Shown: piece by piece, positions 1-44,326 of the stretch
Layout of the letters: each line of letters starts with the position of its first letter
Position numbering within the stretch: position 1 is the stretch's first letter
NCBI RefSeq assembly: GCF_900142125.1
Contig: NZ_FQZT01000018.1
Span: 1 to 44,326 of the forward strand
Direction: 5' to 3'
DNA: 44,326 nucleotides
Origin: Malonomonas rubra DSM 5091
GTDB taxonomy: Bacteria > Desulfobacterota > Desulfuromonadia > Desulfuromonadales > Geopsychrobacteraceae
Translations under genes and position numbers: made by a program
The notes under the pieces: generated by a model
Told to the model about the DNA's origin: nothing
What the model saw: only the letters and a program-made list of their open reading frames with translations
The model's database searches: none

Positions 1-356
1 CCGGCATACTGGTTATCAAACAAGCCTGAAAGTGCGCAAGCGAGTCGAGGAGATCTTCGGCTGGATCAAGACGGCAGGCTTGCTCCGTAAAACCCGCCAC
101 CGGGGCCTTGATCGCGTTGAGTCTACCTTTACCCTGGCAGCGGCAGCCTACAATCTGGTCAGGATGCGCACCCTGATTTGGGGATTGTGACGAAAAGGGA
201 GTCGATCACGCCGATTGCATCGCGATAAATCGCGAAAACGGTTCCAATGGCGCTTGAAAATGGTCAGAACTAACGAAACATAGATTGTCAAAGAGCAAAA
301 AATTCTTCTCGGGAGGATAGAGGCCAACTCCCGGCTAGTTTTTCAACGGCCTGCTA
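1..356 (+). mobile_element. 3' remnant of an IS5-type insertion sequence
   Basis: The window opens inside a transposase reading frame that ends at 190. About 150 non-coding bases follow, up to an end-like motif, TTTTTCAACGGCCTGCTA (339-356), which resembles the terminal repeats of IS5-group elements. The element is cut by the window edge, so its left end, target duplication and intactness cannot be judged. Nothing else was recognised between 191 and 462. The outer boundary is inferred from the motif alone. Confidence 0.5.
2..190 (+). CDS. IS5-family DDE transposase, C-terminal fragment (partial at window edge)
   Basis: This is the last 62 codons of a transposase whose start lies outside the window. 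The text V-E-E-I-F-G-W-I-K contains the catalytic Glu of the DDE triad. It is followed by G-L-L-R-K-T-R-H-R-G and T-F-T-L-A-A-A-A-Y-N-L-V-R-M, the usual C-terminal signature of IS5-type transposases. The frame is open from base 2 to a TGA at 188-190. It would cut and join DNA at the element's terminal repeats. Whether the complete element is active cannot be seen. Confidence 0.85.
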   Translation, partial: RHTGYQTSLKVRKRVEEIFGWIKTAGLLRKTRHRGLDRVESTFTLAAAAYNLVRMRTLIWGL

Positions 357-462
357 AAAATCCCAATCGGGGCTTTGATAGTCTATATTCTTAAAAGATA
401 GAACAATACAACCAAATTTAAAGCCTTGAGATTGTCACAAATAGATTTTCGGAGCAGAAAAA

Positions 463-1638
463 ATGTTTTGGGACTACTTATCTCTTGTCAGGGAAATACG
501 CTGGGATGATTCCCTCGACATCGGTCTTGCAACCCTGTTTCTTGCCCTTGGGTTCCATGTGCTTAGGTCTGCTCGGACTCGTGCCGCATCGGCAGGTGCC
601 ATCTTTTTTGCTGCCGTTTATTTTCTGGCAAGGCAGCTCGACTTACAACTTACCACCTGGCTACTGCAAGGGATTGCAGCCGTTCTTGTGCTTTTGCTCA
701 TTGTTATTTTTCAGCCGGAAATTCGACGTTTTTTAGAGCAATTCCCGTCAGTATTATTTTTTCACCGATTGCGACAAGAAAAGGTTTCTCCGGGCTTCGC
801 TCAAGAGCTGGCCGAGACTTTAAAGCAATTGTCTGCTGAAAGCAGAGGGGCCCTGATTGTTCTTACCGGCCGCGACATACTGGACTCTCACTTAAGCGGG
901 GGAATAAAAATCGATGGTTTGCTCAGCAAAGCCTTGCTTTTGAGCATCTTTGATCCGAATTCACCTGGCCATGACGGTGGATTAGTCGTCAAAGACAATC
1001 GTGCTCTAAGCTTTGGAGTCAGGTTGCCGCTATCAGACCAACTTGAGAAACTCCATGATCGAGGCACTCGTCACGCCGCCGCACTGGGTCTTGCTGAACG
1101 CACTGATGCCATGGTTTTAGTTGTCTCTGAAGAAACATCACGCCTTTCTATCGCTTACCAGGGTGATTTGCAGGTTTTTACAAACTTTGAGCTTTTGGTC
1201 AAAAAAATTGATCAGTTTTTAAGGCAGAACAGTGGCGAGAAAAGCCACGGTGAAGAGCGTCAAAGCTGGCTACGCTGGTACGGGAAAGATCTGAGTTTGG
1301 CGCTATTTTGCTCTTTGGTTCTCTGGTTGGTGCTGGTTCCTGCTGCCGTCGTTGAAAACATCACCTATCAGGTTCCGATTGTTGTGCAGAACATTCCAGA
1401 CGGTTTTGTTTTTCGTAAGGTTGAACCACACGAGGTGGCGGTAACCTTGACAGGGCAACGTCGAGACCTGTTCCAACTCGACAGCAAGAAGTTTGAAATC
1501 CGTCTCGATGCAACACTCTCCCGGTTCGGGCGCAAGACTTTTCCGATTACCCAGGCGCACCTTTTGCTCCCGCCCGAAATCGAAATTAACCAGATTCGGC
1601 CTGCCGATGTGAAAGTGAGCGTAGACAAGGTAAAATAG
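463..1638 (+). CDS. Fused diadenylate cyclase (CdaA-like) and YbbR/CdaR-like protein
   Basis: The 391-residue membrane protein has three N-terminal helices (about 20-90), a DAC domain (about 95-245), a further helix (about 277-297) and a C-terminal YbbR-like domain (about 298-390). CdaA makes c-di-AMP from two ATP, and CdaR is its usually separate YbbR-domain partner; here both appear in one chain. The DAC signature is altered. The family's D-G-A is H-D-G-G (170-173), and G-T-R-H-R is G-T-R-H-A (201-205). The metal-binding Asp171 and the Thr-Arg-His remain, but the last Arg of the RHR motif is Ala. It may therefore be a weak cyclase or a divergent subfamily. The neighbouring nhaA, 25 bp downstream, fits the known link between c-di-AMP and ion balance. 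The start is ATG with GGAG 9 bp upstream. Confidence 0.82.
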   Translation: MFWDYLSLVREIRWDDSLDIGLATLFLALGFHVLRSARTRAASAGAIFFAAVYFLARQLDLQLTTWLLQGIAAVLVLLLIVIFQPEIRRFLEQFPSVLFFHRLRQEKVSPGFAQELAETLKQLSAESRGALIVLTGRDILDSHLSGGIKIDGLLSKALLLSIFDPNSPGHDGGLVVKDNRALSFGVRLPLSDQLEKLHDRGTRHAAALGLAERTDAMVLVVSEETSRLSIAYQGDLQVFTNFELLVKKIDQFLRQNSGEKSHGEERQSWLRWYGKDLSLALFCSLVLWLVLVPAAVVENITYQVPIVVQNIPDGFVFRKVEPHEVAVTLTGQRRDLFQLDSKKFEIRLDATLSRFGRKTFPITQAHLLLPPEIEINQIRPADVKVSVDKVK

Positions 1639-1663
1639 ACCGTCCTTGTTGGAGGTGGGAATT

Positions 1664-2998
1664 ATGGATTTTGAAGATTTCGCCAAAAGTTTAGCCGAGC
1701 TGAAACGCCCTTTTGAAAGTTTTTTACGGCGTCAGGCTTCCGGTGGTATCGTCTTGCTGCTAGCGACCTTTCTGGCTCTGATATGTGCCAACACGCCGCT
1801 GCGTGAAAGCTATCATCATCTCTGGGAAACCAAGATCAGCCTTGGTGCTGACAGTTGGGGGATCAAGCAGTCTCTCCATCATTGGATCAACGATGGTCTG
1901 ATGGCAATCTTCTTTTTCGTCGTCGGCTTGGAGCTCAAGCGTGAATTCCTCGCTGGCGAGCTGACATCGGTGCGTAAGGCAACCTTGCCAGTGCTCGCTG
2001 CGGTCGGCGGGATGCTGGTCCCAGCGGCGATTTATCTTTTTTTGGTCCCAGGGCTGCCGGAGGCGAAGGGGTGGGGTGTGCCGATGGCGACCGATATAGC
2101 CTTCGCCCTTGGTGTGATTGCTCTGCTCGGAAAACGGATTCCGAGAAGCTTGGCGATCTTTCTCACCGCGCTGGCAATTGTTGATGATCTTGGCGCAGTG
2201 ATTATCATCGCCCTGTTCTACAGTGAGAACATTTCCGTCGTCTGCCTGTTGATTGCAGGCGGACTCTGGGCGGTTTTGTTTGCCGGCAACCGGGTGAAAA
2301 TTCAACACCCGGTATTTTATGCTCTGCTTGGTCTTGGATTGTGGCTGGCAATGCTCAAATCGGGCATTCATCCTTCGATTGCGGGTGTCATGATCGGAGC
2401 CACGATTCCGGTTCATCCGCGTTACTCACGTGAACTGTTTCTGGAGAAGGCTGAACATCTGCTTGTTCTCTATCGTAAATTACGAAAAACAGAAGGCCCT
2501 TTCGTTCACGAGCGTAAGATTGGGACTCTGCTGGCATTGGAATCTCTCTGTCATGATTCCCTGAGTCCGCTGCAGCGCATGGAGCACGAGATGCATCGCT
2601 GGGTGATCTTCGGTATCATGCCGCTGTTCGCCTTTGCTAACGCCGGTGTTTCTCTGAGCTGGAACGAGTTGCAACTTTCTTTCACGCAGCCGGTCACCTT
2701 CGGCATCATTGCCGGACTTTTCATCGGTAAACCGCTCGGCATCATTTTGTTCTCACGCCTCGCTGTCGCCTTGAAGCTTGCTGAACTTCCGCAGGGTGCC
2801 AGTTGGCTAACTCTGCTCGGTGTTGGTACGCTCGGTGGGATCGGTTTCACCATGTCAATCTTTATCACCAATCTGGCCTTTTATCGTCCGGAACTGATCT
2901 CTCAAGCTAAGGTCGGTATTTTCATCGCTTCCTTGCTGGCCGGAATATCGGGCTACTTGTTGCTGGCGCGTTTTGCGCAGGAAAAAACAGGTGTGTAA
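1664..2998 (+). CDS. nhaA: Na+/H+ antiporter NhaA
   Basis: This inner-membrane antiporter exchanges sodium for protons and controls pH and salt tolerance. The frame is open from a TTG at 1646, but ATG at 1664 has GGAGG nine bases upstream, so the protein is 444 residues. Family marks include V-G-L-E-L-K-R-E-F, P-M-A-T-D-I-A-F-A, the paired aspartates of A-I-V-D-D-L-G-A-V (about 174-175) that bind Na+ and H+, and the glycine-rich G-I-G-F-T-M-S-I-F-I segment near the end. About eleven to twelve hydrophobic segments are visible. The length is above the E. coli type (388) because of an extended cytosolic loop around residues 255-300. It is probably co-transcribed with the upstream cyclase fusion. 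Confidence 0.95.
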   Translation: MDFEDFAKSLAELKRPFESFLRRQASGGIVLLLATFLALICANTPLRESYHHLWETKISLGADSWGIKQSLHHWINDGLMAIFFFVVGLELKREFLAGELTSVRKATLPVLAAVGGMLVPAAIYLFLVPGLPEAKGWGVPMATDIAFALGVIALLGKRIPRSLAIFLTALAIVDDLGAVIIIALFYSENISVVCLLIAGGLWAVLFAGNRVKIQHPVFYALLGLGLWLAMLKSGIHPSIAGVMIGATIPVHPRYSRELFLEKAEHLLVLYRKLRKTEGPFVHERKIGTLLALESLCHDSLSPLQRMEHEMHRWVIFGIMPLFAFANAGVSLSWNELQLSFTQPVTFGIIAGLFIGKPLGIILFSRLAVALKLAELPQGASWLTLLGVGTLGGIGFTMSIFITNLAFYRPELISQAKVGIFIASLLAGISGYLLLARFAQEKTGV

Positions 2999-3001
2999 AA
3001 G

Positions 3002-3104
3002 TAGCAGCTTGCGACGTCATTGCAGCAAGAATTGCAGCAACGTCGATCAGTCCGAGGGTGGTGAAAAAAGTTGTAAAAGCAACAATCGTGGTTTCCAGCA
3101 TCAT
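3002..3104 (-). pseudogene. Possible 5' remnant of a MarC-family membrane protein gene
   Basis: On the minus strand, ATG at 3104 opens a frame whose first ~31 residues (M-L-E-T-T-I-V-A-F-T-T-F-F then G-L-I-D-V-A-A-I-L-A-A-M-T-S) resemble the start of MarC (UPF0056) proteins. After about residue 34 the similarity is lost and the frame runs into the 3' end of nhaA. MarC proteins have about 200 residues and six helices, so only the first helix would survive. The assignment rests on recall of the family's N-terminus. The alternative is a chance hydrophobic frame. Confidence 0.4.
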
Positions 3105-3156
3105 TATGCTTCACTTAGTTCTTTCTGGTTTATTGATGGCAACACTAAATGAGTCC

Positions 3157-4584
3157 TCAACTCCCCTTAAAGCCTCTGAACAAAATAGTGACTATCCTCT
3201 GTAGCCAGGGGTTGCTCATTTTCTTCATCATCCAGATTTCTGCTACCCGCTTGTTGAGTAGCGCAACCGTTGGGAACGAGTGCTGCATCAGCATGATATC
3301 GTGCAGCCTGATTTTTTTGTGCATGGCCAAAATATATTCGTGGATAATTTCGCCGGCTGCTTCGCCAATAACGGTCGCACCATAGATCTTACCGAACGGA
3401 CTGACTAGAACCTTGACGAAACCGACGGTTTTTCCGTCGGTTATCGTTCGGCCGTAGTCAGCATAATTGGCCTTGATTGCTTCATATTTGATACCGTCTT
3501 TCTGCAATTCTTTTTCGGTTTTGCCAACCTGGGCAACTTCTGGTTCGGTAAAAACCGACCAGGGTACGAGGTACTGGTCATATTTGAACTTGAAGGGACG
3601 TAAAAATGGCATGATCGAACTCATAAGGGACAGCATGCCCTGATGCATGGCGGCGTGGCTGAGCAAGGCTTTGCCGTTACAATCTCCGACGGCCCAGATG
3701 CCGGGGACATTGGTCCGACCATAGTCATCGACATCAATCCCTTTCTTGCTGTACTTGATTCCCGCGTTGTCCAATTCAAGTCCACTGATGCTCGGTTTAC
3801 GGCCGGCTGCAACCAGCAGTTTCTCACAACTGAATTTTCCTGCCGAGGTCTCCAGATTGATTGAGCCATTTTTCTCTGCGACCTTACTGATGCTGGTAGC
3901 GTTATGAATTTCGACACCACAGTTGGCCAGCTCTTCCTCCAGCAGATGAGCCGCTTCGGTATCGGCCATCGGTAAAAGGTGCTCATCCATGTGTGCCAAC
4001 ACCACTTTTGTACCAAGGCGAGCGAAGGCCTGAGCCATCTCACAGCCGATTGCACCACCACCGATAATAAAAAGGGAGCTGGGCACCTCCTCCAACTCGA
4101 ACAGGTTTTCGTTAGTCAAAGTGGGAACCTGATCGAGCCCGGGAATCGGCGGGATAAAGGGTTTGGTGCCGGTGGCTATGTAGATCTGATTTGCTCTGTA
4201 ATGTTCGCCGGCAACCTGGATGGTTTTGGAATCGACAAAGGTTGCCGGTCCTTTGTTCAGGAGCAGTTCGACTTTATCGAACATACCAGCGGTTTTTTTC
4301 TCGTTGATGTATTTCAGCTGGTCTTGGACTTTTTCAAAGGGTTTTTGCGGTAACGGCAGATCGATCTCTTCCAGCGCATATTTTTTCAACTCGGCAATAG
4401 TGCGCCGCACCGAGGCGATCTTCAACAAAGATTTACTCGGAATGCAGCCCGAATTGAGGCATTCACCACCGAGCTTGTCCTTTTCGATGCCGAGCACATT
4501 CAGGCCCATATTTGAGCCCATCACCGCCAATGCCATGCCAGCCGGCCCGAGGCCGATAACAATCATATCGTAGTTTTTTTTCAT
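3157..4584 (-). CDS. Pyridine nucleotide-disulfide oxidoreductase, dihydrolipoyl dehydrogenase/mercuric reductase-like
   Basis: This is a 475-residue FAD/NAD(P)H flavoprotein. It has an N-terminal FAD site (I-V-I-G-L-G-P-A-G), the redox-active disulfide in G-G-E-C-L-N-S-G-C-I-P-S-K (C42 and C47), an NAD site (I-I-G-G-G-A-I-G-C-E) and A-V-G-D-C-N. Lipoamide dehydrogenases end with H-P-T-x-x-E, whose His/Glu pair is catalytic. Here the matching text is Q-H-S-F-P-T-V-A-L (434-442), so Phe437 replaces the His and the Glu is missing. It is therefore probably not a 2-oxo-acid dehydrogenase E3; its acceptor is unknown. It has no E2/E1 genes nearby and lies about 200 bp after cbpM. The start ATG 4584 has a GGAG-type ribosome site (AGGAGAAC). 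Confidence 0.8.
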   Translation of the reverse strand: MKKNYDMIVIGLGPAGMALAVMGSNMGLNVLGIEKDKLGGECLNSGCIPSKSLLKIASVRRTIAELKKYALEEIDLPLPQKPFEKVQDQLKYINEKKTAGMFDKVELLLNKGPATFVDSKTIQVAGEHYRANQIYIATGTKPFIPPIPGLDQVPTLTNENLFELEEVPSSLFIIGGGAIGCEMAQAFARLGTKVVLAHMDEHLLPMADTEAAHLLEEELANCGVEIHNATSISKVAEKNGSINLETSAGKFSCEKLLVAAGRKPSISGLELDNAGIKYSKKGIDVDDYGRTNVPGIWAVGDCNGKALLSHAAMHQGMLSLMSSIMPFLRPFKFKYDQYLVPWSVFTEPEVAQVGKTEKELQKDGIKYEAIKANYADYGRTITDGKTVGFVKVLVSPFGKIYGATVIGEAAGEIIHEYILAMHKKIRLHDIMLMQHSFPTVALLNKRVAEIWMMKKMSNPWLQRIVTILFRGFKGS

Positions 4585-4738
4585 GGATGTTCTCCTAGTA
4601 GATTCAATAATTTGTTCATCTGTGCAGAGCGTGATTTCGACTGAAGTTCAATCTTTTCTAAAGTTGATCCGTTCAGCGAAACGATTCATTGTTGACAAAT
4701 TGGGTGGGGGCAAAAACTGAATGCTTGGCAGAAACAGT

Positions 4739-4768
4739 CCTCCGGTTCCACTCAACAGGAGGTTTTTT
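4739..4768 (+). terminator. Terminator-like hairpin with T-run
   Basis: CCTCC (4739-4743) pairs with GGAGG (4758-4762) and is followed by six T on the plus strand. It lies in the 200-base gap between cbpM and the flavoprotein gene, both on the minus strand. As drawn it would stop plus-strand transcripts. On the minus strand it is only a hairpin without a good U-tract, and may attenuate or protect the mRNA. Confidence 0.4.
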
Positions 4769-4784
4769 CTTTCGTTGATAAAGT

Positions 4785-5171
4785 TTATTCATTATCGTTC
4801 AACTTGGCCAGACGTCGACAAAGGGTCAAAACATCCGCTTCGTGCTCCAACTTTTCCTGGCGGAGTTGTTGTCTCAGTTCGTTGAGCTGACTTTCGAGTT
4901 GCTGGATTCTTTCCCGATAGCGGAGCACGAAATCTATAGCTTCTAGATTGAGGCCCATATCTTGGTGCAGGTGGCGAATGAGCTTAATTTTGCTGATATC
5001 CTCAGAGGTTAACCCTTTTGCACCATGTAACATGGTGTGTGCTGTGACTAGATCCTCGTGTTCACATCGATGGATGAATTCCTCTGACACCCGCGCCATA
5101 CGGGCAACAAGCCGATATTCGAAATGAACTTTCTGGTTGTCGCTATCAACGGAAATTGGGTATTTTTTCAT
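4785..5171 (-). CDS. cbpM: CbpM-like chaperone modulator (MerR-type fold)
   Basis: This is a 128-residue protein. ATG at 5171 was chosen because AAGGAG lies seven bases upstream; the frame itself extends to 5216. It has an N-terminal MerR-like helix-turn-helix region (V-A-R-M-A-R-V-S-E-E-F-I-H-R-C) and a long C-terminal coiled coil (Y-R-E-R-I-Q-Q-L-E-S-Q-L-N-E-L). CbpM binds the J domain of CbpA and restrains its co-chaperone activity. The gene lies 54 bp after cbpA, as expected for this pair, and probably acts in the cytosol. Confidence 0.82.
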   Translation of the reverse strand: MKKYPISVDSDNQKVHFEYRLVARMARVSEEFIHRCEHEDLVTAHTMLHGAKGLTSEDISKIKLIRHLHQDMGLNLEAIDFVLRYRERIQQLESQLNELRQQLRQEKLEHEADVLTLCRRLAKLNDNE

Positions 5172-5225
5172 GCTTTTCTCCTTAACCCTGCGCAGGCAAG
5201 AACGAGCATTACACAAGCAGCATGC

Positions 5226-6188
5226 CTAACGGATCGATTTCCACTTTTCGATCAAAGACTTTTCTTCGGTGGTCAGTTTTTCAGGAAGCTTTACGTCCAC
5301 AGCTACGTAAAGATCGCCGCGTTGGTCTGGTTGCTTGATTTTAGGCATGCCCAGACCATTTAGACGAAAGACCCGGCCATTTTTTGTTTCCGGCGGAATC
5401 GTCAGGTTCACCTTGCGGTCAATGCCAGGCACAGAGATTTTGCCGCCAAGCAACATTGTAAACAGGTCAGCAGACACCGAGGTTTTAAGATCGTCATTGT
5501 CTCGGAGAAAACGTTTATCCGGCGTCACTTCGATAGTCAGATAGAGATCCCCTGCCTGCCCACCGCTCGACCCGGCACCTCCTTGGCTTTTAAGACGTAC
5601 CCGTGAGCCGGTTTTGACCCCGGGTGGTATCTTGACGTCAATTTTGCGGCCCCCCTCCCATTCCAGGACACGTTTAGTGCCATGAAAAGCCTCCTCCAAC
5701 GTCACCTGAAGAGGGTGCTCAAAGTCTCCGCCTCGCCTCGGCTGTGGCTGATGATAAAATTTCTGTCCACCTTTTCCCGCATGAGGCTGTTGCCGATCAG
5801 CCCCACCGAAGAGGTTGGTGAAAAAATCCGAAAACCCACCACCAGAGCCGAATAACTCCTCAAATTCCTCGGGATCAAGCGTTCGATAACTGTAGTTCTG
5901 CGGTCCATCGGAAGTACTGGCACCCCAGTTGAAGTCCTCAGCTGTCCCACCGCTTTGTCGATACTGGCGCCATTGCGAACCGAGGAGATCATATTGTTTG
6001 CGTTTTTCAGGATCCGAGAGCACTTCGTTCGCTTCGTTAACGTCCTGAAATTTCGCAGCAGCAGTGCTGTCTGCTGGGTTGACGTCGGGATGGTATTTTC
6101 GAGCCAACTTTCGGTAGGCTTTCTTGATCTCCTTTTCGTCAGCCTGACGATCAACTCCCAGAATTTTGTAATAGTCTTTGAAATCCAT
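5226..6188 (-). CDS. cbpA: CbpA-type DnaJ co-chaperone
   Basis: This is a 320-residue Hsp40 without the zinc-finger domain of DnaJ. Residues 1-70 form the J domain with the H-P-D motif at 33-35, which stimulates the ATPase of DnaK. A G/F-rich linker follows (about 75-150, with [10 protein letters not shown]). Two beta-rich substrate-binding domains (about 155-315) contain [14 protein letters not shown] and [10 protein letters not shown]. It lies between grpE and cbpM in the same direction with short gaps, which gives a co-chaperone set without dnaK itself in the window. The start ATG 6188 has AGGTGA upstream. Confidence 0.93.
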
Positions 6189-6219
6189 AGTGTCACCTAT
6201 AGCATTATCAATTTATCTA

Positions 6220-6720
6220 TCAACGAGAGGAAATAATCACTTTCGCAGGGCGCAACAATTTACCGTTGATGAGATAGCCTTTCTGCTCCACTCGAACCAC
6301 GGTATTAGGTGGAATGCCGGGGTACTGGACCATACCGAGGCTCTCGTGCAGGTTGGGATCAAAGGGCTGAGCCAGAGCTTCCAATTCTTCGACATCATGC
6401 TTCCTGAAAATTTGCTGTAAAAGATCTCGATTCATCTTGAGGCCCTGCAGGATATTCCGGCTATCTTCTTCGACAGAGACATGCATCAAAGCGAGATCGA
6501 GGCCATCCGCGACAGGCAAGAAGTCTTTCAACAGGGCTTCTTTGTTTGCTTGAACCTCCTGGGTAGAGGTTCGAGACAGCCGTGCTTTAGTGTTTTCCAG
6601 GTCGGCAAGGAGGCGCAGATACCTTTCCTTCCAATTTACGCCATCCAGCGCTTGCTCGGTATCTGTTGGGCTCTTACTATCACGCGAAGGAGTGAGATTA
6701 ATTTTTTCTCCTGTATCCAT
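6220..6720 (-). CDS. grpE: Nucleotide exchange factor GrpE
   Basis: This is a 166-residue cytosolic partner of DnaK that speeds ADP release. It has an acidic, variable N-terminus, a helical stretch W-K-E-R-Y-L-R-L-L-A-D-L-E-N, the family segment F-L-P-V-A-D-G-L-D-L-A, and the C-terminal beta domain with P-N-L-H-E-S-L-G-M-V and G-Y-L-I-N-G-K-L-L-R-P-A-K-V. The length is slightly below the usual 180-200. It is the first of the grpE-cbpA-cbpM trio. No CIRCE element was found in the 40-base gap upstream. Confidence 0.93.
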   Translation of the reverse strand: MDTGEKINLTPSRDSKSPTDTEQALDGVNWKERYLRLLADLENTKARLSRTSTQEVQANKEALLKDFLPVADGLDLALMHVSVEEDSRNILQGLKMNRDLLQQIFRKHDVEELEALAQPFDPNLHESLGMVQYPGIPPNTVVRVEQKGYLINGKLLRPAKVIISSR

Positions 6721-6760
6721 TTAATGTAGCCTTCTATAAAGCAATAAAAAAACTGACCGC

Positions 6761-7141
6761 CTAGTCTTGAGCTTTCTTTATCTGTTCAGAAATGGGAATG
6801 ATCCGAGCTGGGGAGCACAAACAGTGATAGTTTATCTGAGGGTTACTGTTGATACCTTGCTGGACGAAACAACGAGGTTTTTCTTTGCCTCCCACATTAT
6901 AACCAGAGCGGTACCCTTCACTTTTTATGTTTGCTGCACAGACAAAAAAACCATGACCGTCCGTTATGTGTGAGTCGCTTTTTACCGGCATCAAGCCTAT
7001 ATCTGAACAGGCTTCCGCACAGTGTTTGTTTTTTGTTGCGACCCACTTAGGGGAACTTGTGGTCAACTCAGAGGCAAACAGAGGACCTGTGGAAAAAATT
7101 AACGAAAGCATGAAGGCCGTGAGAAAAGACAAACGCAACAT
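6761..7141 (-). CDS. Small secreted cysteine-rich protein of unknown function
   Basis: The start ATG 7141 has AAGGAG upstream and gives 126 residues; the frame itself opens further upstream. Residues 1-23 (L-S-F-L-T-A-F-M-L-S-L-I-F, cleavage near L-F-A-S) look like a Sec signal peptide. The mature part has six cysteines (C-A-E-A-C, V-C-A-A, R-C-F, H-C-L-C) that could form three disulfides in the periplasm. I do not recognise the family. It lies 41 bp before grpE in the same direction and may belong to the same stress transcript. Confidence 0.7.
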   Translation of the reverse strand: MLRLSFLTAFMLSLIFSTGPLFASELTTSSPKWVATKNKHCAEACSDIGLMPVKSDSHITDGHGFFVCAANIKSEGYRSGYNVGGKEKPRCFVQQGINSNPQINYHCLCSPARIIPISEQIKKAQD

Positions 7142-7278
7142 TGTGGTTCTCCTTTTATAATTTAGACACTGAATTAGCGGAAAAACTCTGTCAGTTACGG
7201 GGTAAATGAATTTTTCCAACAGCAAACTCAATTGATCCTTGTAGGCTTTCTCCCTTTTACCGGCCAGGGCCGCTAAGG

Positions 7279-8157
7279 TTATTTCTGTAATGCCTTGATT
7301 CGTTCATCAAGCGGTGGATGGGTCATGAATAAACGTTTCAGCCCTTGTCCCCGGCTGCCAGAAATCCCAAAGGCCGCCATCTGGTCCGGCAAATGGGCTT
7401 CAGGGGCATTGCGCTTTAGTTTCTCCAGCGCGGCAATCATTTTGCTTCGACTAGCCAAAGCCGCTCCACCGGCATCGGCCCTGAATTCTCGCTGGCGGCT
7501 GAACCAGAAAACGATAATGCTGGCCAGGATGCCGAAAATGATCTGGGCAACGATCGAGGTGAGAATAAACGCCGGGCCATGGCCACGCTCGGTTTTGAAA
7601 ACCAGCCGGTCGACCAGATGTCCAACGACTCTCGAAGCGACGATAACAAAGGTGTTGACGACTCCTTGAACAAGGGCCAGGGTCACCATGTCGCCATTCG
7701 CCACATGACTCACCTCGTGGGCCAGCACCGCTTCCGCTTCATCGCGATTCATACTGCGCAACAGACCGGTGCTGACCGCGACCAGGGCATTATTACGCCG
7801 CATGCCGGTGGCAAATGCATTGATATCAGAAGCATCGTAAATGGCGACTTCCGGCATGCCGATCCCAGCCATTTCAGCCTGCCGAGTGACCACCTGAACC
7901 AGCCAGGCTTCCGCATCGGTGCGAGGCGATTCGATAACCTGAGCGCCGGTCATGCGCTTGGCTGTCCATTTCGAGATGGCCAGGGAAATAAAGGCGCCGC
8001 CAAACCCGAACAGTGACGCGAAAACCAGCAGACCGGCAATATCGATGTTGACCTGCTGTTCATCGAGCATCTGGCCGACACCGAGCAGGTTCATGACGAT
8101 GCCAAGGACAAGGACAATGGCTAGGTTGGTGGCAATAAACAGGACGATTCGTTTCAT
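7279..8157 (-). CDS. htpX: Membrane zinc metalloprotease HtpX
   Basis: This is a 292-residue heat-shock protease of the inner membrane that degrades damaged membrane proteins. It has two N-terminal helices (about 4-24 and 38-60), the zinc site H-E-V-S-H (147-151), two more hydrophobic segments after it, and the third ligand in F-R-A-D-A-G-G-A. The start is ATG 8157 with AAAGGG upstream, not the upstream in-frame position at 8196. Its place in a run with grpE and cbpA fits envelope and heat-stress control. Length and layout match the family. Confidence 0.94.
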
Positions 8158-8252
8158 TTTGTAGCCCTTTAAATTACGATCAAACAAGCAACTCACGAAA
8201 TATTGTTGATATGGATAGTGTCCCTTCGCGTGATACCTTGTTTTCTCAATAT

Positions 8253-9221
8253 CTAAACCCAGTGAACCCGTCTAAAAATCATCACTTGACCGATTACGAT
8301 GATCAACAGCAGGAGGCAGACAAAAATAAAGGCGAACGGATTTTCGCTGCCGGGAATGCCGCCGACGTTGATGCCCAGCAAGCCCGTAATCAACCCCAGT
8401 GGGAGGAAGATCGCGGTGATAATCGACAGAATGTAGAGGGTTTTGTTCATCTGTGCACCAATCCGGTTCTCCAACTCTTCCTGGCAGACGGCGGCGCGGT
8501 CTTTGGCTGAATCCAGATCTTCGACATAGCGCGTGATATGATCCGCGACTTCACGCAATTTGATACGGTCCATATCCGAAAGCAGTGATGTCTTCTCTGT
8601 CTGCAGCCGGGTCATCACCTCGCGTTGCGGTGCCAGGTAACGACGGATCCTGATGATCTTACGGCGTAAACTGCTGAGCTTGCTGCGCTGTTCGAATGTA
8701 CCCTGTTCCAGAACCTCGTCCTCCAACGCATCGACCTCATCGTCGATCTGCTCCAGAACATCGCCGATTCGGTAAGCGAGCCCTCGGGTCAGGAGAAAAA
8801 GAAAATCTCCGGCATCAGTCGGCCCATCTCCCTCCAAAACACTTTTGCGGATATCGTCAACTGCCATCACTTTGCGATGCCGGATCGAGATGATCCGTTG
8901 CGGCTCCAGCCAGACCCGCAGCGAAATCATGTCATCGGGGTCTGCTCCCGGATTCAGGTTGACACCGCGTAGTATCACCAGCATGCCGCAAGGGTAGGAA
9001 ATACAGCGTGGCCGGGTATCTTCCGCCAGCAGAGCCTCCAGAACAATCGGTTCAAGGCCGCTCTCTTCTTCCAACCACTGGTGGGTTTCATCGACTTTGT
9101 AGTCAAGGTGCATCCAGAGGGTTCCCTGGCCTGCTGAGCAGTTTCTGACCTCTGGCCAGTCGAATATCTTCCCGCCTCCTTTGCCGTCAAATAAAAATGC
9201 TGCAATCAATGATGATTCCAT
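8253..9221 (-). CDS. CorA/ZntB-family divalent cation transporter
   Basis: This is a 322-residue homopentameric channel/transporter of the CorA superfamily. It has a large cytosolic N-terminal domain (about 1-255) with long helices, then two C-terminal transmembrane segments (about 260-282 and 295-315). The signature between them is G-I-N (283-285), the position of G-M-N in CorA and G-V-N in ZntB. The sequence around it ([12 protein letters not shown]) is closer to ZntB, a Zn2+ transporter, than to Mg2+-specific CorA. It is divergent from the LOG operon. The substrate is inferred. Confidence 0.88.
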
Positions 9222-9422
9222 AACCTATGCCCCCTAATAAATATTGCCGCTTTACTCCTTAGAAGGAGTTGCAAAAACAGCCACCAAGATGCTTTTCAAA
9301 AAAGGACGAAAAAGTAGCCGAAACTTTAATTTCAATCTCAATCGGCTAAACTCTAATTTTACCCGGAATACTTCAGAAAGCCGGAATTTTTAAATATTTT
9401 TTGTGCTTTATCAGGAGGTCAT

Positions 9423-10331
9423 ATGAATTCAGGGAAGAAGGCTGGCCCCTTTCCGTCGGCTAAGCAAGACGCGACGGCCGCTGAACACTACGTCATAAGT
9501 CCGCAAACCGAAGCGGCGGCCTACAAGCTCGCTTATCTCGATGCAGATTTTATGTTGAGTGATGAACTGCGCCCGGTGCGATTGCAGTTGGAACTGCTCA
9601 AGCCCGAGTTGCTGCAGCAGCAGGCCGGAATCGAGAACACTGTCGTTGTCTTCGGCAGTGCCCGGATTCCCGAACCGGAGCAGGCTCAGGCTGCGCTGGC
9701 CAAAGCCCTGAAGGCAGCACAACAGCAACCGGGCGATCCAGAACTGGAACGGGCGCTGAACAAGGCGCAGAGGGCGGAGCAGAACTCCCGCTATTATGCG
9801 GAAGCGCGCAAATTCGCCCAAACTCTGGCCAATCGTGCTGGGCATAATGGCCAATCAGCCTGCGTTGTCATTACCGGTGGCGGTCCCGGCATCATGGAAG
9901 CGGCCAACCGTGGTGCCACTGAAGCCGGATCCAAGACGATCGGCCTAAATATCGTCCTGCCGATGGAGCAGGCCCCCAATCCTTACATTACCCCGGAACT
10001 TTGTTTCCAATTCCATTACTTCGCTATCCGAAAGATGCACTTTCTAATGCGCGCTAAGGCGCTGATCGCTTTCCCCGGTGGCTTCGGCACCCTCGATGAA
10101 TTGTTCGAGGCACTGACCCTGATCCAGACCAAAAAAATCGAACAAATTCCAGTGCTACTATTCGGGCGCGACTACTGGGAGCGGGTGATCAATTTTCAGG
10201 CTTTGGTTGAAGAGGGAATGATCTCGGCAAGTGATCTGCTGTTATTCCATTATGTGGAAACTGCCGAAGAGGCCTGTCAGAAGATCCTTGATTATTGCCA
10301 ACGGCAGGCAGCTGCGAACAACCGTCAATAA
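9423..10331 (+). CDS. LOG-family protein (Rossmann nucleotide-binding, TIGR00730-type)
   Basis: This is a 302-residue cytosolic protein. It carries G-G-G-P-G-I-M-E-A (152-160) and P-G-G-F-G-T-L-D-E (218-226), the two signatures of LOG phosphoribohydrolases, which split ribose 5'-phosphate from nucleoside monophosphates. An N-terminal extension and an Ala/Gln-rich helical insertion (about 85-130) make it longer than the ~190-residue core enzymes. AGGAGG lies five bases before the ATG. It is the first gene of the eight-gene plus-strand operon; a link between its nucleotide chemistry and the ion transporters behind it is not obvious. Confidence 0.9.
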   Translation: MNSGKKAGPFPSAKQDATAAEHYVISPQTEAAAYKLAYLDADFMLSDELRPVRLQLELLKPELLQQQAGIENTVVVFGSARIPEPEQAQAALAKALKAAQQQPGDPELERALNKAQRAEQNSRYYAEARKFAQTLANRAGHNGQSACVVITGGGPGIMEAANRGATEAGSKTIGLNIVLPMEQAPNPYITPELCFQFHYFAIRKMHFLMRAKALIAFPGGFGTLDELFEALTLIQTKKIEQIPVLLFGRDYWERVINFQALVEEGMISASDLLLFHYVETAEEACQKILDYCQRQAAANNRQ

Positions 10332-10359
10332 GCTGTTTCCGTAGAGGGGGCGTACAACG

Positions 10360-11592
10360 ATGACAATGCTGGTCTGGGGAGGATTCCTCCTGTTTATTGG
10401 GTTGCTGGTCGCTCTTGATCTGGGCGTTTTCCATCGCAAGTCGGAAGAAATAAAAGTTGCCGAGGCGTTGATCTGGACCCTGATCTGGATCTGTGTTGCG
10501 CTGGTTTTCAACCTGTTTATCTACTTGCTCTACGGTCAGAACTGGGGCGGCTGGGCCGACATAACCACCGAACATCTGTCGGGCGGGAAGGCAGCGCTGC
10601 AGTTTTTTACCGGCTACCTGGTCGAAAAATCATTGTCGATCGACAATATCTTCGTCATCGCGATGATTTTCAGTTACCTCAAGGTGCCGCTGTCCGAGCA
10701 GCACCGAGTTCTATTCTGGGGGATTCTCGGCGCAGTGGTCATGCGCGGGGTGATGATTCTCGGCGGGGTTGCGCTGATCGACCGATACAGCTGGCTGATC
10801 TACGTCTTCGGCGTACTGCTGATACTCTCCGCGATCAAGATGATGGTGGTCCGTCACGACACCATCGATCCGGATAAAAACCTCTTTGTCCGGCTGGTCA
10901 AAAGGTTCTTGCCAGTCAGCGATAATTTTTCCGGCAACCGCTTTTTTATCGTCGAACAGGGGCGTCGGGTGGCAACTCCGCTTTTTCTGGCGTTGATCCT
11001 GGTCGAGTCGAGCGATGTCATGTTTGCGATCGACTCGATCCCGGCGATCATGGCGATCACTCGCGACCCGTTTTTGATCTTTACCTCCAACGTCTTTGCC
11101 ATCCTTGGCTTGCGCTCGCTCTATTTCGCCCTGGCCGGGATGATGGAACGTTTCCGCTACCTGAAGATGAGCCTGGTTTTTCTGCTCGCCTTTATCGGGG
11201 TCAAGATGCTGCTCAGTCATCATCACCCGATCCCCAACCTGGTGTCATTGGCAATCATCGCCGGAATCCTCGCGGTCGGCATCGGCGCATCTCTGCTGGC
11301 CTCCCACCGAGACCCGGCAGCGCTGGCATCGCCCTTGGCTGAGGAGCTGGAGCACCTGGCGGAAATCAGCTATCAGCAGGCGAAACGGTTGACGATCCTG
11401 ATTGTCGGTTCGACTTTGTTACTGGTCGGTATTGTCATGCTGGTTCTGCCCGGGCCGGGAACACTGGTTATCATTATCGGGCTGACGGTGCTGGCCGCCG
11501 AGTTCGCCTGGGCAAGGCTCTGGCTGCGGCGGGTCAAGCGGTCAATCAGCAGGCTGAAAGACAAACTGACGGAAAGATTTCATGATGAGTAA
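10360..11592 (+). CDS. TerC/Alx-family membrane protein with C-terminal PGPGW-type domain
   Basis: This is a 410-residue inner-membrane protein with about nine hydrophobic segments. Residues 1-300 are TerC/Alx-like, with E-K-S-L-S-I-D-N-I-F-V-I and I-L-V-E-S-S-D-V-M-F-A-I-D-S-I-P, whose acidic residues are thought to bind metal. TerC/Alx proteins export Mn2+ and are linked to tellurite and pH stress. The last 60 residues (P-G-P-G-T-L-V-I-I-I-G at 364-374, then basic helices) resemble a PGPGW transmembrane domain that is usually a separate small protein. The end overlaps pldA by 11 bases, which suggests coupled translation. Confidence 0.9.
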   Translation: MTMLVWGGFLLFIGLLVALDLGVFHRKSEEIKVAEALIWTLIWICVALVFNLFIYLLYGQNWGGWADITTEHLSGGKAALQFFTGYLVEKSLSIDNIFVIAMIFSYLKVPLSEQHRVLFWGILGAVVMRGVMILGGVALIDRYSWLIYVFGVLLILSAIKMMVVRHDTIDPDKNLFVRLVKRFLPVSDNFSGNRFFIVEQGRRVATPLFLALILVESSDVMFAIDSIPAIMAITRDPFLIFTSNVFAILGLRSLYFALAGMMERFRYLKMSLVFLLAFIGVKMLLSHHHPIPNLVSLAIIAGILAVGIGASLLASHRDPAALASPLAEELEHLAEISYQQAKRLTILIVGSTLLLVGIVMLVLPGPGTLVIIIGLTVLAAEFAWARLWLRRVKRSISRLKDKLTERFHDE

Positions 11593-12853
11593 AGGCACAC
11601 GTGCAATGATCAGGAGAACACAGTTCGCAATCGTTCTGCGTTGGTTGATGTTGTTGACGGCAGGTTTCTGTTGCCTGCCTTTCATTGCAAATGCCCAGGA
11701 CCAGCTCTCAGTCATTTTGAGATTTCCCGCCGTACAGATCCTCCCTGGGGAGCCGCTGGAACTCAGAGCTTATTTCTACAACGAAAGCCCGGCTGTTTTT
11801 ACCGGTTCGTTACCGGAAACTCTGGCAATGCGACTGCAGTCAGCGGACGCCGCTGCCACCCTGGTCACCGCGGTCGAGACAGAGGCAGGACCGCCGGTCA
11901 ACATGGCTCCCGGTCAATTCAGCAGCAAAACCTACCGGCTGGTTGTTCCCACGGTGTTTGCGGGCACGGTCGAGGTTGTTCCGCTCGGGCATCCGGAATC
12001 CGCCGTTCTGCTCAACGCAGCTGAGCCAGAAAGGGTTGCAGCAAAAGCTAAGAAGGCTGCTGAAACTCCTTCGGCGGCACCGGGAAAGGAGCATTACCCG
12101 AGCCTGGAGAGCCTGTTCAGCCTCTACCAGCCGTATGTCGTCAACTTTTCCGCTTATGAACCGATGTATTTCCTTGTCGGCATGAACCCGGAAGACAGCA
12201 AATTCCAGATCAGTTTCAAGTATCGTCTGTTCAATCCCGCGGGTTCCCTTTCACAGGCATTTCCCTGGCTCCGTGGGTTGCACTTTGCCTACACCCAGAC
12301 CTCATTCTGGGATTTGTCCTCAGATTCAGCCCCGTTCGAGGATACCAGCTATAAACCGGAACTGTTTCTTCTTTCATCTAACTGGAAAAACAGGCCAAAG
12401 TGGCTTAGAGGTCTGTTTTTCCAGACAGGTATCCAGCACGAATCGAACGGCCGGGGGGAACAATTTTCACGGAGCACCAACACCGTCTACATCAAACCAA
12501 TCCTGGTCTTTTACGATGAAAAATCGGCGCTCGGTCTGCAGGTCAGCCCCAAACTGCTGACATATATCAATAACAACGATACGACCAACTCGGATTTAGC
12601 CGATTATCGCGGTTTCAGCGAACTGGAGATCAAATTTGGCAAAGCGAACGGTCTGGTGTCGACGACCCAGCTGCGCTTTGCAGAAAGAGGAACGTCACTG
12701 CAGACCGATCTGACTTACCCGATCTCTAAGATACTGAAAAATAACTTTGATATGTTCTTCCAGGTCCAGTACAGCAATTCCCTGGCTGAAAGTCTGATCA
12801 ATTATCGACAGCGAAGTGAAACGCTGCGGCTCGGACTCTCTTTTGTCCGTTAG
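11582..12853 (+). CDS. pldA: Outer-membrane phospholipase A (PldA family) with N-terminal extension
   Basis: This protein of up to 423 residues has a signal peptide (about 14-38, ending I-A-N-A-Q-D). A beta-sandwich-like N-terminal region and Ala/Lys-rich linker (40-170) follow, then the OMPLA barrel (about 175-423, ending with aromatic-rich strands and a terminal L-S-F-V-R). The catalytic triad is visible as H286-x-S288 in Q-H-E-S-N-G and N300 in S-R-S-T-N-T-V-Y. The family hydrolyses phospholipids that reach the outer leaflet when the envelope is damaged; Ca2+ and dimerisation switch it on. E. coli PldA is about 290 residues, so the first domain is extra. The start may be ATG 11582, 11585 or 11606; none has a strong ribosome site. 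Confidence 0.88.
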   Translation: MMSKGTRAMIRRTQFAIVLRWLMLLTAGFCCLPFIANAQDQLSVILRFPAVQILPGEPLELRAYFYNESPAVFTGSLPETLAMRLQSADAAATLVTAVETEAGPPVNMAPGQFSSKTYRLVVPTVFAGTVEVVPLGHPESAVLLNAAEPERVAAKAKKAAETPSAAPGKEHYPSLESLFSLYQPYVVNFSAYEPMYFLVGMNPEDSKFQISFKYRLFNPAGSLSQAFPWLRGLHFAYTQTSFWDLSSDSAPFEDTSYKPELFLLSSNWKNRPKWLRGLFFQTGIQHESNGRGEQFSRSTNTVYIKPILVFYDEKSALGLQVSPKLLTYINNNDTTNSDLADYRGFSELEIKFGKANGLVSTTQLRFAERGTSLQTDLTYPISKILKNNFDMFFQVQYSNSLAESLINYRQRSETLRLGLSFVR

Positions 12854-12907
12854 CGAATACTGCATTAAGCAGGCTGAGGTAGCACGTCATCATCCGGGAG
12901 TAATAAT

Positions 12908-15466
12908 GTGAACGAAGCGGACCACACGCCCGAGGAGCCGGCGGTCAAAAAATTGGGGACCTTTGCGGGAGTTTTCACTCCGAGCATCCTGACGATTCTC
13001 GGCATCATCCTGTTTATGCGGCTGGGATACGTTGTTGGTACCGCCGGCCTGTGGCAGGCGCTGCTGATCCTGTTCATTGCCAACTCGATCTCTGTTTTGA
13101 CCAGCATCTCTCTATCCGCCATCGCCACCAACCTGACGGTCAGGGGTGGCGGCGATTATTACCTGATTTCGCGGACCCTCGGTCTTGAATTCGGTGGAGC
13201 CCTCGGGCTGGTGCTGTTTCTCGCCCAATCGGTATCGATCGGTTTTTATTGCATCGGCTTCGGCGAAGTGGTCGCCGGGCTGTTCGGGGCGTCACACATC
13301 GTGGCGCAGCTGATCGCCCTGCTTGCGATACTCGCGCTTTTTGTGCTGGCCTGGAAGGGTGCGGACTGGGCAACCCGTTTCCAGTACTTGGTCATGACCA
13401 TCCTGGTTCTGGCGCTGATCTCGTTTTTTCTCGGTGGGCTGCTGAACTGGAATGGCCAGTTGCTTACCGAGAACTGGTCGACGGCCGCAGGCAGCCCTGG
13501 TTTCTGGGTGGTTTTTGCGGTCTTTTTCCCGGCCGTCACCGGTTTTACCCAGGGGGTCAGCATGTCCGGCGATCTGGAGAATCCCGTCAAAAGCTTGCCG
13601 CTGGGCACCTTCCTGGCGGTCGGCGTTTCGATTCTGGTCTACCTTGCCGCCGCGGTGATTTTTGCCGGCAACCTGCAGCAGGATATTCTGATCAACGATT
13701 ATCAGGCCATGAACCGGGTCGCGTTCGTTTCTCTGCTGATCACCGCCGGGGTGTTTGCCGCGACTCTCTCTTCCGCGATGGCCTCGTTTCTTGGCGCGCC
13801 ACGCATCCTGCAGTCGCTGGCCAGTGACAAAATCTTCCCGATTCTGAATCTCTTCGCCAAAGGCGCAGGTGAGAGCAACAACCCGCAACGTGCGGTTCTG
13901 CTGGCGGGTCTGATCGCCATCGGCACTGTCGCCATGGGCGATCTAAACTTGATTGCTGGGATCGTGGCGATGTTTTTCCTGATTTCATACGGGTTGCTCA
14001 ATTACGCGACCTATTACGAGGCGCGGGCCGCCAGTCCCTCGTTCCGTCCCCGGTTCAGATGGTTTCATCAGTATGCCAGCCTGGCCGGTGCCTTGATCTG
14101 TCTGGCGGTGATGCTGGCGATCGACTGGAAGTCGGGAGCGTTGGCCGTCGCGGTTTTGTTCATCCTCTACCAGTACTTGCAGCAGACCGTTCCGCAAAGT
14201 CGCTGGGCCGATAGCCGTCGCTCCTATTATCTTCAACAGATTCGGGAAAACCTGCTGAAAGTATCCAGTGAACCCGAACACCAACGCGACTGGCGGCCAC
14301 AGATCCTTGCCTATACCGACAGCAGCGAGCGCCGGCAGCGGCTGCTGCAATTTTCCAGCTGGTTGGTTGGCAAGAGCGGACTTACTACGCTGGTCCGAGT
14401 CCTTGAAGGTCGCGGCGCACAGCTGAAGCGGAAAAAGCTTGAAGCCGAGAACGAACTCTATAAGGATATCGCCGACAGCGGCTTCCCGGCCTTTCCTCTG
14501 GTGATCACGACCTCGGCTTTTGAAGTGGGCAATCCGGTGCTGCTGCAGGCCTTCGGCATCGGCCCGGTGAGAGCCAACACGCTGCTGCTGAATAATCGAG
14601 AGCTTTCGACGCAGCGTTTTTTCAGCGAAGAACCGAGCGATTTCGGCCGCAATTTGCGGGCTGCGTTGCGGCTTGGTTTCAATCTGGTGGTGCTGGACGG
14701 CACAGATGAAGAATGGGCTATTCTTGATAATTTGCCCGCCGAAGACCGCCGTATTGATCTTTACTACCAGCCCGGCAACAGTGGTGCGCTGATGTTGTTG
14801 TTCGGCTACCTGCTGACCCGCTCCGAATATTGGCGGCACGCGGAACTGCGTGTCCTGATGGCGGCCCAAGATGATGACAGGCAAGCAACCCAGGAATCTT
14901 TGAATCAAGAGTTGGAGCAGGCTCGAATCGAGGCGGAAACAACGATTGTCGAAAACTGCCAGCAACAGACGCTTGTCGAATATTCGGCCGATGCCGGCCT
15001 GGTTCTGCTGCCGCTTTCGCTTAAGAACGGTCAGATCGTCGATAGTGACGGTGAAAGGATAGAGCCTTTGTTAGAGAACCTGCCACTGGTTGCGTTGGTG
15101 GTCGCGGCACAGGAGATCGACCTGGACGCCGAGCCGGAGGAAGGGGTGGCCGGGATTTTGGCCGAGGCCGAAGATGCCCTTGCCGGGGCGCAAACACGCC
15201 TGTTGCAGGCAGAAAAAGAAATTCAGGAGCAAAACCAGTTGATCGAAAGCAGCCTGCAGAAAATGCTCACGGCTCAGGAACAGGGTGACAGCGAATCCCT
15301 GACGAATATTCAGGCGGACCTGAAGCTGCTGAGAGCGCAGCTCGACAAGGCAACCCGGCTTTCAGCGAAAGCAGAGGCCAAGGTCGAGAATGAAAAACTG
15401 CGGCTTGAAAAGCTGCGCGAAGAACACCGACTGGTTATGCCCCATTCTAAAGAAAAAGAGGATTAA
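12908..15466 (+). CDS. SLC12-type cation-chloride cotransporter (APC superfamily)
   Basis: This is an 852-residue transporter. It starts at GTG 12908, with GGGAG nine bases upstream. About twelve transmembrane helices lie between residues 15 and 440. The first is T-P-S-I-L-T-I-L-G-I-I-L-F-M-R-L-G, the typical SLC12 entry, and G-G-G-D-Y-Y-L-I-S-R follows TM2. A large cytosolic domain (about 440-750) follows, and a long coiled coil (about 755-845, heptads rich in Ala, Glu, Gln, Leu) closes the protein. SLC12 members move Cl- together with Na+ and/or K+ and control volume; some bacterial members move amino acids. The position before DUF432-MscS favours an osmotic role. The coiled coil is unusual for the family and may mediate assembly. 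Confidence 0.86.
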   Translation: MNEADHTPEEPAVKKLGTFAGVFTPSILTILGIILFMRLGYVVGTAGLWQALLILFIANSISVLTSISLSAIATNLTVRGGGDYYLISRTLGLEFGGALGLVLFLAQSVSIGFYCIGFGEVVAGLFGASHIVAQLIALLAILALFVLAWKGADWATRFQYLVMTILVLALISFFLGGLLNWNGQLLTENWSTAAGSPGFWVVFAVFFPAVTGFTQGVSMSGDLENPVKSLPLGTFLAVGVSILVYLAAAVIFAGNLQQDILINDYQAMNRVAFVSLLITAGVFAATLSSAMASFLGAPRILQSLASDKIFPILNLFAKGAGESNNPQRAVLLAGLIAIGTVAMGDLNLIAGIVAMFFLISYGLLNYATYYEARAASPSFRPRFRWFHQYASLAGALICLAVMLAIDWKSGALAVAVLFILYQYLQQTVPQSRWADSRRSYYLQQIRENLLKVSSEPEHQRDWRPQILAYTDSSERRQRLLQFSSWLVGKSGLTTLVRVLEGRGAQLKRKKLEAENELYKDIADSGFPAFPLVITTSAFEVGNPVLLQAFGIGPVRANTLLLNNRELSTQRFFSEEPSDFGRNLRAALRLGFNLVVLDGTDEEWAILDNLPAEDRRIDLYYQPGNSGALMLLFGYLLTRSEYWRHAELRVLMAAQDDDRQATQESLNQELEQARIEAETTIVENCQQQTLVEYSADAGLVLLPLSLKNGQIVDSDGERIEPLLENLPLVALVVAAQEIDLDAEPEEGVAGILAEAEDALAGAQTRLLQAEKEIQEQNQLIESSLQKMLTAQEQGDSESLTNIQADLKLLRAQLDKATRLSAKAEAKVENEKLRLEKLREEHRLVMPHSKEKED

Positions 15467-15488
15467 ACAGTTGAGAGGAACAGGGAGT

Positions 15489-16301
15489 ATGGCAACACCT
15501 GACAATATTATGCAGACCGCTAACTGGTGGGGAGGCTTTCAGTTGGCGGTTAATGATTCGTTGAGCTGGTCGATCGGCCACTTCTCTTTGCAGATTCTGC
15601 GCCGGGAGAAAGAATGGGTTGTCTGGCACAACAAAACGACCGATCCTGTTAGTAACGATGATTCATGGCGGGTTGAAGCCAGCCAGGAGCTAAATCTGGA
15701 AGAGGGGGAAGTGCAGCGGCATATTTTCAGCAGTACCGAAAACCAGTTCTCGGTTTATCCCAAACTGGCTGATCGACCGGTGATCGTCAAAACGGCTAAA
15801 CCACTTCACATTCAGACAAAACAGCAGATCGATATCTACGTCAGCAGCCCGCTCTGGTTCACGGTGACCGCCCACAAAAGCAGGATCGATTTGCAGGAGG
15901 TGCCGATCGTCCGTCCGTCCGATACCTGGTTCGGTCCATCCACTCTGTCCGGTGAACTCTGTTACGCGAGCACCACCCAGGGCCGTCTATATTTAAGCGA
16001 TCTGCCTCAACGTCCCCACCGGGCCATATCCCCGGTCAGAATCAAAAATCAGGCGGAGAAGCCACTGCTGTTGACCCAATTCAGCCTGCCGACTCCCTAC
16101 CTGTCATTGTTTGACACAGAAGATGGAGGTTTATGGACCGAAGCGGTCACGTTGTTGAATGACGACGACACCGACATGGCCAAGGTCTCTTTTTCCGAGA
16201 GTCCACCTGCTCCTTACGCTAAGGCGAAGAAGATTACCAAGGCCCGGGAGAAAAAGGACCGTAACATGTTGCTGAATACCTTTAGCACTCTGTTCAGCTA
16301 A
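15489..16301 (+). CDS. DUF432-family protein
   Basis: This is a 270-residue soluble protein of unknown function. The start ATG 15489 has AGGGAG upstream, although the frame is open into the end of the previous gene. It is beta-rich with no signal or helices in the membrane. Marks include W-W-G-G-F near the start, I-Y-V-S-S-P-L-W-F-T-V, D-T-W-F-G-P-S-T-L-S-G-E-L-C-Y-A and R-A-I-S-P-V-R-I-K-N. I recognise this as DUF432, known from archaea and some anaerobes and often coded next to MscS channels, as here (gap 15 bp). A role in gating or sensing for the channel is inference. Confidence 0.75.
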   Translation: MATPDNIMQTANWWGGFQLAVNDSLSWSIGHFSLQILRREKEWVVWHNKTTDPVSNDDSWRVEASQELNLEEGEVQRHIFSSTENQFSVYPKLADRPVIVKTAKPLHIQTKQQIDIYVSSPLWFTVTAHKSRIDLQEVPIVRPSDTWFGPSTLSGELCYASTTQGRLYLSDLPQRPHRAISPVRIKNQAEKPLLLTQFSLPTPYLSLFDTEDGGLWTEAVTLLNDDDTDMAKVSFSESPPAPYAKAKKITKAREKKDRNMLLNTFSTLFS

Positions 16302-16316
16302 TCGGAGGCATTACAG

Positions 16317-17213
16317 ATGGACTTATTGAGCTATTTCAGTGATTTGAACAATTTTATAAATAAAGAGTCGTTTGTTGACGTCATCCAGGCGCTGCTGATT
16401 CTTCTGGTCGGCTATGTTGTCGCGAAGATTGCATCAAAATCAATCGGCAAGCTTGTCAAGAAACATGCCTCGACCCATCAACATCTGCTGCTGCAAAGGG
16501 CCGTATTCTATCTGCTGTTCCTGATTTTTGCCGTTGCGGCACTCAGGGAAATGGGCTTTGAATTGTCTGTCCTGCTCGGCGCTGCCGGTATTTTATCTGT
16601 GGCGATCGGCTTCGCCTCACAGACTTCGGCGTCGAACCTCATCAGTGGCCTGTTCCTGCTCGGTGAACGTCCCTTCGGCGTCGGCGATATCATCAGGGTT
16701 GGCAATACCACCGGCGAGGTCTTGTCGATCGACCTGCTGGCAGCCAAGCTGCGCACCTTTGATAACCTGTATGTGCGGATTCCGAACGAAACGATGCTCA
16801 AGTCGGAAGTGACCACCCTGACGAGATTTCCGATCCGGCGCCTCGACCTGCAGATCGGTGTCGCCTACAAGGAGAATATCGAAAAGGTCCGGGAGGTGCT
16901 GTTCGGCGTGGCTGAAAGAAACCCTCTCAGCTTAGAAGAGCCGAAACCGCTGTTCATCTTTCAGGGGTTCGGTGAGTCGGCTTTAAACATCCAGTTTTCG
17001 GTCTGGACAAAGCGGGAAAATTTTCTCGACCTGAAAAACAGCATTCAGTATGAGATTAAGTTGGCGTTTGATGAGCACCAGATCGAGATACCTTTCCCGC
17101 ACATGACCCTTTATACCGGCAGCGTCACCGAACCGTTTCCGATCAGACTGGTGCCAAACAACTCAGAACAGCAGGAAACGGTAGACTGTGTAACCGGCTC
17201 TCCAGGAGAATAA
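16317..17213 (+). CDS. MscS-family mechanosensitive channel
   Basis: This is a 298-residue small-conductance mechanosensitive channel that opens under membrane tension and lets solutes out after osmotic downshock. Three helices are seen: about 22-40, 60-78 and the pore helix 86-117 (V-A-I-G-F-A-S-Q-T-S-A-S-N-L-I-S-G). The beta domain begins with R-P-F-G-V-G-D-I-I-R-V-G and is followed by a mixed alpha/beta C-terminus. Size and order match E. coli MscS (286). GGAGG precedes the ATG. Flanked by DUF432 and a CaCA exchanger with gaps of 15 and 5 bp, so it is almost certainly co-transcribed. Confidence 0.94.
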   Translation: MDLLSYFSDLNNFINKESFVDVIQALLILLVGYVVAKIASKSIGKLVKKHASTHQHLLLQRAVFYLLFLIFAVAALREMGFELSVLLGAAGILSVAIGFASQTSASNLISGLFLLGERPFGVGDIIRVGNTTGEVLSIDLLAAKLRTFDNLYVRIPNETMLKSEVTTLTRFPIRRLDLQIGVAYKENIEKVREVLFGVAERNPLSLEEPKPLFIFQGFGESALNIQFSVWTKRENFLDLKNSIQYEIKLAFDEHQIEIPFPHMTLYTGSVTEPFPIRLVPNNSEQQETVDCVTGSPGE

Positions 17214-17218
17214 CTTCG

Positions 17219-18193
17219 ATGTTGATCCCAATACTTGCCGTTGTTTGCGGGTTGATTCTGCTGGTCTGGAGCGCTGACCGCTTTGTCGAGGGGTCCGCCT
17301 CTGTTGCCGGGTATTTCGGTATGCCACCGTTACTGATCGGAATGCTGATCGTCGGCTTTGGCACCTCGGCTCCAGAGATGGTGGTTTCCTCGCTTTCTGC
17401 CGCGCAGGGGAATCCCGGCATCGCCTTAGGCAATGCCTATGGCTCAAACATCACCAACATCGCTCTGATTATCGGCCTGACAGCATTGATCAGTCCTATA
17501 ACCGTTCATTCCCAGGTGTTGAAAAAAGAATTGCCGATTCTGACTCTGGTTACGGTGTTGGCGGCCTGGCAACTGTGGGACGGTCAGATCAGCCGCTTCG
17601 ACGCAGTCATGCTCCTGCTCTGTTTCGCAGCTCTGGTCGCCTGGGCGATCTGGCAGGGGATGAGAAAGAAAGGCGATTCCTTGGGGCTGCAGATGGAACA
17701 GGAGCTTGATCAGCGCGACAAGCCACTTGGCTGGTCATTGTTCTGGTTGTTCATCGGCTTGCTGCTGCTGGTGGCCAGTTCCCGACTGCTGGTCTGGGGC
17801 GCGGTCGAAATCGCTCATGGTTTTGGGGTCAGTGATTTGATCATCGGCTTGACAATCATTGCCGTGGGAACCTCCCTCCCGGAGTTGGCCTCTTCCATCA
17901 TCGCGACCCGTAAAGGTGAGCATGACATCGCGCTGGGGAACGTACTCGGCTCAAACCTGTTCAATACTCTCGCCGTTGTCGGTATCGCCGGGACGATTCA
18001 TCCGTTAACCATTCCGCCTGAAGTGTTGTCGCGTGACCTGTCAACCATGTTCATACTGACCCTTTCCCTCTTTGTTATCTGCTACGGTTTCAAAGGCCGA
18101 ACCGGCCAGGTGAATCGTGTGGAAGGTGCAATTCTCTTAGCTGTTTTTCTGGGCTATTCGGCGTACCTCATAGCCAGTGTGATTCTGCCCTGA
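17219..18193 (+). CDS. Na+/Ca2+-exchanger family (CaCA) antiporter, YrbG-like
   Basis: This is a 324-residue membrane protein with two homologous halves of five helices each. The alpha-1 repeat is G-F-G-T-S-A-P-E-M-V-V-S-S (47-59) with G-N-A-Y-G-S-N-I-T-N. The alpha-2 repeat is A-V-G-T-S-L-P-E-L-A-S-S with G-N-V-L-G-S-N-L-F-N. The Glu in each P-E and the Asn in each G-S-N form the cation site of the family. It probably extrudes Ca2+ or another cation for Na+ or H+. A hydrophilic loop (about 143-165) separates the halves. The start is five bases after mscS; the ribosome site GGAG lies inside the end of that gene. Confidence 0.92.
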   Translation: MLIPILAVVCGLILLVWSADRFVEGSASVAGYFGMPPLLIGMLIVGFGTSAPEMVVSSLSAAQGNPGIALGNAYGSNITNIALIIGLTALISPITVHSQVLKKELPILTLVTVLAAWQLWDGQISRFDAVMLLLCFAALVAWAIWQGMRKKGDSLGLQMEQELDQRDKPLGWSLFWLFIGLLLLVASSRLLVWGAVEIAHGFGVSDLIIGLTIIAVGTSLPELASSIIATRKGEHDIALGNVLGSNLFNTLAVVGIAGTIHPLTIPPEVLSRDLSTMFILTLSLFVICYGFKGRTGQVNRVEGAILLAVFLGYSAYLIASVILP

Positions 18194-18245
18194 ATTTATC
18201 GATTCGTTCTTTATCGCTTACTCGATTTGTGAACCAGGAGAGTCT

Positions 18246-19265
18246 ATGGAGATTTTGATTTGGTTGGGAATTCTTTTTTGTATCAGCCAGTCAGCCATTT
18301 TTTCAGGGTTAAACCTGGCTTTTTTCGGCATCAGCCGGCTGCGCCTGGAAGTCGAAACGAGTCATGGTAATCAGGCCGCATCCAAGGTTCTGAGACTACG
18401 GGAGGACTCGAACTTTCTGCTGGTGACGATTCTTTGGGGGAACGTCAGTATCAATGTTTTGCTCACCCTGCTGTCCAATTCGGTCATGACCGGAGTGATC
18501 GGTTTTCTTTTCTCAACCTTTGTTATCACTTTGGCGGGAGAGATCGCGCCACAGGCATATTTTTCCCGCCATGCGCTGCGTATGGCTTCTCTGCTCAGTC
18601 CGGTACTTAGATTCTACCAGTTGTTTCTCTTCCCGGTGACCAAGCCTTCTGCGATGCTGCTCGATGCCTGGCTGGGCAAGGAGAGTATTCAGTATTTTCG
18701 GGAAAAGGATATCCGGGAAATCCTGCGTCGTCATGTCGCTGCCGATGAAACGGATGTAGAGCCGGTTGAGGGGATTGGCGCAATGAACTTTCTTGCTATC
18801 GATGATCTGATGGTGATCGACGAAGGCGTTGATCTTGTTCCGGGAAGCATCCTGCCACTGGAAGAACGGGATGGTAAACTTGCCTTTCCACAGTTCGAAA
18901 AATCAAAGGACGATTCATTTGTTCAGGCAATTTCGCTCTCGGAGAAAAAATGGGCGGTATTGACCGATTCCAGCGGAAATCCACGGTTTGTTCTGGATAC
19001 GGATAAATTTCTTCGAGGCGTTTTACTGGGACCTAGCCACTTCAATCCTTGGAGCTGCTGTCACAGTCCGATCGTTGTCAAAGACCTGAAGATCCCTTTG
19101 GGAGAAATTATTGTCCTTCTGAAAGGGCTCTACAGCCATACAAGCGATGAACCGATCGATAAAGATGTCGTGCTGGTCTGGGGTGAGAAAAAACGGATTA
19201 TTACTGGAGCAGATATTCTTGGGCGGTTGCTAAAAGGGATAACTAAGCTCACCCCCTCTACCTGA
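18246..19265 (+). CDS. CNNM/DUF21-domain transmembrane protein (CorC/HlyC-like)
   Basis: This is a 339-residue protein. The N-terminal DUF21 domain (about 1-150) has three to four helices with S-Q-S-A-I-F-S-G-L-N-L-A, R-L-R-L-E and I-T-L-A-G-E-I-A-P-Q-A-Y-F-S. The following ~190 residues probably form a CBS-pair-like cytosolic part, though the usual CBS motifs are weak. The large CorC C-terminal domain is missing. CNNM proteins export Mg2+ or regulate its transport. It is the last gene of the plus-strand ion operon; CCAGGAG lies before the ATG. The Mg2+ role is taken from the family. Confidence 0.85.
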   Translation: MEILIWLGILFCISQSAIFSGLNLAFFGISRLRLEVETSHGNQAASKVLRLREDSNFLLVTILWGNVSINVLLTLLSNSVMTGVIGFLFSTFVITLAGEIAPQAYFSRHALRMASLLSPVLRFYQLFLFPVTKPSAMLLDAWLGKESIQYFREKDIREILRRHVAADETDVEPVEGIGAMNFLAIDDLMVIDEGVDLVPGSILPLEERDGKLAFPQFEKSKDDSFVQAISLSEKKWAVLTDSSGNPRFVLDTDKFLRGVLLGPSHFNPWSCCHSPIVVKDLKIPLGEIIVLLKGLYSHTSDEPIDKDVVLVWGEKKRIITGADILGRLLKGITKLTPST

Positions 19266-19453
19266 AGTTGACGATATCAAACCAGCACATAAAGGAGTGA
19301 CCATGATTGCGGCCAAACAGTCCTCCCCGTACTGGTCCGATCCCAGTTTTAGCTGCTTATCTTGATTGCTTCCGCATGCAGCACCATAATCATGGGCAAC
19401 CAGCGGCATAGGTAATAAATTATCCCAACTTCCAGCACGTTTTTGAAAAACGC
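19266..19453. other. Convergent intergenic gap with a tiny reading frame
   Basis: The only feature seen is ATG 19303 with a perfect AAAGGAG site, which opens 20 codons (M-I-A-A-K-Q-S-S-P-Y-W-S) and ends in TGA at 19363-19365. It could be the start of a gene lost by deletion or a chance site. No clear terminator was found for either flanking operon. Confidence 0.3.
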
Positions 19454-19981
19454 CTACAACCCCTTTTTTTCAAAAAACCTGAAAAGAGCTAGTCCACCCA
19501 AAATTGCGATTATGATAATTATCCAGTGATTGACTCCCAATACTCCAGGGAGGGATATTTTTCCAAAATCCCCCCAGGTCAGGACTGTCTTTTTCATAAA
19601 GGGAAAAGTTTCGGCAAACAGTGCTGCCCCTGCCAGCATTCCAAAGATTCCCCAAAGCGCATCCCAGCGGCCTTCTGCCAGGGCTCCGGCGGATGTGCCA
19701 GGACAATAGCCAAGAAGCCCCCAGCCAATACCGAAGATCAATCCCCCTACGATGTTACCGCCCAGAACCGTTGCTTTTAAGCTTAGCTTTGCAAGCTCCA
19801 AGTCGACCAACAGATAAACCCCGACCATACCGACCAAGACACTAGACAACATAAATTTGATGATTGTCATGTCTTTAAATAGCAGCGCACCAAGCTGCTT
19901 GTCATAGCGGAGAACTCGACCTTTTTGCAGCAAAAAGCCGAACGCGATACCAGTCAAGAGTCCATAGATCAGCATTTTCAT
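19454..19981 (-). CDS. YeeE/YedE-type transporter, second subunit (DUF6691-like)
   Basis: This is a 175-residue membrane protein with about five helices. The start ATG 19981 follows GGGGAGG and overlaps the stop of the preceding gene as ATGA. It carries N-I-V-G-G-L-I-F-G-I-G-W-G-L-L-G-Y-C-P-G-T-S-A-G, in which the Cys of G-Y-C-P-G-T is the conserved thiol of this half. In YeeE/YedE proteins such cysteines relay thiosulfate or related sulfur species through the membrane. Here the two halves are separate genes, and this half keeps a normal Cys codon (TGT). It is paired with the apparent selenocysteine-containing half. Confidence 0.88.
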   Translation of the reverse strand: MKMLIYGLLTGIAFGFLLQKGRVLRYDKQLGALLFKDMTIIKFMLSSVLVGMVGVYLLVDLELAKLSLKATVLGGNIVGGLIFGIGWGLLGYCPGTSAGALAEGRWDALWGIFGMLAGAALFAETFPFMKKTVLTWGDFGKISLPGVLGVNHWIIIIIAILGGLALFRFFEKKGL

Positions 19982-20502
19982 GACGGCCTCCCCCCGTAAA
20001 TGATATGTGCGACAATAATTCCGCCGACAAAGAAGCAAGCCAGAGAAAGAAAACCGCTTACTGCTAGCTGGAGCGAACCGCTCAGCCCGTGACCACTCGG
20101 TCAGCCATCAGCCAATCGTGCGCCGTACATAGCGATAGTGCCACCTGAAAAAGCGAAGACCGCCCTCTTTACATTGCTCTCCGGACCAAAGCGCTGTTGC
20201 CATAAATCAGGCAACCCCTGCCATCGAAAAGATTTTGAAGTTTTCGCAGCGATGAAGGCACCAATAAATATGCCGACAACAAACATCCACTGCCAGTCGA
20301 TTTTAGGAGTCGTTTTGATGAAATACTCCATTTGTGCTACGCGCTCGGGAGAGATGAGCTGTTCCAGCAAACCGACCGATCGAACAAATGTCGTAGATGC
20401 CCCCAAAAACTGTCCTGCGATCCAAACAGATAGCACTGACACAAGCCCTGAAAGGGCTCCGGCTAAATAAGGATTCCACCCCTTGTCTTCCTGATTTAAC
20501 AT
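19978..20502 (-). CDS. YeeE/YedE-type transporter, first subunit, with in-frame TGA (probable selenocysteine)
   Basis: Read conventionally the gene ends at TGA 20103-20101 after 133 residues (…G-A-R-L-A-D-G). The same frame then stays open for 40 codons, P-S-G-H-G-L-S-G-S-L-Q-L-A-V-S-G and a further hydrophobic helix, and ends at TGA 19980-19978, overlapping the next gene's ATG. Family members read A-R-x-A-x-G-C-x-S-G-H-G-x-S-G, so the TGA takes the place of the conserved Cys. Full length would be 174 residues, with Sec at 134. A SECIS-like hairpin lies just downstream. The start ATG 20502 has AAAGGAG upstream. The protein has about five helices and transports sulfur or selenium species with its partner. 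The alternative is a nonsense mutation, which would not explain the preserved downstream frame and hairpin. Confidence 0.87.
20066..20087 (-). promoter_or_regulatory. Candidate bacterial SECIS hairpin of the YeeE/YedE gene
   Basis: After the TGA (20103-20101), bases 20087-20083 (GGCTG) pair with 20070-20066 (CAGCT; one G-U pair). C71 bulges out, AGC (20082-20080) pairs with GCT (20074-20072), and the apical loop is GGTTC (20079-20075). The loop begins 21 bases after the TGA and has G in its first two positions. This matches the published bacterial SECIS model as I remember it (short upper stem, G in the first two loop bases, about 16-37 bases from UGA). Drawn by eye, not folded. Confidence 0.68.
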
Positions 20503-20725
20503 TGAAAAACTCCTTTCCCCTCTTTGTCTGCACAATATAAAGCAAATGTCTGAATGTAATTATACGGCAAAACTTCGGCCATTCAATTTTCTAACGGCTT
20601 ATTTACGAGGGGAGAGCAATTCGGCAATGCTACAACAGCTACCAGCTAGTAGTGATCGAGAAGCCGATCTTAAAGGTCCAATTCGTGACACCAAAAATCG
20701 ACAAATCCGTTTTGCAAAATAAAAT

Positions 20726-20759
20726 CTGGCTGGCCTGCAGGATTTGCAAATATAGGCAT
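20726..20759 (+). repeat. Copy A of an interspersed ~34-bp motif (possible AraC-type operator)
   Basis: The sequence matches 43524-43556 at about 29 of 33 positions with one gap; the best-kept part is CCTGCAG followed by GCAAAnATAGGCAT. It lies 224 bp before the start of the yeeE-like gene, between it and the small gene at 20761. A shorter related motif lies before the aldo/keto reductase operon. The rest of 20503-20760 shows no gene. Confidence 0.5.
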
Positions 20760-20760
20760 A

Positions 20761-20949
20761 TTAGACGCTCAGGAGCCTGAGAAGATACTGGATGCGCTCG
20801 CAAAATGACTTCAAGGATTCTTCCTTCCTTTGTCGTTCGTTGCCCTCTGGAAACGCTTCAACCTGCTCCCGCAGGGAGGATGCCATACTCTCGCAGCGCC
20901 TCAGTTCGTCCTCAAGCATTCCATGAATGACTTTGTCTCTCTTCACCAT
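20761..20949 (-). CDS. Small hypothetical coiled-coil protein
   Basis: This is a 62-residue, highly charged, probably all-helical protein (D-E-L-R-R-C-E-S-M-A-S-S-L-R-E-Q, then E-R-Q-R-K-E-E-S-L-K-S-F). A start ATG at 20949 has a weak AGGG site. It lies downstream of the recombinase gene in the same direction, separated by a strong hairpin. I recognise no family. It may be real because codon use and charge pattern look protein-like, but the evidence is limited. Confidence 0.45.
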   Translation of the reverse strand: MVKRDKVIHGMLEDELRRCESMASSLREQVEAFPEGNERQRKEESLKSFCERIQYLLRLLSV

Positions 20950-21076
20950 TTTATGCCCTAAATCGTAACAAAATTAATGACCGATCATTGCTGGGACTTC
21001 TCTGTTTTAAAAAACGCGAGAAAGTAAAAGAATCCTTTACATAAATGCATTTTTTAAAATTTCCAGCCCGAGTGAT

Positions 21077-21120
21077 AGCCCCCTTCGCAGACTGAGCAAC
21101 GCTGCTCACAAGGGGGCTTT
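21077..21120 (-). terminator. Long hairpin after the recombinase gene
   Basis: AGCCCCCTT (21077-21085) pairs with AAGGGGGCT (21110-21118), and an inner stem GAGCA/TGCTC lies inside. It sits just past the recombinase stop codon (21128). The T-run is poor on both strands, slightly better on plus. It probably ends or protects the recombinase transcript. A recombination site is a less likely reading. Confidence 0.55.
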
Positions 21121-21127
21121 CGTAATG

Positions 21128-21703
21128 TTAGGCGGTGGCGTTTTTCATTGCCGTTATACGTCGATAAATTGTCGTCACCGAGACATCGAACTTTTCAGCC
21201 AGTTCTTCTTTAGTCAGCGCCTCTTCCTTGATCCAGGTAGCCAGTGATTCTTCTTCCAGTTCAGACAATTTGGGTTTGCGACCAAATTTAACTCCGGCAG
21301 CCATTGCCCGCTTTCGGCCTTCATTGATCCGCTCTGTGATCAGTTCCCGTTCAAATTCACCTATGACGGCCAGAACATGGAATATCAATCGCCCAGTCGG
21401 TGTTGATGTGTCCAGTTCCTGATCGAGAACCTGCAGATCGCAGTTTTTATCCTGAAGTGTCTGAGTGATCTGCATCAGGTCATGAACCGAGCGAGCAAGT
21501 CGATCCAACTTGGTGACAACAAAGACGTCACCGTTACGTACGTAGGCTAATGCTTCCTGGAGGGCGGGCCGGGATGCTCCGCGACGCCCGGAAACTTTCT
21601 CTTCGAAAATACGGTCACAATCTGCCAGCTTTTCCCGTTGGATACCTAAGTCCTGGGCATTTGTGCTGACACGAGCATAACCAACCTTTTGACCAACAAT
21701 CAT
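21128..21703 (-). CDS. Serine recombinase (resolvase/invertase family)
   Basis: This 191-residue protein has the resolvase catalytic domain (about 5-140) with Y-A-R-V-S-T-N-A-Q, where Ser13 is the nucleophile. R-L-A-R-S-V-H-D-L and G-E-F-E-R-E-L-I-T-E-R follow, the latter beginning the long E helix. A C-terminal helix-turn-helix (about 150-190, L-T-K-E-E-L-A-E-K-F-D-V-S-V-T-T-I-Y-R) binds the crossover site. The length equals Tn3-type resolvases. GGAGG lies before the ATG. No transposase accompanies it here; it lies near a toxin-antitoxin pair, which suggests a remnant of a plasmid or transposon. Confidence 0.92.
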   Translation of the reverse strand: MIVGQKVGYARVSTNAQDLGIQREKLADCDRIFEEKVSGRRGASRPALQEALAYVRNGDVFVVTKLDRLARSVHDLMQITQTLQDKNCDLQVLDQELDTSTPTGRLIFHVLAVIGEFERELITERINEGRKRAMAAGVKFGRKPKLSELEEESLATWIKEEALTKEELAEKFDVSVTTIYRRITAMKNATA

Positions 21704-21792
21704 GATATGCCTCCTTTCTCCTTAAGAGTTTGGCCCCATAAGGTGTGGGCGGAGTCTGGAAACGCATATCAATGTTGAAATCCAGCTAAGAT

Positions 21793-22107
21793 TTAGTGGT
21801 GGCAGACCTTCAAGCTCAGATGCTCAGAGCTACTACAGGCTCTAAGGATGCCAATGAAGTTTTTCAACGTGGGATTTCCACTTGGTCCGAGCATACGGCG
21901 AAGGCTTTTTTCATCTTTTTGAAGCTGCTCTGCAACAACAGTAAATGCCTCGGTTGCATTGAGATAGTCTCGAATCAAACTCTTGCCGGTATCAATGTCA
22001 CCTTCAAGAAGAGCATTGGTTGCTTCTACGATTAGCTCTTCGCGGAACTCTTTATCTGCTTTGGCCCTTGCCATGACGGTGTCTTTAAAATTTCTTGTCA
22101 GGGGCAT
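21793..22107 (-). CDS. HigA-like addiction-module antitoxin (putative DNA-binding antidote)
   Basis: This is a 104-residue protein; ATG 22107 has AAGGGAGG upstream. The middle (A-T-N-A-L-L-E-G-D-I-D-T-G-K-S-L-I-R-D-Y) and the C-terminal helix-turn-helix region with S-L-R-R-M-L-G-P-S-G-N-P-T-L-K-N-F-I match the antidote family (COG3636 type) coded after RelE/HigB-like toxins. It starts one base after the toxin's stop, so translation is probably coupled. It would bind and neutralise the toxin and repress the operon. Confidence 0.83.
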   Translation of the reverse strand: MPLTRNFKDTVMARAKADKEFREELIVEATNALLEGDIDTGKSLIRDYLNATEAFTVVAEQLQKDEKSLRRMLGPSGNPTLKNFIGILRACSSSEHLSLKVCHH

Positions 22108-22108
22108 T

Positions 22109-22441
22109 CTAACCTCCCTTTTGCTCTTTTTTGCGCTGTTTAAAATCTTGCCAACGATTTTTCGCTGCTTCAATATCTGACTGCTGACGTTTTTTTGTTC
22201 CCCCAGCCAACAGAATCACAAGGGTTTGGCCATCGTAAGCAAAGTAGATTCGATAGCCGGGTCCAAAATCAATTTTGTATTCCTGGACTCCAGATCCAAG
22301 TGATTTGACATTGGATGTATTTCCAGCTTCGAGCCTTGCGAGTGCGGTGGTAATTTTTGCCGCAGCCCGAGCATTCAGCTTTAAAAACCAATCTGAAAAA
22401 GGGCTTTTGCCCTCCTCTGTCAGATACTCTTCAATTCTCAT
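22109..22441 (-). CDS. RelE/HigB-type toxin (phage Gp49-like family)
   Basis: This is a 110-residue basic protein; the start M-R-I-E-E-Y-L at 22441 was chosen over an upstream in-frame position at 22474. Family marks are F-S-D-W-F-L-K-L, R-L-E-A-G-N, V-Q-E-Y-K-I-D-F-G-P-G-Y-R-I-Y-F and L-L-A-G-G-T-K-K-R-Q. These proteins cut mRNA at the ribosome when free of antitoxin. Toxin-first order is normal for this type. Confidence 0.87.
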   Translation of the reverse strand: MRIEEYLTEEGKSPFSDWFLKLNARAAAKITTALARLEAGNTSNVKSLGSGVQEYKIDFGPGYRIYFAYDGQTLVILLAGGTKKRQQSDIEAAKNRWQDFKQRKKEQKGG

Positions 22442-22837
22442 CACAACTCCACTTGGTTGCATAAATGTTACCATAATTCTTCTGTTTCAGCTATAAATAA
22501 TCGAAACAGAAAGCTCTGCCCCAAAGATTTTCAGTTTTATAGGGCTTGATGTGGAAGCCATGGCAGGGGCAATGGAGTCCTTCTTTTCATTCAAAAAACC
22601 TGAAAGTCATTTTTGGTAATCGGCCCATATTAGTGAGCGCAAACAAAGTCTAGATTTTGAGGGGATATTTGGCAGGAAGAGCGGGTACAAACCACCCTGT
22701 TGAAAGTCAGAAAAACAGTTTTGGGACCGGGAAATCTTAGATTCGCGCAATACTGCTTATTTTTGCAAAAGAATGCCCCTGATTATTTCAGAGGCATTTG
22801 TCATGAAACTCACAACTTTTTAGATATCAAAACAGAA

Positions 22838-22868
22838 GACGCCCCTGTTCGTTCCGGGGCGTCCTTTT
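22838..22868 (+). terminator. Rho-independent terminator-like hairpin
   Basis: GACGCCCCTG pairs with CGGGGCGTC around a short TTCGTTC loop and is followed by CTTTT on the plus strand. No plus-strand gene upstream explains it. A small RNA is possible. Confidence 0.55.
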
Positions 22869-22909
22869 ACAACAATTTTCGAGGCTCGATTGCCTATTCG
22901 AGTAAATAT

Positions 22910-22936
22910 CCCCCGGCAAAGCCGGGGGGGGGGGGG
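22910..22936. repeat. CCCCGGC-AAA-GCCGGGG hairpin ending in a 13-base G run
   Basis: A perfect short palindrome (CCCCCGGC, AAA, GCCGGGGG) runs directly into further G, giving 13 consecutive G at 22924-22936. Such a run is prone to slippage and to sequencing or assembly error. Confidence 0.7.
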
Positions 22937-22951
22937 CCTTACGTACTAAAT

Positions 22952-22990
22952 AAAAAATCCCCAGTCAGCGAGAAGAGAAGCTGACCGGGG
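22952..22990 (-). terminator. Terminator of the glpFK transcript
   Basis: Read on the minus strand, CCCCGGTCAGC pairs with GCTGACTGGGG (one mismatch) and is followed by ATTTTTTATTT. It lies 32 bases past the glpK stop codon. It is a typical Rho-independent terminator. Confidence 0.88.
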
Positions 22991-23021
22991 TAGAGGTGTT
23001 GCTTATGTTCTGCGGGTCTGG

Positions 23022-24533
23022 TTATTCAACCCAGTCGAAGGTTCTGGTGACAGCTTTTTTCCACATCTTGTAGTTATCGACGCGTGGGGTTTCGTCGTCG
23101 TTCGGCTCCCAGGTCTTGTCAATGCCCCAGTTCTGGCGCATTTCGTTGGTGTTTTTCCAGAAACCGACAGCCAGGCCGGCGGCGTATGCGGCACCGAGAG
23201 CAGTGCTTTCAGCAACCTTCGGTCGGGTGACCGGAACGCCGAGGACGTCTGCCTGGTATTGCATCAGCAGTTCGTTGGCAACCATGCCGCCGTCGACTTT
23301 CAGCGCCTGCAGTTTGACACCGGAATCCGCTTCCATGGCGTCGAGCACTTCGCGGGTCTGGTAGGCAACCGCTTCCAGAGCAGCGCGGGCAAAGTGGCCG
23401 CGGGTCAGGTAGCGGGTCATGCCGACGATAGCGCCGCGAGCGTCACTCTTCCAGTACGGAGCGAACAGGCCGGAGAAGGCCGGGACAAAGTACATGCCGC
23501 CATTATCTTCAACCATCCGAGCCAGATTTTCGACGTCAGCCGCGGTGTTGATCAGGCGCATCTGATCGCGCAGCCACTGAACAACAGCGCCAGCGATGGC
23601 GATGGAGCCTTCCAGCGCGTAGACGGTCGGCTCGTTACCGAACTTGTAGCAAGGGGTCGTCAGTAGGCCATTTTTAGATTGAACGATTTCGGTACCGGTG
23701 TTCAGCAGCATGAAGCAGCCGGTGCCGTAGGTGTTCTTGGCTTCACCAACGCTGAAACAGGTTTGACCAACCGTCGCAGCCTGCTGATCGCCGAGATCGC
23801 CGCAGACAGGAATTTTTCCGCCGAAAGGACCATTGTTGGCTGTGTAGCCGTAAACTTCCGGGTCACTCGAAGGGCGGATCGTCGGCAGCATCTTTCTCGG
23901 GACATCCATCAGCTCGCAGATGTCGTCGTTCCACTGTGTGCCTTCCAGGTTCATCAGCATGGTACGTGAAGCGTTGGTGACGTCGGTGACGTGTGCGCCG
24001 CCATTGATGCCGCCGGTCAATTTCCAGATAACCCAGGTGTCCATGTTGCCGAATATGGCATCGCCACGCATGGCAGCTTCACGTACACCTTCGACATTGT
24101 CGAGAATCCACTTGATCTTCGGACCGGAAAAATAGGTCGCCAGCGGCAGACCGGTCTGCTCGCGCAGGCGATCCTGGCCTTCGTCACCCATCAGTTCGTC
24201 ACAGATCTTGTCGGTACGGGTGTCCTGCCAGACGATGGCATTATAGTAAGGCTGACCGGTATTCTTGTCCCAGACAACGGTTGTCTCTCGTTGGTTGGTA
24301 ACGCCGATGGCGGCGATGTCCGAAGCAATCAGGCCGGCTTTTTCCATCGCATCGTGGATGACATCCTTGGTGCGCGACCAGATTTCGATCGGATCGTGCT
24401 CGACCCAGCCTGGCTTCGGGTAGATCTGCTCATGTTCCATCTGTGAGCTGGAAACCGGTTCACCGGCGTGGTTGAAAATCATGCAACGGGAACTGGTGGT
24501 ACCTTGATCGATTGCAGCAACGTACTTGGCCAT
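23022..24533 (-). CDS. glpK: Glycerol kinase
   Basis: This 503-residue cytosolic enzyme phosphorylates glycerol with ATP to sn-glycerol 3-phosphate and so traps it in the cell. The N-terminus [12 protein letters not shown] is the phosphate loop of the FGGY kinases. [29 protein letters not shown] and [10 protein letters not shown] are further family marks. The length is standard. It follows glpF by 49 bases, has AAAGGAG before the ATG, and ends in a strong terminator. GlpR boxes lie upstream of glpF. Confidence 0.97.
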
Positions 24534-24582
24534 GTCTCTATTCTCCTTTGAATTACGTCAACGTTGAAGTCTGGTAATAAAA

Positions 24583-25302
24583 TTACAGAAGTCCGATAGC
24601 TCCCTGATAGATGAATGCGCCGATAACCGCGCCGACCAGCGGGCCAACCACCGGAATCCAGGCATAGCTCCAGTCGGAATCACGTTTGTTGGGGATTGGC
24701 AGCAGTGCATGGGCAATACGCGGGCCGAGGTCACGGGCCGGGTTGATCGCGTAGCCAGTCGGGCCACCCAAAGATAGGCCCAGGCTGAAGACCAGGATAC
24801 CGACAGCGTAAGGGCCAAAACCACTACCGATGCCGTTATTTTCGTGGAAGATTCCCAGTACGCCGATCATCAGCATAGCGGTACCGATCATTTCGCAGAG
24901 CAGGTTGCCAACGGTGCTTCGAATTGCTGGGCCGGTACAGAATACCGCCAATTTAAGGTCAGGATCTTCGGTCTGTTTCCAGTGTGGCAGGTAGGCTAGC
25001 CAGACGAGGACTGCACCGATAAAAGCGCCCGCGAATTGCCCGGCGAAATAGAGCAGGGCATCGCCGGCAGCGACTTTGCCGAGCGCTAAGAATCCGACTG
25101 TTACCGCCGGGTTGATGTGGGCGCCGCTGATCCAGCCGGCGATATATACGGCAATTGCAACGCCGAATCCCCAACCTGCAGTTATGACGATCCAGCCAGA
25201 GTTCTGCCCTTTGGAACGTTCCAGTAGAACGTTGGCAACCACGCCACCACCAAGCAGGATAAGTACGGCGGTGCCGATCAGTTCTCCGATAAAAATGCTC
25301 AT
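24583..25302 (-). CDS. glpF: Glycerol facilitator (aquaglyceroporin)
   Basis: This 239-residue channel of the MIP family lets glycerol diffuse through the inner membrane. Six hydrophobic segments and the two pore motifs are visible: N-P-A in G-A-H-I-N-P-A-V-T and N-P-A in A-I-N-P-A-R-D. The Asp after the second motif's Arg is typical of glycerol rather than water channels. TAAGGAG lies before the ATG. It is the first gene of glpFK and is divergent from glpR. Confidence 0.95.
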   Translation of the reverse strand: MSIFIGELIGTAVLILLGGGVVANVLLERSKGQNSGWIVITAGWGFGVAIAVYIAGWISGAHINPAVTVGFLALGKVAAGDALLYFAGQFAGAFIGAVLVWLAYLPHWKQTEDPDLKLAVFCTGPAIRSTVGNLLCEMIGTAMLMIGVLGIFHENNGIGSGFGPYAVGILVFSLGLSLGGPTGYAINPARDLGPRIAHALLPIPNKRDSDWSYAWIPVVGPLVGAVIGAFIYQGAIGLL

Positions 25303-25825
25303 GATGCTTTGCTCCTTAGTGCCTTGCTGACCGTGCGTCGTTGCAATTGGTCAGATGGGGTTGATCACTGTGGCTCAATAGCATGCGTCAGGTTTCAGTA
25401 TACTCTGGATGCGAAATGTATACTATTGCGCCTCAAACGAAGTTCTAAAACGAACATTACTGCGCAAATGTTCATTTTGCAACAAAAAAATATGCGAAAA
25501 GGAAATAATTTGTCCATTGTTTTATTCGCATTCGAATATCTCCGTAAATAGATGTTGTATGATTTTCCCGGGCATAATCAATTTATCCAATAATTGCCGT
25601 AGCTTGCTTATATTACTGATTTTCCCTGTGGTTTAGGGCGTTTAAAGGGATGAGTAGCGTTTGCGAATTTGCTCTCGGTGATTTGTCGCTCGGAATGGGG
25701 TTGTTGGTTTGTTTTCGTTTTTGGTTGCTTGCTGATTAAGTAGTGGGAGAAAGCGAAAAGATATGTTAATTTTCAGCCCTGAAGTTGTAGCTGAAAACAA
25801 TTTTATCGCTGATGTCGAGGCTCTT
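25303..25825. promoter_or_regulatory. Divergent glpF / glpR control region
   Basis: This is about 520 bp of AT-rich sequence with no gene. It holds the paired GlpR-like box at 25447-25478. A TATACT hexamer lies between this box and glpF on the minus strand, but without a matching -35 element, so no promoter is called. Confidence 0.6.
25447..25478. promoter_or_regulatory. Candidate GlpR operator upstream of glpF
   Basis: AAAACGAACATTA and AAATGTTCATTTT form an inverted repeat (11 of 13 positions) around six bases. The half-site ATGTTCG/CGAACAT equals the E. coli GlpR half-site. Related boxes lie upstream of glpD. Binding is inferred. Confidence 0.65.
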
Positions 25826-26629
25826 ATGATTGATAGCAAAGAAAAAATAAAGCTCAATAAACGGCAAGAGCAGATTGTTGAAAAGGTTCAGCAGGAAGGG
25901 TTTTTGTCGGTCGAGTTTCTAACCCAAACATTCGATGTCACTCCTCAAACGATTCGGCGGGATATCAACGATCTGTGCGAGCATGGTCTGGCGCGGCGCT
26001 ATCATGGTGGTGTCGGTCTGTCTTCGAGTGTTGAGAATGTTGCTTACGATACCCGCAAGGTTTTGCTGCAGGATGAAAAACGGCTGATCGCTCAGATGAT
26101 CGCGGAGAAGATACCGGACGGCGCTTCAATCTTTATCGATATCGGCACCTCAACCGAAGAGGTGGCAAAGGCATTGCGCGATCACCAGCAGCTTCGGATT
26201 ATCACCAACGATTTGAATGTTGCGACAATTCTCAGCGGTAATCCGACCTGCGAAGTGATTGTCGCTGGTGGGGTTGTCAGGCATCGTGATCGCGGCATCA
26301 CCGGTGAGGCGACCATCGATTTTATTCGTCAGTTCAAGGTTGATTTCGGGATTATCGGCATTTCGGCAATCGACCTGGATGGCAGTCTGCTCGATTTCGA
26401 TTATCATGAAGTACGGGTTGCACAGGCAATTATCGAAAATTCCCGGAAAATTTACCTGGCGGCGGACCATTCCAAATTCAGCCGCAGCGCTCTGGTCCGG
26501 CTCGGAAGCATTTCGCAGATCGATGGGTTGTTCACCGACCAGATGCCGCCGGAAGAAATCGTCCAGATTCTGCGGGAACAGAACGTTGCGCTGTATATCC
26601 CTGAGAGCCCGACTGAAGCGACCGATTGA
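25826..26629 (+). CDS. glpR: DeoR/GlpR-family transcriptional repressor
   Basis: The frame is open from ATG 25763 (288 residues), but ATG 25826 gives 267 residues, close to the family's 252-260, and has CGAGG upstream. The N-terminal helix-turn-helix is F-L-S-V-E-F-L-T-Q-T-F-D-V-T-P-Q-T-I-R-R-D with R-R-Y-H-G-G after it. The C-terminal sugar-phosphate-sensing domain contains F-I-D-I-G-T-S-T-E-E and I-I-T-N-D-L-N-V-A. GlpR represses glycerol genes until glycerol 3-phosphate binds. The position between glpFK and the glpD operon supports the name. Confidence 0.92.
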   Translation: MIDSKEKIKLNKRQEQIVEKVQQEGFLSVEFLTQTFDVTPQTIRRDINDLCEHGLARRYHGGVGLSSSVENVAYDTRKVLLQDEKRLIAQMIAEKIPDGASIFIDIGTSTEEVAKALRDHQQLRIITNDLNVATILSGNPTCEVIVAGGVVRHRDRGITGEATIDFIRQFKVDFGIIGISAIDLDGSLLDFDYHEVRVAQAIIENSRKIYLAADHSKFSRSALVRLGSISQIDGLFTDQMPPEEIVQILREQNVALYIPESPTEATD

Positions 26630-26648
26630 TTTAAGCGACTGTGGCAAT

Positions 26649-26684
26649 AAAAAAGGAGGCCTGTATTCCAGGGCCTCCTTTTTT
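26649..26684 (+). terminator. Terminator after glpR
   Basis: AAAAGGAGGCC pairs perfectly with GGCCTCCTTTT around a ten-base loop and is followed by T on the plus strand. On the minus strand it also ends in a T-run, so it can serve both directions, including the gap operon whose last gene ends at 26789. Confidence 0.92.
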
Positions 26685-26788
26685 AGTTTTAAGTGCGCAT
26701 AGGGTAGATCGTTGCGAGACAACAATGAACTGGTTTGAACGCCAGCTCTCGCCACTGACAGCGCCTTTTTGCCAGTGCGTGTTGCAGG

Positions 26789-27037
26789 TTATTTTATACG
26801 TCGCTCTCGGGGCACGTGGCGACTGTTGAATTCGCCAAACGCTTTAAGCGTATGAGCGGAAACACCCCTTTTCTGTCTCTCCATCTGCGGCAATAGCGGC
26901 AGATTAAGTTTTCTGCGCAGCAGGTTTGAAATGGAATCGCCGCTCTTGGCTGCCATGCCGAGCAGGACTTCCTTCTCTGAATCGTCGATGCGAAAAGAGA
27001 TGACATGTTGTTTGCTGTTCGCTTCTTTCTTTCTCAT
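26789..27037 (-). CDS. Small RHH-like protein of unknown function downstream of gap
   Basis: This is an 82-residue basic protein. ATG 27037 has CAGGAG nine bases upstream and lies 28 bases past the gap stop codon, so it is probably the last gene of the glpD-pyk-gap operon. The core H-V-I-S-F-R-I-D-D-S-E-K-E-V-L-L-G-M-A followed by S-I-S-N-L-L-R-R-K-L has the strand-helix-helix pattern of ribbon-helix-helix proteins. DNA binding is plausible but not shown. The target is unknown. Confidence 0.65.
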   Translation of the reverse strand: MRKKEANSKQHVISFRIDDSEKEVLLGMAAKSGDSISNLLRRKLNLPLLPQMERQKRGVSAHTLKAFGEFNSRHVPRERRIK

Positions 27038-27065
27038 CTGTTGACTCCTGCCCGTTGTCGGCCCG

Positions 27066-28070
27066 CTAGGATTTTTCGGCGATAAACTCAACCAGATCTA
27101 GCACCCGGTTGGAATAACCCCACTCGTTGTCGTACCAGCAGAGCACTTTCACCAGATTGTCCCCGATAATGCTGGTCGACAGGCCGTCAACGATCGATGA
27201 GGCCGGGTTGCCGTTGAAATCCTTGGAGACCAGCGGCAGTTCACAAAATTCCAGAATCCCTTTTAGCGGCCCTGCGGCAGCATCTTTTAGGGCCGCATTG
27301 ACCTGTGCGACACTGGTCGGCTTTTCGGTTTCGACCACCAGGTCGACAACTGAAACGTTCGGTGTCGGCACCCGGATTGCCATTCCGTCCAGTTTGCCTT
27401 TCAGTTCCGGCAGGACCAGGGATACCGCTTTTGCGGCACCGGTACTGGTCGGGATCATCGACATGCCGGCAGCACGCGCGCGGCGTAGGTCGGAATGAGG
27501 CAGGTCGAGAATCTTCTGGTCGTTGGTGTAGGCGTGGATCGTGGTCATCAGCCCTTTGACGATGCCGAATTCGGCAGCCAGAACCTTGGCGACCGGTGCC
27601 AAGCCATTAGTGGTACAGGAGGCGTTGGAGATGACCTGATGGCTGGCTGGATCGTAGTCGTCCTGATTGACACCCATGCAGACGGTCAGGTCGACATCTT
27701 TACCCGGTGCGCTGATGACAACTTTTTTCGCGCCTGCTTCAAGGTGTTTCGCTGCGCCGTCGCGGTTGGTGAAAAAACCGGTCGATTCGATGACAATATC
27801 GACGCCAAGCTGCTTCCAGGGAAGTTTGGCCGGGTCGCGTTCCTTCAATACCTGAATCGGTTTTCCGGCAACCCGCAGGGCATCCTCTTCGACCTGGACA
27901 TCGGCGCTTAGGATGCCATGTACCGAATCGTATTTCAGCAGGTGACCGAGGGTTGCAGCATCGGTCAGATCGTTGATTGCGACGATTTCAAAAGCAGAAG
28001 AATCGAGAGATGCACGAAGAACGTTGCGGCCGATGCGGCCAAAGCCATTGATGGCGACTTTACAGCTCAT
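27066..28070 (-). CDS. gap: Glyceraldehyde-3-phosphate dehydrogenase, type I
   Basis: This 334-residue enzyme oxidises glyceraldehyde 3-phosphate to 1,3-bisphosphoglycerate with NAD+. The N-terminal Rossmann motif is I-N-G-F-G-R-I-G-R. The active-site Cys152 is in S-N-A-S-C-T-T-N, and [11 protein letters not shown] lies near the end. Length and motifs are standard. It lies 39 bp after pyk in the same direction; AGGAG precedes the ATG. The order glpD-pyk-gap puts glycerol oxidation and lower glycolysis on one transcript. Confidence 0.97.
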
Positions 28071-28109
28071 AATTTGGGACTCCTATTAAGGTGTTGAATA
28101 TGGATAAGG

Positions 28110-29549
28110 TTATTTGTTTTCGGCACCGGTCAGGGTGTGGACTTTCAATAGATTGGTTGTGCCGGGGGCCGAAACGGGGCTGCCCATAGTGATGACCACA
28201 ACATCATCTGGCTTGAGGACTCCGGCATCGATCGCGGCAATTTCCATGGCGTGAATCTGCTCCTCGGTATTTTGTACGTTGGCCACCGAAATTGACTGGA
28301 CGCCAGCGTGCAATGCCAGTTGGCGGCGCACGGTCAGGCTTGGAGTGACTGCATAGATCGGCAGGCTCGGGCGGTATTTGGCGACCAGCGCGGCGGTGCT
28401 GCCGGTTTGGGTGAAGGCGAGAATCGCTGCTGCGGAAACGTTTTCCGCAACGTGGCAGGCCGCCTGGCCGATGGCGTCTGCCTGCTGTTCGGCGCCGCTT
28501 GTTGCCGGTGATGGTTGGAAGGTGGATTCGCGCAACAGTGGATCGCTTTCCACGTCCACGGCGACCCGGACCATCAGTGAAACCGCTTCCAGCGGGTACT
28601 TGCCTGCTGCGGTTTCGGCCGAGAGCATCACCGCGTCGGTGCCATCCATGATGGCGTTGGCGACATCGGAGGTTTCAGCGCGGGTTGGGCGTGGGTTGTC
28701 GATCATGCTTTCCAGCATCTGGGTCGCAGTGATGACCGGCTTCCCGGCTTGATTGCATTTACGGATGATCTGCTTCTGTAGCAACGGAACCTGTTCTGGA
28801 GGGATTTCCACGCCCAGATCACCGCGTGCGACCATGATCCCGTCGGCCGCTTGGAGGATGTTGTCGAAATCATCAATCGCCTGGGGTTTCTCGATTTTAG
28901 CGATCACCGGGATGTTCGCCTGGGCGATGTGTAGCCGCTCTTGCAGGTTTTTTACGTCATCAGCGTGGCGGACAAAAGACAGCGCCAGGAAATCGACCTC
29001 TTCTTTGATGCAGAAAGCGAGGTCGGCCAGATCCTTTTCGGTGAGGCAGGGAACTGAAACGCTGGCGCCGGGAAGATTGATCCCTTTGCAGTCTTTTAGT
29101 TTTCCGCCGTGAACCACCCGACAGGAAATCTCTGTCTCTTCGATCTTTTCCACGATCAGTTCGAGCATGCCATCGTCGAGAAGAATTCTTTCCCCGATTG
29201 CGACATTGCCCGGTAGTTTCGGATAGCGGGCCGGAATCAGTCCCTCTTTACCGATCAACTCACGGGTGGTGATGGTCACCTGCTGATTTTTGATGAGGTG
29301 CTGGCTGCCGCCCTCCATCAAGCCGGTGCGGATTTTGGGTCCCTGTAGATCTGCCAGGATTGCGACCGCCTGTTGACGTTGTTCGGATAGCGCGCGGATG
29401 CGGCGGATCAGCATCGCTTTACTGTTCAGGTCGCCATGGGAAAAATTGAGACGAAAAACGTCGACCCCGGCGACCATAAGCTCTTGCAGTTGTTCGGGCG
29501 ATTCGCAGGCCGGGCCGACGGTTGCGACAATTTTAGTGCGGCGATGCAT
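28110..29549 (-). CDS. pyk: Pyruvate kinase
   Basis: This 479-residue enzyme makes pyruvate and ATP from phosphoenolpyruvate. ATG 29549 follows AAGGAG and starts the typical R-R-T-K-I-V-A-T-V-G-P-A; the frame runs further upstream without similarity. Marks are V-F-R-L-N-F-S-H-G, V-I-A-K-I-E-K-P-Q-A (substrate-binding Lys), M-V-A-R-G-D-L-G-V-E and M-D-G-T-D-A-V-M-L-S-A-E-T. The C-terminal regulatory domain is present (to V-V-I-T-M-G-S-P-V). It lies 56 bp after glpD. Confidence 0.97.
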   Translation of the reverse strand: MHRRTKIVATVGPACESPEQLQELMVAGVDVFRLNFSHGDLNSKAMLIRRIRALSEQRQQAVAILADLQGPKIRTGLMEGGSQHLIKNQQVTITTRELIGKEGLIPARYPKLPGNVAIGERILLDDGMLELIVEKIEETEISCRVVHGGKLKDCKGINLPGASVSVPCLTEKDLADLAFCIKEEVDFLALSFVRHADDVKNLQERLHIAQANIPVIAKIEKPQAIDDFDNILQAADGIMVARGDLGVEIPPEQVPLLQKQIIRKCNQAGKPVITATQMLESMIDNPRPTRAETSDVANAIMDGTDAVMLSAETAAGKYPLEAVSLMVRVAVDVESDPLLRESTFQPSPATSGAEQQADAIGQAACHVAENVSAAAILAFTQTGSTAALVAKYRPSLPIYAVTPSLTVRRQLALHAGVQSISVANVQNTEEQIHAMEIAAIDAGVLKPDDVVVITMGSPVSAPGTTNLLKVHTLTGAENK

Positions 29550-29605
29550 ATTTGTTTCTCCTTGTGCGGCTCGGGATGCGCGCTGGCTGTCTTGCTGCTG
29601 CTTGG

Positions 29606-31219
29606 TTACAGGGCGACGTGCAGTCGTTCGGTTGCAAGCTCCAGTTCTTTTCCGCACTGTTGCTGGTCCCAGCCCAGCTCTTTGGCCATGATTTCGATGA
29701 CCCGAGGCAAAACCTGTGCAGCAGCAGCTTTGTCGATCAGGGCCAGCGGCAGGCGACGTGCCAGGACGTCAATCGCGTGGGCGGCAAATTCGTAGCGGGT
29801 GGCAAAAAGAACTTCGGCTTCGATAAATGGATGTTTTGGATGTAGGCGCTCTGCGAGGTTCTTTTGGCTTAACTCGGCGACCTGTTCGGCTTGATCACCA
29901 TAGGCGCGGTTCAGGTTGTAGCTGACGTCTTTTTCGAAGCCGTATTTGGTGGTCAGTTGTTGGTCGCCCTGGCTCTTGTAATTGACCCCACCGATGACCG
30001 AAATATGATTGGTTTCGCAGGGATTGGCCGGGGCAAGATTCCAGCCGGCAACCGCTTGATCGACAGTATCTTCGGCCATGCGGCGGTAGCTGGTCCATTT
30101 GCCGCCAACAATTGTCAGCAGGCCGGCATCGCTCATCGAGATAACATGATCGCGCACCAGGTTCGAGGTGTCGGCCGCATCGGGATCGGCGACCAGTGGC
30201 CGCAAGCCAGACCAGGTTGCTTTTATGTCGTCGCGAGTCGGTTGCAGATCAAAGTATTTGCCGACATGCCGTAGCAGGTAATCGATTTCTTCATCGCTGG
30301 CTTTGGGGTGTTCGGTGATTTTTGCCGGATCGTCAGTGGTGCCGATCAGTGCGTGTCCCTGCCATGGCAGAACAAACAGGACCCGGCCGTCCTCAGTTTT
30401 CGGAATCATCAGGCCGTTTTCTGGTGGCGAGAAGCGCTTGTCGAGGACGATATGAATTCCCGAACTGGCGGTGATGATCGGTTTGGTCGCGGGGTCGTCC
30501 ATCTGTCTCAGGCGGTCACCGAAGGGGCCGGTGGCATTGATAACGCCCTTGGCGCGGACCGTCCATTGCTCGCCGGTCAGGCAGTCGCGTACGACGGCTC
30601 CACTTACCTTGCCATTTTCTTTGTGAAGGTCAGTCACTTCGACATGATTTGCGATAACTGCGCCACGCTGCTCTGCGGTTCTGGCGAGAGCGACAGCCAT
30701 GCGGGCATCGTTGAATTGACCGTCGTAATAGAGGATTCCGGCTTTAAGGCCTTCGGCTTTGACCATCGGGAAGCGTTCCAGAGTCGCTTTGCGACTGAGC
30801 AGACGACTGCTGCCGAGGCGCATTTTACCCGAAAGGATATCGTAGAGTTTCAGGCCGGTGAAAACCATGGGGACATCCAGCCATTTATAGAGTGGGGTGA
30901 CAAACGAAATCCGGTTTGACAGGTGGGGCGCATTTTTGAGGAGGACGCCACGCTCGTGGAGGCCTTCTTTGACCAGGTCGTATTGGGCCTTGTTCAGCCC
31001 CTTGACCGCTTTTTCCAGATAGCGGACACCGCCATGGACCAGCTTGGTGCTGCGGCTACTGGTGCCTTCGGCAAGATCCATTTTTTCAACCAGAGCAACT
31101 TTTAGTCCGCGTGCCGCTGCATCGAGGACAATGCCGCAACCGGTGGCGCCGCCGCCGACAACCAGAAGATCAAAGGGCTGTTCCTGTTTAAGGGTATCGA
31201 GGGTCTGCTGTCTTTTCAT
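29606..31219 (-). CDS. glpD: Aerobic-type glycerol-3-phosphate dehydrogenase (FAD, GlpD)
   Basis: This 537-residue membrane-associated flavoenzyme oxidises glycerol 3-phosphate to dihydroxyacetone phosphate and passes electrons to quinone. The FAD site is L-L-V-V-G-G-G-A-T-G-C-G. G-T-S-S-R-S-T-K-L-V-H-G-G-V-R-Y-L and T-I-V-G-G-K-W-T-S-Y-R are family signatures. The length is slightly above E. coli GlpD (501). It is the first gene of glpD-pyk-gap. AGGGAG precedes the ATG. GlpR-like boxes lie within 120 bases upstream. Confidence 0.96.
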   Translation of the reverse strand: MKRQQTLDTLKQEQPFDLLVVGGGATGCGIVLDAAARGLKVALVEKMDLAEGTSSRSTKLVHGGVRYLEKAVKGLNKAQYDLVKEGLHERGVLLKNAPHLSNRISFVTPLYKWLDVPMVFTGLKLYDILSGKMRLGSSRLLSRKATLERFPMVKAEGLKAGILYYDGQFNDARMAVALARTAEQRGAVIANHVEVTDLHKENGKVSGAVVRDCLTGEQWTVRAKGVINATGPFGDRLRQMDDPATKPIITASSGIHIVLDKRFSPPENGLMIPKTEDGRVLFVLPWQGHALIGTTDDPAKITEHPKASDEEIDYLLRHVGKYFDLQPTRDDIKATWSGLRPLVADPDAADTSNLVRDHVISMSDAGLLTIVGGKWTSYRRMAEDTVDQAVAGWNLAPANPCETNHISVIGGVNYKSQGDQQLTTKYGFEKDVSYNLNRAYGDQAEQVAELSQKNLAERLHPKHPFIEAEVLFATRYEFAAHAIDVLARRLPLALIDKAAAAQVLPRVIEIMAKELGWDQQQCGKELELATERLHVAL

Positions 31220-31623
31220 GTCGGTCTCCCTGGTTGGGCGTAAAATTGAGCTCCGTAGTGCTTGCTGGAGTTAATGTTCGTTTACGATCATATTCCGACT
31301 TAAAAATGTTTGCAAGCGAAAATCGAACATTAGTTTAGTAAATCTTCAGAATGTTTCTATGGGCCCATTTAGGAAGGGTCTCAGATCATGTTCGAGAAAT
31401 AGCTAGTTACTAAAAATCGATGACTTGACTAGCTTTTTTCGTTTTCAATAATAGCCCAGAGAGATAGGCCAGCGTTTCATCTTATGTTCGTACGAAAAGC
31501 AAATATTTTCGTTTAGGAAATTATTTTACAGATTTTCCTTGACCTGTTAGCAAAGTCTTCTATGCTTTCAGGCGGTAACAGATATTTTTGTTTCTCTATT
31601 TACGTAGGAAGGGAGCAGGATCA
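31220..31623. promoter_or_regulatory. Divergent control region glpD / DUF2180 gene with GlpR-like boxes
   Basis: No gene is seen. AATGTTCG…CGATCAT (31272-31290) resembles the 20-bp E. coli GlpR site. Single half-sites are ATCGAACATT (31322-31331) and CATGTTCGA (31387-31395). TTCGTACGAA (31487-31496) is a perfect ten-base palindrome preceded by TATG. Confidence 0.6.
31539..31566 (+). promoter_or_regulatory. Probable sigma70-type promoter of the DUF2180 gene
   Basis: TTGACC (31539-31544) and TATGCT (31561-31566) are separated by 16 bases, about 58 bases before the ATG. Confidence 0.5.
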
Positions 31624-31824
31624 ATGAAGTGCTATGAGTGCGCAAAAGATGGAAATAGTTCGGACGCAGTTGCTGTCTGTGCTGTCTGTGGGATGGGATT
31701 GTGTATGGACCATGCTATAGAGAAGGATGTGCCGCTGGTGCAGAGAACTTCAGGTTGGGTTGACCATAAAATTATTCATATTCTCTGCAGTAAATGTGCA
31801 GCAGTGAAATCGTTGACCAGCTGA
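31624..31824 (+). CDS. DUF2180-like small zinc-ribbon protein
   Basis: This is a 66-residue protein. ATG 31624 has AAGGGAG upstream; the frame also opens further upstream. It has C-Y-E-C, C-A-V-C, C-M-D-H and C-S-K-C, eight possible zinc ligands arranged like a B-box or double zinc ribbon. I recognise the start M-K-C-Y-E-C-A and the G-L-C-M-D-H-A as DUF2180, a family of small proteins first known from methanogens. Its function is unknown. It is a single gene between its own promoter and terminator, divergent from glpD. Confidence 0.8.
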   Translation: MKCYECAKDGNSSDAVAVCAVCGMGLCMDHAIEKDVPLVQRTSGWVDHKIIHILCSKCAAVKSLTS

Positions 31825-31847
31825 TCACCTTTATCTCTGTTGATTTT

Positions 31848-31885
31848 TGAAGGCCCCGCGATTTACAGCGGGGCCTTTTATTTTG
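31848..31885 (+). terminator. Terminator of the DUF2180 gene
   Basis: AAGGCCCCGC pairs with GCGGGGCCTT around an eight-base loop, followed by TTATTTT. It lies 25 bases after the stop codon. Confidence 0.92.
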
Positions 31886-31967
31886 GCTGTGTGCGTGGAT
31901 TGAGTTGATTTTGAAAATTGCTGTAGACCGTTTGTTGGTGAGGTCTTGATCTGTTATTGCATATTAT

Positions 31968-32063
31968 GACTGAAAGCGGCCACCCCGTTATGATGTGAAA
32001 CCCTCCGGGCATTATTGCGTGAAACCCGCCACCTATTATGAAGCAAAACCACCACCCCATTTT
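31968..32063. mobile_element. Four imperfect 24-bp tandem repeats, likely end of an IS21-family element
   Basis: Units begin at 31968, 31992, 32016 and 32040. Each has the pattern (n)GTGAAA-CC-CC-CC-TTAT. IS21-family elements carry such multiple terminal repeats (GTGAAAGTGGCCACC-like) as transposase-binding sites. No istA or istB gene is present in the window, so this is an orphan end. The rest of 31825-32196 holds a terminator and no gene. Confidence 0.6.
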
Positions 32064-32196
32064 TTACGAGGTGGTGGCTCTTCAAAAACTCACGAATTCT
32101 GCGATGGCCCCTGCCTTAGGTTAGGAAAACAAGGCGGGGACTTTTGTGTCCCCAACTGAACCTCTTGCCCGCCTACACAGCCTCCCTGGTAAATAT

Positions 32197-33318
32197 TCAC
32201 TCTACTCTGGCAAATGCATTATTTGCTAATTGCCACCATGTCGTTCTTGGTACGACCTCGTTTTCCGACACCGCTTGCCCAATCTGCGGAGTTGCAACAG
32301 TTGCGTTCTGGCGTTCAGCTTCTGTCAGCAACCTTTCGATGGGTTCTGTCCAGGCATGCATGGACAAATTGAACTGTCCCCAATGGATTGGCAGCAAAAC
32401 CTTACCCTGAAGATCAAGATGAGACTTTACCGTTTCCTCCGGCATCATGTGTATTTCCGACCAGGCTTCGTTATAGGCCCCTGATTCCAGCATGGTGATA
32501 TCGAAAGGACCATACTTTTCACCTATCTGCTTGAATCCGTCAAAATAGCCGGAGTCGCCACCAAAGAAGACTCTATGTTGTTCGTTTTGAATTACCCAAG
32601 AAGCCCACAGAGTATTGTTCCTGGCCAGCCAGCGTCCTGAAAAATGACGTGCCGGAGTCGCTGTTAACTTCACTGCACCATTTGTATGTTCGTCCCACCA
32701 GTCCAACTCAACGATCTTGTATTGCGGGACACCCCAACGCTCCAAGTGTGCTGCAACGCCTAATGGAACATAGAACATTGACGTCTTATCAATAAGCGCT
32801 TTGATACTTGGGTAATCGAGATGATCATAATGGTCGTGTGAGATCAATACGATATCGACTTTAGGTAAATCCTGGATTTTTAGCGGCATATCGATGTCAA
32901 AACGCTTCGGCCCTAAAAAAGGGAAAGGTGAAGCTCGGTCGCTAAACATCGGGTCGGTGAGAATGATCTGCCCATCCATTTCGATCAGGCACGTGGAATG
33001 TCCCAGCCAGGTCACGCGCAAACCTTCTCCTGCCCCAATGCGTTCTGCTTCGACCGAAACGGAAGGCAGGACAACTTTCGGTTCTCTTGTTTGCTGGTCG
33101 GTGAAAAACTCTATCAACGAGCCCAGCCGGTTTCCTGAAGAGGTGCTTACTCGGGTTGGAACGGGGTTGATGAATTTTCCGTCTTTGAAGTTAGAGGAAT
33201 GCTTCATTTTTCCTTCGTTTCCTGATGCCCCCAACTGGGGAGCACAGGCCGTAAACAACAATGCTGTAGCTACAAGCCCAACAACAAGACATAGAGTCAT
33301 TTTGATAGCTTTCTTCAT
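32197..33318 (-). CDS. MBL-fold metal-dependent hydrolase, lipoprotein
   Basis: This is a 373-residue protein starting at ATG 33318, which overlaps the stop of the upstream transporter gene as ATGA; the ribosome site is GGAAAGG. The N-terminus is a lipoprotein signal (L-L-F-T-A-C, Cys about 25). The metallo-beta-lactamase fold follows, with T-W-L-G-H-S-T, S-H-D-H-Y-D-H-L-D (the HxHxDH zinc motif), A-R-H-F-S-G-R and G-G-D-S-G-Y. The overall pattern resembles the NAPE-phospholipase D / RomA / UlaG group. The substrate is unknown. It is the last gene of the nine-gene minus-strand cluster and probably faces the periplasm. Confidence 0.87.
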   Translation of the reverse strand: MKKAIKMTLCLVVGLVATALLFTACAPQLGASGNEGKMKHSSNFKDGKFINPVPTRVSTSSGNRLGSLIEFFTDQQTREPKVVLPSVSVEAERIGAGEGLRVTWLGHSTCLIEMDGQIILTDPMFSDRASPFPFLGPKRFDIDMPLKIQDLPKVDIVLISHDHYDHLDYPSIKALIDKTSMFYVPLGVAAHLERWGVPQYKIVELDWWDEHTNGAVKLTATPARHFSGRWLARNNTLWASWVIQNEQHRVFFGGDSGYFDGFKQIGEKYGPFDITMLESGAYNEAWSEIHMMPEETVKSHLDLQGKVLLPIHWGQFNLSMHAWTEPIERLLTEAERQNATVATPQIGQAVSENEVVPRTTWWQLANNAFARVE

Positions 33319-34556
33319 TTTACCTTTCCGGCCCGCGCTGGGATCAACAAAATCATCGACAATAAGCACCCGAGTCCGCTCAGAGCAACCACCAGGCCCA
33401 ACGGCCACGCAGTGCCATCGGCCCACAAACCCACCAATCCGGAACCAAAGATGCCGCTACCGTACTGAACCGCACCGGTCAACGCGGAAACGGCTCCGGC
33501 CCGTTGCGGAAAGTCAGCTAGCGCGCCAGCAATCGAATTCGCGACAATCAAACCCGTCGTTGAGGCGAAGAAGAACAGTGGCACAACCAGACCCCACAGC
33601 CCACCCAAGTCGTTGTATGCGACAACACCGGCCCAAACACCCGTGAGCATGGCCATCAATGTTCCATATAGCAGAATCTGGTCATAACCGAAACGAACGA
33701 CTAGCCACCGGTTCAATACGTTCGCGGCCATGATCCCGATGATTCCGAGACCGAACAACAAACCATAGAGTTGAGCCGGAAAATGATAGTAGCTGATATA
33801 GACAAAAGGGGTTCCAGCGACATAAGCAAACATACCGGCATAGAGGAAGCCGCCAGCGCCGAGATAACCAAGCAAGCGACGGTTCTTCAATAGTTCCACA
33901 TAGCGCAACAGTGCCTTGGCAAGTGGTTCCGGATTGCGGCTCTGTGCAGGAAGGGTTTCTGGAATGGTGTAAAGTGCGCCCAAGGTTACAACACCGACTG
34001 CGACCAGCACCCAGAAGATGGCTCGCCAACTGGACATCGCAGCAATCTGGCCACCAACTAACGGCCCAACCAAGGGCATGATAGCCATGACTGTGATCAA
34101 GGTTGACAGCATCTGAGCAGCCTTGGTTCCCTGATACAGATCACGCACCATGGCGCGAGAGAGAGCAACACTGGCGCAAGCACCAAGAGCCTGCACAATC
34201 CGCCAGCCAATCATCGTGAATACATCATTGGATAAGGCACATCCAGCCGAGCCCACGACAAATAAGATTAGCCCACTACCGACCGCTATCCTGCGACCGT
34301 AACGGTCGCTGATCGGCCCCCAGAACAATTGGCCAAAGCTGAAGCCAATCAGATAGCCCGAGATGGTCCATTCGATCATTCCCGAATCTGCCTGTAAAGA
34401 TTGGCCCATGACCGGCATGGCAGGCAGATAAAGATCGGTAGAGATGGACGCAAAGCCCATTAACAGACTAAGAACTGAAAGTAAGTACCAGCCAGGAGTT
34501 AAGGGGATGGAAACGTCAGTTGTTCCCTCAGTTTTGGGGTATGACATGGTGGACAC
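33315..34556 (-). CDS. Bcr/CflA-family drug efflux MFS transporter
   Basis: This is a proton-driven exporter of about 413 residues with twelve helices. The first is S-I-S-T-D-L-Y-L-P-A-M-P, typical of Bcr/CflA, and F-W-G-P-I-S-D-R-Y-G-R-R follows TM2. R-A-M-V-R-D-L and V-G-P-L-V-G-G marks are also present. I prefer GTG 34556, which has GGAG six bases upstream; TTG 34568 and ATG 34547 are alternatives. It lies between the exported aldo/keto reductase and the MBL lipoprotein, and overlaps the latter. A role in exporting products or toxic substrates of the cluster is inferred. Confidence 0.88.
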   Translation of the reverse strand: MSTMSYPKTEGTTDVSIPLTPGWYLLSVLSLLMGFASISTDLYLPAMPVMGQSLQADSGMIEWTISGYLIGFSFGQLFWGPISDRYGRRIAVGSGLILFVVGSAGCALSNDVFTMIGWRIVQALGACASVALSRAMVRDLYQGTKAAQMLSTLITVMAIMPLVGPLVGGQIAAMSSWRAIFWVLVAVGVVTLGALYTIPETLPAQSRNPEPLAKALLRYVELLKNRRLLGYLGAGGFLYAGMFAYVAGTPFVYISYYHFPAQLYGLLFGLGIIGIMAANVLNRWLVVRFGYDQILLYGTLMAMLTGVWAGVVAYNDLGGLWGLVVPLFFFASTTGLIVANSIAGALADFPQRAGAVSALTGAVQYGSGIFGSGLVGLWADGTAWPLGLVVALSGLGCLLSMILLIPARAGKVK

Positions 34557-34586
34557 TATTTTCTCCAATATTTTTTATAGCGGTTG

Positions 34587-35783
<1,197 letters not shown>

Positions 35784-35830
35784 ATTCATTACCTCCTCAT
35801 CAGTGGTTTTATGGTTTTTTTTCGCTTTGG

Positions 35831-36968
35831 TCACTGAGCATATTGTTCATCACTGACATGCTCCATCCATTCCGCACTTTTGCCGTCAAGGTGTTCGACG
35901 ATAGCGATATGGGTCATGCCTGAATCTGGTGCTGCCCCATGCCAATGCTTCTGGTTAGGTGGAATCCAGACCACATCCCCCTTCCTGATGGTTTCAACAG
36001 AATCACCCCAGCGTTGCACCAACCCGGTCCCTTCTGTGACGATCAGGGTTTGCCCCACAGATGTGGCTGTGCCAGGCGGTGCGGGAGCCAGGCTCAAAAA
36101 TGACGTTAGCTCCGTAGACTCGCGCAGGAGCCTCCGCTCGGAACCGGGTGTCAATGCGTACTTTCCCGGTAAAATAATCAGCCGAACCCTCAGATGACGC
36201 GTTGTCCCTAGTGACCTGAATCGGTTTTGCCTGTTCCACAGGGGAACTGACGCCAAGCTTCTCGCTAAGGGCTTTGGCGGCCCTGTCAGCAGTGTCCGTG
36301 CCGACCTCCTGTCTGAGAACTGCAACGTAATCATCAAGCTGCGACTTGCTCAGCCCGACGTTCATGGAGACCCCAAGATGTGCTTTGAGTTGTGGCTCCG
36401 TCCCAGGCATCGCGGCCAGAATGCCGATGGTCACCAGTTCCCGCTCCTGATGGCTGAGGACATCTCGGTAGAAAACATCTGCAAATAAATGCTCCACTAA
36501 GAACTTGTCGATGATGGGGGTAAAGACCGGATACCCGCTGGTACGTTTCGATATATCCCTGCCAACTAACCCGTTACGGACCTTATGACCATAGGCATTT
36601 TGATCAAAATCGGCAGGCACGGCGGTTGCTTCCTTGCCAATTGTGTCTTTGATCCCTTGCTCTTTGCGTTTGTCCAAAACGGCTGAAAAAGTATTGATCC
36701 CATTCAGGGCGCGTGGAAAACCGGCATAAGCATAGGAATGAACAAGGATCTCTTTGATTTCGTTGACCGTCAAACCGGCGTCCAGCCCTTTGATAAAAGC
36801 GGCTTCCAGTTTTGGCAGGTTTCCGTTTGCGGTAAAGGCTGCGATGGGAATGATCCCTTTTTCCTTGCTACTCAAGGTCTTGTTTTCCTCAGCCTGTGCC
36901 TGGGAAAAGCTCACGGCAGAGACAAATACGACAATCAATGTCGTGATGATTTTTACGTAATTTTTCAT
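35831..36968 (-). pseudogene. Exported carboxymuconolactone decarboxylase-cupin protein, frameshifted
   Basis: The first part (ATG 36968, GAAGGAAAG upstream) has a signal peptide (about 1-26, A-Q-A-E-E) and two AhpD/CMD-like domains (about 30-115 and 150-235, the second with H-Q-E-R-E-L-V-T-I-G-I-L-A). A cupin follows and begins [12 protein letters not shown]. At a G4 run (36056-36053) the frame is lost and a stop follows at 36003. The next frame continues the cupin exactly, [11 protein letters not shown] and [10 protein letters not shown], to 35831. Dropping one G restores W-H-S-H-I-C-G-Q-T-L and a protein of about 378 residues. The shift is a recent mutation, a sequencing error or, less likely, programmed. 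Confidence 0.85.
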
Positions 36969-36990
36969 ATTCTTTCCTTCTAAGCAGTTC

Positions 36991-38028
36991 TCAGCGACTG
37001 CTGGTTTTGTTTAATTGCTTTTGCCAGAACTGGATCGCCAGATCGAGCCAGCCTTCGGCGTCTGTCCCCGTGCCGAGCCCGAAACCGTGACCGGCAGTTC
37101 TGTACCTTTGATACTCAACCTCTACTCCGGCATCGCGTAGATTTTTTACGCGCTTATCGACTGACGAGACGCTCGCGATACCGTCATTCGCGCTGCTTGT
37201 CATAAATGTCGGCGGGAAATCTTCCGAGAAGCTTGACTGTCCGGTATAGGCGATGACGACGGTCGATGGTTTTGGTAGATCCTCGCCCCCGTAGGCGGCA
37301 ACACCGCTTAGAGCGATATGGCCAACCATTCTGGCCCCGGCAGAGCCACCCCACAGTGAATAACCGTCACGGCTCACCCCGAGTTCTTCTGCGTTCCTGA
37401 GAATGTAGCTGATAGCTGCCGCCAGATCCTGAGTCGCTTTTAGCTGGCTGCCGATGCGATACCTGATGACAAAGGCGTTGAGCATCTTTCGGCTGACTTC
37501 TGAGGCCAGGGGAAAACCTTCGTGAAGGGAACCGACATAGGAAAACCCTCCGCCAGGGCAGACAATCGCAAACGGTGCCCCCTTGGCTCCTCGATAGAAG
37601 AAGAGCCCGGTGTTCTCTTTATCGGGGTCCGCCAGTTTTTGCTGATCGGTGTAGAAATCGTAGAAGACAGTCCTGCTGTCGTTAACCTCATCAATCATGT
37701 GGTTCAGCGCCACCACAACGGTATCCGGGTTCACATGACCGTGATAGGGCATGAGCGAGCGTACATTGCTTAACGGCGTATCGAGGTAACGGATGTCACG
37801 TTCAGTCGGGAGCATGAGCTGGCTAAAGCCTTTAAAAGCCGGATGCTCCACAAGGTCACGAACAGACCCATCGGTCGTAAGGTGAGTATATTCACCTCCT
37901 CTCGCCTTCAAAGGTGTGCCAGTATTTGCATCCGCCATATCGATACCAGCCAAGCAACAGGCCAGAATAAGCATCAGGATAAAGAAGGCTTTGTTCATGG
38001 CCGCATGTCTTTGCTGTGGCTTGCTCAT
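36991..38028 (-). CDS. Exported alpha/beta-hydrolase (BD-FAE/esterase-like)
   Basis: This is a 345-residue protein; ATG 38028 follows GAGGAG at a longish distance, and ATG 37998 is an alternative. A hydrophobic signal (A-F-F-I-L-M-L-I-L-A-C-C-L-A) precedes the fold. The oxyanion segment is P-G-G-G-F-S-Y-V-G-S, the nucleophile elbow G-G-S-A-G-A, and the catalytic His lies in A-G-H-G-F-G-L. This is the pattern of acyl esterases near the axe/BD-FAE group. The lipoprotein hydrolase upstream ends 27 bases before. The substrate is unknown. Confidence 0.82.
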   Translation of the reverse strand: MSKPQQRHAAMNKAFFILMLILACCLAGIDMADANTGTPLKARGGEYTHLTTDGSVRDLVEHPAFKGFSQLMLPTERDIRYLDTPLSNVRSLMPYHGHVNPDTVVVALNHMIDEVNDSRTVFYDFYTDQQKLADPDKENTGLFFYRGAKGAPFAIVCPGGGFSYVGSLHEGFPLASEVSRKMLNAFVIRYRIGSQLKATQDLAAAISYILRNAEELGVSRDGYSLWGGSAGARMVGHIALSGVAAYGGEDLPKPSTVVIAYTGQSSFSEDFPPTFMTSSANDGIASVSSVDKRVKNLRDAGVEVEYQRYRTAGHGFGLGTGTDAEGWLDLAIQFWQKQLNKTSSR

Positions 38029-38054
38029 TCGGCTATGTCTCCTCGTGATAAGCA

Positions 38055-39143
38055 CTAATCCAGCCCTTTTTGTGCAAGCCATTCGGACATCAGATCGGCA
38101 ATTTCGAGATTATTCAGATCCGAAAATGGAAAGTGCGTATTGCCAAGGATACCAACCTCCGGCAGATGCACGACAGTTGCGTCCCCACCATGACGGTTAA
38201 CGGCATCGGCCCAGAGCCTTGCCATCTCAAGACGGATGCGCCACATATCCTGTCCCGGAATATCGGTTGGCTCAGCCGGGATGAAATCCCCGTAATAGAT
38301 GACAATGGGAATTTTTGTGAGTTTCATGAATTCATCGAGAGGCACTTCAACAGGTTTGAGTGAGCCACCGGAGCTGTTCTTTTCAGGGGGAACTTCACCT
38401 TCCGGGAAAACAAAGTTGCTGCCAGGTTCGTAGGACACGACGGCTTTGATTTCAGGATTTTTCATAACAGTTGCCCAACCCATTCCGCCACTGTGAGAGT
38501 GAGTCACCAGAACGCCTGGACCAATCTTGTCAAACAGTGCTGCGACAGCATCAGAATTCACATCGATATCTATTGGGCCGGTATCGGGAGTCATCTGACG
38601 AAAGTATTGTTCCAGAGAAGACTGGTCTTGGGGGAACTGTACTTCTGGGTAAAATTCAGGCCAGATTCCGACCCGGAAAATATTGAACCATCTCTGCTCG
38701 TCAGGTACTGGCTCAATTGTCCTTGCCACGGTGCTACGCCCAGCATTGCCCCGACGTGGCTGGTCCAGCAGATACACCGGGTAATCACGCCGCAGGAAGA
38801 TATTCTGGAATCCCTCGCGACCATCAGGCGTGGTCTCCCAAGTTTTCGAGAACTGGCCATAGCCATGCCAGAAGACCAGAGGCAGTTTTCGGGCTTTTTC
38901 AGGGATTTGGTAAAATGCATAAACGTGGTCACCGTGAAAGGTTTGGCCCTCAGGTGTCATTTTAACGGGATCGAAGGTCCCCGGACTGGTGATCACGGTA
39001 CCGCCAGCAGTAAAACTACCTTGCTCTTGGATAACGATTGGTTCAAGCTTTCCGCTATGCTGAACCGCTGAACAGGCTGTTAGGCTCACGCTGGCAAATA
39101 CCAGCGCGAGCACTACAAACAATTTTCCAAATCTTGCCTTCAT
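38055..39143 (-). CDS. Alpha/beta-hydrolase lipoprotein
   Basis: This is a 362-residue protein; ATG 39143 has AAGGAG upstream. The lipobox is S-L-T-A-C (Cys about 24). The fold shows L-V-F-W-H-G-Y-G-Q-F (oxyanion), the elbow T-H-S-H-S-G-G-M (Ser between His and Gly, as in G-x-S-x-G variants), and a late G-N-T-H-F-P-F-S with the probable catalytic His. Y-L-L-D-Q-P-R-R-G and the two-part lid (R-W-F-N-I-F-R-V-G) suggest an esterase-like enzyme. It lies ten bases after the hydrolase at 39154. Confidence 0.82.
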   Translation of the reverse strand: MKARFGKLFVVLALVFASVSLTACSAVQHSGKLEPIVIQEQGSFTAGGTVITSPGTFDPVKMTPEGQTFHGDHVYAFYQIPEKARKLPLVFWHGYGQFSKTWETTPDGREGFQNIFLRRDYPVYLLDQPRRGNAGRSTVARTIEPVPDEQRWFNIFRVGIWPEFYPEVQFPQDQSSLEQYFRQMTPDTGPIDIDVNSDAVAALFDKIGPGVLVTHSHSGGMGWATVMKNPEIKAVVSYEPGSNFVFPEGEVPPEKNSSGGSLKPVEVPLDEFMKLTKIPIVIYYGDFIPAEPTDIPGQDMWRIRLEMARLWADAVNRHGGDATVVHLPEVGILGNTHFPFSDLNNLEIADLMSEWLAQKGLD

Positions 39144-39153
39144 CGCTGACTCC

Positions 39154-40236
39154 TTATTTGAGTGTTTTCCCGAAAAACTCATTCAACTTGTCCATGGCCT
39201 GATCAACATATTGCGGCTTCCAATAGGTTTCGATGTGGGTAGCACCGTTGATCAGAAACAACTCTTTATTTTGTGTGCCATGAGCGTCTTTGAACGCATC
39301 CAGGGTCATGTACAGGGAATCAGCATTGGTGCCTGCCATCATCAACAATGGTTGGTTGATCAAGTCCATATTGCTGGCGGCATCGAAGCTCATCAAGTCG
39401 AGCAGGCTGCTCATGGTGTATCTGAACGTTGAATTCGGGTGGGCGTGGGTCTTGCCGTAGTAGCCAAACCCTTCACGATAGAGATCAAACGGCAGCTTGG
39501 CGATTTGTTCATCGGTCAATTTGGCATTGGCGGCATAAATAATCTCACCACCAGCCGCTTCCTGAGCGCGGGCATCCGACGCTTGCTGCAAGCGTTTCTG
39601 GATGGTGGACATTTGCGAGTCCATATAGCCGTTGCGTCTCACCCGACCGGAATTGAACATGCTCAAGGTGGCAACGGTTTTAAATCGCTTGTCAGACTGG
39701 GCTGCTTTTAGAGAATAGCCACCACCGCCGCAAATACCGAGCAGGGCCAACCGACTGGCATCAACTCCCGCATATTGGGTGATAAAGTCAGCCATGCCAT
39801 GAATATCCTCAATCCGGTTCGCTGGCTTATCCACATTGCGGGGCAAGCCACCGCTGGCTCCCTGGTACGCCGCATCGGCAGCGATGGTGATATAGCCTTG
39901 CTCTGCCAAACGTTGCGCATACAAACCGGCAACCTGCTCTTTCACACCACCATTGGGATGAGCCACCACCACGGCTGGATATTGTTTGCTGGGTTCATAG
40001 TTCGCAGGGGTATAGACATTGGCCGAAATATCGAGGCCATTAAGTTTGTAAGTAACCGGATGAATATTGACTTTACCTTTGACATTTTCTGTAATCGCAC
40101 CTTCGTAGGTCAGGGTGAACGGGTTTAGTTTGTAATCAGCAGCCATAGCTACACCTGCTGAAATGCTAATGATTGCTGCTAAGAGTGTTGCTCTAAGGAT
40201 TGACGTCCATAGCGAAAAGTTTCTTATTTTTGACAT
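39154..40236 (-). CDS. Exported alpha/beta-hydrolase with Cys at the nucleophile position
   Basis: This is a 360-residue protein with a signal peptide (about 1-32, A-G-V-A-M-A-A-D). The fold has V-V-A-H-P-N-G-G-V-K-E-Q and Y-I-T-I-A-A-D-A-A-Y-Q-G. The elbow reads L-G-I-C-G-G-G-G-Y, so Cys stands where most relatives have Ser, as in dienelactone hydrolases and some YcjY-like proteins. The late G-A-T-H-I-E-T-Y carries the probable His. GGAAGG lies before the ATG. It is the third gene of the cluster after two aldo/keto reductases. Confidence 0.84.
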   Translation of the reverse strand: MSKIRNFSLWTSILRATLLAAIISISAGVAMAADYKLNPFTLTYEGAITENVKGKVNIHPVTYKLNGLDISANVYTPANYEPSKQYPAVVVAHPNGGVKEQVAGLYAQRLAEQGYITIAADAAYQGASGGLPRNVDKPANRIEDIHGMADFITQYAGVDASRLALLGICGGGGYSLKAAQSDKRFKTVATLSMFNSGRVRRNGYMDSQMSTIQKRLQQASDARAQEAAGGEIIYAANAKLTDEQIAKLPFDLYREGFGYYGKTHAHPNSTFRYTMSSLLDLMSFDAASNMDLINQPLLMMAGTNADSLYMTLDAFKDAHGTQNKELFLINGATHIETYWKPQYVDQAMDKLNEFFGKTLK

Positions 40237-40271
40237 TGTCCTTACCTTCCTTTTAGTCGTGAGTTGATTTT

Positions 40272-41264
<993 letters not shown>

Positions 41265-41284
41265 TTACTCCTTGATTCCTTAGA

Positions 41285-42307
<1,023 letters not shown>

Positions 42308-42370
42308 TCAATCGTGGCCCTATAATCTCATCAGACATGAATTTGCAGGTAGACCAATCCTCTTGACTTA

Positions 42371-42387
42371 TTGCCTATTCGTCTTGC
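42371..42387. promoter_or_regulatory. Candidate AraC-type operator between regulator and reductase operon
   Basis: TTGCCTATTCGTCTTGC read on the minus strand gives GCAAGACGAATAGGCAA. It shares GCAA…ATAGGCA with the two longer repeats at 20726 and 43524, though with a three-base longer spacer. Binding is inferred. Confidence 0.45.
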
Positions 42388-42468
42388 ATGGCATAAAATA
42401 TTTGAAGTTGGGAGCTACTGAGAGTAGTGTTTCTGTATGGGCAAAGCACTTAAGACAGGGGATATACA

Positions 42469-43389
42469 ATGAAAAAAGAGAAGCAGACGCTACACGAGGC
42501 TATGAGTTGCCTGGCAGAAAGCATTGCACGATTTACTGAGGATGGAGAATTGCGTCCTTCGAAGATCCAAGATCTTTGGCTTTTCAGGAAACCCGACCTC
42601 TCCGAGCCACTTACTGGAGCATACGAACCGAGTATTTGCTTAATCGCCCAAGGAGCTAAACGCGTCATGCTTGGGGAAGACAGCTATAGATATGATGCAA
42701 GTCATTATCTTTTTTCAGGGCTTCACCTGCCAGTGGTTGCGCAGATAATCGAGGCCAGCCCGGATAAACCATATTTAGGCCTCAAGCTGACCTTTGATTA
42801 CCGCGACATATCTCAGCTAATGGCCGACAGCCAACTGCCTCCACCAAGATCTCAAAAAACAGATCGAGGCATGTCCACGGGCAAGATGACGGTTCCTTTG
42901 GCGAATGCCTTCCAGAGGTTGGTTGACCTGCTTGATGAAGAGCAAGATATCCCGATACTGGCTCCAGTCATTCAGCGCGAGATCTGGTACCGGTTATTGG
43001 TGGGTGATGAGGGGGCAAGACTGCGCCAGCTCGCTGCAACGGGCACCCAAAGCCAGCAAGTTGCGCGGGCGATAACTTGGTTGAAGGAAAATTTCTCGGA
43101 GCCGCTACGGGTCGAGAATCTGGCCGAGATGGCCAGCATGGGCACATCAACCTTCCATCACCACTTTCGCAACATGACAGCGCTCAGTCCGCTACAGTAT
43201 CAGAAACAATTGCGCCTTCAGGAAGCCCGTCGTTTAATGCTGGCTGACCATCTCGATGCCGCAAACGCTGCCTTCCAGGTTGGCTACGAAAGCCCGTCGC
43301 AGTTCAGTCGGGAATACAGTCGTCAGTTCGGCGCACCACCAGTTCGTGATATTTCAAACTTACGCGAAGCAGCGATTGGCGCTGGATAA
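42469..43389 (+). CDS. AraC-family transcriptional regulator (AraC_N type, YqhC-like)
   Basis: This is a 306-residue regulator. The N-terminal sensor domain (about 15-175) has Y-E-P-S-I-C-L-I-A-Q-G-A-K and Y-L-F-S-G-L-H-L-P-V, the PF06719-type AraC_N domain. Two helix-turn-helix motifs (about 195-295) show L-A-E-M-A-S-M-G-T-S-T-F-H-H-H-F-R and V-G-Y-E-S-P-S-Q-F-S-R-E-Y-S-R-Q-F-G. Relatives such as YqhC sense aldehydes and activate adjacent reductases. AGGGG lies before the ATG. It is divergent from the reductase cluster, which is its likely target. Confidence 0.92.
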   Translation: MKKEKQTLHEAMSCLAESIARFTEDGELRPSKIQDLWLFRKPDLSEPLTGAYEPSICLIAQGAKRVMLGEDSYRYDASHYLFSGLHLPVVAQIIEASPDKPYLGLKLTFDYRDISQLMADSQLPPPRSQKTDRGMSTGKMTVPLANAFQRLVDLLDEEQDIPILAPVIQREIWYRLLVGDEGARLRQLAATGTQSQQVARAITWLKENFSEPLRVENLAEMASMGTSTFHHHFRNMTALSPLQYQKQLRLQEARRLMLADHLDAANAAFQVGYESPSQFSREYSRQFGAPPVRDISNLREAAIGAG

Positions 43390-43523
43390 AAAACTGGCGA
43401 GAAATGCTGATGATGGGGTGCAAAGGGGCAGTTCAAAAGTCGATTGTTCACTTTTGGCTGGTTATAAACCCTCTGATCAGCGGATTTGCATAAGTAGCAA
43501 TTTTCGTTTTGGCAGATACGCTA

Positions 43524-43556
43524 CTGCCTGACCTGCAGATTGGCAAAAATAGGCAT
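43524..43556 (+). repeat. Copy B of the interspersed ~34-bp motif
   Basis: It is nearly identical to 20726-20759 (ACCTGCAGATTGGCAAAAAT then AGGCAT). It lies 135 bp downstream of the AraC-type gene and about 120 bp past the end of the permease gene on the other strand. No gene was found in 43390-43672. Confidence 0.5.
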
Positions 43557-43672
43557 CTGCGACAATTGACACTGTTGTCCGATCTGCCTCTTTTTCAACG
43601 CCACATGCGCTAAATTATAAAAATTACTTTTTTGAGACTATAAAAAGCCTAGCCTGCTGGCCGACTCATTGG

Positions 43673-44326
43673 TTAGTCATCAAGCTTCTGCCTCAAGGGA
43701 CTTGTTAGAATAAGGGCCAGCAGCAGCAAGGCGGCACCCTGCATATACATAGAATCTGTTGCATCGCTTACCTCATTGACCCACTGAGTAATATCAAGTC
43801 CAAGCCAGCCATATAGTCGATTTGTCAACCAGCCAAGAGCTAGCGACGCTAGAGCAATAGACGCCAAATAAACCATTGTCGCCTGTTTACCGAAGTAGCG
43901 TGCCACAACGGTCAACGTTGCTGCATTGGTTGCCGGTCCTGCTAGAAGAAAAACTAAAGCTGCACCAGGAGAAAGTCCTTTTAGAACCAGTGCCGCAGCA
44001 ACAGGCGTAGAGGCACTGGCACAGATGTAGATGGGGATGCCGACCCCCAGCATAATCAGCAATGATAGAGCTTCGTTGCCCATATAGCGCAGGAAAAAAT
44101 CATCCGGGACAAGGTAAGAGATCAGCCCGGCAACAACAATTCCGAGGAGCAGCCATTTGCCGATATCTCCGAGCAGATCACCAAAGGCGTAAGAAAGTCC
44201 GTGGTGGATCCGGTGAAGATGTGTTTCGTGCTTTTTTGATGGGGAACTCCCATTCTTTTTTGCCGGTCAGCCACAGCCAGGCTCTTTGGCTTCTTCTTTG
44301 GAGGCCGGTTCAATATCCTCCGGCAA
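43673..44326 (-). CDS. YraQ/SO_0444-type permease with in-frame TGA (probable selenocysteine), partial
   Basis: The N-terminal part lies outside the window. The frame is open from 44326 through 19 codons (…K-E-P-G-C-G), meets TGA at 44269-44267, and continues without a stop to 43673. After the TGA come P-A-K-K-N-G, a His-rich loop (H-L-H-R-I-H-H-G-L), and then W-L-L-L-G-I-V-V-A-G-L-I. The permease core follows: C-A-S-A-S-T-P-V-A-A-A-L, L-S-P-G-A-A-L-V-F-L-L-A-G and P-A-T-N-A-A-T-L. Relatives carry a Cys/His-rich cytosolic loop at this place, and members such as SO_0444 are linked to Cu/Zn efflux. TGA would give C-G-U, a metal- or thiol-binding motif. Four to five helices are seen. A conventional caller would start at ATG 44083 and lose the front. 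Confidence 0.82.
44239..44253 (-). promoter_or_regulatory. Candidate bacterial SECIS hairpin of the permease gene
   Basis: ATGGG (44253-44249) pairs perfectly with CCCAT (44243-44239), and the apical loop is AGTTC (44248-44244). The loop starts 18 bases after the TGA and has G at position two. The geometry and the loop end GTTC match the hairpin in the YeeE/YedE gene. Drawn by eye. Confidence 0.65.

Follow-up and report, generated by a model that had tools for sequence, protein, structure and literature searches.

The YeeE/YedE transporter half-gene studied here, gene A, carries an in-frame UGA codon, which poses the question of whether this codon terminates the protein or is read as selenocysteine (Sec) and, in the latter case, what a Sec residue would do in such a transporter. 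The stretch of Malonomonas rubra DSM 5091 DNA that was analysed, termed the window, comprises 44,326 nucleotides, within which gene A occupies positions 19978–20502 of the reverse strand. The gene starts with an ATG at 20502–20500, 7 nt downstream of a Shine-Dalgarno-like AAGGAG (20510–20515, reverse strand) recognized in the sequence, and reaches the in-frame TGA (20103–20101) after 133 codons. Beyond it, 40 codons in all, comprising the residues PSGHGLSG and a hydrophobic stretch, lead to the TGA stop at 19980–19978, which overlaps the ATG of the following gene (19981–19979) as ATGA. Sequence and translation hence bore out this layout as given in a preliminary description of the locus, including the point that a standard gene caller would truncate the product to 133 residues, as the ORF does stop at the UGA under the standard code. 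Read through the UGA, gene A encodes a C-terminal-type half of a YeeE/YedE transporter of 174 residues with the predicted Sec at residue 134, scoring 87.7 bits with PF04143 (gathering cut-off 27) and covering profile positions 174–310.

The following gene B (19454–19981, reverse strand) encodes an N-terminal-type YeeE/YedE half of 175 residues, with a PF04143 score of 51.7 bits against the same cut-off and coverage of profile positions 14–150. In the alignment with YeeE of Spirochaeta thermophila (StYeeE; 6leo), the predicted Sec134 of gene A (codon 20101–20103, reverse strand) falls on Cys293 (GGCNIGH), while gene B aligns to 6leo 2–112, which places its Cys93 (YCPGT) on Cys91 and a Leu on the Cys22 site. 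Half A modelled on its own gave a structure of low quality (pLDDT 63.4, pTM 0.40), which was kept out of fold searches, so that the position of the Sec site derives solely from sequence alignment.

Conservation of the UGA codon and of the frame beyond it

Scanning a genome collection with search patterns placed outside the UGA codon yielded 75 homologous loci, where the codon at the Sec column was TGA in 51, TGC in 18 and TGT in 6 cases, and TAA or TAG in none of the 75. Two further HSPs of locus L094 were set aside: one belongs to a different frame, and the other leaves the column uncovered. The homologue alignment thereby confirmed that the UGA stands at the conserved Cys of the family, as all 24 non-UGA loci exhibited Cys codons. 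Because homologues carry the codon at the same column, a chance in-frame UGA is excluded; the occurrence of the same UGA in many genomes, together with a second copy in the M. rubra genome itself, also excludes a sequencing error for TGC or TGT, a concern raised in the preliminary description.

The UGA loci include L065 of the cultured species Desulfoprunum benzoelyticum DSM 28570. Counting the window and 51 loci, the reading frame runs on for 36–42 codons past the UGA in 50 of the 52 UGA genes. The two exceptions are L090, whose contig ends one codon past the UGA, and L094, which holds a frameshifted gene A copy (2142 onwards). When 51 UGA genes were compared with one another over codons +14 to +36, the fractions of differing first, second and third positions were 0.31, 0.11 and 0.61, respectively, substitutions thus falling mostly on third positions. 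This profile indicates that the frame downstream of the UGA evolves as translated sequence. The motif DG-[U/C]-PSGHGLSG is nearly constant among the closer relatives. In a sample of the phylum, 60 of 297 genomes contained a relative at E ≤ 1e-40, and 35 of the 64 rows obtained from this sample were scored as containing one TGA, which gives an upper bound for the number of Sec copies. Five further relatives had been reported with an internal TAG or TAA, but each of them shows Cys at the column and a match free of stops, so that no second recoded stop codon was observed.

A UGA acting as a true stop, leaving gene A as a pseudogene or as the gene of a 133-residue protein, perhaps through a recent mutation or a sequencing error, would agree with the closure of the standard-code frame at this codon and with the frameshifted gene A copy of the relative L094. 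However, the recurrence of the UGA in 51 of the 75 loci and in the second own-genome copy, the lack of TAA and TAG at the column in these loci, the Cys residues and uninterrupted matches of the five relatives mentioned above, the coding constraint downstream of the UGA and the SECIS pairing described below render this explanation highly improbable.

SECIS-like hairpin and selenocysteine machinery

Directly 3' of the UGA, we observed a bacterial-SECIS-like hairpin (20067–20086, reverse strand) of 7 pairs with the apical loop GGUUC (20079–20075), its stem beginning 14 nt past the UGA. The complete hairpin, with all 7 pairs and a GGU.. loop, was present in 42 of 51 UGA genes and in none of the 24 Cys genes, compared with a mean of 0.4 and a maximum of 3 of 51 under a synonymous-recoding null. 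For this count the 51 UGA genes comprise the window and 50 loci, including L094 and excluding L090, where the contig ends. The hairpin was drawn from the fold of the window, and a second register lacking the bulge was added after inspecting the sequences; both registers were allowed for the Cys set and for the null. Sliding the register abolished the pairing.

Covariation was analysed on 30 of the 51 sequences, which were picked by hand and leave out most of the second register. In this set, 10 cells were changed on both sides of a pair compared with 2.1 in shuffles, none of 500 shuffles being as high, and the covarying pairs were 18–37 and 19–36 (GC/AU/UA, CG/UA). The number of pairs with changes on both sides was 2 in these 30 sequences, an ordinary value that 130 of 500 shuffles also reached. 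Two Cys genes, L024 and L058, keep 6 of the 7 pairs with the loop-adjacent pair broken, as expected after loss of Sec; in a first tree (see below), L024 was sister to the UGA gene L025. The hairpin is contained in the minimum free energy fold of the window and of L080, is partly present in that of L028 and is absent from that of L071. Its stability in the window corresponds to a z of −2.17 on 39 nt and of −0.71 on 54 nt; in view of the latter value, single-sequence energy gives no argument for a SECIS element, and the pairing across homologues served instead. An Rfam scan of positions 19900–20600 with E up to 1 yielded no match.

The preliminary description had made its Sec reading dependent on selB and selC. 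In the M. rubra genome (3.96 Mb, 42 contigs, completeness 100), the whole set was found above cut-off, with 587.9 bits for selA (cut-off 267.9), 352.7 bits for selB (242.25), 358.1 bits for selD (125) and 69.9 bits for tRNA-Sec (gathering cut-off 47), the latter with the anticodon loop CUUCAAA. Contig C29 carries selD, selB and selA as neighbours, and the tRNA-Sec gene is on another contig. The selD gene adjoining selB and selA (L018, G000:C29:415274-416200) contains a UGA itself. Across the genomes of 50 of the 75 loci, some of them metagenome-assembled and possibly incomplete, selB was above cut-off in 21 of 26 UGA genomes, but 16 of 24 Cys genomes had it as well; its co-occurrence therefore hardly discriminates between the two forms. 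Among the UGA genomes lacking selB above cut-off, the best matches were EF-Tu- or EF-G-like for L030, L048, L062 and L080, and partial for L056.

A reading of the UGA as Trp or Cys, through a general code change or leaky stop readthrough, leaves the frame open by construction, but is equally improbable, given that the alternatives at the column are Cys codons only (24 of 24 non-UGA loci), that only UGA genes have the complete hairpin, that the genome holds a full Sec system and that genes of the family terminate normally with TGA, TAA or TAG at the corresponding end. Together, the Cys column, the hairpin, the sel genes and the coding constraint past the UGA back the Sec reading already put forward in the preliminary description, and we assign a probability of about 0.93 to the prediction that the UGA of gene A, a YeeE/YedE half, specifies Sec. 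The hairpin would then guide SelB to the UGA, resulting in Sec insertion at residue 134 and in full-length A instead of the 133-residue fragment.

Gene copies and repeated exchange of Sec and Cys

The M. rubra genome contains three A genes, each with its own B half beside it: the window copy, a further UGA copy on contig C18 (L109, G000:C18:11571-12077) that is 88% identical to it, and a Cys copy on contig C38 (L110, G000:C38:27470-27973) with 56% identity. A tree of 80 rows (52 Sec, 28 Cys), leaving out L089–L096 as fragments, frameshifted or distant (3 Sec, 5 Cys) as well as L098, indicated at least 11 changes between Sec and Cys, with 9–12 across bootstrap replicates and 6 forced by well-supported branches. 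This tree supersedes the first one, which was based on 75 rows, 10 of them without a B half, and gave 12 changes.

The two UGA copies of the genome group with the Desulfuromonadales genes L022 and L023. The Cys copy on C38 falls within a well-supported set of 7 Cys rows, where the five nearest rows are from its own family, one from its own genus. Within nine further genomes of the genus (completeness 76–99), the UGA copy was found in none and a Cys-type copy in one. The lack of a UGA copy in these nine genomes makes the distribution of the UGA pair patchy, and the pair may have been gained horizontally. No relative of the pair was detected in a scan of viral contigs, and a plasmid search gave no match. 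Upstream of the pair (21128–21703 and 21793–22474, both on the reverse strand) lie genes for a serine resolvase and a Gp49/DUF891-type protein, the latter next to a small ORF without Pfam match in a toxin-antitoxin-like arrangement, which suggests a mobile neighbourhood.

Proposed function of the gene pair

Both transporter halves, A and B, align with TsuA/YeeE of S. thermophila (6leo, 8k1r). In contrast to TsuA/YeeE, the transporter is encoded here by two genes, the C-terminal half preceding the N-terminal one, there is no adjacent YeeD, and the three TsuA cysteines are not all kept: Sec stands at the Cys293 site, Cys at the Cys91 site and Leu at the Cys22 site. Among the partners in the homologous loci, 71 of the 72 that cover the Cys91 column have Cys there, the exception being the frameshifted L094, and Cys at the Cys22 column was found in 0 of 74. 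Published descriptions report two adjacent half-genes with one conserved Cys site each likewise for PmpA/PmpB of Serratia and YedE1/YedE2 of Cupriavidus. PmpA corresponds to the Cys293 half and PmpB to the Cys91 half, and a heterodimer was proposed (PMC11582611); split YedE1E2 was described to import zero-valent sulfur in E. coli with both Cys being essential (PMC10812762). The window pair differs from PmpA/PmpB by Sec at the PmpA-type Cys and by the length of its halves, which at 174 and 175 residues are each about 40 residues longer than the roughly 130 residues of the Serratia proteins.

Based on Sec134 and Cys93 at the Cys293 and Cys91 positions, on a Cys22 site that is never Cys and on the PmpAB and YedE1E2 reports, we favour a two-site Se/S importer for sulfane sulfur. 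As judged from sequence, genes A and B most likely encode an importer of the two-gene, PmpAB/YedE1E2-like type, with sulfane sulfur (polysulfide or persulfide) as the most likely substrate and thiosulfate as the second. Given the Sec reading, a sulfur rather than a selenium substrate is very probable, and the chances for sulfane sulfur rather than thiosulfate are about even. The two halves, probably as a heterodimer, would form a YeeE/YedE-type membrane importer for reduced sulfur species, in which Sec134 would be the first residue of the path and Cys93 of the partner the second. The selenolate would be the first to bind the incoming sulfur atom or thiosulfate and the partner thiol the second, before a carrier or a reductase receives it on the cytoplasmic side. 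Two TusA-family matches are encoded in the genome on contigs other than that of the pair, L117 (G000:C33:16683-16856), a TusA domain within a frame of 206 residues, a length matching that of YedF, and the TusA-like L118 (C29:448522-448740); both are possible sulfur or selenium carriers.

Thiosulfate import through a hydrogen-bond relay as in TsuA/YeeE, in which Sec would simply stand in for Cys and add no new chemistry, is a possibility of somewhat less than even weight. Sec134 and Cys93 align with Cys293 and Cys91 of StYeeE, both called indispensable (PMC11582611), and C293 is described as the first cysteine of the thiosulfate path (PMC11073785). Against this stand the third relay cysteine, Cys22, missing in all 74 partners, and the different behaviour of full-length YedE3 and split YedE1E2 towards polysulfide (PMC10812762). 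In addition, the scores with the TsuA models stayed below the cut-offs, which are set for full-length chains: 45.1 of 400 (NF052577) and 44.3 of 645 (NF041049) for half A, and 52 and 32.5, respectively, for half B. A covalent alternative to this relay, where a Se-persulfide at Sec134 hands sulfane sulfur to Cys93 of the partner and Sec and Cys importers are kept side by side, tying sulfur uptake to the selenium supply, is tentative and rather doubtful. If true, the Sec version would be a selenium-dependent and the Cys version a selenium-independent importer.

The gene neighbourhood was analysed for the window and for its relatives. Beside the A/B pair, no sulfur gene was recognized within the window, and the CoA-disulfide-reductase-like flavoprotein found elsewhere is not beside the window pair. 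In 8 of 73 clustered contexts (5 Sec, 3 Cys), with flanks often cut by contig ends, this flavoprotein adjoins the pair in the same orientation, lying downstream in L039, L048, L054, L057 and L060 and upstream in L041, L061 and L078. The L039 protein, the one of these eight that was scanned, scores 438.5 of 458, just below the CoA-disulfide reductase cut-off. A cyclic-nucleotide-binding protein follows the flavoprotein in L039, L048 and L054 and is encoded near the pair in four other loci. The CoA-disulfide reductase family includes polysulfide reductases. For Thermotoga, a polysulfide reductase was reported to be induced together with a yeeE (PMC9431562).

The preliminary description had considered a sulfur/selenium transporter. 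The Sec protein as a YedE-type transporter of a selenium compound shares the superfamily with the predicted selenium transporter YedE/FdhT (TIGR04112, NF033796), a link to selenium and weak matches to the respective models. The selenium link of YedE/FdhT consists of its occurrence with selD, and the protein is split in archaea (PMC5322559); it is not a Sec residue in the protein. Moreover, the models scored far below their cut-offs, which are set for full-length proteins, with 31.1 (half A) and 27.6 (half B) of 350 for NF033796 and, for TIGR04112, 28.3 of 200 for half B and no match for half A, and even the summed scores of both halves fall far short. The pair is not beside selD, selA and selB, which sit together on another contig, and its recurrent neighbours in related loci are the CoA-disulfide-reductase-like enzyme and the cyclic-nucleotide-binding protein and no selenium genes. 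Selenium transport is thus unlikely, and the split sulfur-transporter type fits better.

The preliminary description had also left room for a Sec form new to this family. Such a form is already listed: a YeeE/YedE selenoprotein is tabulated in PMC9312934 (2022), where no motif is given, and appears in PMC13188914 (2026) in a table with the motif GUxSG and in a sentence of the text. The entries of both reviews cite Zhang and Gladyshev 2008 and Peng et al. 2016, the main texts of which do not contain the words YeeE/YedE, and give WP_012471001.1 as an example. This protein belongs to the same PF04143, and the GUPSG of gene A fits the listed motif, a match that suggests a shared subfamily. The accessible portions of the two reviews contain no SECIS, partner-gene or Cys-site analysis of Sec YeeE/YedE, and our literature search, which is no proof of absence, returned only these entries and no functional study. 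The Sec YeeE/YedE gene of M. rubra is thus a real and well-supported selenoprotein gene from a family that earlier lists of predicted selenoproteins include. Our analysis adds the SECIS pairing and its covariation, the repeated switching between Sec and Cys and the presence of both forms in one genome.

Of the predicted selenoproteins listed in PMC13188914, only a minority are transporters. Here, the predicted Sec sits where a structurally characterized relative makes contact with its substrate. With at least 11 changes between Sec and Cys and one genome holding both, the family offers natural pairs for addressing what selenium adds to sulfur transport, and the relay model of YeeE becomes directly testable by placing Sec, Cys or Ser at a single site.
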